Of a stretch of DNA of 55,524 nt, positions 1 to 55,524 are shown one piece after another; the stretch's first letter is position 1, and each line of letters opens with the position of its first letter. Made by a program: the position numbers and the translations under genes. Source of the stretch: Vicinamibacterales bacterium (GTDB lineage Bacteria; Acidobacteriota; Vicinamibacteria; Vicinamibacterales; UBA8438); NCBI GenBank assembly GCA_029940535.1, contig JAPYUM010000019.1, positions 3,848 to 59,371 on the forward strand. Direction: 5' to 3'. The notes below the pieces were generated by a model. The model saw nothing but the letters and a program-made list of their open reading frames with translations. It had not been told where the DNA came from and ran no database searches.

Positions 1-2
1 GG

Positions 3-71
3 CGGGTGTTTCTGGTCTACGCGGTCGCCGGAGAGAGCGGTATCGCGATCGCCGAGGTGCATGTGGATTAG
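3..71 (+). CDS. C-terminal end of an upstream gene (partial)
   Basis: A reading frame open from the left edge ends at TAG 69-71 and codes for 22 residues ending IAIAEVHVD. It alternates hydrophobic and charged residues like the last strands of a beta-rich secreted protein. The stop lies 26 bases before the next ATG on the same strand, so it could be the gene preceding the NHL lipoprotein in one transcription unit. Too little is present to name a family. The other two frames over this stretch are arginine-rich and look non-coding. Confidence 0.45.
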   Translation, partial: RVFLVYAVAGESGIAIAEVHVD

Positions 72-97
72 AACGTCACGCGAGTGGGAGGACTGGA

Positions 98-1252
98 ATG
101 ACTGACAACCGAGGGCGTTTCATGACACGCGCCGGTCTTGCCGCGGTGGTGGTATCGCTGGCGACCGTCGCCGGGTGTGGTGGGGGAGAGCCGATGGAGG
201 CCGAGCCGGAGATGGCGATGGCCGAAGCGGAGACGGGAACCGGGAGCGACTGGGTCGACCGCCCGCTGCCGAATCCGACTGGAGAAGTGCTTCTGGACTG
301 GGCGAAGTTACCCGACAACCGTGAATGGGGGTCGACGGCCGGGATCGATATCGGTCCCGACGGTCACGTGTGGGTCTACGACCGGTGCGGCGGCCTGGCG
401 CTGGCTGGCGGCTGCGAAGAGAACCCGGAGCGCGACCCGATCTTCAAGTTCAACAAGGACACCGGCGAGATTATGGCCCAGTTCGGGAAGGGTCTGTTCG
501 TGCTGCCCCACGGAATTCACGCTGATGATGATGGCAACGTCTGGGTCACCGACTCTCAAGGCAACGAGTCCGGGACGAAGGGCCACCAGGTCATCAAGTT
601 CAGTCCCGAGGGCGAGGAATTACTGCGGCTCGGAACCGCTGGCCAGCCCGGGAGCGGGCCGGGGCAGCTCAACGAACCGTGCGACGTCATCACCGCCCCC
701 AACGGCGATATCTTCGTCTCCGATGGTCACAGTGGTCAGAATCCCGATCCGCCCGAGGGTGCGACCGGTCGCATTCTGAAATTCTCGGCCGACGGGACGT
801 TCATCAAAGAATGGGGAGAGATCGGGTTCAGGCCCGGACAGTTCCGGACGCCCCACGCGATGGAGTTCGACTCGGCTGGACGTCTCTATGTGGCGGACCG
901 CGGCAACCATCGTATCCAGATCTTCGACCAGGAAGGCGAGCTGCTCGACACGTACGAGCAGTACAGCCGGATCAGCGGACTGTTCATCACCGCCGACGAC
1001 ACGCTGTATGCGATTGACTCGGAGTCTGGCGTGCAGAATCACCCGGGATGGAAGACCGGCGTGCGAATTGGACCGGCCGGCGAGGACCGGTTGACCGGGT
1101 TCGTGCCACCGCATCCGCACGAGGTCCGGTTTCTGCAGGGGGTGGCTGGCGAAGGCGTGGCGGTGGACGCCGACGGGAACGTCTACGCCGCAGAGGGTCC
1201 CGGGTCACGTCCGACCGCTGGCGGCGGGGTCACCAAGTACGTCGCGAATTAG
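98..1252 (+). CDS. NHL-repeat beta-propeller lipoprotein
   Basis: A 384-residue exported beta-propeller protein. The N-terminus has a positive stretch, a hydrophobic core and a lipobox ending VAGC near residue 26, followed by an acidic Met/Glu/Ala linker, so it should be a lipid-anchored periplasmic or surface protein. From about residue 60 on there are repeated blade signatures (DDDGNVWVTD, PNGDIFVSDGH, SAGRLYVADRGNHRIQIFD, ADGNVYAAE) with GPGQ/RPGQF linkers, the pattern of NHL repeats and of the lyase domain of peptidyl-alpha-hydroxyglycine alpha-amidating lyase. Enzyme activity is not shown by the sequence; ligand or carbohydrate binding is equally possible. The ATG at 98 is preceded by GGGAGGA at a good distance. 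The gene ends 67 bases before the end of a convergent SMP-30-like gene. Confidence 0.85.
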   Translation: MTDNRGRFMTRAGLAAVVVSLATVAGCGGGEPMEAEPEMAMAEAETGTGSDWVDRPLPNPTGEVLLDWAKLPDNREWGSTAGIDIGPDGHVWVYDRCGGLALAGGCEENPERDPIFKFNKDTGEIMAQFGKGLFVLPHGIHADDDGNVWVTDSQGNESGTKGHQVIKFSPEGEELLRLGTAGQPGSGPGQLNEPCDVITAPNGDIFVSDGHSGQNPDPPEGATGRILKFSADGTFIKEWGEIGFRPGQFRTPHAMEFDSAGRLYVADRGNHRIQIFDQEGELLDTYEQYSRISGLFITADDTLYAIDSESGVQNHPGWKTGVRIGPAGEDRLTGFVPPHPHEVRFLQGVAGEGVAVDADGNVYAAEGPGSRPTAGGGVTKYVAN

Positions 1253-1319
1253 GACCTAGACGGGCGAGCTGTGAGCGCGAAAGCAACGCCGCCAGCTGGG
1301 ATGCCCTGCCCGAAGAGTT

Positions 1320-2153
1320 CTACTGGAACGTGACGCGGGACACGCTTGGTGGGTCGTCGCCCTCGAACGTGGGGTGGACGACATACACGTCGTCACCGAT
1401 AACCGCGGCCGTTGTCGCTGGCGTCTCGAAGGTCGCGACCCCCGCCACCTCGGCGGTCGACCAGTCGTCCGTGCTCGTGAGGGCGACTACACGACTGTCC
1501 GAATTGCTGACGATCGCCAGACGTCCGGCGGACCAGACGATGCCGTCGCCGCCTGGTATGGCCGCCGGGAGGGTGACGGCTGCTGCCGACGACGGGTCGC
1601 GCACCGGTATCTTCCACAGTTCCTCGCCTCGCGCCACGAGTAGATAGCCGGCGGGATGCACTTCGATACCGTTGGGGCCGCCGGCCTGGTCGTCGAAACG
1701 ATGCAGCAGCGACGCCTCGTAGTCACGGGTCACTTGGTACACCGCGTTCAGCATCGTGTCCGTCACATACACCGTTCCGTCGTCCGCCACCGCGACGTCG
1801 TTGGCGAAGTAGGCGGCGTCGTCCGGTGGGTTGGTGACCGCCGCGGCGAGATCGACCAGGGCGATCCGCTCACCCGAGGTCAGGTCATAGACCGCCAACT
1901 CAGCCTGGCCCGCGCTGCTCCCGTCGAAGGCCGCGCGGTCGGAATTGGCCACCAGCAATCGGTCCCGCACTTCGTCGACCTCGATGCCGACAGACGACAC
2001 CAGATCGGGATCGGCGATCACCGTGCTGACGCGTCCGTCCGGGTGAATCTCTAGGATCGAACCTTCCGACAACGACCCCGTCAGAATCCGGCCGTTGGTC
2101 CGGTCGTATTCGACGCCCTCCGGGATAAAGCCGCCGCGCTCGGCCACGATCAC
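1320..2153 (-). CDS. SMP-30/gluconolactonase-like beta-propeller protein, N-terminus probably missing
   Basis: A 277-residue six-bladed propeller of the SMP-30/gluconolactonase/LRE type: FIPEGVEYD, VSSVGIEVD, ANDVAVADDGTVYVTD and PNGIEVHPAGYLLVA are typical blade turns, and such proteins bind a divalent metal to hydrolyse lactones. The first usable start is a GTG at 2153, with no visible Shine-Dalgarno. The same frame stays open upstream as an Ala/Pro/Glu-rich segment (PPAEEALPSAIPAAEAPSPV), typical of the linker after a signal peptide. It then runs into a stop inside a GC-rich intergenic repeat (2216-2246). The expected signal peptide is absent. I infer that the 5' end was lost or replaced at the repeat. 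The internal GTG may still give a cytoplasmic product, or the gene may be decaying. Confidence 0.7.
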   Translation of the reverse strand: MIVAERGGFIPEGVEYDRTNGRILTGSLSEGSILEIHPDGRVSTVIADPDLVSSVGIEVDEVRDRLLVANSDRAAFDGSSAGQAELAVYDLTSGERIALVDLAAAVTNPPDDAAYFANDVAVADDGTVYVTDTMLNAVYQVTRDYEASLLHRFDDQAGGPNGIEVHPAGYLLVARGEELWKIPVRDPSSAAAVTLPAAIPGGDGIVWSAGRLAIVSNSDSRVVALTSTDDWSTAEVAGVATFETPATTAAVIGDDVYVVHPTFEGDDPPSVSRVTFQ

Positions 2154-2215
2154 ATCGGGGAATGAGACTGGCGATGGTGCCTCTGCCGCGGGGATGGCGC
2201 TCGGTAGCGCTTCTT

Positions 2216-2246
2216 CCGCGGGGGGTTCGGGGCGTAGCCCCGTCTA
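2216..2246 (-). repeat. GC-rich intergenic repeat R1, partial copy
   Basis: Read on the minus strand this begins TAGACGGGGCTACGCCCCGA and matches the first about 30 bases of the long copies at 24947-25039 and 54776-54858. It contains the GGGGC-TAC-GCCCC stem. The remainder of the unit is missing, and the SMP-30-like gene follows directly. Confidence 0.65.
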
Positions 2247-2258
2247 AGTAACAGATAT

Positions 2259-2274
2259 ATCATCATGGGATGAT
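2259..2274. promoter_or_regulatory. Perfect inverted repeat upstream of typA
   Basis: ATCATC-ATGG-GATGAT forms a perfect 6-bp stem with a 4-base loop, ending 21 bases before the GTG start of typA. It lies in the only AT-rich stretch of this intergenic region. It could be an operator or a leader hairpin near the ribosome site. No factor can be named. Confidence 0.3.
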
Positions 2275-2295
2275 CACTTCCTGTTCGGACCCCAT

Positions 2296-4134
<1,839 letters not shown>

Positions 4135-4261
4135 GTTTCCTGGCATTCCGTCCATCAAGGGCGGACGTCGCGGCATTGACTCAGCGGGGTCACATGCCAC
4201 TTACATGCTCCCTCCTCGCGCCTAGCCAGACGACCGGCTTACCAGGAAACCGGGCCGCATC

Positions 4262-5683
4262 CTAGATCTTGCGTCGCTTCCATGTCCCGCGTCGGAATAC
4301 CAGCACCCCGACCACCGCGAGCAGGCTCTGGCAGCAGGCGATGGCCGCGAACAGTCCTGTTGGCCCGAATCCGGCCGGCCCGGACAGCGTCCAGGCCAGG
4401 GGCAGCTGGACGACCCAGAAGATGAAGAAGTTGATCCAGGTCGGCGTCGTGGTGTCGCCCGAGCCATTGAACGCCTGGACCGTGACCAGCCCGAAGCCCC
4501 AGAAGACATAGCTGAAGCTGATCGTTCGGAGACACGCAATGGCGGTGGCGGCCGCGGCCGGTTCGGTCGTGAACAACGCGACGATCGGCTCGGCGAGTGC
4601 GAAGAGGAACAGCCCGACCGACCCCAGGAACGCCGAACTGCATCGCGCGGTGAACCAGACGGACCGCTCGGCCCGCTCCGGATTCCCGGCCCCGAGGTTC
4701 TGGCCGACGAGCGTGGCCGCCGCATTGCCCATGCCCCAGGCGGGAAGCAGAATGAAGATGATGATGCGGATGGCGATCGTGTAGCCGGCCAGTGCCGTCT
4801 CGCCGAAGGGCGCGAGGATCCGGATCAAGCCAAGGAAGCTGGCCGTACTGATCAGATACTGCACGACACCGATTCCGCTGACCCGCAGCAGCCGGCCCAT
4901 CACCGCCAGATCCATCGTGACCCGCCGCCAGTCGATGCGGATCACGCCTCGTCCGTTCGTCAGATGCCGGATTTGATAGAGCACGCCCATGGCGCGGCCG
5001 AACGTCGTGGCGATGGCCGCACCCTCGAGCCCCATCTCGGGGAACGGTCCGAGTCCGAAAATCAACACCGGGTCGAGCACGATGTTGATGAGGTTCGCCA
5101 GCCACAGCGAGCGCATGGCTAGCGCCGCGTCTCCGGCGCCTCGGAAGATGGCGTTGATCAGGAACAGCAGCATCACCGTGATGCTGCCGCCAAGCATGAT
5201 CGACGTGAACGAGCGGCCGTTGGCCGCCAGCTCCGGCGTTGCGCCGAGCATCTGCAGCAGATCCGACGCCCAGACCACGCCGATGGTCCCGAGCACGATG
5301 GACACCGCAATGCCGGTGGCGATCGCCTGTACGGCCGTGACCGAGGCCTGTTCAGGCGAGCCTTCGCCGATGCGTCGCGCCACCATCGCCGTCGTGCCCA
5401 TACAGAGACCGATGGCCACGGAGAAGACGAGTGCGAGCAGCGAATCCGACAGGCCGAGAATGGCGACCGCTTCTGGACCGAGCCGAGCGACAAAGAACAC
5501 ATCGACCACCGCGAACAGCGATTGCATCGACATTTCGAGCACCATCGGGATGGCCAACAGCATGACGGCGCGCCCGATACTGCCCGTCGTGTAGTCGCGG
5601 GGCACTCCCCGAATCGAATTCCGAATGTCGGTCCACGCTCCGGTTCGCGGACTGGTGACCGGCGGGGCACCTGACAGTGACAT
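4262..5683 (-). CDS. MATE family multidrug efflux transporter
   Basis: A 473-residue inner-membrane antiporter with about twelve hydrophobic segments arranged as two homologous halves. The N-half carries the MATE signature (MVLEMSMQSLFAVVDVFFVARLGPEAVAILGLS) and the C-half the equivalent (FLGLIRILAPFGETALAGYTIAIRI, VGQNLGAGNPERAERS). Members export cationic drugs or metabolites in exchange for Na+ or H+; the substrate cannot be read from the sequence. ATG at 5683 is preceded by a weak GAGG. It ends in basic residues (RRGTWKRRKI). Its 3' end faces typA across 127 bases. It looks like a single-gene unit. Confidence 0.93.
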   Translation of the reverse strand: MSLSGAPPVTSPRTGAWTDIRNSIRGVPRDYTTGSIGRAVMLLAIPMVLEMSMQSLFAVVDVFFVARLGPEAVAILGLSDSLLALVFSVAIGLCMGTTAMVARRIGEGSPEQASVTAVQAIATGIAVSIVLGTIGVVWASDLLQMLGATPELAANGRSFTSIMLGGSITVMLLFLINAIFRGAGDAALAMRSLWLANLINIVLDPVLIFGLGPFPEMGLEGAAIATTFGRAMGVLYQIRHLTNGRGVIRIDWRRVTMDLAVMGRLLRVSGIGVVQYLISTASFLGLIRILAPFGETALAGYTIAIRIIIFILLPAWGMGNAAATLVGQNLGAGNPERAERSVWFTARCSSAFLGSVGLFLFALAEPIVALFTTEPAAAATAIACLRTISFSYVFWGFGLVTVQAFNGSGDTTTPTWINFFIFWVVQLPLAWTLSGPAGFGPTGLFAAIACCQSLLAVVGVLVFRRGTWKRRKI

Positions 5684-6122
5684 GAAACCTCAGACGCGCC
5701 GTCCGGCGCGTGACATAACACGGTGTAAGTGGACCCGTATCTGGCGATGCCGACAGAACGAGCTCGGATTACAGGTCGCCCGACCGCCCGGGGCGGTGGA
5801 CAGCAACAAATCAGCGGTTGAGATGGGGGACGCGGGGTCCCGGTGCGGATCTGGCAGACCTACCCGAAGGTCAGGGAACTCATGAGTGCGAGACGATAAT
5901 CTGGAGGCGCATTGGCTTCGGTCCTTCCACCTTCCCTACCGGCCACGCGGGAGCGTGGGCGATAACCGCCAGCGGCGGGAAGAAGATAGTTTCCACACGA
6001 TATCACAGCCGTTGGTTGGAATAACTCGTAGCCGCCAGCGGGCTTCGTCTGGGCTATCATACGGACACTGTCTGTCTTGTGATTTGCTCCCGGTCCGCCG
6101 ACCGGGCCTCAAGGAGGTTCCA
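5684..6122. other. Divergent intergenic region, 439 bases, with hairpins
   Basis: No open frame here has gene-like composition; the frame continuing upstream of the next gene is rich in Arg/Ser and lacks a signal peptide. There are stems CCACGC-GGGA-GCGTGG (5946-5961 approximately), ACCGCC-CGG-GGCGGT (near 5789) and CCCGGTC-CGCC-GACCGGG (6088-6105), the last just before the Shine-Dalgarno of the NHL gene. A possible -10 TATCAT lies at 6055-6060 without a clear -35. I recognise no riboswitch or tRNA. Confidence 0.4.
6088..6105 (+). promoter_or_regulatory. Leader hairpin before the NHL gene
   Basis: A perfect 7-bp stem, CCCGGTC-CGCC-GACCGGG, ends five bases before the AAGGAGG ribosome site of the gene at 6123. 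A hairpin this close could modulate translation or stabilise the message. Confidence 0.35.
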
Positions 6123-7199
6123 GTGAAACGTTTCATGATCGCCGTGGCGCTTGTTGCTCTGGCCGCGCCCGTGTTCGCGCAGCAGAACGTGCCGGAAATT
6201 CCGTTCGTGTCGGTGCCGGACTACCTGAAGTACCCAGCCACGATGAATCTCGGCGAGACCCTCGGGGTGGCGGAAAACTCCAAGGGCCACCTGATCGTGC
6301 TGAACCACCCCGGCTCGTCCACCACGGGGCCGTTGTTCGGCAACGCCACGACCAACCTGCTCGAGTTCGACGATCGGGGGAATTTCGTGCGCGAGGTCGG
6401 CCAGAACGTGTATGGCTTCGGTTATGGCCACTCGGTCCGGTTCGACAATGAGGACAATCTTTGGATCGTCGACAAAGGGACGAACGCCGTGACCAAGATC
6501 AACCCGGACGGCTACGTCGTGTTGAATCTCGGGCGTCGTCCCGAAGGGTTCGACGAGTACCATCACCCGCCCGCCAGTGAGGCGCGACAGGTGGACAGTT
6601 ACTTCGGCGGCCCGACTGATGTCGGGTGGGACGCCGACGGCAACATCTACGTGAGCGACGGCTACATCAACTCGCGGGTTGGCAAGATGGACAAGTGGGG
6701 GAACTGGCTGAAGTCGTGGGGCAGCTACGGGAACGAGCCCGGACAGTTCCGCCTGCCGCACAGTCTCCAGGTGGACCGCGCCGGCAATGTGTATGTGGCC
6801 GACCGTTCCAACCGGAGGATTCAGAAGTACGACTCGGACGGCAACCTCCTGAAGTCGATCGTCATGGCGGTTCCATTCGACAAGAACTACCAGCCGGTGC
6901 TTGGCAACCGGAACCCGGGTCGTCCCGATGCGCACGCGCCGTGGGCGCTCTGTATCTCCGGCGGTGACACGCAGTATCTGTTCGCTTCTGACGAGGATCC
7001 GGGCCGCATCTACAAGATGACACTGGACGGCGAGATGCTGGGCTACCTCGGAGAGTCTGGTCGCGGGCCGGGACAGTTCAACTGGATCCACGGTATTTCC
7101 TGCCGCGATGAGAACGTCCTGTTCATCGCTGACATGAACAACTGGCGGGTACAGAAGTTGATGTTGAACCAGACTGCTCGGACCTCGAACGAGCAGTAA
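6123..7199 (+). CDS. Secreted NHL-repeat beta-propeller protein
   Basis: A 358-residue exported protein. I chose GTG 6123 because AAGGAGG lies seven bases upstream and the product then begins with a clean signal peptide (MKRFMIAVALVALAAPVFAQQ, cleavage after AQ near 20). The longer upstream frame is poor coding sequence. The mature part is a beta-propeller with NHL-type blades (DNEDNLWIVDKGTNAVTKI, DADGNIYVSDGYINSRVGK, DRAGNVYVADRSNRRIQKYD, NVLFIADMNNWRVQKL) and the GNEPGQFRLPHSL linker, as in the PAL lyase domain. There is no lipobox, so it is probably soluble periplasmic or secreted. A strong terminator hairpin follows at 7265. It appears to be a monocistronic unit. Confidence 0.88.
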   Translation: MKRFMIAVALVALAAPVFAQQNVPEIPFVSVPDYLKYPATMNLGETLGVAENSKGHLIVLNHPGSSTTGPLFGNATTNLLEFDDRGNFVREVGQNVYGFGYGHSVRFDNEDNLWIVDKGTNAVTKINPDGYVVLNLGRRPEGFDEYHHPPASEARQVDSYFGGPTDVGWDADGNIYVSDGYINSRVGKMDKWGNWLKSWGSYGNEPGQFRLPHSLQVDRAGNVYVADRSNRRIQKYDSDGNLLKSIVMAVPFDKNYQPVLGNRNPGRPDAHAPWALCISGGDTQYLFASDEDPGRIYKMTLDGEMLGYLGESGRGPGQFNWIHGISCRDENVLFIADMNNWRVQKLMLNQTARTSNEQ

Positions 7200-7210
7200 C
7201 CGGCGTGACG

Positions 7211-7246
7211 ACCGCCGACCGCGTACGACCCGCGCGGTCCGGCGGC
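7211..7246 (+). other. Imperfect hairpin after the NHL gene
   Basis: CCGCCGACCGCG is followed after seven bases by CGCGCGGTCCGGCGG, giving an imperfect GC stem 12 bases after the stop codon at 7199. It may act with the next hairpin in 3'-end formation. Confidence 0.35.
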
Positions 7247-7264
7247 GACTAGTGTTGTCGACGG

Positions 7265-7298
7265 GGAGGTGCTGGCGCGTACGCGTGCCAGCGCCTCC
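7265..7298 (+). terminator. Strong hairpin terminator
   Basis: GGAGGTGCTGGC and GCCAGCGCCTCC pair over 12 bases with one G-U pair around a 10-base loop, then GTTCCCTTCC. It has no long U tract, but its position 66 bases after the stop of the NHL gene and its stability suggest a terminator isolating the iron-type promoter downstream. Confidence 0.6.
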
Positions 7299-7379
7299 GT
7301 TCCCTTCCTGCGCTGTCCATCAGGCATTTGCCCCGAAGTGGGTCCAGTCTGGCCGCCTCCGACAAACCCGCGGTATTTT

Positions 7380-7394
7380 TGAGATTCAGTCTCA
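7380..7394. promoter_or_regulatory. TGAGA-N5-TCTCA operator, site 1
   Basis: TGAGATTCAGTCTCA is a 15-base palindrome directly upstream of the -35 box. It is 14/15 identical to the reverse complement of the site in front of feoAB (42845-42859). The 7-1-7 layout resembles boxes of Fur-superfamily regulators, but the regulator is not identified. Confidence 0.6.
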
Positions 7395-7400
7395 TTTCTA

Positions 7401-7429
7401 TTGACGACCAAAAAGGTCGGATATATCAT
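7401..7429 (+). promoter_or_regulatory. Sigma70-type promoter with palindrome in the spacer
   Basis: TTGACG (7401-7406) and TATCAT (7424-7429) are spaced 17 bases apart. The spacer contains the inverted repeat GACCAAAAAGGTC (7406-7418). The same arrangement (TTGACC, GACCAAATTGGTC, GATATA) precedes feoAB on the minus strand at 42874-42901. A repressor bound in the spacer would block RNA polymerase. Confidence 0.65.
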
Positions 7430-7432
7430 GGC

Positions 7433-7457
7433 GATCTCAAATTGAGATCGGATCTCA
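7433..7457. promoter_or_regulatory. Overlapping operators, site 2
   Basis: Two palindromes overlap just downstream of the -10: GATCTCAAATTGAGATC (7433-7449) and TGAGATCGGATCTCA (7443-7457). The second fits the TGAGA-N5-TCTCA consensus of site 1 and of the feoAB site. A run TTTTT follows. Position over the transcription start fits repression. Confidence 0.55.
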
Positions 7458-7480
7458 TTTTTAACGGGTGGAAAGAAAAG

Positions 7481-7512
7481 GGGCCCGCGGGTGCTGTCAC
7501 ACCCGACGGGCC
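7481..7512 (+). other. Leader hairpin of the flavinyl operon
   Basis: GGCCC-GC-GGGTG and CACCC-GAC-GGGCC form nested stems in the about 185-base leader between the operators and the ATG at 7642. No known riboswitch is recognised. The remaining leader shows no gene. Confidence 0.35.
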
Positions 7513-7641
7513 AACTGAACGGTCACTCGGCGTTTCCTTGAACGTGCTTCGAACCAGGTTACGTGAGCTGATGACGCATCCAGCAGTAACTATTGTAGAG
7601 ATGGTCGTCGGGGCGCGCAACCGCAACCGAGAGAACAGCCC

Positions 7642-9084
7642 ATGACGGCAAAGACAGACCAGGTCCCTTCCTGGCGCATACAGATGATCTCGGCGTTGGC
7701 GCTGTGCGCCCTCGCCACCACCGCGACCGCGCAAACCCAGCATGGCGATGATTCCCAGCCCACAGCGGTCGACACGGCGGTGGCCGGCGCTCCCACCGCG
7801 TCTGGGGAAGTCGACAACACTCCCGGTCCGCGTGCGAGCGACGGTACGAACGGGTCTCCGGCCGGCGCCGAAATCGCTGAGCAGCAACCCGATCTGGCGG
7901 AAGTACTGCGCCGACTGGATCTACTCGCCGAAGAAGTCGAGCGTTTGCGGAGCGGAGAGGATGTCGCACCGGTCAGTGTCGAAGATGCGCGGCGGTTGGG
8001 GTTGGCTCCGTCAGCGGCGGCCGCCTACGGTCTCGACCGTGGCGTCTCGATCGCCGGCTACGGAGAGATGCTCCTCGAGAATTTCTCCGACGAGACCGAG
8101 GCCGGCACGCCGACGGGTCGGACTACGCAGTTCGACTTTCTGCGCGCGATCATTTACGCCGGGTATCGATTCAACGACAAGTTCCTGTTTAACTCGGAAA
8201 TCGAGGTCGAGCACGCCAAGGAGATCTTTGTCGAGTTCGCCTATCTCGACTACCAGGCAACTGAGAACTTCGGTGTCCGCGGTGGCATGCTGCTGGCGCC
8301 AATGGGGCTGGTCAACGAGTTCCACGAGCCGACGGTGTTCATGGGCGCCGAGCGCCCCGTCACCGAGAACAGGGTCATCCCTTCGACATGGCGGGAGAAC
8401 GGTGCCGGCATCTACGGGACCCACGAGCTCGTGTCCTACCGGGCCTATGTAATGAACGGTTTCAACGGGGCGAAGTTCTCGTCTGGCGGCGTACGGGGCG
8501 GGCGCCAGAAGGGCGGCAAGGCGAAAGCGACCAGCATGGCCTTCACGGGCCGCGTGGACGTGACTCCGACGCCTGGGGTGTTCTTCGGGGCGAGCCTCTA
8601 CACGGGCGATTCGGGTCAGGGCGAGATCGTGGTCGACGGCACCGAGTACGGCGTGCGCACAACGATCTTCGACCTGCACGGACAGGCCCAGGTGCGTGGA
8701 TTCGATGTGCGTGCCTTGTTCGCTCGCGCCCATCTCGATGACGTCGCTCAGCTCAACACGTCTCTCGGCAACGCCGGGTCGACCGGTATCGGCGAGCGGA
8801 TGCAGGGCGCCTACATCCAGGTCGGCTACAACCTGCTGTCGCAGGTGGGGTCGTCCGGAGGGGTGGCCTTGACGCCGTACGTCCGGCTCGAACAGGTCGA
8901 TACCCAGGCTCGGATGCCGACCGGATTCGCCCGCAGCCTGTCGACGGACAACCGGTATGTCACCGCTGGCATCGAGCTGAAACCGATTCCTAACATCGTG
9001 GTCAAGGTCGACCACGCTTGGGTCAGCAATGACGCCGACACAGGGGTCAATCAATACAACGTCAACATGGGATACGCGTTCTGA
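7642..9084 (+). CDS. Outer-membrane porin-like beta-barrel protein
   Basis: A 480-residue exported protein. A signal peptide (basic start, LALCALATTATAQ, cleavage near residue 30) is followed by a low-complexity linker. A short Leu/Glu coiled coil follows (LAEVLRRLDLLAEEVERLRSG, about 90-112), like the periplasmic trimerising coils of OprB/OprO-type porins. The rest alternates aromatic and polar residues as in beta-barrel strands and ends with VNMGYAF, an outer-membrane C-terminal Phe signature. Segments such as FDFLRAIIYAGYRFNDKFLFNSEIEVEHAKE resemble phosphate-selective or substrate-specific porins. It is first in an operon with FMN-binding, membrane and ApbE genes (2-, 4- and -4-base spacing) behind an iron-type promoter, which suggests iron or redox-ligand entry. 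The substrate is inferred, not shown. Confidence 0.8.
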   Translation: MTAKTDQVPSWRIQMISALALCALATTATAQTQHGDDSQPTAVDTAVAGAPTASGEVDNTPGPRASDGTNGSPAGAEIAEQQPDLAEVLRRLDLLAEEVERLRSGEDVAPVSVEDARRLGLAPSAAAAYGLDRGVSIAGYGEMLLENFSDETEAGTPTGRTTQFDFLRAIIYAGYRFNDKFLFNSEIEVEHAKEIFVEFAYLDYQATENFGVRGGMLLAPMGLVNEFHEPTVFMGAERPVTENRVIPSTWRENGAGIYGTHELVSYRAYVMNGFNGAKFSSGGVRGGRQKGGKAKATSMAFTGRVDVTPTPGVFFGASLYTGDSGQGEIVVDGTEYGVRTTIFDLHGQAQVRGFDVRALFARAHLDDVAQLNTSLGNAGSTGIGERMQGAYIQVGYNLLSQVGSSGGVALTPYVRLEQVDTQARMPTGFARSLSTDNRYVTAGIELKPIPNIVVKVDHAWVSNDADTGVNQYNVNMGYAF

Positions 9085-9086
9085 CG

Positions 9087-9653
9087 ATGCCCCTCCACTC
9101 CGCCGCGCGACGTCTGTGCGTCCTGGTCCTGTTGGCGCCGTTGCTGACAGGTTGGGGTGCGGCCGCTCAGAACCGGATTACTCGCGAGGAGGCCCTGGCC
9201 GCCGTTTTCCCGCAGGCGATGTTCGACGCGGAGCGGGTGTTTCTGACCCCGCCCCAGATGGCGCGGATTGGGGAGCTGGCCGGGGCGGAGGTCGAGAGCG
9301 GTCTGGTCGCCCGCTATGTGGCGACGCAAGGTGGACGGATCGTCGGACGCGCCTATGTCGACACGCATGTTGTCCGGACCAAGCGCGAGAGCCTCCTCGT
9401 CTCGCTTGAGGCCGACGGTAGCGTGAAACGCATCGATGTCACCGCGTTTCTCGAGCCGAGGGAGTATGAGGCGTCCGCGCGCTGGCTGGGGCAATACGGC
9501 CGGCGCCCATTGAACGACGATCTGGCGGTGCAGCGGGCGATTCGCCCGATTGCTGGCGCTACCTTGACGGCCGGCGCGACGAACGCCGCCGTACGACGGG
9601 TGTTGGCCATCGACTGGGTGCTGGAGTTGCCGGAAGAACAGTTGGAGCGGTGA
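9087..9653 (+). CDS. FMN-binding domain protein, predicted ApbE target
   Basis: A 188-residue exported protein of the FMN_bind family (RnfG/NqrC-like). A signal peptide covers about 1-27. The C-terminal half has the family fold signature (GRIVGRAYVDTHVVRTKRESLLVSLEADGSVKRIDVTAFLEP), and then AGATLTAGATNAAVRR. The Thr of AGAT, residue 159, is the expected site where ApbE attaches FMN by a phosphoester bond. The first small residue is Ala where Ser/Thr is more common. It probably carries electrons in the periplasm between the adjacent membrane protein and an acceptor. It starts two bases after the porin stop. Together with apbE two genes downstream the assignment is firm; the electron donor and acceptor are unknown. 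Confidence 0.88.
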   Translation: MPLHSAARRLCVLVLLAPLLTGWGAAAQNRITREEALAAVFPQAMFDAERVFLTPPQMARIGELAGAEVESGLVARYVATQGGRIVGRAYVDTHVVRTKRESLLVSLEADGSVKRIDVTAFLEPREYEASARWLGQYGRRPLNDDLAVQRAIRPIAGATLTAGATNAAVRRVLAIDWVLELPEEQLER

Positions 9654-9657
9654 CACG

Positions 9658-10134
9658 ATGAAATGGTGGGAGCAGTGGGCGTTCAACGCGTTGCATGGTG
9701 CGGTGGCCGTGACCGGCGTCGCGTATTTCTACATGAAGTACCTCGTGACCGCGGTGGACCCCTTCTCGGTCATCAATCATCCGTGGCAGCCGGCCATGCT
9801 CTCATTGCATCTGTTGGCGGCACCGTTCTTCATCGCGTTTTTTGGCATGCTGTTCCGCTCGCACACACTCAAGAAGCTCACCTCCCCGGCGGCCGGCAAT
9901 CGTCGCTCCGGGTGGATGTCCCTGATCAGCTTTTCGACGATGGCGCTGTCCGGCTACCTGCTGCAGGTGGCCTCGACCCCGACCCTGGTGACCGTCATGC
10001 TCTGGGCCCACGTATCGACGAGCGCGTTCTTCGTGGCCGGCTATAGTCTGCATCTCGTCATCGGCTGGCGAATGAGCCGGGTGTCCGACATTGCCACGAC
10101 GACGCTCCGGCGCGAGGCCGGTCTCTCGACGTGA
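9658..10134 (+). CDS. Four-helix membrane protein, putative b-type cytochrome
   Basis: A 158-residue integral membrane protein with four hydrophobic segments (about 8-30, 46-66, 84-104, 114-137). Histidines sit in or next to the helices (LHGAV, LSLHLLAAP, WAHVST, YSLHLVIGW), the pattern of small b-type cytochromes that move electrons across the inner membrane. I do not recognise a specific Pfam family; DUF4405-like or cytochrome b561-like are possibilities. It lies between the FMN-binding gene (4 bases upstream) and apbE (4-base overlap), so the likely job is to pass electrons from quinol to the covalent FMN of its neighbour. Heme binding is inferred from the histidines. Confidence 0.7.
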   Translation: MKWWEQWAFNALHGAVAVTGVAYFYMKYLVTAVDPFSVINHPWQPAMLSLHLLAAPFFIAFFGMLFRSHTLKKLTSPAAGNRRSGWMSLISFSTMALSGYLLQVASTPTLVTVMLWAHVSTSAFFVAGYSLHLVIGWRMSRVSDIATTTLRREAGLST

Positions 10135-11177
10135 GCCGCGCGACGGTGCTCCTCACGCTCGGCGCGCTGTCCTACCTCTCTCTCTATCCAGTCACCGCTG
10201 CCGGCCCGGTCAGCGTCGAGCGCACGCTGTATCTGATGGGCACGCGAGCGACACTTGCCGTCGAGTCGACGGACCGAGCCGCCGCCGTGCGGCAACTCGA
10301 GCGCATGGTCAGGAGCCTCGAACGGACCGAAGCCACCCTCAGTACGTGGCGGCACGACAGCGAGTTGAGTCGGCTGAATCGCCATCCTGTCGGAGAACCC
10401 TTTCAACTGGGGCCTGAAGTCTGCGATCTCTGGCCCACCCTGACCCGCTGGCATCGAGCGACCGCGGGCGCGTTCGACCCCGGTGTCGGTGCGTTGATCG
10501 ACGTGTGGGGACTGCGCGAGGACGGCCGCCGCCCGGCTGCGGATCGGCTGGCGGCCGCTTGGGCGGTGACCGGTCTCGGACACTTCGAGGCTGACCTCGA
10601 TCCGGACGCATGCCAGGTGACGCGTCTGGTCGACGCCACGCTCGACGCCGGCGCGTTCGGCAAAGGAGAGGCGTTGCGTCGCCTGCAGATGGACCTGGGC
10701 GGGGACGCGGTCTGGCGGGTCGACCTGGGTGGCCAGGTCGCCGTATCCGGCATGACCCCGTCGTCCGGACGCTGGCCGGTCGACGTCGCGCACCCGGCAC
10801 GCCGGTATGAGGTGGCCATGGGGCTCGTCCTCGCCACCGGCTCGTTGGCCACCAGCGGCGCATCAGAACGCACGCTGGAGGTCGATGGGGAATCGATCAC
10901 CCACATCCTCGATCCACGCACTGGTCACACCCTCTACCGACGCACGTCGGTCACCGTCTGGCACGACGACCCGCTCGCCGCCGACATTCTTTCGACCGCG
11001 CTCTACGTGTTGGGACCGGATACTGGCATGCGCTTCGCGGAGTCCCACGGGCTAGCCGCGCTCTTTCTTGTCCCGCCCCATGCTTCGGAGAGCATGGCTC
11101 TGTCCGTTCGGCCCAGCCAGGCCTTTGCGGACCGCTTTCCGGTACGCGTGGGCCCCGGCCGTCCCACCGGGCCGTAG
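10131..11177 (+). CDS. apbE: FAD:protein FMN transferase ApbE
   Basis: A 348-residue flavin transferase that uses FAD to attach FMN covalently to a Thr/Ser of exported FMN_bind proteins. Visible family features: an N-terminal signal (to about 24), YLMGTRATLAVES, the SxWxxDSELSRLN region, AFDPGVGALIDVWG, DAGAFGKGEALRRL, VDLGGQVAVSG and the C-terminal THILDPRTGHTLYRRTSVTVWHDDPLAADILSTALYVLG with the Mg-binding Asp/Thr residues. The GTG start overlaps the previous stop by four bases, so it is translationally coupled. The target is almost certainly the FMN-binding protein two genes upstream. It is the last gene of the operon. Confidence 0.95.
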   Translation: MSRATVLLTLGALSYLSLYPVTAAGPVSVERTLYLMGTRATLAVESTDRAAAVRQLERMVRSLERTEATLSTWRHDSELSRLNRHPVGEPFQLGPEVCDLWPTLTRWHRATAGAFDPGVGALIDVWGLREDGRRPAADRLAAAWAVTGLGHFEADLDPDACQVTRLVDATLDAGAFGKGEALRRLQMDLGGDAVWRVDLGGQVAVSGMTPSSGRWPVDVAHPARRYEVAMGLVLATGSLATSGASERTLEVDGESITHILDPRTGHTLYRRTSVTVWHDDPLAADILSTALYVLGPDTGMRFAESHGLAALFLVPPHASESMALSVRPSQAFADRFPVRVGPGRPTGP

Positions 11178-11277
11178 TTCGACACGACGGTCTGCCTTGC
11201 TCCGATGGTCCGTACGGTCTACGATCAGCTTCACTGAGGACGTGCGCCTCGAGCGGCCAGCCGTCCCCACCGCACTG

Positions 11278-13698
11278 ATGACTAGGCGCATTACACGTCT
11301 TCGTGCGTGCGCGCTCGCGGCCTTGTGGCTGTGCGCGGCTCGCCCTGCTCTCGGACAACCTGCACCTGGGTCGGACACGGCCCCTTACCGCGCCCTGCTC
11401 GACCAGTATTGCGTGACGTGCCACAGCGAAAGGCTTGTGGCCGGGGCTGGCGCCGCGAGCAGTCCACTGGTGTCGCAGTTGCGCGCCATCGGACTCACCC
11501 TAGATACGCTCGATCTAGACGAAATTGGCGACGGGGCTGCGCACTGGGAGCAGGTGGTGCGCAAACTGCGCGCCGGATTGATGCCGCCGGCCGGACGTCC
11601 TCGGCCTGACAACGCCACCCTGGACGGCTTCCGTGCCTGGCTCGAGACCCAACTGGACGACACCTGGACGGCGGCGCCGGACCCAGGCCGGACGGCCACC
11701 TTCCACCGGTTGAACCGGGCCGAATACCGCAACGCCATTCGAGATCTGTTGGCGCTCGAGATCGAGGTCGACGACTTTCTGCCGGCCGATGATGCCAGCT
11801 TCGGGTTCGACAACATTGGCGGCGTGCTGCGGATGTCGCAGGCGCTGCTGGAGCGGTATCTGACGGCAAGCCGGTCGATCAGCCGACTGGCGGTCGGGAG
11901 TCCGCCGCCGACTGCGGTCTCCGAGACGTTTCGAGCCGCCCAGGACGAACAGCAGCATCAGCGCGCGCAAGGGCTGCCGTTTGGCACGCGTGGCGGCATG
12001 TTGGTGGACTATCTGTTTCCGCTCGATGCCGACTACGACCTCCGCATCCAGTTGAACGGCAACCGCGGGTTGCGAGAGGAGCATCGGCTGGAAGTGACGG
12101 TGGACGGCGAGCCGGTCGAACAGTATGTCCTGGGACCCGCCCCCCCCGACGGAGAGGCCAACCCGTATGTGACCAGCTCTCAGCTCAACTTGCGCGTGCC
12201 GGTCGGCGCAGGCCGGCATGAGGTGGGGGTGGCCTTTTCACGCCGTCCGCCGGTGCTGGTAGAGCAGGTGCGGGAGCGTTTTCAGAATCCTCGGACGGCG
12301 GGGAACGCTGGTGGCCCGGGCGGCAGCCTGCCGTTTGTCAGCACGGTGACCATCTCTGGACCCCATGATGCGCGTGGTCCCGGTCAGACCCCGAGCCGTG
12401 ACCGCATCTTCACGTGCCGTCCGGCCACCCCGGCGGACGAGCCGGGCTGCGCCCGGACCATCCTGTCGACCTTGGCGCGTCGCGCGTATCGCGCCCCGGT
12501 GACGGACACCGACCTTGCGGTGCTGCTCGACTTCTACGAGATGGGCCGCGCGGATGGTGGAAGCTTCGAGGACGGCATTGAGCTCGGCCTCCGCCGATTG
12601 CTGGTCAGTCCGGAATTCCTGGTGCGTATCGAGGCGGACCCGGTCGGGGCGTCGCCGGCCACGTCGTATCGGGTGACAGACCTCGAGTTGGCCTCCCGGC
12701 TCTCGTTCTTCTTGTGGAGCGGGATCCCGGACGACGAACTGCTCATACTGGCCGAGCGCGGGCGGTTGAGCGACGCGGCCACTCTCGAACAGCAGGTGCG
12801 CCGGATGATTGCGGACCCGCGGTCAGAAGCGGTCACTCGCAACTTTGCCGGCCAGTGGCTGCAGCTCCGCAACCTCGAGTACGCGGTTCGGCCCGGTGAC
12901 CCGTATTCGCTGGCGTTTGACGAGACGCTGCGCCAGGCGATGTTGCGCGAAACCGAGCTGTTCGTCGACAGCATCATTCGTGACGATCGCGGGGTGTTCG
13001 ACCTGCTGACCGCCGACTACACGTTTCTGAACGAGCGGCTCGCCGGCCACTACGACATTCCGAACGTCCAGGGGAGCCACTTCCGTCGCGTGAGTTTGCC
13101 GGCCGGGAGCCCGCGTGGCGGTTTGCTGGGCCACGGCAGTATTCTGACGCTGACGTCGCACGCGATCCGTACCTCGCCGGTGCTCCGGGGCAAGTGGATT
13201 CTGAACAACATCCTCGGCACGCCGCCTCCCGATCCGCCACCCAATATTCCGGCGCTGAACGACAAGAAGACCCAGGCGAAGGTGGCGACCATGCGTGAGC
13301 GGATGTCGGCGCATCGCGCCAATCCCGTGTGCGCCGCGTGTCACTCGATGATCGATCCGGCCGGGTTTGCGCTCGAGCGGTTCGACGCCATCGGACGGTC
13401 ACGCGAGGTCGACGAGTCGTTCAACGCGCTGGATACGTCCGGGACGCTGCCGGATGGCACCGCGTTCGATGGGGTGGCCGAACTGCGAGCGGCGCTGGTC
13501 GAGCGACCCGATCGGTTTGCCACGACCGTCACCGAGAAGCTGCTGACCTATGCTCTGGGCCGCGGTCTCGACTACTACGACATGCCGGCCGTGCGGCGTA
13601 TTGTGCGTGAGGCGTCCGAAGAGGACTACGGCATGCACGCCATCATCGTCGGCATCGTGAACAGCTATCCGTTCCTGCACAGGAGAAGCGAGTCATGA
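11278..13698 (+). CDS. Planctomycete-type cytochrome c protein (DUF1587/1595/1592/1588/1585), copy 1
   Basis: An 806-residue exported multidomain protein. ATG 11278 gives a signal peptide (MTRRITRLRACALAALWLCAARPALGQ); the open frame before it is not signal-like. Order: heme motif CVTCH at 45-49; DUF1587 (HRLNRAEYRNAIRDLLALE) about 140-200; a beta-rich insert; DUF1595 (LARRAYRAPVTDTDL); DUF1592 (ASRLSFFLWSGIPDDELL to SPVLRGKWILNNILG); DUF1588 with CAACH at 685-689 followed by MIDPAGFALERFDAIG; and C-terminal DUF1585 (EKLLTYALGRGLDYYD). Both CxxCH sites could bind heme c. The function of this family is unknown; it is nearly always followed by a DUF1552 gene, here overlapping by four bases. A paralogue lies at 48634-51156. 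Confidence 0.93.
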   Translation: MTRRITRLRACALAALWLCAARPALGQPAPGSDTAPYRALLDQYCVTCHSERLVAGAGAASSPLVSQLRAIGLTLDTLDLDEIGDGAAHWEQVVRKLRAGLMPPAGRPRPDNATLDGFRAWLETQLDDTWTAAPDPGRTATFHRLNRAEYRNAIRDLLALEIEVDDFLPADDASFGFDNIGGVLRMSQALLERYLTASRSISRLAVGSPPPTAVSETFRAAQDEQQHQRAQGLPFGTRGGMLVDYLFPLDADYDLRIQLNGNRGLREEHRLEVTVDGEPVEQYVLGPAPPDGEANPYVTSSQLNLRVPVGAGRHEVGVAFSRRPPVLVEQVRERFQNPRTAGNAGGPGGSLPFVSTVTISGPHDARGPGQTPSRDRIFTCRPATPADEPGCARTILSTLARRAYRAPVTDTDLAVLLDFYEMGRADGGSFEDGIELGLRRLLVSPEFLVRIEADPVGASPATSYRVTDLELASRLSFFLWSGIPDDELLILAERGRLSDAATLEQQVRRMIADPRSEAVTRNFAGQWLQLRNLEYAVRPGDPYSLAFDETLRQAMLRETELFVDSIIRDDRGVFDLLTADYTFLNERLAGHYDIPNVQGSHFRRVSLPAGSPRGGLLGHGSILTLTSHAIRTSPVLRGKWILNNILGTPPPDPPPNIPALNDKKTQAKVATMRERMSAHRANPVCAACHSMIDPAGFALERFDAIGRSREVDESFNALDTSGTLPDGTAFDGVAELRAALVERPDRFATTVTEKLLTYALGRGLDYYDMPAVRRIVREASEEDYGMHAIIVGIVNSYPFLHRRSES

Positions 13699-15038
13699 TC
13701 GTTACCAAGAAGGCGCTCCCACGTCGCACCGTGCTCCGTGGTATCGGGGCAACGGTCGCCCTGCCGTTCCTCGACGCGATGGCGCCGGCCCTGACGGCCA
13801 CTGCCCGCACTGCCGCGAATCCACTGCCGCGATTGGGATTCGTGTATGCACCGAACGGTATGTTCCTGCCGAACTTCCATCCCCTCGGTGGCGGGGGACG
13901 GGGCTTCGAGATGTCCCCGACTCTCAAGCCGCTCGAGCCGTACCGCGAGCAAATGGTGGTGGTGAGCGGCCTGTCCAATCGAGGGCTTGTCAGCACCAAT
14001 GAAGGCGGCGGGGTGCACACCCGCGCGCACGGCGGCTGGTTGAGCGGCGTGTTGCCAAAACGCACCGAGGGGGCCGACATCGAGGCTGGCAAGACGATCG
14101 ACCAGTATGCGGCCGACACCCTGGGCGCCGACACCTCGTTGCGGTCGCTCGAATTGACCACCGAGTCGAACTTCACGGTCGGCAACTGTGAGAACGGCTA
14201 CAGCTGCACGTATCAGAACTCGACGTCCTGGCGCACGGCCACGACACCCCTGCCCCACGAGCGCGATCCGCGGGTCGTGTTCCAACGTCTGTTCGGCGAT
14301 GGCGGCAGCGTCGAGGCGCGATTGGCGCAGATGCAGACCGACCGCAGCATCCTGGACTCGGTCACCGAGAGCATCGGTCGTCTTGAGCGGCGTTTGGGTC
14401 TGCGAGACCGGACGTCGGTCGAGGAATATCTCGACGCCGTGCGCGAGATCGAACGGCGGATCCAGCGGGCAGAGCAGAGCAACGCCACCACCCCGCTTCC
14501 GACCGTGGAGCAGCCGAGTGGCGTGCCGGATGACTATGACGAGCACGTGTCGCTGCTGTTCGAGATGCTGGTGCTCGCCTATCAGGCTGACGTCACCCGG
14601 GTGAGTTGCACCCAGATGGCGCGCGAGCTCAGTGGGCGCACCTATCCCAATATCGGCGTGCCGGAGGCACATCACAGTGTGTCGCACCACCAGCTCGACC
14701 CGCACAACATCGAGCAGTACACGAAGATCAATACGCATCAGATGTCTCTGTTCGCGGGCATGGTCGAGCGTATGCACAACACGCCGGATGGCGACGGAAC
14801 CCTGCTGGACCACACCATCCTGTTGTATGGCACGGGCATGGGTGACGGCGATCATCACACCCCGTACAACCTGCCGGTCACGCTCGTCGGCGGCGGCTGC
14901 GGACAGCTCGCGGGTGGACGGCACATGGTGTACGAGCTCGACACGCCGTTCATGAATCTGGGTGTGACGTTGCTCGACAAGGTGGGCGCGCATGTCGACA
15001 GCGTGTCCGATAGCACGGGGCGGCTGGCGGAGCTGTGA
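13695..15038 (+). CDS. DUF1552 protein with Tat signal, copy 1
   Basis: A 447-residue protein. The N-terminus has a twin-arginine export motif, LPRRTVLRGIGATVALPFLD, so it should be exported folded. The body has DUF1552 features: RLGFVYAPNGMFLPNFHP, YREQMVVVSGLSN, VHTRAHGGWLSGVLP, IDQYAAD, a repeated ERDPRVVFQRLFGDGG region, GVPEAHHSVSHHQ and LYGTGMGDGDHH.PYNLPVTLVGGG. The His/Asp-rich motifs resemble those of DUF1501/alkaline-phosphatase-like proteins, which is a hint of metal-dependent hydrolase ancestry, not a proof. ATGA overlap with the upstream cytochrome gene indicates coupled synthesis and a joint function. About 446 residues, the same as copy 2 at 51168. Confidence 0.92.
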   Translation: MIVTKKALPRRTVLRGIGATVALPFLDAMAPALTATARTAANPLPRLGFVYAPNGMFLPNFHPLGGGGRGFEMSPTLKPLEPYREQMVVVSGLSNRGLVSTNEGGGVHTRAHGGWLSGVLPKRTEGADIEAGKTIDQYAADTLGADTSLRSLELTTESNFTVGNCENGYSCTYQNSTSWRTATTPLPHERDPRVVFQRLFGDGGSVEARLAQMQTDRSILDSVTESIGRLERRLGLRDRTSVEEYLDAVREIERRIQRAEQSNATTPLPTVEQPSGVPDDYDEHVSLLFEMLVLAYQADVTRVSCTQMARELSGRTYPNIGVPEAHHSVSHHQLDPHNIEQYTKINTHQMSLFAGMVERMHNTPDGDGTLLDHTILLYGTGMGDGDHHTPYNLPVTLVGGGCGQLAGGRHMVYELDTPFMNLGVTLLDKVGAHVDSVSDSTGRLAEL

Positions 15039-15041
15039 TGA

Positions 15042-15116
15042 GACGGGGCGGCGCCACGACCCCCCGCGGACGCTACGCAGGGACCCCGAAGCCCCCGCTC
15101 CGCGCCTCCGAGCCGC
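15042..15116 (+). repeat. Diverged copy of GC-rich repeat R1
   Basis: Starts AGACGGGGC-GGCGCC, continues with C-rich runs and the CCCGCTCCG block in the same order as the long R1 copies, but with many substitutions. It fills the gap between DUF1552 copy 1 and its ankyrin gene; the second triad lacks it. Confidence 0.4.
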
Positions 15117-15166
15117 GCCTTGGCCCGAGGCAGTTCGTCGTGAAGACACGTATGTCGGAGATTGAC

Positions 15167-16789
15167 ATGAGACTGCTGCAAACCGCGCTCGTCGGATTGC
15201 TCGCATTGGGCGTATCGGCACCTGCCCTGGCGAAGGCTGACGCACCACTCATTGATGCCGTGCGTGGCGGCGACGTTGACGCCGTGCGCGCCCTGCTCGA
15301 CCAGGGGGCGGATGTCGATGCCCGCATGGGCGACGGATCCACCGCGCTGCAGTGGGCCGTGCATGAACAGCGACCTGAGATAGTCAACCTGTTGCTGGAT
15401 GCGGACGCGGACGTGACCACCGCGAATCGGCACGGCGTGAGCCCGGTCTGGCTCGCGGCGGAGAACGGCGACGCGGCGATGATCGAACGGTTGCTCGACG
15501 CCGGCGCCGACCCGAACCGCACGATGCCGGGTGGCGAGACGGTGCTGATGACCGCCGCCCGCACCGGAGACCAGGACGCCGTCCGATTGTTGCTCGTCCG
15601 CGGCGCTGACCCGAACGCGCGCGAAGAACTGCGTGGGCAGACGGCGCTGATGTGGGCGGCCGCGCGGAACAACGCGGCCGTCGTGCACGCCCTGGCCGAA
15701 CTGGGTGCCGACATCCAGGCCCGGACCGACAACCCCTCTCCCGGCCGCGGGCGGACGTTCGCGAGCGTACCGGCTACCGGCTTCACGCCGCTGCTCTTCT
15801 CGGTGCGCGGCGGCCATCTGGAGGCGGCCCAGGTGCTGCTCGAGGCAGGCGCCGATGTGAACGACACCGTGTCTGACGGTCAGAGTGCGCTGGTGATCGC
15901 GGCCGCCAACGCCAACTGGGAGATGGCGGCCTATCTGCTCGACCGGGGCGCCGACCCCAACCACGCCGGAGCGGGCTGGAATGCGCTGCACCAGACGATC
16001 CGCACGCGCCGGATGAACACCGGATTTGGCACCCCCGCGCCGTTCGCTTCAGGGACGCTCGATAGCATCGATCTCATTCGCAAGTTACTCGCGGACGGCG
16101 TCGACGTTAACGCCCGGATGACACGCAACGGCATGCGCGACGGCCAACGGAATCGGTTCAACCGGCTCGGCGCCAACGCCCTCATGCTGGCCGCGAAGGT
16201 GACCGACGTGGAGGCGATGCGGGTGCTGATGAAAGCCGGCGCCGACCCGGTCATGCCGACCGCCGACGGCACGACGGCATTGATGGTAGCGGCCGGCCTG
16301 GCGCTGTGGAATCCCGGTGAGGATGGTGGCTCGCTCGAAGGTCAGGAAGACGAGGTGCTCGAAGCGGTCCGCATGCTTGTCGAGGCCGGTAACGACGTGA
16401 ACGCCGCCAACTACCGGGGTGAGACCGCGTTGCACGGCGTCGCTTTTCGAGGCGCCGACAATGTTCTCGACTACTTGATCGCGCAGGGTGCTGACCTCGA
16501 TGCTCGCACCGTAGACGGCTGGTCGCCCCTGGCGGTCGCCCGTGGCCTCAGCTATTCCGACTTTTACAAGGCGCAGGTGCTGACCGCGGCACGCCTCGAA
16601 GTGGTGATGGCCGAGCGGGGGATGGACACCGAAGGCGAAGGGCACAAGGTGCCAGGGTCCGTCTGCTACGACTGCTTGCAGACCCACCGCGACCAGATTC
16701 GCTTCGTGGCGGACCGCGACGAGAAGATGGAAGCGATCTTCGACCCGGCCGACCGCGGAATTCAGATGCCGGCGGTCAACGAGCCCTAG
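15167..16789 (+). CDS. Secreted ankyrin-repeat protein, copy 1
   Basis: A 540-residue exported protein. ATG 15167 is preceded by CGGAG at six bases and gives a signal peptide (MRLLQTALVGLLALGVSAPALA). About nine ankyrin repeats follow with the usual A..GH...V..LL..GAD.N consensus (for example VDAVRALLDQGADVDARMGDGSTALQWA, GGETVLMTAARTG, GETALHGVAFRGADNVLDYLIAQGADLDART). The C-terminal tail (VCYDCLQTHRDQIRFV) has a CxxC but not a CxxCH heme site. Ankyrin repeats bind other proteins; as the third gene of the cytochrome/DUF1552 unit it may be a periplasmic scaffold. An ATG at 15152 in the same frame is an alternative start. Confidence 0.9.
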   Translation: MRLLQTALVGLLALGVSAPALAKADAPLIDAVRGGDVDAVRALLDQGADVDARMGDGSTALQWAVHEQRPEIVNLLLDADADVTTANRHGVSPVWLAAENGDAAMIERLLDAGADPNRTMPGGETVLMTAARTGDQDAVRLLLVRGADPNAREELRGQTALMWAAARNNAAVVHALAELGADIQARTDNPSPGRGRTFASVPATGFTPLLFSVRGGHLEAAQVLLEAGADVNDTVSDGQSALVIAAANANWEMAAYLLDRGADPNHAGAGWNALHQTIRTRRMNTGFGTPAPFASGTLDSIDLIRKLLADGVDVNARMTRNGMRDGQRNRFNRLGANALMLAAKVTDVEAMRVLMKAGADPVMPTADGTTALMVAAGLALWNPGEDGGSLEGQEDEVLEAVRMLVEAGNDVNAANYRGETALHGVAFRGADNVLDYLIAQGADLDARTVDGWSPLAVARGLSYSDFYKAQVLTAARLEVVMAERGMDTEGEGHKVPGSVCYDCLQTHRDQIRFVADRDEKMEAIFDPADRGIQMPAVNEP

Positions 16790-16797
16790 GACACCCC

Positions 16798-16824
16798 GGG
16801 CGGGTCTGAAGACCCGCGGCTACG
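16798..16824 (-). repeat. Palindromic intergenic repeat R2, copy 1 (possible terminator)
   Basis: GCGGGTCT-GA-AGACCCGC (16800-16817) is a perfect 8-bp stem with a short loop, flanked by GGCTACG. On the minus strand it reads CGTAGCCGCGGGTCTTCAG, 25/27 identical over its length to 31225-31251. It lies between the convergent ankyrin and PQQ genes and could end both transcripts. Confidence 0.55.
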
Positions 16825-16863
16825 AAATCTCGATCCGGCGGCCAACCGCATCGGGCTCCGGCT

Positions 16864-18864
16864 CTACGGTGCCGTGAAGGCCCACAACTCTCCCGCAAAC
16901 CCGCCGCCGGCAATCGCTACCACCAGATACTGCGTGTCGTCGACCATGTAGGTCATCGGAGATCCGGTGGCCGGCACGGGTAGGGCCACGGTCCCGACTT
17001 CCTCGCCGGTCACCTTATCGTAGGCGCGTAGCGCCGAGCCTCGTACACCCTCGCTGTTGGTGAACAGTCCGCCGTCACCGGCGATGACCAGCGTCTTGGT
17101 GACCAGCGTGCCGATCCGCGCGTTCGCGACCCCCGTACGCGGGACGTCCACGCCCTGCAGCAGCGGGTGATTCCGGATGTTGTCTGGCGTCTCCCCGTGC
17201 GCCACCTGCCACACGATCTCCCCACGGTTCAGGTCGATCGCGGTGATGCGTCCCCACGGTGGTTTCACGATGGTGATGCCGTCGATGTTGGTGCCGCCGA
17301 ATCCGCCACCACCCCGTCCGCCCCGACCACCGCGTCCCCTGGCGGCGCCGGCCGGCGGGCGCGGTCGTCCCATGATGAAGTCCATGTTCGACCGCTGGGG
17401 ATTGCTCACCATGCCGAGGCTGTGGACCTCCGTTTTCGAATACTGGTAGAAGATGCCCGTTTCCGGGTCGAACGAGCCGCCAGGCCAATTCGAGCCGCCG
17501 GTCAGCCCCGGGAGATGGAGGGTGCCGAGGGTGCCATCCAACGTGGCCACCGACGGAGGGGAGAAGAGGGGGCCCATGCGATAGCCGGTGACCAGTTCCT
17601 CGGCCCGACGGCGCAGCTCTGGGGTGAAGTCGATCAGGTCGTCCACGCTGACGCCCTGACGGTCGAACGGCGGCGGCTTCGTGGGGAACGGCTGGGTCGC
17701 TGACGTGACCTCCCCCGGGATATCGGACTGCGGTACCGGTCGTTCCTCGATCGGCCACACCGGCTCGCCGTTGGTTCGGTCGAGCACGAAGAGGAACCCC
17801 TGCTTGGTCGGTTGGGCCACGGCTTTGATCGCCCGGCCGTCCACGGTGATGTCGACCAGAATCGGGGCGCTGGGCAGGTCGAAGTCCCAGACATCGTGGT
17901 GCACCGTTTGGAAGTGCCACACCCGGTTGCCCGTCGCGATCTCGATCGCGACGATGCTGTCCGCGAACAGGTTGTCACCGGGACGATGCCCGCCGTAGAG
18001 GTCACCGGTCGGCATCTCCACCGGGAGATACACGTAGCCCAGCTCTTCGTCGATGGTCATCTGCCCCCACACCCCGGTGTTGCCGGTGTAGCGCCACGAG
18101 TCGTTGCCCCAGGTGTCGTTGCCGAGCTCGTCAGCGGTCGGAATCGTGTGGAAGATCCACTTCCGCTCACCAGACCGCGCGTCGAAACCACGCACGTAGC
18201 CCTTCGGTTTCTCTTTTGTGGCCGGCGCAACCCCGGCCAGGTGCGCCGCGCCGATCATGATGACGCCGTTCGAGATGACCGGCGCCGCGTGCAAGCCGAT
18301 CTCGGCGTCCGATGCGAGGTCCTGATCAAGTCCTTGCTTGAGGTCGACCATCCCGTCTTCGCCGAAGTCAGATATCCGCCCGCCGGTGAGCGCGTTCAAC
18401 GCGATCAGGCGGTATCCCGGTGTGACGTAGAAGACGACACCGTCGTCGCCGTCGTCCCAGTACGTCAATCCTCGCCCGGACAGCCGGCGCGGCGCGCCCG
18501 AGCCCCGTTCGCCCTCGTTGAGTCGGTGAATCCACAGCATTTCGCCTGTCGTCGCATCCATGGCGACCGCGGCCCGACGCGTGCCGGCGGTCGTATAGAG
18601 GACGCCGTTCACCATCAGCGGGGTCGACTGAAAGATGTACTCGGGTCCGGGACCAAGGTTCGCGGTGCTGAACCGCCAGGCCAGTTCGAGGTCGTCGAAG
18701 GTGTCGGCGTCGATTTGGTCGAGGGCCGAGTACCGAGTGTGTCCAAGGTCACCCCCGTAGGTCGGCCATTCGCCATTGGGCGCGCCCTGCTGGGCTGCGA
18801 CCGGTGCGGCCATCAGGAGAAACAGGGCGACCAGCGCAAGAACCGAACGATCGTGTGATGTCAT
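16864..18864 (-). CDS. PQQ-dependent dehydrogenase (quinoprotein)
   Basis: A 666-residue periplasmic quinoprotein. The signal peptide (to AAPVAAQQ, about 25) is followed by the family opening EWPTYGGDLGHTRYSALDQI and an eight-bladed propeller: QSTPLMVNGVLYTTAGTRRAAVAMDATTGE, GLTYW, DARSGERKWIFHTIP, GHRPGDNLFADSIVAIEIATGNRVWHFQTVHHDVWDFDLPSAPILVD. These are features of membrane glucose-dehydrogenase-like enzymes that oxidise sugars or alcohols with PQQ. It has no C-terminal cytochrome domain, so electrons need a separate acceptor. A Gly/Arg-rich run near residue 505 is an insertion. ATG 18864 has GGAG upstream. The substrate is not predictable. Confidence 0.92.
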   Translation of the reverse strand: MTSHDRSVLALVALFLLMAAPVAAQQGAPNGEWPTYGGDLGHTRYSALDQIDADTFDDLELAWRFSTANLGPGPEYIFQSTPLMVNGVLYTTAGTRRAAVAMDATTGEMLWIHRLNEGERGSGAPRRLSGRGLTYWDDGDDGVVFYVTPGYRLIALNALTGGRISDFGEDGMVDLKQGLDQDLASDAEIGLHAAPVISNGVIMIGAAHLAGVAPATKEKPKGYVRGFDARSGERKWIFHTIPTADELGNDTWGNDSWRYTGNTGVWGQMTIDEELGYVYLPVEMPTGDLYGGHRPGDNLFADSIVAIEIATGNRVWHFQTVHHDVWDFDLPSAPILVDITVDGRAIKAVAQPTKQGFLFVLDRTNGEPVWPIEERPVPQSDIPGEVTSATQPFPTKPPPFDRQGVSVDDLIDFTPELRRRAEELVTGYRMGPLFSPPSVATLDGTLGTLHLPGLTGGSNWPGGSFDPETGIFYQYSKTEVHSLGMVSNPQRSNMDFIMGRPRPPAGAARGRGGRGGRGGGGFGGTNIDGITIVKPPWGRITAIDLNRGEIVWQVAHGETPDNIRNHPLLQGVDVPRTGVANARIGTLVTKTLVIAGDGGLFTNSEGVRGSALRAYDKVTGEEVGTVALPVPATGSPMTYMVDDTQYLVVAIAGGGFAGELWAFTAP

Positions 18865-18959
18865 GAGTGTCTCCGAGTCGAGTGCATTCTAATTGACGGT
18901 CGCTGGTCGCGGGCCGTTTACGATGGTGCGCCCGAGTCTGTCCCCGATCGAAAAACCAA

Positions 18960-19735
18960 TCACGGTTGAGTCCAGTCCCCTCGAAGGAACGTCGAGGCTG
19001 TCGCCACGAACTGGTCCGACAACCCCTCGGCCACGAGATTGAGATGGCCGCCGTTCGGCACGACCCACAACCAAGAGGTCGGGATGGCCGCGTGCATCGA
19101 CAGCGCGATCTCCAGCGGGAAGAACGGATCACGGTCCCCGTGCACGATGAGGGTCGGGGCCGCGACGCCGGACAGCGCGTCCGGGGTGAACGCCATGTCG
19201 TCATGGCTGTCGGCGAATCCGCGGGCCACACGCCACAGCGCCCGGATCTGTTCGTCGCCGCGGCGATGCAGTGTCCGCATCATGTCCCAGCTGTCCTCGG
19301 TTTGTGCCTCTTCGGTGGTGCTTCTCGTCAGGGTCCGAGCCTGCTCGGGAAAGTGGGTCGTGGCGCTGATCAGCACCAACGCCTCCACGCGGTCCGGTTG
19401 CTGGGTCGCCAGGTGCAGGAGGGTCATGCCACCGCCACTCATCCCGATTGCCTTCACGCGCTCGATGCCCAGATGGTCGAGCAACGCGATGATGTCGAGC
19501 GCGGACTGGCGCATCGTGAATTCGCCGCTGGGGTTGGTTGAGCCGCCGTGGCCGCGAAGGTCCGGAATGATGAGTTGGTAGCTCTGGCTCGACTGTTCGA
19601 GCCCGCCGAGGATTGCGACCAGGTGTCGCCGGACCCAAAGAACCCGTGAAGCAGGAGCAGTGGTTCGCCCTCTCCGACGAGCTGATACCGCAGCTCGATG
19701 TCGTGCACCGAGACAGTCTGATCCCGAGTTGTCAT
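18960..19735 (-). pseudogene. Alpha/beta hydrolase with one frameshift
   Basis: The N-terminal part (from ATG 19735, or TTG 19753) reads MTTRDQTVSVHDIELRYQLV then EGEPLLLLHGFFGSGDTW, the start of an alpha/beta hydrolase with the HGFFGSG oxyanion region. At about 19620-19635 the frame changes. The second frame continues with HLVAILGGLEQ, YQLIIPDLRGHGGSTNP, the nucleophile elbow IGMSGGGMTLLHLA, and a late LIVHGDRDPFFPLEIA and NGGHLNLVAE with the acid and His. Joined, the two parts make a normal hydrolase of about 260 residues. The join reads GACACCTGGTCG and looks like a small deletion. It is a pseudogene or a sequence error. It lies upstream of the PQQ gene on the same strand. Confidence 0.8.
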
Positions 19736-19780
19736 GGAGGTAGTGTGTGCCAAGCGACGCGTCCGCGTCGGCTCCGCGCG

Positions 19781-19809
19781 TTGTCACGCGGCGCCGGGAC
19801 AGCTATGCT
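19781..19809 (+). promoter_or_regulatory. Promoter of the SGNH esterase gene
   Basis: TTGTCA (19781-19786) and TATGCT (19804-19809) are 17 bases apart. The predicted start is about 20 bases before the AAGGAG and ATG at 19835. Confidence 0.5.
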
Positions 19810-19834
19810 CCAGGGATCGTAGAAGGAGCGCACC

Positions 19835-21181
19835 ATGAGATTCGCTAGATTCGCACGTCCCTCTCGTCGATTCACCGCCGGCTGCGCCATCCTGCTGGCG
19901 GTGGGCGTGACCCTCCTGTCGACGCCAGGCCGCGCCGGCGCTCAGGACTCGGGCGCGTGGGTGGGCACGTGGGCCACCGCGCCGGTGCTTCTGCCGCCAC
20001 CGTCCGACGCCGCTCCCGCCGGGCGCGGACCGGGTCCCGTGCGGATTCACGACCAGACCGTCCGCCAGATCATTCACACGAGTATCGGCGGCTCCGCGGT
20101 CCGGGTGGCGGTTACGAACCTCTTTGGGAGCGAGCCGCTCGACATCGGCGCGGCGCATGTCGCGTTGCGGAGCGGCGATGCCTCCATCGACACGCACGCC
20201 GGGGCTCCGCTCCGGTTCGGGGGGCAGTCGTCGACCACCGTCGCTCCCGGGGCCATGGTGGTCAGTGACCCGGTCGAGATGGGTGTGCCGGCGCTCTCCG
20301 ACCTGGTGATCGATCTACACGTGACGAGCGACTCGGCGGCGGGCGACGGCGCCACGGTCCACGGAACAGGGCTTACCACCAACTACCTGTCGCCGGGTGG
20401 CGACCATACCGGGGTGGCAAAGTTGCCGGTCGAGCGGACCTTCCAGTCTTGGTTCTATCTATCCCGTGTCGACGTCCTGGCGCCTAATGGCACGCCGGTC
20501 ATCGTGACGCTCGGCGACTCCATCACGGACGGCACCGCATCGACGCCGGATACCAACAGCCGGTGGCCCGATTTCCTGGCCCGTCGTCTGGCGCAGCGGC
20601 CAGGCCGTACGCCGCCCGGCGTGCTCAACGTCGGAATTGGCGGGAACCGGGTGCTGAGCCACAACGCGGGTCTCGGAATCTTGGCCCGGGGTGCGAATGC
20701 GCCGGCACCCCCGCCGCCGAACCCCAATGCCCGCTTTGGCCCCAGCGCCCTGGCGAGACTGGACCGCGATGTGTTGGCACAGCCTGGCGTGACGCATGTC
20801 ATCGTGTTGGAATCGACCAACGACATCGGAATGGCGTTCGACTCGGAATCACCCACGGTGGAGGAGATCATCGCGGGGCACACCGAGCTGATCGAGCGCG
20901 CGCACGCCCAGGGCCTCAAGATCTACGGCGCGACGCTGGCGCCATTCGAGGGCGCGTTCTACTTCCGAGACATCGGCGAAGTGAAACGTCAGGCGTTCAA
21001 CGAGTGGGTACGGACATCGGGCGCCTACGACGCGGTGATCGACTTCGATGCCGCCGTCCGCGATGCCGCGGAGCCGAGCAAGTTCCGCGAAGACTACCAG
21101 TCGGGTGACTGGCTACATCCGAGCGATGTCGGCTATCGCGCCATGGCGCAGGCCATCGACCTGACGTTGTTCGATCAGTAG
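19835..21181 (+). CDS. Secreted SGNH/GDSL-family esterase
   Basis: A 448-residue exported hydrolase. The signal peptide ends near residue 36 (GRAGAQD). An N-terminal beta-sandwich-like region (WVGTWATAPVLL, RQIIHTSIGGSAVRVAVTNLFG) precedes the SGNH domain: block I TLGDSITDG with Ser at about 228, block II GIGGNRVL, block III ESTNDIG with Asn, and block V DWLHPSDVGYRAMA with the Asp and His of the triad. This layout is that of GDSL esterases that remove acetyl or acyl groups from carbohydrates, as in rhamnogalacturonan acetylesterase-like proteins. ATG 19835 has AAGGAG seven bases upstream and a good promoter. The gene stands alone between a hydrolase remnant and a secreted unknown. Confidence 0.9.
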   Translation: MRFARFARPSRRFTAGCAILLAVGVTLLSTPGRAGAQDSGAWVGTWATAPVLLPPPSDAAPAGRGPGPVRIHDQTVRQIIHTSIGGSAVRVAVTNLFGSEPLDIGAAHVALRSGDASIDTHAGAPLRFGGQSSTTVAPGAMVVSDPVEMGVPALSDLVIDLHVTSDSAAGDGATVHGTGLTTNYLSPGGDHTGVAKLPVERTFQSWFYLSRVDVLAPNGTPVIVTLGDSITDGTASTPDTNSRWPDFLARRLAQRPGRTPPGVLNVGIGGNRVLSHNAGLGILARGANAPAPPPPNPNARFGPSALARLDRDVLAQPGVTHVIVLESTNDIGMAFDSESPTVEEIIAGHTELIERAHAQGLKIYGATLAPFEGAFYFRDIGEVKRQAFNEWVRTSGAYDAVIDFDAAVRDAAEPSKFREDYQSGDWLHPSDVGYRAMAQAIDLTLFDQ

Positions 21182-21241
21182 GCTCGGCTTCTTCGTGGTG
21201 TCGTACGCGTCTGGCGTCGCACTGACCGACTGGGGGTCTCA

Positions 21242-22246
21242 GTGAACACGCAGTCACGTAGTCGTCGTCTGTTCCTCGTCATCCTTTTGGTACTCGGTTG
21301 TTCCGCGTGGCCGGCGGTCGGTCAAAGCGTAGAACCGGCTCGCACCGCGTGGGGTGCACCGGATCTGGGTGGCGTCTGGGATTTCCGGACGATCACGCCC
21401 CTGGAGCGTCCGGCTGCGCTGAAAGACAAGGCGGTCTTGACGGCGGAAGAAGCGGCCCAATTCACGCGCCAATCCGCCGAAGGACGCAACGCGGACCGGC
21501 GAGACGGTGGCGCGCAGCGTGACGTTGAACGCGCCTACAACGACTTTTGGTGGGACTGGGGCGACAGCCTGACCGATGACCTGAGGACCTCGTTGATCAT
21601 CGCTCCCTCAGACGGCCGCATTCCGGCACGCACGGCCGCCGCGCAAGAGCGAGCGCGTGCGAAACGGGCAGCGGGCATCCGCCCGGTTCGGGGGCGGGTG
21701 CTGATCGGGTCGCCTGCCTATGGTCCGGAGGATCTCGGCCTGTCGGAGCGGTGCATGCTTGGGTTCAACTCGGGACCGCCGATGTTGCCGAGCGCCTACA
21801 ACAACAACGTGCAGATTTTTCAGACGCCAGACCACGTGGTGATTCTCAGCGAAATGATCCACGAGGCGAGGGTGGTCCCGCTGGATGGTCGTCCGGGCCT
21901 CCCGGACGGAATGCGGCAGTGGATGGGCGATGCGCGTGGTCGGTGGGAGGGTGACACGCTGGTCGTTGAGAGCGACAACTACACCGACAAGACCGGCAGT
22001 TTCTACACGATTGTCGCCAGCTACGGGTCTGGCGAGTCTCTGCATCTGGTCGAACGTTTCACCCGGGTCGACGCCGACACGCTGCGCTACGAGTTCACCG
22101 TGGACGACCCCTCGACCTTCTCCGCGGCGTTCACCGCGGCCATCCCGATGCAGCGCACCGACGCCCCGTTGTTCGAGTACGCCTGCCACGAAGGAAACTA
22201 CGGGATGACCAACTTGTTGACGGGCGCCCGCGTGCAGGAACGCTAG
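21242..22246 (+). CDS. Secreted protein of an uncharacterised family, paralogue 1
   Basis: A 334-residue exported protein of a family I know only as uncharacterised. GTG 21242 gives a signal peptide (LFLVILLVLGCSAWPAVGQ). Conserved blocks shared with the protein at 45700-46788: PDLGGVWDFRTITPLERP, LTAEEAAQF, YNDFWWDWG, RTSLIIAPSDGRIP, ERCMLGFNSGPPMLP.AYNN, VVILSEMIHEARVVPLDGR, GRWEGDTLVVES.NYTD, LHLVERFTRVDADTLRYEFTVDDP and FEYACHEGNYGM. The conserved WEGDTLVV and ACHE.NY motifs may form an active or binding site. Two Cys (in ERCM and ACHE) could pair. It follows the SGNH esterase by 60 bases on the same strand and converges on the next gene. Confidence 0.8.
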   Translation: MNTQSRSRRLFLVILLVLGCSAWPAVGQSVEPARTAWGAPDLGGVWDFRTITPLERPAALKDKAVLTAEEAAQFTRQSAEGRNADRRDGGAQRDVERAYNDFWWDWGDSLTDDLRTSLIIAPSDGRIPARTAAAQERARAKRAAGIRPVRGRVLIGSPAYGPEDLGLSERCMLGFNSGPPMLPSAYNNNVQIFQTPDHVVILSEMIHEARVVPLDGRPGLPDGMRQWMGDARGRWEGDTLVVESDNYTDKTGSFYTIVASYGSGESLHLVERFTRVDADTLRYEFTVDDPSTFSAAFTAAIPMQRTDAPLFEYACHEGNYGMTNLLTGARVQER

Positions 22247-22257
22247 GTTTCCGGGCA

Positions 22258-22803
22258 CTAGCGCCCGCGGCGGTTTGTGCGGCATCCCACACTGACGGAT
22301 CTGACCTCCGTGACGATGGCTGGAATGGGTGCGACGGGGCCCCGTTCGCGTTGGGACCGCTGGGTGAAACCACCCCCACCTGGCTGTGCGCCTGGTCCTC
22401 TGGGTTGGCGACCGAATCCGCCTGGTTGACCTGGGCCAGTCTGTGGCCGACCGAGAAATCCGCCTCCCGGCGCGACCGGTTCCGCGATTGGTTGGGCGCC
22501 GCCCCTGTCCCACTCGAGCAAGAGAGTGATTTCCACCTCGTGACCGATGTAATCCTGGAGGTCAAAGAGCATGTCGCCGTCGGCCAGCAGTTCGAACTGG
22601 TGGCTCTCGTCGACCCAGAAGGGAGCGCCTCGGGCCTGGTCGCTGGTGGCGTTCGCCCAAAGCACCATGTCTCTGTCGAGGCAGCCACGCACCGGAGCAG
22701 GTTCCGCCTCTGCCCCCGTGCGGCGCTGCGCGCCGGCCGTGAGCCCAAGCGGTACGAGCAGAGCGAGCACTGCGACCAACGTCGGTGTGCGTCGGACGTG
22801 CAT
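22258..22803 (-). CDS. Hypothetical secreted protein with Gly/Pro-rich segment
   Basis: A 181-residue protein with signal peptide (LVAVLALLVPLGLTAGAQ). A small folded part includes GCLDRDMVLWANAT, FELLADGDMLFDLQDYIGHEVEITLLLEW, a pattern seen in short secreted proteins with an OB-like fold. From about 108 to 155 it is Gly/Pro/Gln-rich and disordered. I do not recognise a named family. The start lies 26 bases after the stop of the NHL lipoprotein, with AAAGG upstream, so the two are probably one transcript. The 3' end is 11 bases from the end of the convergent gene. Confidence 0.65.
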   Translation of the reverse strand: MHVRRTPTLVAVLALLVPLGLTAGAQRRTGAEAEPAPVRGCLDRDMVLWANATSDQARGAPFWVDESHQFELLADGDMLFDLQDYIGHEVEITLLLEWDRGGAQPIAEPVAPGGGFLGRPQTGPGQPGGFGRQPRGPGAQPGGGGFTQRSQRERGPVAPIPAIVTEVRSVSVGCRTNRRGR

Positions 22804-22829
22804 TGCTGACCTTTCGCGCTGGCGGCGTG

Positions 22830-24041
22830 CTACTGGGGCCAGACCACGCCCTGATAGTCCGTCGTCACCGGGCCCAGGCCCTTGTAGACGAACTTCTGCA
22901 CCCGTTTGCCCTCATACGTCTCAGTCGTGTAGATGTTGCCTTCCGAGTCGGTCGCGATGCTGTGGGCGCCGAAGAATTGGCCCGGCTGCCGGCCACCGTC
23001 GCCGAAGCTGGTCAGATACGCGAGGTTGACACGGTCGATGATGTGCACTCGCTGGTTCACGCCGTCAGCCAGGTAGATATACGCCTGGTCAGGGTCACGC
23101 GAGAAATCGAGATCCCACGCGGCACCTGACCCGGTGGTGTTCGGCATGACGAGCATCTCGTCCACGAATGTCCCATCCTTCTGGAATACCTGGATCCGGT
23201 CGTGCGCGCGGTCGCAGACGTAGACCAGGCCGCTGTTGGAGACCTCAGCGCAATGCACCGGGCTCAGGAACTGCTGCAGGTTCGGTCCTCCCGGGACGTA
23301 GCGCTCGGAGTAGTCATCGTCCGGCTCGTTTCCGTAAGCGCCCCAGAACCGTTTCAGCTCGCCGGTGTCGGCGTCGACCACGGCCACTCGCCGGTTGCCA
23401 TAACCATCGGCGAAATACATCTCGTTCGCCGGTCCGTCAAAGGAAATCTTGGCGATACGGCTGAAACTGTCGAGGCTCAGGCTGTCGCGGCCCCGGCCCG
23501 GCACGCCGACCTCCAACAGGAAGTCGCCGCTTCGTGTGAACTTGAGCGCGTGTGAGTCGGTGCCACCGTTGCCGCCCACCCACACGTTGTCCATGTGGTC
23601 CACGGTGACACCGTGGTTGGACGAGGGCCAGGTGTAGCCCTCGCCCGGGCCGCCCCAGCTATTCACCAGATTCCCGGCCGGGTCGAATTCCAGGATCGGC
23701 GGGGCGGGGAAGCAACAGTCTTCCGCGGTGGGCGGGTCGCCCATGGCGGATGTCTCATTCCCCGCCAGCGTCGACGCGCGATGCACAATCCAGACGTGAT
23801 CCTGCGTGTCCACGTCGACCCCGATGGTGGAGCCCAGCAGCCAGTGGTTCGGCAGCGGTCTTGGCCATAACGGGTCAACCTCGAACATCGGCGCCTGCGG
23901 GCCGCTGGCCTCGCCCATCGCCTCAGCCGGGGCTGCGGCCGGGGCGGCCGTGTCCGTGGCCTCTGACCCGCCGCTACACGCCGCGGCTATCGCCATCAGC
24001 GTTATCGCCGCCAGGGGACCGACTCTCTTGAGAAACGACAT
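22830..24041 (-). CDS. NHL-repeat beta-propeller lipoprotein
   Basis: A 403-residue lipoprotein: MSFLKRVGPLAAITLMAIAA then a Cys at 22, followed by Gly/Ser and an Ala/Pro-rich linker. The propeller has blades VDVDTQDHVWIVHR, VDHMDNVWVGGNGG, EMYFADGYGNRRVAVVD, GLVYVCDRAHDRIQVF, AYIYLADGVNQRVHIID and DSEGNIYTTETYEGKRVQKF with GGRQPGQFFGAH, the PAL-like NHL arrangement. It resembles the proteins at 98 and 6123, making three in 24 kb. ATG 24041 has AAGGAGG upstream. Probably periplasmic-facing; function unknown beyond ligand binding or lyase activity. Confidence 0.86.
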   Translation of the reverse strand: MSFLKRVGPLAAITLMAIAAACSGGSEATDTAAPAAAPAEAMGEASGPQAPMFEVDPLWPRPLPNHWLLGSTIGVDVDTQDHVWIVHRASTLAGNETSAMGDPPTAEDCCFPAPPILEFDPAGNLVNSWGGPGEGYTWPSSNHGVTVDHMDNVWVGGNGGTDSHALKFTRSGDFLLEVGVPGRGRDSLSLDSFSRIAKISFDGPANEMYFADGYGNRRVAVVDADTGELKRFWGAYGNEPDDDYSERYVPGGPNLQQFLSPVHCAEVSNSGLVYVCDRAHDRIQVFQKDGTFVDEMLVMPNTTGSGAAWDLDFSRDPDQAYIYLADGVNQRVHIIDRVNLAYLTSFGDGGRQPGQFFGAHSIATDSEGNIYTTETYEGKRVQKFVYKGLGPVTTDYQGVVWPQ

Positions 24042-24226
24042 CCTGCACCTCCTTACCGACCCGGATCGGGAATTTGTTGGTGGCCCATTATGTGCTCACG
24101 TTCCGATGGCGGGTCCACTCCAAAATGTGGCAATTGGATTCAGCGGCGACCCCATGCCCTGCCCGATCCGAAGCGGGGCGGCCGTACACACGGCTCGGCT
24201 CTACTTCTGGTACGATCCCTCTCTTG

Positions 24227-24949
24227 ATGTCGAACTTGCCAACGGGCGGCGTGTCTCTCAATCCAGTCGACAGACCTGCGGACGAACGGCCCGTGGCTGA
24301 CCCAGCGAGACGTGTACCTCAATGGGTGGCCATCACGGCGGCGCTCATCGGCGCCGGTTGTGCCGCGGGGGAGCCGGCTGATTCGGGACCGGGGCCGGAT
24401 GCAGTGGCCGTACCCGCTGCGCAGAACGTAGAACTGGCCCAGGTGGTTGGCGCGGCCGCCGAGGGCGATGCGACGGTCAGGGCCATCGTGCTGCTCGAGC
24501 CCCACGACGACCTCGACGTGCCGCTTCCTGACGAGCTGGCCGTGATGGACCAGATCGGCCGTCAGTTCGTGCCCGGCTTCATCATCGTCCGAGCCGGTCA
24601 GACCATCAATTTCACGAACAGCGAAGACGATCTCCACACGGTCCATGTCAAAGACAGCGCCGGTGACTCGATTTTCAACGTCGCGTCCATGAACGGCAGC
24701 TCCTATATGCATACCTTCGAGGTGGGCGACGACTTCACCGTGGTCTGCAACACCCACACCGAAATGTTCGCCGACATCATGGTGGTCGAGACGCCGTACT
24801 CGGCGGTGGCCGAGCGTGATGGGGCGTTCGTGGTGGAAGATGTGGTTCCTGGGCTCTACACCGCGACCGTGATTTTCGGACAGGATCGACGCCAGCGAGA
24901 GGTGGAGATTGTCGCGGGTCGGAACGAGCTCGACCTGAGCGGTAATTAG
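24227..24949 (+). CDS. Cupredoxin-domain lipoprotein with C-terminal carboxypeptidase-regulatory-like domain
   Basis: About 240 residues from ATG 24227; GTG 24293 is an equally possible start and gives a shorter n-region before the lipobox-like LIGAGC. The central domain is a blue-copper fold: VRAGQTINFTNSEDDLHTVHV with the first His, then FTVVCNTHTEMFADIMVV with Cys, His and Met, a full type-1 copper set. The last 50 residues (FVVEDVVPGLYTATVIFGQ) look like a carboxypeptidase-regulatory/transthyretin-like beta-sandwich. Such proteins are periplasmic electron carriers. It faces away from the NHL lipoprotein and is followed directly by repeat R1. The partner is unknown; the c-type cytochrome next door (convergent) is a candidate. 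Confidence 0.82.
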   Translation: MSNLPTGGVSLNPVDRPADERPVADPARRVPQWVAITAALIGAGCAAGEPADSGPGPDAVAVPAAQNVELAQVVGAAAEGDATVRAIVLLEPHDDLDVPLPDELAVMDQIGRQFVPGFIIVRAGQTINFTNSEDDLHTVHVKDSAGDSIFNVASMNGSSYMHTFEVGDDFTVVCNTHTEMFADIMVVETPYSAVAERDGAFVVEDVVPGLYTATVIFGQDRRQREVEIVAGRNELDLSGN

Positions 24950-25039
24950 ACGGGGCTGCGCCCCGAGCCCCACGCGGGCCCTCGCGGGGGCCCCATAGCC
25001 CCACTCCGGGCCCGCGGGGCGCGCATTGTCGCGCGCCCG
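24947..25039 (+). repeat. GC-rich intergenic repeat R1, full copy A
   Basis: A 93-base unit starting at the stop codon of the cupredoxin gene (TAGACGGGGCTGCGCCCCGA) and ending GCGCATTGTCGCGCGCCCG. It consists of successive short stems (GGGGC-TGC-GCCCC; GGGGCCCC; CGGGCCCGCGG; GCGCG-N-CGCGC). It is nearly identical to 54776-54858 except for a 10-base insertion. Convergent genes flank it, so it may also serve as terminator. Confidence 0.8.
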
Positions 25040-25074
25040 TCCGTTGTTCGCACCTGTTTCGGGTCTTCGGGCCG

Positions 25075-26406
25075 CTACAGCACGTCGCTGTCAAAATACT
25101 CCGGCAACGTCGTCTTCGTGTCGCGCAGAATCTCGACAATGGCGAGCCGGTCCTCGCGGCTCAGGCGTTCATAACGAGGTTCGGGGGCCGCGCCCGACAG
25201 CACCACCCACATTCGTGCGTACACTGCCGCGAGCGCCTCGGCCGGCAGCGCATCGAACGCGGCGGCGTAGATGAGTGGACTACAGGGATAGCGCAGCAGG
25301 CGACCGTCCAGGTCGAGCTGATGCAGCGAACGGGTCTGGTTGTCGAACGGACCCTGGGCGGAGAACCGCTCGGCGAATCCCGATGTGCTCCTGAGACCGG
25401 CCGGCAACGGCGCTTCGTCGATGAACAGCAGATAGTCCACCAACTCCTCCGCTGTGTCCGCCAGGTCAATCTGGGGTTGGTCCCTCGACGTGCCGCCCGT
25501 GGTCTGCGGCGCGTGACCCACGACGCGGGCTTCCCATCCAATTCGGACCAGCAGATTGATCATGTGGTTGCGGTGCTCGAGCACCAGCATGGCCACGATG
25601 TCGCTGTACGGCGTGGGGTAGCCGGACAGGTCGAACAGTCCCTCGAGCGTGGCTAGTTCGGGCGCCGGGTCAGACGGCCCGCCCGGGAGGTACTCCATCG
25701 GTTCTGCCGTGTTGCCCAGGTGGCTCAGTCCCGGCGGCGCGCCCGTCACATACCAACTTCCCCAGCGGTCTGCGAGTGGGCTGCGGTGGTCTGTGGTCCA
25801 ACCGACGGCGTAGGCGTTCGGGTCATCCGGCATAGGCAATGTATTGAGCGTGACGAGTCCCGGCACGCCCAGCGTGTCCCAGGACAGGTGACAGGCGAGG
25901 CACCGGTCATTGCGTTGAATCTGCGGTCGCTCGGCCGGCTTCTGGTCGATCGAAAAGAACAGTACCCCCTGCCTGGGGTCGAGCGAGGCGATCTCCAGCA
26001 CGTCGCCGCCGCGGACCCACCCCACCGCCACGGTGTCGTTGAAGAAGACCGCTCGCGGGTTCTCCGGGCTGATCCGGTTCGCCTGGAAACTTGTCTTCGA
26101 GAAGACGGTCACCTGCGACTCGACCGGCACGTTGAGCGCCGTGAGGATTGCGTGGAGATACCCGGTCGTGGGCTCGAACGCGAGTTCGAGGTCGCCGGAC
26201 TGGACGGTGTCGTTGAGAGCGGTGACGGCGTCCGTGGTCGGGCCGCTCGAGTACCGGATCGCGGGGTGATCACGGGACTCACGGAATACACCGCCCCGTT
26301 GTCCTCGCAGCGTGGTCGCACTCAGCGCGGCCAGAAGCGCGACGACAGTCACCCCGAGGAGGGCGTGCGCCGGACCGAATCGTGACCGCCGCGGTTGCGA
26401 TGTCAT
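25075..26406 (-). CDS. Exported mono-heme c-type cytochrome-like protein
   Basis: A 443-residue protein from ATG 26406. A hydrophobic signal/anchor (LLGVTVVALLAALSATTLRG) is followed by a region with one heme motif, CLACH at 169-173 (QRNDRCLACHLSWDTLGVPG). Downstream come HRSPLADRWGSWYVTG, MEYLPGG and LVLEHRNHMINLLVRIGWE, with His/Met candidates for the sixth ligand. The type is common in Acidobacteriota and planctomycetes but has no assigned function. The ATG overlaps the stop of the upstream PQQ-like propeller gene (ATGA, 26403-26406), so the two are coupled. A likely role is taking electrons from, or partnering with, that propeller. Confidence 0.8.
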   Translation of the reverse strand: MTSQPRRSRFGPAHALLGVTVVALLAALSATTLRGQRGGVFRESRDHPAIRYSSGPTTDAVTALNDTVQSGDLELAFEPTTGYLHAILTALNVPVESQVTVFSKTSFQANRISPENPRAVFFNDTVAVGWVRGGDVLEIASLDPRQGVLFFSIDQKPAERPQIQRNDRCLACHLSWDTLGVPGLVTLNTLPMPDDPNAYAVGWTTDHRSPLADRWGSWYVTGAPPGLSHLGNTAEPMEYLPGGPSDPAPELATLEGLFDLSGYPTPYSDIVAMLVLEHRNHMINLLVRIGWEARVVGHAPQTTGGTSRDQPQIDLADTAEELVDYLLFIDEAPLPAGLRSTSGFAERFSAQGPFDNQTRSLHQLDLDGRLLRYPCSPLIYAAAFDALPAEALAAVYARMWVVLSGAAPEPRYERLSREDRLAIVEILRDTKTTLPEYFDSDVL

Positions 26407-27641
26407 TCCACCGTCCACAGCGTCACGTTCGACTCGTCCTTGATGAACAGTCGGTTTCCGGAGATCGCCGGTTGGGCCCAGGTGGCGGTCGGGGCGACCT
26501 CGTAGCGGGCGATCTGACTGAAGCCGGTCCGGTCGGTTCGGGCCACGACCAGGTCGCCGTCGTTGTTCAGCAAGAACAGCAGGTCCCCCGCCCGCACCAC
26601 CGCGGAGTTGGTGGCCTCACGGCCCTCGGTGCGCCACAGCGTGGCGCCGCTACCGGCGTCAACCGCGAAGAACTGTCCACTGCGCAGGTGCGACATGCCG
26701 AACAAGGTCTGGCCCGCCAGTACCGGGTTGCTCATGAACATCGACACCTCGTCGGTTTCCCAGAGCGTCTCGGTGGTCCAGCGTCCGTTCTCGAGCCGTG
26801 GCCGGAAACGGGTCACCCCGAGGTCGTGTCCGGTGATGATCACGTCGCCCCCGTCCACAATTGGGGTGATGGAGTTGTTGGTCGACCGGGAGACGAAGGG
26901 ACGCTCCCACAGCAACTCGCCGCTGGCAGCCGCCACTCCCACCACGTGGGCCTGGGTGACAGTCACGATCTGACGCACGCCGCCGAACTCGGCCACCATC
27001 GGAGACGCGTAGGCGGGGCCGTCGCCGTCCCATCTCCAGACCACGTCGCCAGTGCCGGCGTCAAACGCCGTCAGCGCTCCGTCATTCTGTCCACCGAGAT
27101 GAAAGATGACGTGCCCGGCGTCGGCCACCGGCGAGAGCGCGGTGGCGTACAGCGGCTCGACCGATTCAGCCGGTTTACGCCATAGCAGCGACCCGTCGTC
27201 GGCGTTAACCGCCGACACGACGCCGTTGATACCCAAGGTGTACACCGCGCCGTCGTAGAACAGCGGGGTCGACTTGGGACCGGGTCCATGCCGTGAGACG
27301 CCAGCGTTGTTCCTGAAGGGCGCATCGTAGGCGGTGCGCCAGACCATCGCCCCGCTCGTCGCATCGAGCGCCATGATCACTTCGTCGGTGTCGAGGCGCC
27401 CAAAGGTGTAGACACGGTCACCGACCAGGATGGGGGTGGCGTAGCCGAGTCCTGTCTCCGCCTGCCACTGACGCGTCAGCCGGGTTGGCCAGGTGGCCGG
27501 TTCGACGAACGCCGCGGCCGCGCCGTCCCGACGCGCGCCACGCCACTGCGGATAGTCGAGCGGTCCATCTTGGGCCTCCACGGTCTGTGCGAATCCCGCC
27601 AGCAGCGCTCCGGCGAGCCACGCCAGGTGTCGGTGTCTCAT
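26403..27641 (-). CDS. Secreted PQQ-like beta-propeller protein
   Basis: A 412-residue protein with signal peptide (LAWLAGALLAGFAQTVEAQ) and repeated PQQ-type blades: YPQWRGARRDG, GYATPILVGDRVYTFGRL, VIMALDATSGAMVWR, VSAVNADDGSLLWRK, ALTAFDAGTGDVVWRWD, VVGVAAASGELLWERP, FFAVDAGSGATLWRT. These tryptophan-docking motifs define PQQ-like or BamB-like propellers. Full quinoprotein dehydrogenases carry extra catalytic residues I cannot confirm here, so enzyme or scaffold are both open. It is the first gene of a two-gene unit with the overlapping cytochrome gene. It is divergent from the 4-helix membrane gene at 27760. Confidence 0.85.
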   Translation of the reverse strand: MRHRHLAWLAGALLAGFAQTVEAQDGPLDYPQWRGARRDGAAAAFVEPATWPTRLTRQWQAETGLGYATPILVGDRVYTFGRLDTDEVIMALDATSGAMVWRTAYDAPFRNNAGVSRHGPGPKSTPLFYDGAVYTLGINGVVSAVNADDGSLLWRKPAESVEPLYATALSPVADAGHVIFHLGGQNDGALTAFDAGTGDVVWRWDGDGPAYASPMVAEFGGVRQIVTVTQAHVVGVAAASGELLWERPFVSRSTNNSITPIVDGGDVIITGHDLGVTRFRPRLENGRWTTETLWETDEVSMFMSNPVLAGQTLFGMSHLRSGQFFAVDAGSGATLWRTEGREATNSAVVRAGDLLFLLNNDGDLVVARTDRTGFSQIARYEVAPTATWAQPAISGNRLFIKDESNVTLWTVE

Positions 27642-27702
27642 CTCGTCTCCCGTGCCCCGACCATCCGTCGTGCGCGACGCCCTGTCCGGCGGGGAGTTTC
27701 GA

Positions 27703-27732
27703 TTGTACCTCCGTGAGCGGACAGGCTACACT
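27703..27732 (+). promoter_or_regulatory. Promoter of the membrane/symporter operon
   Basis: TTGTAC (27703-27708) and TACACT (27727-27732) are 18 bases apart, 28 bases before ATG 27760. Confidence 0.4.
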
Positions 27733-27759
27733 GGCCGAGCCGAGACCACAGAGATCACG

Positions 27760-28350
27760 ATGAAATTGCCGGTCGTCCTGTTCGGATTGCTCGTGGCACT
27801 GTGTGTGGTCACGAACCTGGCGTTCCTGACCGAGGAGGTGCCGTTCAATGACCTGCCAGCGCCGAACGGGGGGCTGGAGCGGATCTACAACGGTCACGGC
27901 ATCACCCATCCCCGGTTTCCGTCGATGAATCACGGCGGAGATGGGCCGGCCCGGCATCGTCCCATGTTGTGGCTCGGCTGGACGTTCGGTCTGCTGCAGC
28001 TCGCCATCATCGTCGGCTGTCTGATGCTTGGGGTGAAGCGCGCCGGGCCGGTTCGGCTGTGGCTGGGCGGGAGCGGCGTGGTACTCGGCGGGCTGTTCAC
28101 GATGATGGTGCTGTCGTACAGCGGCTACCTGGCCGACGAGACGCCCGAGCTGGTCATGTCCTTACCCGCCCCGACCGCCTGGTTCCTCTACGGCTTCTGG
28201 CCAGCCGAGTTCCTGGTCGTTCTCCTCTACGTCCTGTTGTTCAGTCGGTCGATTGCGACGCCCGACGACATGCAGCGCTTTCGGGAGATCGTCGCGGCCC
28301 GGCGCGCCGATATCGGTCGCTCTGATCATTCCAGCCCCGGCTCGCTGTAA
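27760..28350 (+). CDS. Small four-helix membrane protein, possible symporter partner
   Basis: A 196-residue membrane protein; ATG 27760 gives MKLPVVLFGLLVALCVVTNLAFL as the first helix. A loop follows (NGHGITHPRFPSMNHGGDGPARH, 23 residues shown in parts: GHGITHPRF and MNHGGD) that is rich in His and Gly. Helices two to four (about 68-90, 94-118, 140-165) come next and a charged C-terminus ends it. I do not recognise the family. Its stop TAA overlaps the ATG of the Na+/solute symporter by one base (TAATG), so they are translated together. This resembles small subunits that accompany some SSS transporters. The His-rich loop could bind metal or heme. Confidence 0.7.
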   Translation: MKLPVVLFGLLVALCVVTNLAFLTEEVPFNDLPAPNGGLERIYNGHGITHPRFPSMNHGGDGPARHRPMLWLGWTFGLLQLAIIVGCLMLGVKRAGPVRLWLGGSGVVLGGLFTMMVLSYSGYLADETPELVMSLPAPTAWFLYGFWPAEFLVVLLYVLLFSRSIATPDDMQRFREIVAARRADIGRSDHSSPGSL

Positions 28351-29837
28351 TGGACGACTCCCGATCGCTCATCACGCTCGCCTTCGTCGTTGTCTACCTG
28401 CTTATGTGCGTCGGTGTCGGCGTGTGGGCGTTGCGGCGCACCAAGTCCCCCCGCGACTTTTTTATGGCGGGTCGCGACCTGGGGGTCATGGTCACGGGGC
28501 TCGCCCTCTTCTCGAGCCAGATGAGCGGGTTCGGGTTCGTGGGGGGGCCTGGGCTTGTCTATCGAATGGGGCTGAGCTCCGCCTGGATGACCGTCATCGG
28601 CCCACTCGCCTTTTGCTGCAGCTTCTATCTCCTGGCTACCCGGTTGCGCATGATCGCCGAGCTGCGCGACACCATTTCGCTCCCGGACGCGGTGGCGGCC
28701 CGATATCGGAGCGAACGGGCCCGTTTGTTGACGGCCGTCGCCATCTTGCTGGGTGTCCTTGGTTATCTCGGGACGCAGATACTCGCGATGGCCACGGTGC
28801 TCCGCGACGTGCTAAACAACGTCTCATTCATTCCCGAGGTGTCCATCCTGACCTGCATGGTGATCGCATGTGCCGTGCTGGTGTTTTACTGCGTGACGGG
28901 CGGAATCGTGGCGTCGGTGTATACCGATCTGGTGCAGGGCGCGATCATGATCGTGGCGGCGGTCTTTGTGTTCTTCGCGGCGCTGAGCGCGGTGGATGGT
29001 GGGTTGACCAGTCTGGTGACCACACTCGTCGAGGATGATCCGGAGGCGGTCAGTCCGTGGGGCACGCTCGGGATGATGGGCTCGCTCTCCTGGTTTGTCG
29101 TGTTCGTGCTCGGTTCGGCCGGGCAGCCGCACGTGATTACCAAGTTCATGATGAATCGGCGGGTCGAGGATGCGCGTCGCACCCTGCCCGTGAGCGCCGG
29201 CGGGTACATGTTGTGTTCGCTGCTGTGGCTCGGCATCGGACTGGCGATGCGGGCGCTGGTGATCCAGGGCGGGCATCCTGAGCTGGCCAGCCCCGACGAA
29301 GCGGCGCCGCAGTTTCTACAGTTCCACGCGAGCCCGATGCTGGCCGGCATCGTCTTCGCCGGACTGTTTGCCGCCATCATGTCCACCGCCGACAGTTTCC
29401 TCAACCTCGGCGCGGCCGCCGTGGTGCACGACATCCCCCGGGCGTTGTACGGTCGATCGTTGTCGAACGAGCTGTTCTGGGCGCGAGTGGCTACCGTCGT
29501 GCTGGCCGTCGGCTCCGCCGTCTTCGTGCTCTATTCACGGCAAGATCTCGTGGCGCTGCTGGGCGCCTTCGGGTGGGGGACGTTCGCCGCGGCGCTGGTG
29601 CCAACCGTCGCCATCGGGTTCAACTGGAAACGGGCCACCGCGACCGCGGCCAACGTCGCCATCGTGACGAGCCTCGTGGTCAACTTTGGTATCGAAGGGT
29701 TCGGTCTGGCGGTCCCGTACGGGATTACCGGTGGGTTCGTCGCGCTGCTGCTGTCGACGACGCTCTTCTTCGGTATCTCGCTGGCGTCTCCCCCCCCGAC
29801 GATCGATCCCGACATCGAGGCGGTGATGGATTTGTGA
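28350..29837 (+). CDS. Sodium:solute symporter (SSS family)
   Basis: A 495-residue inner-membrane transporter with about thirteen helices and the SSS signature: YLLMCVGVGVWALRRTKSPRDFFMAGRDLG, GLALFSSQMSGFGFVGGPGLVYRMG, TGGIVASVYTDLVQGAIMI, GSAGQPHVITKFMMNRRVEDARR and AGLFAAIMSTADSFLNLGAAAVVHDI, which contains the Na2-site Ser/Thr. It is closest in style to PutP-like proline symporters, but SSS members carry many substrates. It lies between the four-helix protein and a HisD-like dehydrogenase 67 bases downstream, so uptake of the substrate of that enzyme, such as an alcohol or sulfonate, is plausible. Confidence 0.94.
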   Translation: MDDSRSLITLAFVVVYLLMCVGVGVWALRRTKSPRDFFMAGRDLGVMVTGLALFSSQMSGFGFVGGPGLVYRMGLSSAWMTVIGPLAFCCSFYLLATRLRMIAELRDTISLPDAVAARYRSERARLLTAVAILLGVLGYLGTQILAMATVLRDVLNNVSFIPEVSILTCMVIACAVLVFYCVTGGIVASVYTDLVQGAIMIVAAVFVFFAALSAVDGGLTSLVTTLVEDDPEAVSPWGTLGMMGSLSWFVVFVLGSAGQPHVITKFMMNRRVEDARRTLPVSAGGYMLCSLLWLGIGLAMRALVIQGGHPELASPDEAAPQFLQFHASPMLAGIVFAGLFAAIMSTADSFLNLGAAAVVHDIPRALYGRSLSNELFWARVATVVLAVGSAVFVLYSRQDLVALLGAFGWGTFAAALVPTVAIGFNWKRATATAANVAIVTSLVVNFGIEGFGLAVPYGITGGFVALLLSTTLFFGISLASPPPTIDPDIEAVMDL

Positions 29838-29851
29838 CGGCCAGGACGTCG

Positions 29852-29872
29852 GCGCGGGTCTTCAGAGCCGCC
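29852..29872 (+). repeat. Partial copy of repeat R2
   Basis: GCGCGGGTCTTCAGAGCCGCC matches the core GCGGGTCTTCAG..CCGCC of the units at 16798 and 31225. It occupies the short gap between symporter and dehydrogenase. Confidence 0.4.
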
Positions 29873-29904
29873 AGCCTTCCAAGCGCCCCATCACCCCCAC
29901 TCCC

Positions 29905-31179
29905 ATGCAAATCATCAAAGACGGCGGACACCGACTGTTCGAAGAGGACGACGAGACCTCGAGCTACGTGGCGGAGCTGCTGCGTGATCTGCGCACGCGC
30001 GGCATCGACGCCGTGCGCGAGTACAGCGGGAAATTCGACGACTGGACTCCGCCCCAGTTCGAGCTGAGCCCGAGTGAGATCGACGAGGCCATCGGGAGAT
30101 GCGGTGACCAGCTGGTCGCCGACACGACCTTTTGTCAGAGCAACGTCCGGGCGTTCGCCGAAGCGCAATTGACGACGCTATTGCCGCTCGAAACAGAGAT
30201 TCGTCCCGGCGTGGTGCTTGGCCACAAACACATCCCGGTCAGGTGCGTTGGTAGTTACGTCCCCGGTGGGCGCTATCCCATGTTCGGGTCAGCGCAGATG
30301 AGCATCATCCCGGCCAAGGTCGCCGGAGTCGATACGGTGATCGGCTGCACACCGCCGGTGCGGGGGGAGGGCTATTTCCCCGCCACGATCAACGCCATGC
30401 ATCAAGCGGGGGCCGATCGGATCTTCGTGCTGGGTGGAGTGCAGGCGTTGGCGCTGATGGCCTACGGCATGGGGGTGGTGCCACCGGCCGACCTACTGTG
30501 CGGCGCCGGTAACCGGTTTGTCGCCGAGGCCAAGCGGCAGCTGTTCGGCCAGTGCGGGCTCGACCTGCTGGCCGGACCCACCGAGATCGCGATCATCGCG
30601 GACGACGGCGCCGACCCGTCGCTGGTGGCGTGTGACCTGCTCGGGCAGGCCGAGCACGACCCGAACAGTGGACAGATTCTGATCTGCCTGAGCGAGTCAT
30701 TTGCGCGTCGGGCGCTGGTGGAACTGGAACAGCAGCTCGCGGTCCTCCCGACCCGCGAGATCGCCGGTGTGTCCTGGCGCGACAACGGGCGTGTGGTGGT
30801 GGCCGACGACCCGGATGAGGCGATCGCCCTCAGCGACGACTGGGCCCCGGAGCATCTCGAGATCCATGTTGAAGACGTCGATTATTATCACGAGCGTCTA
30901 CGCAACTATGGCTCGCTGTTCATCGGCGAGGAGACGACGGTCGCCTACGGCGACAAGGCGATCGGCACCAACCACATCCTGCCGACAAGCCGCTCGGCAC
31001 GGTATACGGGTGGTGTCTGGGTGGGCAAGTTTCTGAAGACGGTGACGTATCAGAAGATGACCCCGTCCGCGAGCGTCGAGGTGGGGCGCGTGACGGCGCG
31101 ACAGTGCGAGATGGAGCGCATGTTGGCCCACGCGATCACCGCCAACGTCCGAGCCGCACGGTACGCGACGGAGGAATGA
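29905..31179 (+). CDS. HisD-family dehydrogenase, HpsN-like
   Basis: A 424-residue NAD-dependent, zinc-dependent alcohol dehydrogenase of the histidinol dehydrogenase family. Zinc ligands and catalytic residues of HisD are conserved: Q248 and H251 (GQAEHD), E316-H317 (APEHLEI), D350 (YGDKAIGTNHILPT) and H409 (MLAHA), plus CGAGNRFVAEAKRQLFG and AGPTEIAIIADD. The stretch SARYTGGVWVGKFLKTVTYQK, the lack of other his genes and the symporter upstream point to the sulfopropanediol 3-dehydrogenase (HpsN) branch or another HisD-like alcohol oxidase rather than histidine synthesis. HpsN oxidises 2,3-dihydroxypropane-1-sulfonate to sulfolactate. The reaction is an inference. Confidence 0.88.
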   Translation: MQIIKDGGHRLFEEDDETSSYVAELLRDLRTRGIDAVREYSGKFDDWTPPQFELSPSEIDEAIGRCGDQLVADTTFCQSNVRAFAEAQLTTLLPLETEIRPGVVLGHKHIPVRCVGSYVPGGRYPMFGSAQMSIIPAKVAGVDTVIGCTPPVRGEGYFPATINAMHQAGADRIFVLGGVQALALMAYGMGVVPPADLLCGAGNRFVAEAKRQLFGQCGLDLLAGPTEIAIIADDGADPSLVACDLLGQAEHDPNSGQILICLSESFARRALVELEQQLAVLPTREIAGVSWRDNGRVVVADDPDEAIALSDDWAPEHLEIHVEDVDYYHERLRNYGSLFIGEETTVAYGDKAIGTNHILPTSRSARYTGGVWVGKFLKTVTYQKMTPSASVEVGRVTARQCEMERMLAHAITANVRAARYATEE

Positions 31180-31224
31180 GCTGCGGCGCGGTTGTGTATC
31201 CCGTGCCCGCCCGCGCCGGAGAGA

Positions 31225-31251
31225 CGTAGCCGCGGGTCTTCAGGTCCGCCC
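31225..31251 (+). repeat. Palindromic intergenic repeat R2, copy 2
   Basis: CGTAGCCGCGGGTCTTCAG followed by GTCCGCCC; 25/27 identical to the minus strand of 16798-16824. Between convergent genes, a possible terminator. Confidence 0.55.
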
Positions 31252-31278
31252 TCGCGCAGCCGGTCACCGCACTCGGCG

Positions 31279-32175
31279 CTACCAGTTCATCGCGCGGTCC
31301 GACGTGGACTTGCCACCACGGGCGAGGCGCGCGTTGGTGGGCGTGCTGATGTGGACGACGTAGTCGAAGTCGCCGGGGCCGAGGTCGTCGCCGGGCGTCG
31401 GTTCGGTGGCGGCGATCGTTTTGACCAAACGCACGAAATCGTCGCCGAGCGCACGGGCCGCGCCGGGCGGTGTCTCCGCCGTAACGGTGAGCGATAGCGC
31501 GACAGTGCGTCCACGCTGGTCGATGCTGGCGTCGAGCACTGAATGGCTATTGGTCACGCCGGTCAGCGCGAACGATGTCTCGTCCGGGGTGAGAAGCGGA
31601 TCGGTGGGCATGGCGCCGTCATCATCGCCGAGGAACCAGCCCCGAATGGCCCTGACGGCAGAGGGGACGACGGTGAAAGCGGCCGCGCTGAACGCAGCCG
31701 CCGTCGCGATGCCCATGACATCGGTGGAGCCCATCTGGGTCACCTCGCGAGGCGTCATGGCGGCCACCATGTCCCAGTGACCGGGCAGTGCCCCCCGGAC
31801 CGGCGGACCGATTCGGCTGAACTGGTCGACGCCGGCGACGATACCCACGTTGGGCCATAGCTCCGCTCTTGGGCGCTCGTCGCGCAGCAGAACGTCCTCA
31901 CTGAAATCGAGCCCCGCGGTTGGAGGTTTTGCCCGTCCACCGAGCGTCAGCGCGCGTCGGATGCGCGCCAACGATTCGGGTGGGACGGCCGGCGCCGGTG
32001 GGGGGACGACCTCCGCCTCCTGAGGGCGCGATTCGGTGGAAGCTGGAGGCTGTGCCCCCACCGCGATGCCTCCGGCCGCCAGCAGAACCAACATGGTGCC
32101 GCCTACGACGAAGTGTGGTCGCCACGTCGCGCGTCGAAGCCTGGCGCCCCTCGCCGCTGCTCGTGCCGCAGTCAT
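31279..32175 (-). CDS. Hypothetical membrane-anchored or secreted protein
   Basis: 298 residues from ATG 32175, preceded by a TATCAT -10-like box. The N-terminus is strongly basic (ARAAARGARLRR) with a hydrophobic stretch (VVGGTMLVLLAAGGIAVGAQ, about 23-42) that serves as signal or anchor. A Pro/Glu/Ala linker leads to SLARIRRALTLGGRAKPPTAGLDF, a segment WDMVAAMTPREVTQMGSTDVMG, another hydrophobic stretch (ATAAAFSAAAFTVVPSAVRAI), and a beta-rich end. No family is recognised. It is divergent from pepD and converges on the HisD-like gene. Confidence 0.6.
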   Translation of the reverse strand: MTAARAAARGARLRRATWRPHFVVGGTMLVLLAAGGIAVGAQPPASTESRPQEAEVVPPPAPAVPPESLARIRRALTLGGRAKPPTAGLDFSEDVLLRDERPRAELWPNVGIVAGVDQFSRIGPPVRGALPGHWDMVAAMTPREVTQMGSTDVMGIATAAAFSAAAFTVVPSAVRAIRGWFLGDDDGAMPTDPLLTPDETSFALTGVTNSHSVLDASIDQRGRTVALSLTVTAETPPGAARALGDDFVRLVKTIAATEPTPGDDLGPGDFDYVVHISTPTNARLARGGKSTSDRAMNW

Positions 32176-32320
32176 GGTGTAGATTGATGATACACCCCGC
32201 CTTGCGGGCGGGCACCTGCACGACGGGTGGACGCCGACGGGGTCGCCGCCTGCAGGGTCGGGACCGACCTCAGAGTTCGCATCGTGTCCGCGGGACTCGG
32301 ACACCGCACCAGGAGGTTTC

Positions 32321-33766
32321 ATGACGTTCGTCGCGGAGCTTGAGCCGACTGCCGTCTGGCAGCACTTTGACAAGATTCTGACCATTCCGCGAGCCTCGAA
32401 AGATGAGGAGCGGATGCGCGCCCACGTGGTGGCGGTTGCCGATCGTCACGGGCTACCCCACCAAATCGATGCCTCCGGCAATGTGGTGGTGCGGAAACCG
32501 GCCACCCCCGGCAAGGAGGGTGCGGCGGTCACCATTCTTCAGTCGCATCTGGATATGGTGCAGGAGAAGAACTCCGACGTCGTGTTCGATTTCGCGACCG
32601 ACGCGATTGTCCCGCAACTCGACGGTCAATACCTCACCGCCACCGGCACGACTCTGGGGTCGGACAATGGCATCGGGGTGGCCACGATGCTCGCCCTCAT
32701 GGGTGACACGGGGTTCGCTCATGGCCCCCTGGAGTTGCTGTTCACCATCGATGAGGAGACCGGCCTGACCGGGGCCGCGGAGCTCGATGCGGGTTTGTTG
32801 CGTGGCCGCCAGCTCCTGAACTTGGACTCCGAGGAGGATGGCATCGTGTATGTGGGGTGCGCCGGCGGGGGGGATACCCAGCTCACCGTGCCGCTGGCCA
32901 CCGAGCCGGCCGCCGGCTCTGCACTGTCGATCGGGTTGACCGGTCTCAAAGGGGGGCACTCCGGTTGCGACATCCACCTGCAGCGCGGGAACGCCGTGCA
33001 ATTGCTCGCACGAGCGCTGTGGGCGTCATATGGCGGTGGTCGCTTCCGGTTGGCTCGGATTGAGGGCGGGAGTGCGCACAATGCGATACCACGCGAGGCG
33101 TTCGCGACGATTCTGGTGACCGCGGGCGACCGCGGCGCCGTCATGGCGGCGGTCGAGCAGGAGATTGAGGCGATCCGCGCCGAGTATGGTCCGGCTGACC
33201 CGGGGATGCAGCTGACGGTGGATGACGGCACGCCGCCGCCAGTGGCCTGGGATCAGGCGACTACGGAACGAGTGCTCAGGCTGATCAATGCCTTGCCTCA
33301 CGGTGTCGGCGCCATGAGCTATGACATTCCCGATCTCGTGGAGACCAGTGTCAATCTGGCCACCGTGGTCGCAGAAAACGGCACGCTGCGGGTTGGCTTG
33401 AGCAGCCGCTCGTCGATCGATTCAGCCCTCGAGGCGATGCGCCGGGGGGTGCGCGCGGTTGGGATGCTGGCCGGGGCATCAGTGGAGGAAGACGCCGCAT
33501 ATCCGGGGTGGAAGCCAGACCTGGAGTCCCGATTGCTCGAGGTCGTAAAGGCGGTCCACAAACGCGAGCTCGGCACGGAACCCGAGGTCAAGGCGATTCA
33601 TGCTGGTCTTGAGTGCGGCATTCTCGGCAAGAAGATTCCAGGCATCGACATGATCTCGTTTGGTCCGCAAATCGAGTTTCCGCACTCGCCCGACGAACGT
33701 GTGCATGTGGCGTCGGTCGCCCGCTTCTACACGTTGGTTGCGGCGACCTTGTCCGAACTGTGCTAG
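32321..33766 (+). CDS. pepD: Cytosol nonspecific dipeptidase (PepD, M20 family)
   Basis: A 481-residue dinuclear-zinc aminoacyl-histidine dipeptidase that cleaves a range of unblocked dipeptides in the cytoplasm. Family motifs: IPRASKDEERM, ILQSHLDMVQEKN with the first His and Asp, TTLGSDNGIGVATMLALM with the bridging Asp, FTIDEETGLTGAAELD with the catalytic and metal Glu, GLKGGHSGCDIHLQRGNA, and the C-terminal HAGLECGILGKKIPGIDMISFGP and FPHSPDERVHVASV with the last His. Length is typical. ATG 32321 has AGGAGG at four bases. It has no signal peptide. Single gene. Confidence 0.96.
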   Translation: MTFVAELEPTAVWQHFDKILTIPRASKDEERMRAHVVAVADRHGLPHQIDASGNVVVRKPATPGKEGAAVTILQSHLDMVQEKNSDVVFDFATDAIVPQLDGQYLTATGTTLGSDNGIGVATMLALMGDTGFAHGPLELLFTIDEETGLTGAAELDAGLLRGRQLLNLDSEEDGIVYVGCAGGGDTQLTVPLATEPAAGSALSIGLTGLKGGHSGCDIHLQRGNAVQLLARALWASYGGGRFRLARIEGGSAHNAIPREAFATILVTAGDRGAVMAAVEQEIEAIRAEYGPADPGMQLTVDDGTPPPVAWDQATTERVLRLINALPHGVGAMSYDIPDLVETSVNLATVVAENGTLRVGLSSRSSIDSALEAMRRGVRAVGMLAGASVEEDAAYPGWKPDLESRLLEVVKAVHKRELGTEPEVKAIHAGLECGILGKKIPGIDMISFGPQIEFPHSPDERVHVASVARFYTLVAATLSELC

Positions 33767-33889
33767 GCCCCCGGAACCGTGATTCACTACACAAGTCGCC
33801 AGAGGGCTATCGCGCCTGACTGCGTTGAGCGGGGGCGAGAGCCGGTGACCGCTCCGAGATAGAGTAGCCTAGACCGTCCCGCAGTCACC

Positions 33890-35868
33890 ATGGCCCTGAC
33901 CGCTGACAGTTCATCAGAGTCGAGTGCGCCATCAGGCGCGTCGATCAACCTCGTTGTGCTCGACCTCGGGGTGTTCGTCTGTATCTTCCTCTTTCGGTTT
34001 CTTACCGTCGATTTCAAGAACGACCATTTCGCGCACTTGTCCCGTGCCCGCCAGATCCTGCTTGGCGACCTGCCGGTGCGAGACTTCTTTGATGGCGGTT
34101 TCTTTCTCCAGAACTATGCCTCGACTGCGGCCCAACTGGCTTTTGGCTACAGCCTGTTTGGAGAGGCACTCCTGACCATCTCCTTGGTCGCGCTCGGTGG
34201 AATGCTGGCGTTTCATCTCTCCGCGCGCCTGTCTGGCTAACGCGTCTTCTCGCCGGAGGTGCCGCCCTGTTGACGGCCCTCTCCTTCCCGCGGTTGTACG
34301 CCTATCCGAAGGTCTTTCTGTACGTCTTCGCGATCGCTCTAGTCTTGCTGTACGCACGGCGTGGCACCAGGTTGAACGTGACGCTGCTGGCTGTCCTGAC
34401 CGCGATGGCGTTTCTCCTTCGCCACGACCACGGTGTCTACATCGCCATCATGACGGTGTGCTTCCTGGGCCTGACTCACTGGGGCAGCGACCGTCTCTGG
34501 AGGCGGATGGGACTCTATACGGGGCTCACTGTCGTGCTCTTGGTCCCATTCGCCATCTTCGTTCAGACGACGACGGGGCTGGTTCCCTATGTCACTGGAG
34601 CCCAGACCCGAAACATCGCTGCCTCCCCATTGATTGCCGCTGTTGATGTCGACATCGACTGGTCGGCGCCTCTCTGGGTGGTCGAGCCCCCTGCGGAGGC
34701 GCGGGTCACAGTGCGCTGGTCCGATGAGTCGAACACGGCCGAGCGGCGGGCGAGAGAAACGCGTTATCGGCTCACCGAAGGCATGCTCGTGGAGGACCAG
34801 ACCTGGAGCTATGTCCTCGCCGACGACGATGCCGACAACCTGGGCGCGCTGCTCAGAGACCCCCTGGTCTCGGACACCGGCGGTATCGAACGCGGGACGG
34901 GCCGTGTGGAACCCGATCCATGGAGAGTTTCGCTCAAACGCCGGCTCTTCTTGCTGAGACTCCGTCTCGCACCGGGCGTGTTCACCGACCAGAACGCGCT
35001 GGCATGGTTCTACTATGTGACGCTGGTCATACCGGTTGTTGCACTCGGCTGGATCGGCGCGGCCTGGTGGTCTGGGCGGGCGGAGAGACCGCAGGCGGCC
35101 GTCGTCGCCTCCGCCGCCATCCTCTGCCTCATCATCTCGCACACTCTCGTCCGGGGGTCGCCGGACTCGCGACTGGGTGACGTGGCCGCACCCACGTTCG
35201 TACTCGGCGCGTGGCTCGCGAGCCGGCGCGGCGAGACCGGCGATTCACCGCTCCGCTCGGGACTGATTCAAGCCAGCAGCATCAGCCTGTTCCTGATTAC
35301 ACTCTGGAGCGTCTGGGTGTTCGCCGGAACCGGTATGACGGGTGGCTTCGGCGGACGACTCGGAAACAGCGGGCTCCTCTCCGGGCCAAGGGGCGTCTGG
35401 GAGCAGCTTCGGACCGTCAATCGCCGCCTGCATCGTCGTCCGATCGACGAGTGGGCCGAGCCGGGCAGCACAGGCCTACGCGCGCTCACCCGCTACATCT
35501 TCGACTGCACGACGCCGTCGGACCGGGTCCTTGTGACCTGGTTCGAACCGGGGGTGTTCTTCTACGCCGAACGAGGGTTCGTCGGCGGCCAGGCTTACCT
35601 CGAGTCTGGGTGGCACGCGTCGCCCGCTGATCAGCGCCTGACGCTCGAGCGCATGCGAAACCAGTCGGTTCCGATCATTCTGGGGCGACGGGATCGTGAA
35701 GACGATTTCCAGCAGGGTTTTCCGCTTGTCTACGACTACGTCCAGTCTACGTACACACTGGCGGCGGAATCAGAGTTTGGCGGGGAGCTGTCCTTTCTGG
35801 TGTCGGTGGACCCGCAGATGGAACCCGTGAGGGAACACCCGGTTCTCCGGCTTCCCTGCTACCGATAG
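33890..35868 (+). pseudogene. GT-C-like multipass membrane glycosyltransferase, one frameshift
   Basis: The first frame (ATG 33890, 116 residues) has a helix and then FKNDHFAHLSRARQILLGDL and VRDFFDGGFFL, the first luminal loop of GT-C/ArnT-like transferases. It stops at 34238-34240. The second frame reads on without loss as LLAGGAALLTALSFPRLYAYPK and a further 530 residues with several helices and a soluble C-terminal part. A one-base shift between about 34229 and 34243 joins them into one protein of about 660 residues. Lipid-linked sugar transfer is likely but the substrate is unknown. It is a recent pseudogene or a sequence error. The 3' end overlaps the end of the convergent gene by 122 bases. 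Confidence 0.75.
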
Positions 35869-36664
35869 CTGCGCGCAGAGCCCGTCGTGGTAGTACCGTC
35901 ACCGAGGCGGTTCGCTCGAACACGCTATCGCTTCCCGCCAATTCGACGGTGTAGGTTCCCGGTGCATCGAAGACGGCGAGGGTTCTGGGGTTGCCCGGTC
36001 GGTCGAACGTGACATCGCCAGGGCCGCTGGTCTTGCGCCAGGCCGCGGTCACGGGCGCGTCGCGCGGCAGACCTTCGTCTCGCACGCTGCCGAAGAGCTT
36101 CACACCCCCACCGACGGTCCCGGTCAGTTCCGCCGGGCCGAGCACACGCACGATCGGTGAGCGGTTCAGGCACACGTTGCGCGGCGCGGTGGCCGGGTCG
36201 ACATCGCGCCTGGCCCGCCGCTCGCTGCTTGCATCGAATTCCCAGCTGTATTGGAGCATCGAGTCACTGGTGAGGTGGGTCTCGTCGCCGAGGGCGAGGC
36301 GCCAGCGGAGGATGCCGTCGAAATCGCCTTCGACGACCATCATGCATTGGAATCGATGGTGTCCGGGCAGGAACGTCGTGGGCTGTCCCCGGTCCGGCTC
36401 ACCGGTCAGAAACCTGTTGTCCTCACCGATGGGCACGGTGACGGTCGTGCGGTTGTGATTGAAGTAGGTGAACGCCAGCAGCAGCGACCCATCGTCGTTG
36501 TAGGCAAAGCCGTCGTAGGCAGGAAACAGCGACGTGGTGGTCTGTCGGGCGGAGACGCGCGGCGCCACGAGGGAGGAGGTCGCGAGCACGAGCCCGGCGA
36601 AGCCGGCGGTCAGTACGCCGACGGTTCGGCGTGTCCCCACGGTCCAGTGTCCTGTGCGTGGCAT
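35747..36664 (-). CDS. Secreted protein with C-terminal PKD-like domain
   Basis: 305 residues from ATG 36664. The signal peptide (VGVLTAGFAGLVLATSSLVAPRVSA) leads to a conserved region FPAYDGFAYNDDGSLLLAFTYFNHN, a Pro/Gly segment FLTGEPDRGQPTTFLPGHHRFQC, and then VGGGVKLFGSVRDEGLP, VTAAWRKTSGPGDVTF, VFDAPGTYTVELAGSD, a PKD/Ig-like domain. The last about 40 residues are Arg/Pro-rich and antisense to the end of the GT-C-like gene, so the natural stop may have been lost. It begins 13 bases after the stop of the antiporter gene on the same strand and is probably cotranscribed. Function unknown. Confidence 0.7.
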   Translation of the reverse strand: MPRTGHWTVGTRRTVGVLTAGFAGLVLATSSLVAPRVSARQTTTSLFPAYDGFAYNDDGSLLLAFTYFNHNRTTVTVPIGEDNRFLTGEPDRGQPTTFLPGHHRFQCMMVVEGDFDGILRWRLALGDETHLTSDSMLQYSWEFDASSERRARRDVDPATAPRNVCLNRSPIVRVLGPAELTGTVGGGVKLFGSVRDEGLPRDAPVTAAWRKTSGPGDVTFDRPGNPRTLAVFDAPGTYTVELAGSDSVFERTASVTVLPRRALRAAIGSREAGEPGVPSRVPSAGPPTPERTAPRQTLIPPPVCT

Positions 36665-36676
36665 TCGTGGACCCAA

Positions 36677-38608
36677 TTATAGCGGCTGGGGTTCCGTCGG
36701 AGCACGGCTCGTGGTGACCGTGTCCGCTGATTTCTGGCGCCAGCCCAGTCGGGCGAGCTGGGCAATAGCAGCCTGGCGTTCTGCACGATAGAGGGCCACG
36801 CCGGCTTCGTCGCCGAGCTTGGGCGTGAAGCCGAGGTGGAATGGCCACGCCCGGCTACGTCGTTGGCGCGTGAGCAGCGCGTAGGAGTCGGTCGCGTTGG
36901 GGTGTGACGACGATGGGGCCGCGGCCTGGTCTGTTCCGCCGGAGGATTCCGGGGCGCCCGTATCCGATTTACCGAATACGAAGAGTTCGACGTCGATCTC
37001 GCCGTGTCGGCAGCGGACATCCCAGCGAGCCTGATCGTGCGGGCCCTCGAAGAGTACGTCCAGGCCGGACCTCTGAATGAGGCGCGGCGTGTGTGGGTCG
37101 TCCATGGCGCCGATGGCGACATAGCCACGCTGGACGTCATACGACTCACGCGCTTCTCGCACGAACAAGCCGTTGGCGTGCTCGTTGAAGGTCAGGCCGA
37201 TCACCGTGCCGACCAGCTCCATCCGGGCGCGTTGCATGGTGCGCTCGTCGAGGGGATCACCAAATACCACGGTGTGGCCTGCCTGTTCCGCGGCGTGGGA
37301 CCGCTTGGGGTCCGATTCGATGAACAGCACGGAGGCGCCGCCGTCTCGTAGCGCGCCGGCCAACGGCAGGGCCAGGCCGCCAGCCCCGAAGATGGCGACA
37401 CGGTCCCGTTTGGGCAGCCGGAGCTTCAGGACCCAGGCGAGCGGATACGCGAACAATCCGGACAGGACGACGGTGCCGGCGATCGTGGAGAAGACGAGGG
37501 CACGAAGCGTGGTGCCGCCGCTGACGCCCTGGGCCTCGAGCGTCGCCGCGGTGATGGAGGCGATGGCCGCGGCGACGATGCCCCGTGGAGCGACACCAGC
37601 GATGAACAGGCGCTCCTGCCAGGTCAAATTCAGACCGTGGGTGGAGAGCCCGACACCCAGCGGTCTGACCACCAGCACGAGGCCGGCCACGACCGCCAGC
37701 CCGCCGAGGCCGAGCGCGTGTACGTCGTCGAGCGCCACGTCGGCCGAGAGCAGCACGAAGAGCATACCGACCAGGAGCACGGTGAGTTGGTCCTTGAATT
37801 CACGCAGTTCTCGTCCGACCCGTGTGTCGAGATTTCCGATGACCACCCCGGCCACGGTGACCGCGACCAAACCGCTTGGCTCCATGACGGCGTTGCACGC
37901 CTCGAACAGCAGCACGACGCTCGCGAGCGTAAAGATGTTCTCGTAGTTGCGCGCCACCAGCAGGCGGTACCGCAACGCGCCAGCCAGTAAGAGTCCTGCG
38001 GCCAGACCCGCTATGACGCCGAAGCCGATGCTGACCGCTACGCCGAGCGTCTCCGACGCGAAGGTCGTGAGGCGCGGGGCAATGACCAGATGCAGGAGAA
38101 AACCGGCCAGTAGCGCACCAACCGGGTCGATCAGGACTCCCTCGGCCTCCAGGATCGTCTTGACCCGTGGCCGCAATCGCATATCCCGTAGCAGCGGTTG
38201 AATCACGGTGGGACCCGTGACCACGACCAGCGCCCCGAACAGGACCGCGAGTTCGAGTTGCCAGCCGAGTGCCAGCGAGGCCAGCATGGCGGCGCCGACC
38301 CAGGTCACCAGCGCACCCCAGGTGATGAGCCGGCGGATGGCCGCTTCCTGGCGCTTGAGGCGCGACCATTCGAGGTTGAGTCCACCCTCGAACAGGATGA
38401 TCGCGACACCGAAGTCGACGATGCCGAACAGGCCGTTGCCGAGCGACCGCGGCTCAATCCATCCCAGCACCTCCGGTCCGAGCAGCGCGCCGCAGGCCAG
38501 CAGCAACACGATGCCGGGCAACCGCAGCAGGCGCGACACGGATTGGGCCAGGATGCCGGCGGCCAGGGCCAGTGCGACCGTTAGTTCCGGGTGCGGGGTG
38601 GGTGCCAT
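36677..38608 (-). CDS. Cation:proton antiporter (CPA family) with RCK/TrkA-N domain
   Basis: 643 residues from ATG 38608; the longer open frame upstream is not membrane-like. Twelve or so helices carry CPA antiporter motifs: LLRLPGIVLLLACGALLGPE, FGVAIILFEGGLNLEW, VLFGALVVVTGPTVIQPLLRD and LIDPVGALLAGFLLH, with the conserved Asp residue and the RCK-type regulatory tail. After residue about 390 a nucleotide-binding fold RDRVAIFGAGGLALPLAGALRDGG and FIESDPKRSHAAEQAGH indicates TrkA-N/RCK control by NAD(H). A 3' low-complexity linker follows. It exchanges Na+ or K+ for H+ at the inner membrane. The next gene starts 13 bases downstream. Confidence 0.92.
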   Translation of the reverse strand: MAPTPHPELTVALALAAGILAQSVSRLLRLPGIVLLLACGALLGPEVLGWIEPRSLGNGLFGIVDFGVAIILFEGGLNLEWSRLKRQEAAIRRLITWGALVTWVGAAMLASLALGWQLELAVLFGALVVVTGPTVIQPLLRDMRLRPRVKTILEAEGVLIDPVGALLAGFLLHLVIAPRLTTFASETLGVAVSIGFGVIAGLAAGLLLAGALRYRLLVARNYENIFTLASVVLLFEACNAVMEPSGLVAVTVAGVVIGNLDTRVGRELREFKDQLTVLLVGMLFVLLSADVALDDVHALGLGGLAVVAGLVLVVRPLGVGLSTHGLNLTWQERLFIAGVAPRGIVAAAIASITAATLEAQGVSGGTTLRALVFSTIAGTVVLSGLFAYPLAWVLKLRLPKRDRVAIFGAGGLALPLAGALRDGGASVLFIESDPKRSHAAEQAGHTVVFGDPLDERTMQRARMELVGTVIGLTFNEHANGLFVREARESYDVQRGYVAIGAMDDPHTPRLIQRSGLDVLFEGPHDQARWDVRCRHGEIDVELFVFGKSDTGAPESSGGTDQAAAPSSSHPNATDSYALLTRQRRSRAWPFHLGFTPKLGDEAGVALYRAERQAAIAQLARLGWRQKSADTVTTSRAPTEPQPL

Positions 38609-38779
38609 GAGGTCTCGTGACCAGTGCGCCGGTTGCCGGGCGGCCTCCGTCGCTTCTATTATGGGGGCGGATCTGGTACCGCGCTGGCTGCCACGACTGC
38701 ACCCGTCCTGAACTCGTGATGAATGCGTCACGGTCGGTGCTGACACCTCGCGGTCAGCCGACCCTGACTGGAGAACTGT

Positions 38780-39532
38780 ATGTCAGCCCATCTCGCTCTA
38801 CGGTCCGGCAATCCGGCCCTCACCGCAGACACATTCACCCGCGTGCCGCCGCTGGCAGGCCACGACTCGATGACCATCGCCGGTACCGTCAACAAGACCG
38901 CGATGTCGCTGACAGTGCTGCTGGTGGCGGCGATGTTCGTCTGGGGCAAGGGCGCCCAGGGTCAGTTGCCGATGTTCTGGGTTTGGGGCGGGGTCATCGG
39001 CGGCTTCATCGTGGCCCTGGCCACGGCATTCAAGCCGGTCTGGGCCCCGTATACGACCCCACTCTACGCGGCGCTGGAGGGGTTGGCGCTCGGCGGAATC
39101 TCGTACGTGTTCGAGCAGATGTACCCCGGCATCGTGGCGCAGGCGGTGTTCCTCACCTTCGGGACGCTTGGCGCACTGCTGTTTGCCTACCGCAGTGGCA
39201 TCATCCGCGCCACGGAGAACTTCAAGCTCGGCGTGTTTGCGGCCACAGGGGGGATCGGACTGGTCTACCTGTTGAGCTTCGTCCTGGGGTTCTTCGGCAT
39301 CAGCGTGCCGCTCATCCACTCGAGCGGCACGTTTGGCATCCTTTTCAGCCTGTTCGTGGTGGTCATCGCCGCCCTCAACCTGGTGCTCGACTTCGACTTC
39401 ATCGAACAAGGGGCCGAGCGCGGCGCCCCGAAGTACATGGAGTGGTACGGCGCCTTTGGTCTGCTGGTGACTCTGGTCTGGTTGTATCTTGAGATCTTAC
39501 GCCTGCTAGCCAAACTCCAGAGCCGAGACTAG
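38780..39532 (+). CDS. Bax inhibitor-1/YccA family membrane protein
   Basis: A 250-residue membrane protein with seven helices. ATG 38780 follows GGAGA by six bases. The N-terminal cytoplasmic stretch (TFTRVPPLAGHDSMTIAGTVNKTAMSL) and the helices (PLYAALEGLALGGISYVFEQMYPGIVAQAVFLTFGTL, LDFDFIEQGAERGAPKYMEWYGAFGLLVTLVWLYLEILRLL) are those of the bacterial Bax-inhibitor-1/YccA group of about 250 residues. Asp/Glu residues in the last helices are conserved in BI-1-type Ca2+ leak channels. The function in bacteria is not settled. It is divergent from the antiporter, sharing a 171-base promoter region, and its stop overlaps that of the next convergent gene. Confidence 0.92.
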   Translation: MSAHLALRSGNPALTADTFTRVPPLAGHDSMTIAGTVNKTAMSLTVLLVAAMFVWGKGAQGQLPMFWVWGGVIGGFIVALATAFKPVWAPYTTPLYAALEGLALGGISYVFEQMYPGIVAQAVFLTFGTLGALLFAYRSGIIRATENFKLGVFAATGGIGLVYLLSFVLGFFGISVPLIHSSGTFGILFSLFVVVIAALNLVLDFDFIEQGAERGAPKYMEWYGAFGLLVTLVWLYLEILRLLAKLQSRD

Positions 39533-40047
39533 GTTTTCGGGCGGGGCGGGCGGGGCAGTTCGGGGTTGGGCTGCGTGACGACCAGCGTCGCGCCCTCTCG
39601 CGCGGACGGCGGCTCGAACAGCCCGACGAATCCCCGCAGGGTCTCCGGATCGATGGCGAAATTGTGCCGCGGGAGGCTTGCGTTCCTCGCCCCGATCCGC
39701 GGACCAATCACCTCCACCGGCGTGTCGAGGAAGTGAATCTTCGCGTCGGCGCCGACGGCGCGTGCGGCCTCGATGCAGCGGATGCGGTTCTCGCGCAGAA
39801 AAAAGCCGTCATCGAGGATGACGTCCACGGAGCGTCGCAGGAACTCCTCAGCCTGACCCCAAATCAGGTCGCGACACGCCAGCACGCGTCTGATGTGCTC
39901 TTCGTGACCAACGGTGGCCAGCGAGTATCGGCCGAAGACCGTGATCAGCCATCGGTCCAGCGAGAACAGCACGCTGTCGAGGTCGGCATGCACACCGTGG
40001 GCGTACGTGGTCTTGCCGGAACAAGGCAGCCCGCAGATCAGGTGCAC
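39529..40047 (-). CDS. P-loop kinase-like ATP-binding protein (AAA_33)
   Basis: A 172-residue soluble protein opening with Walker A HLICGLPCSGKTTYA (about 2-16). FSLDRWL then follows, a Lid-type region ACRDLIWGQAEEF, and Walker-B-like VDVILDDGFFLRE. It ends with KIHFLDTPVEVIGPRIGARN and is of the size of AAA_33/zeta-toxin-like small-molecule kinases. The substrate is not predictable. The GTG start has no clear Shine-Dalgarno. The stop overlaps the stop of the convergent Bax-inhibitor gene. It follows the FeoB unit on the same strand by 37 bases, possibly in the same transcript. Confidence 0.75.
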   Translation of the reverse strand: MHLICGLPCSGKTTYAHGVHADLDSVLFSLDRWLITVFGRYSLATVGHEEHIRRVLACRDLIWGQAEEFLRRSVDVILDDGFFLRENRIRCIEAARAVGADAKIHFLDTPVEVIGPRIGARNASLPRHNFAIDPETLRGFVGLFEPPSAREGATLVVTQPNPELPRPPRPKT

Positions 40048-40084
40048 GGTGGATACGGCGTTGCCTTGTGAGTACCCGAGGCAG

Positions 40085-40282
40085 TCAGTGCGTCCGCCCG
40101 GTGGCCGAAGGGAGCGGTCGTGCGGCCGGATCTGGATCCGGCTGGGAGTCGCACTCCTCGCACCCGTGACAGGACGCCTGCGAGTCGGCTTGCGCGCCGC
40201 CGAACAACCCGCGGAGATGCCGGTAGAGAGACACGACCGCCAGTCCTACGATGAGCGCCGCAAGCGGTTCCTGCCAGGTCAT
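40085..40282 (-). CDS. FeoB-associated Cys-rich membrane protein
   Basis: A 65-residue protein starting at ATG 40282, which overlaps the TGA of feoB (ATGA, 40279-40282). It has a single helix (LAALIVGLAVVSLYRHL, about 7-23), then a Cys cluster SCHGCEECDSQ and a Pro/Arg tail. This layout, directly after feoB, is that of the small FeoB-associated Cys-rich proteins. They are thought to aid or regulate ferrous iron transport, perhaps in the role FeoC plays elsewhere. The four-base overlap fixes the start; the longer frame starting at 40432 runs antisense-like through feoB. Confidence 0.8.
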   Translation of the reverse strand: MTWQEPLAALIVGLAVVSLYRHLRGLFGGAQADSQASCHGCEECDSQPDPDPAARPLPSATGRTH

Positions 40283-42786
40283 ACGACACCCCACCCCAGG
40301 ACGAAGCCTACTTGATACACCGCGAGAGACGCGACGTAGGCCAGGACCGACATGTAGCCAAACATAAAGATGGGCCAGCCCCAGCCGCCCGCTTCCTTGC
40401 GCACGACAACGATGGTGCTCATGCACTGGCACGCCAGGACGAAGAACACCATCAACGAGACACCCGTCAGCGGGGTCATCAGCGGTGAGCCGTCGGCCCG
40501 TTCCGCATTCCGGAGCGACGACCGCAGACTGACACTTTCTTCGTCGGCCGCTTCGATGCCGAAGACGATGCCCAGGGTCGAGACAAAAACCTCCCGGGCT
40601 GCGAATGCGCCGAGAATCCCCACCCCGATGCGCCAGTCGAACCCCAGCGGCTCGAGGACGGGCTCGATGAGGCGACCCATCCGTCCCCCGGCACTGTACT
40701 GCAACTGCTCCCCGGCGAGCCGGCCATCCAGGTCCGCCAGCGCCGCCTCCTGGCCGTCGGCAGCGGTCGTCGCCAGCACCTGTGCGCGCGAGACGTCATA
40801 CTGCGCGTCGATTTCGGCGCTGTGTGGGAACGACAGGAGCGCCCACAAGATGATCGTCATCGTGAGAATGATGGTGCCGGCGTCTTCCAGGAACTTACGC
40901 ACTCTCCGCCAGGTCACCAGCAGCACACTACGCCAGACCGGGACCCGATAGGGCGGCAACTCCAGCACCAAGGGCAGCCGAGGTCCGGCCAGGACGGTGC
41001 GACGGAGGACGGCGGCGGCACCCAGTGTCGCGACGACCGAGAGTGTGTACATCGAGAACAGCACCACCGCACCGACACTCAGGATGCCGAACACACGAGG
41101 GTCACCGGCGAACACCACCGCAGTGACCAGTGCGTAGACCGGGAGCCGCGCGCTGCAGGAGACCATCGGCAGCGTCAGCATCGTGATCAATCGATCGCGA
41201 CGGCTTTCGATGGTACGGGTCGCCATGACGGCTGGAATCGCGCAGGCGAAACCCGACAGCATCGGCACGAACGCCTTCCCGTGCAACCCCACTCGCCCCA
41301 TCAAGCGGTCGATGACGAACGCGACTCGAGCCAGGTAACCCAGGTCTTCGAGCAACGCGATGAAGAAGAACAGCATCGCGATCTGTGGCACGAACACCAC
41401 CACGTTGCCAACTCCGGCGATGACCCCGTCAATCAGTAGGTCGTTCAGCACCCCCGGAGGGAAGGTGGTCGCTACGACGTTCTGCAGCCCGGTGGTCGCG
41501 GCTTCGATGGTGCCGATCAATGGTTCCGACCAGGTGAACAGCGCTTCGAACAGCACCGCCATGACGACGGCGAACACGGCCACGCCGTACACACGGTGAA
41601 TGAGTACTCCGTCGAGCCGATCCGTCCACTGCCGCGTATCTTCCCGCGCCTGGGTCCGAACGTCGGCCGCCACCGTCTCGATCCACCGGTACCGCGCGGC
41701 AATAATCTCCTCGTGGACGTCCCGTTGCGTCTGTGCCGCGTCGTGCTGGAGCGCCTGGACGCTCCGGCGAACGCCGTCTGGCAGTCCGGTAGCTTCGCCG
41801 TCGGCGGTCTCCAACGAGAGTAGCGACCACAGCGCCCAGGCCCGCCGCACCGCCGCGGTTCGGCCGAAGCTTGCGTCGGCGAGTGCCTCGCTCACGGTGG
41901 CCACATCCTGTTCGACGTGGTCGGGCAGACCCGGCCAGATTGAATCGGCGCGTGGGGCGAGCCTGATGGCGGTGCCGATCGCGGTGCGTAGCGCGTCGAG
42001 ACCACCACCCCGCGAGGCGACAGTTGGCACGACCGTGGCCCCGAGCCACTGGCCCAGCCGCGTCGTGTCAAAGTCAGCCCCGCCGGCGCTCGCCTCGTCG
42101 ATCATGTTGAGGGCCACGATGACCGGCACCCCGGTTTCCACGATCTGCAGCACCAGATACAGACCGCGCTCGACCGCGCCGGCGTCGACGACCACGACCA
42201 CGGCATCGGGCGGGTCGTCGCGGCGCCCAAGCACCTCGTCGGCCGCCACCTGTTCGTCCGGCGAGTTCGCGCTCAGACTGTAGGTGCCGGGGAGGTCGAC
42301 CACCTCGACCGGCGAGCCGTTGGGGAGCGTGATCCGCCGCGACGACCGGGTCACGGTGACCCCCGGATAGTTGCTGACTCGCGCGCGCGCGCCGGTCAGC
42401 GCATTGAAAACCGTGGTCTTGCCGGAATTCGCGTTGCCCGCTACCAGGACCTTCGGTAGCCGGTTCGTCGTGGGGCTGGCCTTCGTCGGGTAGGCCGGAA
42501 AGTGAAAGGTCGGGGCGCTCTTCGCGTCGTCGACCAGGTCCGCCCGTCCTTCGGGGACGAGCTGAATCAGAGCCGCGTCGGCCAGACGAAGCGAGAGGAG
42601 ATAGCCCCGCAGCCGAATCTCCAGCGGGTCGCCGAGTGGGGCCCGGCGGACGGTCTCGATGGTCGTCCCCGGCAGCAGCCCCATCTCCATGAGCCGCCGC
42701 GCCACCGGACGATCACACCCGACATGGTGGACCACCGCGCTGGTGCCGATTGGAAGCTTGTCGAGGGTGCGGAGACCCTGATGCAC
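40279..42786 (-). CDS. feoB: FeoA-FeoB fusion, ferrous iron transporter
   Basis: An 835-residue inner-membrane Fe2+ transporter. Residues 1-80 are a FeoA/SH3-like domain (LPIGTSAVVHHVG, RLMEMGLLPGTTIETVRRAPLGDPLEIRLRGYLLSLR) that is usually a separate protein. Then comes the GTPase domain: G1 GNANSGKTT at 117-125, VSNYPGVTVTRSS, G3 DLPGTYSLS, G4 NMIDEA. A helical region and the membrane domain follow, with Gate motifs including FVPMLSGFACAIPAVMATRTI and CSARLPVYALVTAVVF. A long C-terminal membrane part ends near 835. The GTG start is preceded by AAGGAG at 11 bases. Promoter and operators lie at 42845-42901. Confidence 0.97.
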   Translation of the reverse strand: MHQGLRTLDKLPIGTSAVVHHVGCDRPVARRLMEMGLLPGTTIETVRRAPLGDPLEIRLRGYLLSLRLADAALIQLVPEGRADLVDDAKSAPTFHFPAYPTKASPTTNRLPKVLVAGNANSGKTTVFNALTGARARVSNYPGVTVTRSSRRITLPNGSPVEVVDLPGTYSLSANSPDEQVAADEVLGRRDDPPDAVVVVVDAGAVERGLYLVLQIVETGVPVIVALNMIDEASAGGADFDTTRLGQWLGATVVPTVASRGGGLDALRTAIGTAIRLAPRADSIWPGLPDHVEQDVATVSEALADASFGRTAAVRRAWALWSLLSLETADGEATGLPDGVRRSVQALQHDAAQTQRDVHEEIIAARYRWIETVAADVRTQAREDTRQWTDRLDGVLIHRVYGVAVFAVVMAVLFEALFTWSEPLIGTIEAATTGLQNVVATTFPPGVLNDLLIDGVIAGVGNVVVFVPQIAMLFFFIALLEDLGYLARVAFVIDRLMGRVGLHGKAFVPMLSGFACAIPAVMATRTIESRRDRLITMLTLPMVSCSARLPVYALVTAVVFAGDPRVFGILSVGAVVLFSMYTLSVVATLGAAAVLRRTVLAGPRLPLVLELPPYRVPVWRSVLLVTWRRVRKFLEDAGTIILTMTIILWALLSFPHSAEIDAQYDVSRAQVLATTAADGQEAALADLDGRLAGEQLQYSAGGRMGRLIEPVLEPLGFDWRIGVGILGAFAAREVFVSTLGIVFGIEAADEESVSLRSSLRNAERADGSPLMTPLTGVSLMVFFVLACQCMSTIVVVRKEAGGWGWPIFMFGYMSVLAYVASLAVYQVGFVLGWGVV

Positions 42787-42844
42787 GGGAGGAAGCGCTC
42801 CTTACATTGGTGGCGAGGCCAGCCACCGCGCGGATCCAAAGAAG

Positions 42845-42859
42845 TGAGACTGGATCTCA
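42845..42859. promoter_or_regulatory. TGAGA-N5-TCTCA operator of feoAB
   Basis: TGAGACTGGATCTCA; on the minus strand TGAGATCCAGTCTCA, one base different from 7380-7394. It sits downstream of the -10 of the feoAB promoter. Fur-like layout; the regulator is unidentified. Confidence 0.6.
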
Positions 42860-42873
42860 GTTTCGGAATTCAG

Positions 42874-42901
42874 TCTATATCGGACCAATTTGGTCGGTCA
42901 A
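42874..42901 (-). promoter_or_regulatory. feoAB promoter with palindrome in the spacer
   Basis: Read on the minus strand: TTGACC (42901-42896), 16-base spacer containing GACCAAATTGGTC (42895-42883), TATAGA (42879-42874). It is aligned base for base with the promoter at 7401-7429 except for one extra C and a few changes in the loop. Confidence 0.65.
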
Positions 42902-43028
42902 CAGAGTCCGACGGGTTGACCCGGCCGGACGGGACGACATCGTGGCGGAGGGTGGCCGTTCGGTGGCGTGTGGGAGAATACAACCGGTACGGCCCACCGG
43001 TTACCCGGCGCAGTCAGGAGCTTTCCCC

Positions 43029-44660
43029 ATGAACAACGCGCGTGTGGCGGTCCCACCGCCTCGGAATGAGCCGATCCTCGGGTACGCGCCCGGGTCCACC
43101 GAGAAGACCGCGGCAAAAGCGCAGTTGCAGGCATTTACCGACGGTTCGGTCGAAATTCCGCTCATCATCGGCGGTCGCGAGGTGACCACCGGCGATCTGG
43201 GCACCTGCATCCTGCCGCATGATCATCAGCGCCACGTGGCGACCTACCACCGGGGGAACGCCGACACCGTCAATCAGGCCATCGCGGCCGCGGCCGAGGC
43301 ACGCGCCGACTGGAGCGCGATGCCGTGGGAGTCGCGCGCGGCGATCTTCCTCAAGGCGGCCGAATTGCTCGCGGGTCGGTATCGGCAGGTGCTCAACGCC
43401 GCCACGATGCTGAACCAGAGCAAGACGGTGTTTCAGGCGGAGATCGACGCGGCGTGTGAGCTGATCGATTTCTGGCGGTTCAACGCTTCGTACCTGCCGG
43501 AGATCTACGAGCAGCAGCCGCAGAGTGCGCCTGGAATGTGGAACTTCGTCGAATATCGCGCGCTCGAAGGGTTCATCTTCGCCGTGACGCCATTCAACTT
43601 CACCTCGATCGCAGGCAACCTGCCGACCAGCCCGGCGCTGATGGGCAACACCGTGGTCTGGAAGCCGGCCTCGACGTCCGTCTTTTCTGCCTACTGGCTC
43701 ATGAAATTGTTCGAGGAAGCCGGGCTCCCGCCGGGGGTCATCAACCTCGTGCCCGGCCGCGGTGGGCAGATCGGCAATCCGGCCATGGCGCACCCCGATC
43801 TGGGCGGGGTTCACTTCACCGGTAGTACCGAAGTGTTTCAAGGCATGTGGCGCACCGTCGGCGCCAACATCGCCGGCTACAAGAGTTACCCGCGAATCGT
43901 CGGCGAGACCGGCGGGAAGGACTTCGTCTTCGCGCATGTGTCGGCGGACCCCGAGGAACTGGCCGCAGCCCTGATGCGCGGGGCGTTCGAGTATCAGGGG
44001 CAGAAGTGCAGCGCCGCCAGCCGCGCCTACGTTCCGGAGAGCCTGTGGAACGGTATGCGAGACCAGTTGGTCAGCGAGGTCGAGGCGATCCCCTACGGCG
44101 ATGTCGCCGACTTCACCAACTTCATGGGCGCCGTCATCGACAAGGCTACGTTCGAGAAGCTGAAGGGTTATATCGATCGGGCGAAGACCGACAGCGATGC
44201 CGACGTTATTTGCGGTGGCGTCTGTGACAACCGCACCGGGTATTTCATCTCGCCAACCATCATCCAAGCGCACGATCCGCACTACGCGACGATGGAGACG
44301 GAGCTGTTCGGTCCGGTGCTGACTGTCTACGTCTACAAGGATAGCGAGTACGAGCAAACCCTCGAGCTGTGCGACCGCACCTCACCCTATGCGCTGACCG
44401 GCGCCATTTTTGGACGTGACCGGGCGGCTATCAACCAGGCGTCCGACGCCCTCCGTCACGCCGCCGGCAACTTCTACATCAACGACAAACCCACCGGGGC
44501 GGTGGTGGGGCAGCAGCCCTTTGGCGGGTCTCGCGCGTCCGGCACCAACGACAAGGCCGGCAGCTCCCTCAACCTACTTCGCTGGGTCAGCACCCGCACC
44601 ACCAAGGAGACCTTCGCCCCGGTGCGTAACTACCGGTATCCGCACATGCGGGAGCGGTAG
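43029..44660 (+). CDS. pruA: L-glutamate gamma-semialdehyde dehydrogenase (P5C dehydrogenase)
   Basis: A 543-residue NAD-dependent aldehyde dehydrogenase of the stand-alone delta-1-pyrroline-5-carboxylate dehydrogenase group, the last step of proline degradation to glutamate. ATG 43029 has CAGGAG upstream; the frame before it lacks homology. Family features: NEPILGYAPGSTEK, IIGGREVTTGD, VATYHRGN, FNFTSIAGNLPTSPALMGNTVVWKPA, GVHFTGSTEVFQGMW, catalytic Glu293 in GETGGKDF, catalytic Cys327 in GQKCSAASRAYVP, and PFGGSRASGTNDKAGS. Length matches the 520-550 residue group. It is divergent from feoAB. A proline dehydrogenase gene is not seen in the window. Confidence 0.95.
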   Translation: MNNARVAVPPPRNEPILGYAPGSTEKTAAKAQLQAFTDGSVEIPLIIGGREVTTGDLGTCILPHDHQRHVATYHRGNADTVNQAIAAAAEARADWSAMPWESRAAIFLKAAELLAGRYRQVLNAATMLNQSKTVFQAEIDAACELIDFWRFNASYLPEIYEQQPQSAPGMWNFVEYRALEGFIFAVTPFNFTSIAGNLPTSPALMGNTVVWKPASTSVFSAYWLMKLFEEAGLPPGVINLVPGRGGQIGNPAMAHPDLGGVHFTGSTEVFQGMWRTVGANIAGYKSYPRIVGETGGKDFVFAHVSADPEELAAALMRGAFEYQGQKCSAASRAYVPESLWNGMRDQLVSEVEAIPYGDVADFTNFMGAVIDKATFEKLKGYIDRAKTDSDADVICGGVCDNRTGYFISPTIIQAHDPHYATMETELFGPVLTVYVYKDSEYEQTLELCDRTSPYALTGAIFGRDRAAINQASDALRHAAGNFYINDKPTGAVVGQQPFGGSRASGTNDKAGSSLNLLRWVSTRTTKETFAPVRNYRYPHMRER

Positions 44661-44714
44661 CGTCCCTGACCAGACTGCCGGTACAATCCACCGAATCTCG
44701 AGAAAGGACACCGA

Positions 44715-45101
44715 ATGATGATGCGAAATGCCGGTGCCGCTGGGGCCCTCGTGTTGGTGGGGCTGGCGTGTGTCCTGCTGGCGGGTCAGGCCTCGGCGCA
44801 GATCACGCTGGAGGGCAGCACGCCGCCCGATGGCGCGGCGCTCGACGGACCTGTACGAACGGTTCGAGTGTGGTTCGACACCGCGCCGCCGGTCGAAGGG
44901 AGCACGCTGGAGATGTCCGGACCGGGCAATCGCGCCAAGATCGAGGGGCTCCACACCATGGGCGAGAACGACCTCATGGGGCGGGTGACCGGACCGATGC
45001 CAAACGGTGGGTGGACGATGACTTGGACCATCGTCGGTGCTGATGGCATGGAACAGACCGGCACCATCACGTTCAGCGTGCAACGTCCGCCCCGACGTTG
45101 A
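44715..45101 (+). CDS. CopC-domain secreted protein 1
   Basis: A 128-residue protein with signal peptide (GALVLVGLACVLLAGQASAQ) and an Ig-like CopC beta-barrel: LEGSTPPDGAALDGPVRTVRVWF, MSGPGNRAKIEG, GGWTMTWTIVGADGMEQTGTITFSV. The typical copper-binding N-terminal His is absent (mature start about ITLEGS), so copper binding is doubtful. AAAGGA precedes ATG 44715. It converges on a second CopC gene with 45 bases between stops. Confidence 0.75.
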   Translation: MMMRNAGAAGALVLVGLACVLLAGQASAQITLEGSTPPDGAALDGPVRTVRVWFDTAPPVEGSTLEMSGPGNRAKIEGLHTMGENDLMGRVTGPMPNGGWTMTWTIVGADGMEQTGTITFSVQRPPRR

Positions 45102-45146
45102 CCCTCTGACCTGAGCCGCCGCGACAGCGGGGCGTCGAGGGTCGAT

Positions 45147-45515
45147 CTACTCGGCAGTGGCGATCGAGAAGGTGAAGTCGCCGCGCATCACATGGCCGTC
45201 GTCGCCGGCCGAGCGCCACTTAACGGTGTAACTGCCAGCGGCCAGGGTCGCGGGCACCTCGGCAACAAGCGATTTCTCGTCGCCCACGGTGGTCTTGCCC
45301 AGCGACACCTCTCCGTTGGGTCCTTCCAGGGAGATCTGACTCACGGCCGGTTCCGGGTCCTGGGTGAACCAGACCTGCACGTGATCCGGCGACGCGATCA
45401 GCTTGGCGTCCTTGGCCGGCATGCTTTTGGAGTAGGCCATGTGCGCAGACACGGCACCGGCTGCGGCCAACGCAATGACGAGGGTGGCAACGAGTGTTCG
45501 TGGTCGAAGGTCCAT
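45147..45515 (-). CDS. CopC-domain secreted protein 2
   Basis: A 122-residue exported CopC/YobA-type protein. The signal peptide ends at VSA and the mature chain should begin with His (HMAYSKSMPAKDAKL). This puts a copper-binding N-terminal His in place as in CopC. Further conserved parts: PDHVQVWFTQDPEPAVS, GEVSLGKTTVGDEKSL and the signature SAGDDGHVMRGDFTFSI with a second His/Asp for the Cu2+ brace. It should bind Cu2+ in the periplasm. No CopD or copper oxidase gene lies next to it. Confidence 0.88.
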   Translation of the reverse strand: MDLRPRTLVATLVIALAAAGAVSAHMAYSKSMPAKDAKLIASPDHVQVWFTQDPEPAVSQISLEGPNGEVSLGKTTVGDEKSLVAEVPATLAAGSYTVKWRSAGDDGHVMRGDFTFSIATAE

Positions 45516-45616
45516 TTATGCTCCAGCGGTGTGACGACAGCCCGCGCCTACAGATTACCGCAGAAGCTCACTTGAGACATCGACTGGAATCTCAGGCAGG
45601 CACGTCGATCCCGCGA

Positions 45617-45660
45617 TACACTGCCGTGGGTGGCGGCACGCCCCTCATGGCGTGCCCGCC
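45617..45660 (+). promoter_or_regulatory. -10 box and leader hairpin
   Basis: TACACT at 45617-45622 resembles a -10 (no good -35). The hairpin GGCACGCC-CCTCAT-GGCGTGCC (45635-45656) lies in the predicted leader of the gene at 45700. Confidence 0.35.
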
Positions 45661-45699
45661 GATGGATCCGCTCCAGGCGGGTCGCGGATGGAGGTGTTC

Positions 45700-46788
45700 A
45701 TGGGGAGTCGACGAGGATTGTGGGTTGGGTTGTGGCTGGTCACGCTCGGTGTTTCGGTGCCGCTTGTCTATGCACAGACGCCTACCGACCTCCCGCGGCG
45801 GCCGGACGGTCGACCTGACCTGTCGGGTACCTACGACATCGCCACCCTGACGCCATTGCAGCGACCCACCGCGTTGGGCGATCAGCGTGTCCTGACCGAA
45901 GAAGAAGCGGCGGAACTGGCGTCCAGGGCGAGTTCTCTAGAGCGCATCTTCAACATTCCCGATGAGCGGAACGTGGAATCCGGGGCGCCGAGAGAGGCGC
46001 CGCCGGTCGGCGGTGACGGGTCAAGTGGCGCGGCGGGGAACGTGGGAGGCTACAACTCGTTCTGGATGGACTTCGGGCAGGCCGGGTTCCGCATCGACGG
46101 CGAGTATCGGACCTCCATCATCATCGACCCGCCCAACGGGCGACGTCCGCCGCTCACGGCCTCGGCACGTGAACGGATGGCCGCCTTGGGCGCGCGTGCC
46201 CGTCCCAACACCGGCACGGCGTGGTGGCTGGAGGACGACCCGAACGCCCCGGGGCCCTACGACCATCCTGAGCAGCGTCCCCACGCCGAGCGGTGTCTCA
46301 TGGGGTTCGGCTCGACCGCCGGGCCGCCGATGTTGCCGGTGCTCTACAACAATCTGAAGCGGATCGTACAGAGCGACGACACGGTCATGATCCTCGTCGA
46401 GATGGTGCACGACGCTCGAATCGTGCGGATGAATCAAGAGCACGTCTCTTCCGAAATCCGAACCTGGCTGGGCGATTCCGTCGGCCACTGGGAGGGCGAC
46501 ACGCTCGTCGTCGACACCACCAACTTCCGCGATTCACCGTCGCTCGGACAGGCTTCCAGCAACCTGCACGTCGTGGAACGGTTTACCCGGATCGACGCCG
46601 ATACCCTGCTGTACGCGTTCACCGTGGAGGACCCGACGGTCTGGGAGGCGCCGTGGAGTGGTGAATATGTCTGGCCGGCGACCGAGACCAAGGTCTATGA
46701 GTACGCCTGCCACGAGGCGAACTATTCCTTCGGCGGCATCCTGCGAGGGGCCAGAGTGCTCGAAGCGGACGTGCTCGAGGGGCGCTAG
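45700..46788 (+). CDS. Secreted protein of an uncharacterised family, paralogue 2
   Basis: A 362-residue exported protein; ATG 45700 with GGAGG five bases upstream gives a signal peptide (LWVGLWLVTLGVSVPLVYAQ). It shares the blocks of the protein at 21242: PDLSGTYDIATLTPLQRP, LTEEEAAELA, YNSFWMDFG, YRTSIIIDPPNGRRPPLT, ERCLMGFGSTAGPPMLPVLYNN, MILVEMVHDARIVRM, GHWEGDTLVVDTTNF, LHVVERFTRIDADTLLYAFTVEDP, YEYACHEANY. The order is the same over the whole length, so the two are full-length paralogues that have diverged in loops. Function unknown. Confidence 0.8.
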   Translation: MGSRRGLWVGLWLVTLGVSVPLVYAQTPTDLPRRPDGRPDLSGTYDIATLTPLQRPTALGDQRVLTEEEAAELASRASSLERIFNIPDERNVESGAPREAPPVGGDGSSGAAGNVGGYNSFWMDFGQAGFRIDGEYRTSIIIDPPNGRRPPLTASARERMAALGARARPNTGTAWWLEDDPNAPGPYDHPEQRPHAERCLMGFGSTAGPPMLPVLYNNLKRIVQSDDTVMILVEMVHDARIVRMNQEHVSSEIRTWLGDSVGHWEGDTLVVDTTNFRDSPSLGQASSNLHVVERFTRIDADTLLYAFTVEDPTVWEAPWSGEYVWPATETKVYEYACHEANYSFGGILRGARVLEADVLEGR

Positions 46789-46884
46789 CACGGTGCCCGT
46801 CGGGAGTTCCGGGCCGTAGGCCCCTCCAAGGACGATGCCGGTCAGAAGCTGGATCATGTCCAGCCGCTCGATCAGGCTGCTCAT
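46789..46884 (-). other. Possible remnant of a coupled downstream gene
   Basis: ATG 46884 overlaps the stop of the glutamate-synthase-like gene by four bases and has GGAG upstream. The first about 30 residues (MSSLIERLDMIQLLTGIVLG then GAYGPELPTG) look protein-like. The frame then continues antisense through the secreted paralogue gene to 46534 and loses coding character. It could be a truncated gene or a chance frame. Confidence 0.25.
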
Positions 46885-48479
46885 CGTTGCTCCGCCTTTC
46901 GCCACTGCGTGCCATCGCATGCGGCACGCCAGTCGTCGCGCCATGCCCCGTCCACTTCGCCGTCGAGTAGCGCCCCCTCGGGCAGAAACCTTTGTAGTTC
47001 CTGCAGCGTGCGCACCCGGCTGTCGCTGATACGACGGAAGATGTGTTGGGGGCCCAAGTCATCCGGGTGCGACAGGCCCATCGCGCCCAGCAGCTCCAAC
47101 AAACTCTCAACCGTCGCTTCCTGAAACCTCGCGACGCGGGGGGCCTTGTCGTCGACGTCCAGACCGTGCACCAGGGCCGGGTTCTGCGTTGCGACTCCGG
47201 TGGGGCAATGGTCTGAATTGCAGCGAAGGGCTTGAATACAGCCCAGTGCCAGCATCATCCCCCGCGCCGAGACGCACAGGTCGGCCCCGAGCGCCAGCGC
47301 GCGCGCCATATCGAAACCGGTCAGAATCTTCCCGGATGCGATGATCGTGATCCGATGACGGAGCCGCACGCCCCTCAGTGCGTTGTGCACCAGCATCCAC
47401 CCGTCTCGCGCCGGCATTCCCACTGTATTCGCGAACTCGAGCGGCGCCGCGCCGGTGCCCCCCTCGCCTCCATCGACGGTGATGAAGTCCGGCAGAATGC
47501 CACTGTCGAGCATCGCTTTGCAGAGCCTGAGGAACTCGGCCCGTTGACCGACACAGAGTTTGAAGCCGACCGGCTTCCCGCCGGACAATTCGCGCAGTCT
47601 CGCCAGGAATTCGAGCAGACCCGTCGGGGTGCTGAAGGTTGAGTGTGCGGGCGGCGAGAGCACCGTCTGCCCGACCGGCACCCCCCGAATCGCCGCGATT
47701 TCGGCTGACACCTTCGGTCCCGGGAGCACGCCGCCGTGCCCCGGCTTCGCGCCTTGCGAGAGCTTGAGCTCAATCATCCGTACCACATCGAGCGCCGCCA
47801 AATCCGCGAAGCGATCGGGGTCGAACCCTCCCTCAGCCGTCCGGCACCCGAAGTAGCCGGTCCCGATCTGCCAGATGAGGTCGCCGCCCCCCTCCAGGTG
47901 GTACGGCGAGACACCGCCCTCACCCGTGTTGTGCGCGAATCCGCCAGCCCTGGCGCCGGCGTTGAGGGCCAGTATCGCCCGGCTCGACAGGGCGCCGAAG
48001 CTCATGGCGGAGATGTTCAGCATCGCGCTGTCATAGGGTTGGCGGCAGTCGGCGCCGCCAATCGGAATCCGCGGTGGCGTCTCGAGAGGGGCGACCGGCG
48101 CGAGCGAGTGCGCGGCCCATTCGTACCCCAGGCGGTAGACGTCGCGCTGGGTGCCGAACGGCTGCGTCTCCAGGTCGCCTTTGGCTCGCTGATAGACGAG
48201 GTCGCGAAATTCCCGTTCGATCGGAAAGGCGTCGGTGTTCGACTCGATGAAATACTGCTGGATCTCCGGTCGAACCAACTCGAACAGATACCGTACGTGC
48301 CCGATGATCGGGAAGTTCCGCAGGATGGTATGTTGACGCTGTGTCACGTCGTAGACACCAACAAGCACCAGCGGACCAACGACTGCCAGCGCCCAGAGCA
48401 CGCCGGGGGCCACGGTCGCCGCCGCCAGAATACCGGTGAGTAGGAGTGCCGAGCACCCGTAGAACCAGCGCCGAACCAC
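46881..48479 (-). CDS. FMN-binding glutamate-synthase-like protein
   Basis: A 532-residue flavoprotein related to the FMN/Fe-S domain of glutamate synthase large subunit, without the amidotransferase domain. Two N-terminal hydrophobic segments (LLLTGILAAATVAPGVLWALAVVGPLVLVGVY) anchor it. Then SAMSFGALSSRAILALNAGA, NTGEGGVSPYHLEGGGDLIWQIGTGYFGCR, ELKLSQGAKPGHGGVLPG, DFITVDGGEGGTGAAPLEF and LGCIQALRCNSDHCPTGVATQ follow; the last has the Cys of a 3Fe-4S cluster. Members are widespread and their reaction is not established. GTG 48479 is the start. It is divergent from the second triad. An ATGA overlap at 46881-46884 begins a short frame that runs antisense into the neighbour. Confidence 0.92.
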   Translation of the reverse strand: MVRRWFYGCSALLLTGILAAATVAPGVLWALAVVGPLVLVGVYDVTQRQHTILRNFPIIGHVRYLFELVRPEIQQYFIESNTDAFPIEREFRDLVYQRAKGDLETQPFGTQRDVYRLGYEWAAHSLAPVAPLETPPRIPIGGADCRQPYDSAMLNISAMSFGALSSRAILALNAGARAGGFAHNTGEGGVSPYHLEGGGDLIWQIGTGYFGCRTAEGGFDPDRFADLAALDVVRMIELKLSQGAKPGHGGVLPGPKVSAEIAAIRGVPVGQTVLSPPAHSTFSTPTGLLEFLARLRELSGGKPVGFKLCVGQRAEFLRLCKAMLDSGILPDFITVDGGEGGTGAAPLEFANTVGMPARDGWMLVHNALRGVRLRHRITIIASGKILTGFDMARALALGADLCVSARGMMLALGCIQALRCNSDHCPTGVATQNPALVHGLDVDDKAPRVARFQEATVESLLELLGAMGLSHPDDLGPQHIFRRISDSRVRTLQELQRFLPEGALLDGEVDGAWRDDWRAACDGTQWRKAEQR

Positions 48480-48633
48480 GACAGCATGATCACACAGTTG
48501 TCGAGCGCCGTGGCCAGTCGCCGGTTTGTGGCTTTACCGGTGCGCTGAGGATCGGTCACAATTGCCTGGGTTCTTGTCATCAGGCTGGTTCGATCGGGGT
48601 CCGACCCGGCTCGAGCAGCCACTGAGGAGAGGC

Positions 48634-51156
48634 ATGCGCTTGGGCGGGCAGCATCGGCGGTCGGGCACGTGGCGGTCCACGGCCTTGGCGCTGCTATGCC
48701 TGGGCGTCGGCTGGGTCGCGTTGACCGCGGTCGAGGCCTCGACCGCACAGCCGCCGTCCGCCGTCTCGCCGACGCTCCGAGAAGCGCTCGATCAGTATTG
48801 CATCGCGTGTCACAACCAGCGGCTCCGCACCGCCGAATTGGCCCTGGATACGGTGGATGCGAGTCATCCCGAGGCGGATCCCGAGCTGTGGGAGCGGGTG
48901 GTCGCGAAGCTGCGGGCCGGATCCATGCCGCCGCCGCGCCGCCCGAGGCCGGACGCGGCCACCTACCAGGTGCTGACTACCCAGCTTGAGGCAGCGCTCG
49001 ACCAGGCCTGGGTCGGTTCACCAAACCCCGGTCGAGGCAGCGCCGTCCATCGGATCAATCGCACCGAGTATGGCAATGCCGTGCGCGATCTGTTTGCCCT
49101 CGACATCGACGTGACCGAGATCCTGCCGGGCGACGAAACGGCCGACGGCAGCTTTGACAACTTCGCCGACGTGCTGACCATCTCGCGGTCGCAGCTCGAA
49201 CGGTACCTGTCGGTGGCACGCCAGGTAACGCGCCTGGCGGTCGGTTTGGCGCCCCCGAGTCCGGGCTTCGACACGTTCGAGATTCCGCTGCACGTGGTGC
49301 AGGACGAGCGACAGAGCGAAGCGTTGCCGCTTGGGTCTCGTGGCGGGTTGGCGATTCCCTATCAGTTCCCGGTCGACGGCGAATACCAGTTTAAGGTTCG
49401 TCTCCGTCGACAATACCAGCGCTACCTGATGGGGATGGGCTGGGCCCAGCAACTCGAAGTGCGTCTCGACGGCCGACTGCTCGAGCGGTTCACCGTCGGT
49501 GGCAACGCACAGGGTGTGCCGGCGGCAGCCAGCTACGCGGGAGACGGCGAGCCTGGGTTCGCTGGAGATCCCGACTGGGAAACCTTCATGCAGCTCACCG
49601 GTGACGACGGCCTGGAGGTGCGCGTGCCGGTCGAGGCCGGGCCGCATACCGTTGGCGTCTCGTTTGTGCGCGAACTGTGGGAGCCCGAAGGATTGCCGCA
49701 ACCGCTGCAGCGTGGCCGGGTGCTGACGAACGACCAGATCTACATGGGGTACGCCGCGGTTGGTGCGGTTGACATCGGTGGGCCCTACACGGACCCGGGC
49801 TCGACCCCCGATACCCCGAGCCGCAGAGCGATTTTTGGTTGTCGACCGCCGACGGCTACGGCGACCGTCGATATCGACGAGGCCGCCGAGCGAGCGTGCG
49901 CGATGGAAATCGTGTCCCGGTTGGCGCGCTCGGCGTATCGGCGCCCGGTGACGGCGAGCGACACGGCCACCCTGCTCGAGTTCTTCGACGCCGGTCGTCG
50001 CGATGGCCGCAGCTTCGACGCCGGCATCCAGTTCGCGCTCGAACGGCTGCTGGTCGACCCCGATTTTCTGCTTCGTCTCGAGCGCGACCCGGCGCAGGTC
50101 GAGGCGGGCAGCGTCTACGCCCTCAGCGACTTGGAGGTGGCATCTCGCCTGTCGTTCTTTTTGTGGAGCAGCGTGCCCGACGACGAGTTGTTGACGCTGG
50201 CCGAGGCGGGACGGCTGACTGAACCGGCGGTGCTCGAGCAGCAGGCGCGCCGGATGCTGGCGGATCCTCGTGCCCATGATGCGCTCGTCGACGACTTCGC
50301 GGCGCAGTGGTTGAACCTGCGACGGGTGGGCGAGGTGGTGGTCGACCCGGGCCGCTACCCGCATTACGACGAGACGTTGCTCAATGCCTTCAAGCGTGAA
50401 ACGGAGCTATTTGTCGGCAGCACCTTGCGGGAGGACCGCGGGGTGGCGACGTTGCTGAACGCCGACTACACCTTCGTGAACGAGCGACTCGCCCAGCATT
50501 ACGGCATCCCCGGGATCTACGGAACCCGCTTCCGTCGGGTACCGCTGTCGAATCCGAATGAACGTGGCGGATTGCTTGGCGAAGGGGCGTTGCTGGCGAC
50601 CACCTCGTATCCGGATCGGACCTCGCCCGTGCTGCGCGGCAAGTGGCTGCTGGACAACATCTTTGGCTTGCCGGTGCCGCCGCCACCGCCCGGCGTCGAC
50701 ACCACGCTCGAGGAGGAACCGGGCACCCGGCCTCCCACGATTCGGGAGCGGCTGGCGCAGCACCGGCGCAGTCCCACATGTGCAAGCTGCCACTCGGTGA
50801 TCGATCCGCTCGGCTTCGCGCTCGAGAACTTCGATGTCATCGGCGGATGGCGCGACATCGACGAGGCAGGTCAGCCGGTGGATGCGACCGGCACCACCAC
50901 CAGCGGCGCTCGGGTCGAGGGGCTGGCAGGGCTGCGGGCGTTGTTGTTGGATGATCCGGAACGGTTTCCCCGGACCGTCACCGAAAAGCTGCTCGCCTAC
51001 GCGCTGGGTCGGCCGTTGGCGTACTACGACCGTCCCACGGTCCGCCAGATTGTCCGCGAGGCCGCAGCCGAAGACTACCGGTGGTCTTCGCTGATTGTAG
51101 GTATTGTGAAGAGCCCGACGTTTCTGACACGAGCGGCCGAGACCGCCGCGAACTAG
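48634..51156 (+). CDS. Planctomycete-type cytochrome c protein (DUF1587/1595/1592/1588/1585), copy 2
   Basis: An 840-residue paralogue of 11278-13698. ATG 48634 has GGAGAG upstream and gives a signal/anchor (STALALLCLGVGWVALTAVEAS). The order is the same: CIACH at 56-60, DUF1587 (HRINRTEYGNAVRDLFALDIDV), beta-rich insert, DUF1595 (LARSAYRRPVTASDTATLLEFF), DUF1592 (ASRLSFFLWSSVPDDELL to SPVLRGKWLLDNIFG), DUF1588 with CASCH at 716-720 and VIDPLGFALENFDVIGGWRD, and DUF1585 (EKLLAYALGRPLAYYD). The insert differs in length from copy 1. The DUF1552 gene follows after 11 bases. Its role is presumed to be the same redox or hydrolytic process as copy 1 on another substrate. Confidence 0.93.
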   Translation: MRLGGQHRRSGTWRSTALALLCLGVGWVALTAVEASTAQPPSAVSPTLREALDQYCIACHNQRLRTAELALDTVDASHPEADPELWERVVAKLRAGSMPPPRRPRPDAATYQVLTTQLEAALDQAWVGSPNPGRGSAVHRINRTEYGNAVRDLFALDIDVTEILPGDETADGSFDNFADVLTISRSQLERYLSVARQVTRLAVGLAPPSPGFDTFEIPLHVVQDERQSEALPLGSRGGLAIPYQFPVDGEYQFKVRLRRQYQRYLMGMGWAQQLEVRLDGRLLERFTVGGNAQGVPAAASYAGDGEPGFAGDPDWETFMQLTGDDGLEVRVPVEAGPHTVGVSFVRELWEPEGLPQPLQRGRVLTNDQIYMGYAAVGAVDIGGPYTDPGSTPDTPSRRAIFGCRPPTATATVDIDEAAERACAMEIVSRLARSAYRRPVTASDTATLLEFFDAGRRDGRSFDAGIQFALERLLVDPDFLLRLERDPAQVEAGSVYALSDLEVASRLSFFLWSSVPDDELLTLAEAGRLTEPAVLEQQARRMLADPRAHDALVDDFAAQWLNLRRVGEVVVDPGRYPHYDETLLNAFKRETELFVGSTLREDRGVATLLNADYTFVNERLAQHYGIPGIYGTRFRRVPLSNPNERGGLLGEGALLATTSYPDRTSPVLRGKWLLDNIFGLPVPPPPPGVDTTLEEEPGTRPPTIRERLAQHRRSPTCASCHSVIDPLGFALENFDVIGGWRDIDEAGQPVDATGTTTSGARVEGLAGLRALLLDDPERFPRTVTEKLLAYALGRPLAYYDRPTVRQIVREAAAEDYRWSSLIVGIVKSPTFLTRAAETAAN

Positions 51157-51167
51157 AGAGAACCCGC

Positions 51168-52508
51168 ATGACCTTCCTGACAAAGACCTTGCCGCGGCGA
51201 ACGGTGCTTCGAGGATTGGGCGCGACCGTGGCGCTGCCGTTCCTCGATGCGATGCATCCGGTATTCACGGCGCGGCCTCGCGCCGCGACCGCGGCACCGC
51301 ACCGGTTCCAGGCGTTCTACGTGCCCAACGGCATGGCGATGGAATATTGGACACCCAAGGGTGAAGGGACCGGCTTCGAACTGTCACCGATTTTGGCTCC
51401 GCTGGCGCCGTTCAAGGACCAGATGATCGTGCTGTCCGGTCTGAATGCGAGTTGGAACTACATCCACGCCGGGGCGTCCGGGTCCTTCCTGACCGGCACC
51501 ACCCGTGGGGGTCGGAACGAGATCGAGATTGTCGCCGACGTGTCGATGGACCAGTTGCTGGCCCGGCACTTCGCGGAGGAGACCCAGGTGCCGTCGCTTG
51601 AGCTCTCGCTCGACCCCCCGAACAACGCTGGGGCCTGCACCGGCAACCTGAGCTGTGTGTATACCCACACCTTGTCGTGGCGCAGCGCCACGCAACCGCT
51701 GCCAACCGAGTGGAACCCGCGCGCGGTGTTCGAAACGTTGTTCGGCGACAGCGGCACTACCGACCGGGCCGCCCGCGAGAGCCGGTTGCGGCAGCACAAG
51801 AGCCTTCTTGATTCGGTGGGAGACAAGTTGGCGGCGTTGCGCCGCGAGCTTGGACCGGGCGACCAGACCAAGGTCGAGGAGTACACCGAGGCGATTCGAG
51901 ACGTCGAGCGACGTATTCAGCGGGCCGAGGAGCAGAGCGATCTCGAGCTGCCGACCATCGAGCAGCCGCAGGGGGCTCCGTCGGTGTTCGAAGACCACTT
52001 GGAGCTGATGCTCGACCTCCAATTGCTGGCCATGCAGTCGGATCTGACGCGGGTCATCTCGTTCATGATCGGCAAAGAACAGAGTGCCCGGCCGTATCCC
52101 CAGATCGGCGTGCCGGAAGCGCACCACCCGCTGTCGCACCACAACGACGTGCCGGACTTGATCCTGCACATGTCAAAAATCAACACGTACCACACGGACC
52201 TGTTCTCGCGCTATCTGACGAAGCTCCGCGCCACGCCGGACGGTGATGGGTCGTTGCTCGACCACATGACGATTCTGTACGGCTCAGGCATCTCGAACAG
52301 CACGAGGCACTCGGGTATCGACTTGCCGCTGATGCTGGTGGGTGGTGGCGCCGGCCGACTGCCCAGCGGGCGGCACCTGCGGTTCGCGGACGAGCCGTCG
52401 ATGGCGAATCTGCTCGTGACGCTGATGGACAAGATGAACGTGCCGGTCGAACGGGTCGGCGGCAGCACGGGCGCGCTCCCGATCGAGACGTTGCCAGGGT
52501 TGCTCTAG
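51168..52508 (+). CDS. DUF1552 protein with Tat signal, copy 2
   Basis: A 446-residue protein; ATG 51168 with GAGAG upstream. The Tat motif is LPRRTVLRGLGATVALPFLD, almost the same as copy 1. Conserved blocks: FQAFYVPNGMAMEYW, FKDQMIVLSGLN, GASGSFLTGT, SMDQLLARHFAEE, VFETLFGDSG, GVPEAHHPLSHH, LYGSGISNSTRH and DLPLMLVGGGAG. The glycine and histidine pattern agrees with copy 1. It follows its cytochrome gene by 11 bases and precedes its ankyrin gene by seven. Confidence 0.92.
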   Translation: MTFLTKTLPRRTVLRGLGATVALPFLDAMHPVFTARPRAATAAPHRFQAFYVPNGMAMEYWTPKGEGTGFELSPILAPLAPFKDQMIVLSGLNASWNYIHAGASGSFLTGTTRGGRNEIEIVADVSMDQLLARHFAEETQVPSLELSLDPPNNAGACTGNLSCVYTHTLSWRSATQPLPTEWNPRAVFETLFGDSGTTDRAARESRLRQHKSLLDSVGDKLAALRRELGPGDQTKVEEYTEAIRDVERRIQRAEEQSDLELPTIEQPQGAPSVFEDHLELMLDLQLLAMQSDLTRVISFMIGKEQSARPYPQIGVPEAHHPLSHHNDVPDLILHMSKINTYHTDLFSRYLTKLRATPDGDGSLLDHMTILYGSGISNSTRHSGIDLPLMLVGGGAGRLPSGRHLRFADEPSMANLLVTLMDKMNVPVERVGGSTGALPIETLPGLL

Positions 52509-52515
52509 TCCTGCC

Positions 52516-53889
52516 ATGCGTATCCACACGACTCGTGCGTGCCTCGTTGCGCTGGCTGTGTGCCTGACCGCGGAAGGCGTGGCTCACGCCGCCGAAGTCC
52601 CACCACTCGTCAGCGCTGCGAAGCAGGGTGACACGGAGACGCTGCGCGCGTTGCTGGCGCAGGGTTCCGCGGTTGACATCGCGGAGGGCGATGGCACGAC
52701 CGCGTTGCACTGGGCAAGCTATCGTGACGATCTCGATGCAACCGCACTGCTGCTAGACGCCGGCGCCGCCGTGAATGTCGCGAACGATCTCGGGGCGACG
52801 CCGCTCTGGTCGGCGAGCCAGAACGGCAGCGTGGCGATGGTGCGTCGGCTGCTGGAGGCTGGCGCCGACCCCAACCTGGCCTTGTGGAGCGGCGAGACGC
52901 CGCTGATGGTCGGTGCACGCGCCGGCGCGACCAACGTCGTTGAACGCCTGCTCGAGCACGGGGCCGAGACCGACGCCCGGGCGGCCCGTGGGCAGACGGC
53001 GCTGATGTGGGCCGCGGCCCAGCAGCACGCGGACGTGGTGCAGGCCCTGGTGGCCGGTGGCGCCGATCTCCACGCGAGGTCAGACGTGTGGAGTCAGGTC
53101 ATGGCGGTGCCGCCACACAGTCTGCCCGAATATAAGCGAGAGATTCCGCACGGTGGGAACACCGCCTTGTTGTTCGCGGCTCGCGGTGGGGCCCTGGCCA
53201 CGGCCCGGGTGTTGATCGCCGCTGGCGCCAATGTCGATGACACCGACGCCTGGGGCGTCAGTGCGACGACCGTGGCGACGCACGCCGGCTTCACTGACCT
53301 GGTCGAGCTGCTCCTGGAGGCTGGCGCCGACGCGAACGCGGCCGAAGCCGGTTTTGCTCCGATTCACCCCGCCGTCATGCGACAGGACGAGCGGCTGGTG
53401 ACGGTCCTGTTGGAGCACGGGGCCGATCCGAATGCGACGCTTCGCACGTGGACGCCGACCCGGCGTTCATCGCGCGATTTCAACTTTGCGCCCCCGCTCG
53501 TCGGGGCCACGCCGTTCTGGCTGGCGGCTCGTTTCACCGCGCCATCCATCATGCGGCTCCTGGCTGAACATGGGGCAGACCCGGCCTTCGTGCATCATCC
53601 CGACTACAAGGAATCCACATACTTTCAGCCCCGCCTGGAGGAGACGACCGCGCTGATGGCGGTCACCGGGATGGGCGGCGGCCGCCTGCGAGGGTGGGTC
53701 CCGCCCCCTCGGGGTGAAGCCGAGATGCGGGCGCTCGAGGCGGCGCAGCTGCTCGTGGAACTCGGAGCCGATCTGAATGCCACCGACGCCAACGGACGTA
53801 CGGCGCTCGATGGCGCTCGGTCCGCCAGACTGAAGACCGTCGCGACGTACCTGGAATCTCAGGGGGCCTTCGCGAGCGCCGGCTGGTAG
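52516..53889 (+). CDS. Secreted ankyrin-repeat protein, copy 2
   Basis: A 457-residue exported protein starting at ATG 52516 (signal peptide LVALAVCLTAEGVAHA). About eight ankyrin repeats: TLRALLAQGSAVDIAEGDGTTALHWA, TPLWSASQNGSVAMVRRLLEAGADPN, ETPLMVGARAGATNVVERLLEHGA and so on. Compared with copy 1 it lacks the Cys tail (CYDCLQTH) and is 83 residues shorter. It is the third gene of the second triad; the intergenic spacing of seven bases indicates a true operon. Confidence 0.9.
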   Translation: MRIHTTRACLVALAVCLTAEGVAHAAEVPPLVSAAKQGDTETLRALLAQGSAVDIAEGDGTTALHWASYRDDLDATALLLDAGAAVNVANDLGATPLWSASQNGSVAMVRRLLEAGADPNLALWSGETPLMVGARAGATNVVERLLEHGAETDARAARGQTALMWAAAQQHADVVQALVAGGADLHARSDVWSQVMAVPPHSLPEYKREIPHGGNTALLFAARGGALATARVLIAAGANVDDTDAWGVSATTVATHAGFTDLVELLLEAGADANAAEAGFAPIHPAVMRQDERLVTVLLEHGADPNATLRTWTPTRRSSRDFNFAPPLVGATPFWLAARFTAPSIMRLLAEHGADPAFVHHPDYKESTYFQPRLEETTALMAVTGMGGGRLRGWVPPPRGEAEMRALEAAQLLVELGADLNATDANGRTALDGARSARLKTVATYLESQGAFASAGW

Positions 53890-54160
53890 GTTTATCCCTT
53901 GTCGCGTCGTGCGAGGTCCTCACACGCTTGCGGTCCGAAGCCTCCGGCAGGAAAACGGCTGAGACCCTGTGGCGCAGACCTTTAGGCCTGCGATCGCACG
54001 GCTACAGCCGTGCGCCACAATGACATCTGCGGAAATCCCCGTCATGGTTTTCGTAACTTGCTGCGTCTCGTCGTCCGATCCTCCGCTTCCCTCGGCGGCT
54101 CGCCGTTGACCGACGGAACCTGCGTAGCGCAGCCTCGGATCTGCTTCTAGAGGCGGCCCC
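53890..54160. other. Intergenic region with a cruciform-like repeat
   Basis: No gene is visible in these 271 bases. A branched palindromic element lies at 53969-54018. The remainder holds a -35-like TTGACC at 54106-54111 without a matching -10 and a short palindrome TGCGTAGCGCA before the DUF4126 gene. Confidence 0.4.
53969..54018. repeat. Branched palindromic element
   Basis: Outer arms GTGGCGCA and TGCGCCAC enclose two hairpins, GCAGACCTTTAGGCCTGC (53974-53991, near-perfect) and GCACGGCTACAGCCGTGC (53996-54013, perfect). The result is a clover-like fold of 50 bases. Such units are typical of dispersed intergenic repeats; only one copy occurs in this window. Confidence 0.6.
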
Positions 54161-54769
54161 ATGACATTCATTGCGACCCTCGGTCACGCACTCGGCTTCT
54201 CGCTGGCGGCGGGCGTCAACCTCTATGCCACCGTGGCGATCCTCGGTCTGGCGTCCCGGTTCGGCTGGGTCGACCTGCCGGAACGGTTCGCCATGTTCGA
54301 CAGCAACGTTGTCATCGCGGTGGCGGCGGTGCTCTATGTCGTGGAATTCTTCGCCGACAAGATTCCGTGGGTCGACTCCGCCTGGGACGCGATTCACACC
54401 GCCATTCGTCCCGTGGGCGGCGCGCTCATCGCGGTCGCGTCATTGGGTGACATGGGTGACGGTGTCCCCATGTCCGAGGTCTTGATGGCCGTGCTGGGCG
54501 GTTCCGTGGCGGCTGGCGCCCACCTCACCAAGGCCAGCACTCGCGCCGCTGTCAACACCAGCCCGGAGCCGGTTTCCAACTGGGTACTGAGCGTCTCTGA
54601 GGACCTCTTCGTGGTCGGACTCGGCGCGCTGGCGATCGCCTATCCGGTCGCCGCGTTCGTCGTCGCCAGTGTGCTGATCCTGCTCATCGTGTGTTTCCTG
54701 GGCGTCATTTCACGCACCGCATGGCGATGGTTCGTGCGGCGTCGTTCCCCGGCTCCCGCCGGCGTGTAG
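54161..54769 (+). CDS. DUF4126 membrane protein
   Basis: A 202-residue membrane protein with about five helices: ALGFSLAAGVNLYATVAILGLASRFGW, VVIAVAAVLYVVEFFADKIPWVD, PVGGALIAVASLGD, VLGGSVAAGAHLTKASTRAAVNTSPEPVSNW and ALAIAYPVAAFVVASVLILLIVCFLGVI. These are the DUF4126 features (SAG.N.Y, FFADKIPWVDS, the SP.P.SN loop). Function is unknown; a transport or lipid role has been suggested only by its hydrophobicity. ATG 54161 has weak GAGG upstream. It is followed by repeat R1 copy B. Confidence 0.88.
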   Translation: MTFIATLGHALGFSLAAGVNLYATVAILGLASRFGWVDLPERFAMFDSNVVIAVAAVLYVVEFFADKIPWVDSAWDAIHTAIRPVGGALIAVASLGDMGDGVPMSEVLMAVLGGSVAAGAHLTKASTRAAVNTSPEPVSNWVLSVSEDLFVVGLGALAIAYPVAAFVVASVLILLIVCFLGVISRTAWRWFVRRRSPAPAGV

Positions 54770-54775
54770 AGTCCT

Positions 54776-54858
54776 TAGACGGGGCTGCGCCCCGAACCCC
54801 TCGCGGGGGCCCCATAGCCCCGCTCCGGGCCCGCGGGGCGCGCATTGTCGCGCGCCCG
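54776..54858 (+). repeat. GC-rich intergenic repeat R1, full copy B
   Basis: An 83-base copy, beginning TAGACGGGGCTGCGCCCCGA six bases after the DUF4126 stop and ending GCGCATTGTCGCGCGCCCG. It differs from copy A by a 10-base deletion and a few substitutions, 30 kb away. It sits in the short gap before the next gene, not at a convergent junction. Confidence 0.8.
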
Positions 54859-54924
54859 GGCTGGAGTTCGACGGGCTTGGTACACACTGTGGCGAGGTAC
54901 ATCCCGACAATGGGAGGAGACAAG

Positions 54925-55524
54925 ATGCCCAATCCGGAACGATGCCAACGACGACCGGTCACGAGACGACATGTGCTTCAGGGACTGGCACTGGCCGGGG
55001 GCGGCTTGGCCGCGAGCGCCTGCACCTCTGCCGCGACCGAGCCGGTCGAACCACTCGACCGAGACTCTGCCACCACCGCTACACCGCCGACTGCCTTCAA
55101 CCTGTATCACGAGGTCCACGGCGACGGGCCACCGGTCGTGTTCGCCCACGGCGCTGGCGGCACGCACATGAGCTGGTGGAAACAGCTGCCGACGTTTTCG
55201 CGCGAGTTCCGATGCATCACCTATTCCCAACGAGGCTTTGGGCTGTCGCCTGACGTGCCGGGCGGCCCGGGACGCGGCGCGTTTGTCGACGACCTCCTGT
55301 CGCTGCTTGACGACCTGGGGATCGAGCGCACGGCACTCGTCGGACAGTCCATGGGGGGGCGGAGTGTGCTCGGGTTCGCCGCCGCGTATCCGGAGCGTGT
55401 GGAGGCACTGGTCCTGTCGGGCACGACCGGCGGCTACCGCGACGCGGAGCTCGATGCGCTTCGGGCCGAGGCGCCGGACCTGGGACCACGGAGCGCGGTG
55501 GCGTCCGCCTATGCCGAACGAGAC
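54925..55524 (+). CDS. Tat-exported alpha/beta hydrolase (partial, runs off the right edge)
   Basis: The first 200 codons of a hydrolase. ATG 54925 has GGGAGGA upstream. The N-terminus has a twin-arginine motif (TRRHVLQGLALAGGGLAA) and a lipobox-like ASAC, so it may be a Tat-exported lipoprotein. Then come the fold landmarks: FNLYHEVHGDGPPVVFAHGA, the oxyanion HGAGGTHMSWW, ITYSQRGFGLS, the nucleophile elbow VGQSMGGRSVLG with Ser, and VLSGTTGG. The catalytic Asp and His lie beyond the window. Substrate unknown. Confidence 0.85.
   Translation, partial: MPNPERCQRRPVTRRHVLQGLALAGGGLAASACTSAATEPVEPLDRDSATTATPPTAFNLYHEVHGDGPPVVFAHGAGGTHMSWWKQLPTFSREFRCITYSQRGFGLSPDVPGGPGRGAFVDDLLSLLDDLGIERTALVGQSMGGRSVLGFAAAYPERVEALVLSGTTGGYRDAELDALRAEAPDLGPRSAVASAYAERD

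Follow-up and report, generated by a model that had tools for sequence, protein, structure and literature searches.

IscR, an Fe-S protein of the Rrf2 family, controls feoAB in Rhodobacter (PMC4618611), and feoB is under IscR control in Yersinia as well. In Rhodobacter sphaeroides, its sites lie over or near the -35 and -10 elements, and it represses genes of Fe-S assembly as well as genes of iron uptake, feoAB among them (PMC4618611). The IscR type-1 operator of the isc operon in E. coli and Pseudomonas aeruginosa is a 25-bp element with GAC...GTC half-sites lying over an Fe-S assembly promoter (PMC3899308), and in Caulobacter crescentus the IscR and Fur regulons partially overlap (PMC11475020). 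The Fur box of Xanthomonas, AATGAGAATCATTCTCATT, is a TGAGA..TCTCA inverted repeat of 7-1-7 form found before TonB receptor genes (PMC1790865). Moreover, Fur controls flavinylation clusters in Shewanella and Caulobacter, and the Fur-repressed clusters of PepSY type encode ApbE-flavinylated extracytoplasmic proteins linked to iron assimilation (Meheust et al. 2021, PMC8238504).

We analysed a stretch of 55,524 nucleotides from a Vicinamibacterales bacterium (hereafter the window), in which two promoters share these features: a 25-bp operator-like palindrome with equally spaced GAC...GTC half-sites, and Fur-type boxes of the 7-1-7 form. One promoter precedes a fused feoAB gene and the other an operon with an ApbE flavin transferase, termed the flavinyl operon. 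With a probability of about 0.8, both are co-repressed by two sensors of iron status, Fe2+-loaded Fur and a cluster-loaded Rrf2 protein.

Promoters and genes of the flavinyl and feoAB operons

The promoter elements that a sequence-only reading had reported at the two loci were all found, base for base (Table 1). At the flavinyl promoter, the -35 and -10 elements are separated by a spacer of 17 bp, and at both promoters the putative Rrf2 site fills a spacer of normal length (17-18 bp). The positions of this site and of the downstream box would fit repression. Judging from the -10 at 7424-7429, the flavinyl start site should be near 7436; the upstream box would then span about -56 to -42 and the downstream box about +8 to +22. 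In addition, a second inverted repeat, GATCTCAAATTGAGATC (7433-7449), overlaps the downstream box; some genomes of the genus have related forms, which points to a pair of Fur sites that overlap.

The same reading had placed two palindromes in one and the same relation to the promoter at both loci. This holds for the spacer palindrome and the downstream box, but the upstream box is confined to the flavinyl promoter, which thus has one box on each side compared to a downstream box only at feoAB. The feoAB box is identical to the first flavinyl box at 14 of 15 positions. As for the feoAB -10 element, the reported GATATA is present, but the -10 conserved in relatives is TAGACT, four bases further downstream.

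Table 1. Positions of promoter elements, leader and genes in the window.
Feature	Position	Strand	Basis or remark
Upstream Fur-type box TGAGATTCAGTCTCA	7380-7394	+	7-1-7 inverted repeat; kept in relatives
Flavinyl -35, TTGACG	7401-7406	+	relatives keep TTGAC(C)
Predicted Rrf2/IscR type-1-like operator ATTGACGACCAAAAAGGTCGGATAT, in spacer	7400-7424	+	19/25 against IscR type-1 consensus
Operator core palindrome GACCAAAAAGGTC	7406-7418	+	same core at feoAB and sufB
Flavinyl -10, TATCAT	7424-7429	+	TATAGT in relatives
Downstream Fur-type box TGAGATCGGATCTCA	7443-7457	+	kept in relatives
Conserved leader hairpin GGCCCGCGGGTGCTGTCACACCCGACGGGCC, then AACTGAACG	7482-7512	+	sequence conservation
First flavinyl-operon gene, 480 aa, probable outer-membrane beta-barrel	7642-9084	+	read from sequence; conserved in relatives
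188-aa secreted FMN_bind-like protein, probable ApbE substrate	9087-9653	+	GAT-L-T motif
158-aa small membrane protein	9658-10134	+	sequence
ApbE flavin transferase	10131-11177	+	PF02424, E=7.5e-53
Fused FeoA-FeoB ferrous iron transporter, 835 aa	40279-42786	-	TIGR00437, 506.8 bits, above cut-off
feoAB Fur-type box TGAGATCCAGTCTCA, about +7 to +21	42859-42845	-	kept in most of family f1 and in other families
feoAB -10 region TATAGACT	about 42879-42872	-	window sequence
feoAB -10, TAGACT	42877-42872	-	kept through family; 18-bp spacer
GATATA, -10-like	42881-42876	-	window sequence
feoAB core palindrome GACCAAATTGGTC	42895-42883	-	window sequence
Predicted Rrf2/IscR type-1-like operator of feoAB TTGACCGACCAAATTGGTCCGATAT	42877-42901	-	18/25 against IscR type-1 consensus
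feoAB -35, TTGACC	42901-42896	-	window sequence

Within the flavinyl operon, the identity of ApbE is certain. The 188-aa protein matches FMN_bind at E=0.013, below the curated cut-off, and its GATLT motif is kept in all aligned relatives except for one GGTLT variant; the operon therefore has the pairing expected for ApbE flavinylation, an ApbE together with a substrate carrying an FMN_bind-type GATLT motif, though the FMN_bind match is weak. The 480-aa barrel-like protein has no Pfam match, and a second homologue (36% identical) is encoded at another place in the genome (G000:C8:10979-11941). Past apbE, the window contains DUF1592/1588/1585-type cytochrome-like and DUF1552 genes (11068-15038). 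Co-regulation with feoAB suggests a candidate role for the operon as an extracytoplasmic ferric reductase feeding FeoB.

The flavinyl leader contains a hairpin sequence (7482-7521) with a GGCCCG..CGGGCC stem and a GGTG/CACC stem in the loop, followed by TGAACG, as aligned in 16 distinct sequences of relatives. It was absent from all other loci searched for it. The hairpin matches no Rfam family at gathering thresholds, and just a single pair clearly co-varies in it, so we assign it no RNA function.

Distribution of the motifs in the host genome and among relatives

The pattern GACC-N5-GGTC-N18-30-TGAGA-N5-TCTCA occurs twice in the window and in none of 300 first-order Markov copies of it, and neither motif pattern arose in 5,000 copies of each intergenic region. 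In the host genome, a 4.83-Mb draft of 228 contigs examined by pattern searches and by reading individual stretches, TGAGATNNNNTCTCA is matched exactly at the three boxes and nowhere else. A wider pattern, TGAGAYYNRRTCTCA, adds one match inside a tRNA-Leu gene, and TGAGACTAGGTCTCA at C110 was rejected as a regulatory site, being an arm of tRNA-Leu. In a loose scan with GACCAANNNGGTC, the remaining matches, among those inspected, fell mostly within coding sequence; a palindrome at C10:26832 is intergenic, ahead of a small gene. The spacer motif ATATNNGACC-N5-GGTC has three matches genome-wide, at the flavinyl, feoAB and sufB promoters, and a reversed control of ATATNNGACCN5GGTC has none in this genome. 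Random scatter over the genome, which would have spoken against a regulon, is not seen.

A blind scan of about 111,000 window positions with the E. coli IscR type-1 consensus ATASYYGACTRWWWYAGTCRRSTAT (PMC3899308) revealed that the four top scores are the two strands of the flavinyl (19/25) and feoAB (18/25) palindromes, each of which has the form of a type-1 operator, a ATASYYGACTRWWWYAGTCRRSTAT-like palindrome across the core promoter. Scanned with the Xanthomonas Fur box (PMC1790865), the window has matches of at least 13/19 only at the three TGAGA boxes (13-15/19), the best being the upstream flavinyl box (15/19). Like a Fur box, each of them is an inverted repeat of 7-1-7 form that begins with TGA and ends with TCA. 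The E. coli Fur consensus reached 12/19 at best, which is uninformative and counts against assignment to Fur. As the earlier reader did not use these consensuses, the scan provides independent support for two distinct regulators.

Among relatives, both motifs are kept at the feoAB and flavinyl loci, and the spacer palindrome also at sufB. Upstream of the flavinyl operon, the order of box, TTGAC(C)GACC-N5-GGTC with -10, and box is preserved in about 20 relatives, with the box starts 62-68 bp apart. At feoAB, the TGAGA box lies just downstream of the -10 in most of family f1 and in other families. The spacer palindrome is kept there in genera g1 and g6 of family f1 and in one genome of family f9 (G035); it is missing from many family members, which means that feoAB is not under dual control everywhere. 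The proposed clustering of the motifs before iron genes is borne out by feoAB itself and by TGAGA boxes before TonB receptors, FTR1 permease, flavodoxin and a CbiX-domain operon in relatives.

A search of 84,980 species for the composite pattern TTGAC-N0-1-GACC-N5-GGTC-N18-30-TGAGA-N5-TCTCA yielded 47 loci, most of them ahead of genes for iron uptake, compared to about 0.2 expected by our estimate under uniform base composition. Forty-two of them precede TonB receptors (15), the flavinyl operon (10), a CbiX/PQQ operon (7), feoAB (5), PepSY_TM proteins (4) or a chorismate-binding enzyme (1); the other five precede other genes or lie at contig ends. The E-values and counts given here are drawn from related, often fragmented genomes. 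All but two of the records are titled Acidobacteria, Vicinamibacteria, Vicinamibacterales, Vicinamibacteraceae or Luteitalea. One of these two is a MAG titled Cyanobacteria. A match before a DUF1559 protein outside the named Acidobacteria records (L306) is probably due to chance. At six loci of relatives (L274, L275, L290, L331, L334 and L336), the composite promoter precedes an operon encoding a CbiX-domain protein and a BamB/PQQ-like beta-propeller. At another locus, it precedes a gene for a chorismate-binding, isochorismate synthase-like protein (L293:3559-4773), which hints at siderophore synthesis in that relative.

Candidate regulators and alternative readings

An eight-genome scan for the spacer palindrome revealed recurrent intergenic matches ahead of sufB in five genomes, which belong to two genera. 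At 23 of 30 sufB loci, GACCN5GGTC is found no more than 200 bp upstream of the gene, which accounts for 24 of its 32 occurrences over the 130 kb of sufB loci. These loci are mutually related and not independent trials. The TGAGA box is not needed at sufB promoters. In other families of the order, an Rrf2 orthologue (55-68% identical) adjoins sufB in front, and orthologous Rrf2 promoters carry GAC[CT]-N5-[GA]GTC, as in GACTGTTCCAGTC (G035), GACTAATCAGGTC (G028) and GACTAAAGCGGTC (G038). Read from the sequence, an Rrf2 gene that adjoins sufB and has the palindrome in the promoter of the regulator itself matches the way in which autoregulated IscR/SufR genes are usually arranged. One genome, G041, has sufB, which ends near a contig end, and lacks the Rrf2 gene.

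The host genome has a single Rrf2 gene (G000:C33, L014), which adjoins the cysteine desulfurase gene iscS. The protein scores 118 bits with PF02082 (curated cut-off 30), 101.4 with the SUF regulator model TIGR02944 (cut-off 110.65) and 83.9 with the IscR model TIGR02010 (cut-off 207.55); TIGR02944 and the IscR models are its best matches, together with the solved structures of IscR and NsrR. Three cysteines (C-X6-C-X5-C), resembling cluster ligands, are kept among orthologues, and no His occupies the expected position of the fourth ligand. The residues aligned with IscR Ser40, Tyr41, Glu43 and Gln44 all differ, which weakens the case for a cluster-loaded DNA-binding form; the one aligned with Glu43 is Ala, and in IscR this exchange enables the apo form to bind type-1 sites (PMC3899308). 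Since the genome has only one Rrf2 protein, the spacer palindrome is most likely the operator of this IscR-type Fe-S sensor, with the suf operon as a third target. The TGAGA-N5-TCTCA boxes are likely of Fur type and are predicted to bind the product of the single host Fur gene. This Fur (L073:1360-2427) carries a C-terminal rubrerythrin/ferritin-like fusion, and its gene directly follows an ErpA/IscA-like gene.

That the palindromes are effects of chance or composition has a practically negligible probability: the Markov simulations gave none, and conservation in many species and families refutes it, which upholds the earlier claim that the arrangement was unlikely to be accidental. It is quite unlikely that the spacer palindrome serves a different dimeric regulator that happens to control suf and iron uptake. 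The palindrome is absent from the 220 bp before the host Rrf2 gene, as such a regulator would allow, but orthologous Rrf2 promoters in several other families carry it, it is the best type-1 match in the window, and IscR/SufR proteins typically control suf (PMC3899308).

The genome also encodes one DtxR-family protein with a C-terminal FeoA domain, to which the TGAGA boxes might belong instead of to Fur. We regard this as unlikely, given that the protein scores best against the MntR model, that the boxes have the 7-1-7 form and resemble the Xanthomonas Fur box, and that those of relatives precede TonB receptors, FTR1 and flavodoxin. As for the sign of regulation, MerR proteins act on over-long spacers, whereas the spacers of 17-18 bp are normal here, and an Rrf2 dimer would cover the face of polymerase between -35 and -10. 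MerR-type activation was rejected on account of the spacer length, and a scheme with Rrf2 activating from the spacer and the two sensors opposed is very unlikely, even though apo-IscR of Rhodobacter is reported to activate some of its targets (PMC4618611).

Proposed dual control and comparison with known systems

In the preferred reading, that of co-repression by Fur and Rrf2, Fe2+-loaded Fur would bind the TGAGA-N5-TCTCA boxes at the start sites of both promoters and also upstream of the -35 at the flavinyl promoter. A single Rrf2 protein of IscR/SufR type would bind GACC-N5-GGTC between the -35 and -10 elements and block RNA polymerase. FeoAB import and the flavinylated redox system would then be fully expressed only when Fe2+ and Fe-S clusters are both scarce, whereas the suf operon would answer to the Rrf2 regulator alone. 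The shared iron regulon with two regulators, as originally suggested, is thus supported by the restriction of the motifs, their conservation and the iron-gene contexts.

More broadly, Vicinamibacteria-type Acidobacteriota may use a standard two-sensor iron promoter, in which an IscR/SufR-type spacer operator and Fur boxes at fixed helical distances form an Fe2+/Fe-S AND gate that has recruited an unrecognised ferric reduction system of barrel, flavoprotein and ApbE with a conserved leader hairpin; this generalisation could equally prove right or wrong. The design allows regulators, operators and a regulon to be predicted for bacteria most of which are uncultured, and its conservation would assign an uncharacterised flavinylation operon to iron acquisition. 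It also raises a testable question: does a single promoter place iron import under the joint control of free iron and of Fe-S cluster supply?

No account of iron regulation in Vicinamibacteria came up in our literature searches. Compared to the IscR type-1 operator (PMC3899308), the half-sites here are GACC/GGTC instead of GACT/AGTC, the recognition-helix residues differ, and the operator also occurs at feoAB and other iron-uptake promoters beside a Fur-type box. In Rhodobacter sphaeroides, the iron genes carry a 19-bp Iron-Rhodo-box and IscR has a single cysteine (PMC4618611), whereas the Rrf2 protein here has three cysteines and, at the composite promoters, its putative sites are accompanied by Fur-type boxes at fixed positions. 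In Caulobacter crescentus, the IscR motifs differ from those found here and feoAB is not IscR-dependent (PMC11475020). The central bases of the boxes are CT-N-AG or TC/TT-N-AG, compared to AAT-N-ATT in the Xanthomonas Fur box (PMC1790865). In contrast to the PepSY-type clusters (PMC8238504), the flavinyl operon contains no PepSY gene; beside ApbE, it encodes a small membrane protein, an FMN_bind-like protein and what is predicted to be an outer-membrane barrel. Altogether, the parts are of known kinds, but their combination, as conserved in this group, does not seem to have been described before; the novelty lies in the fixed composite layout and in how it has spread within the class Vicinamibacteria.
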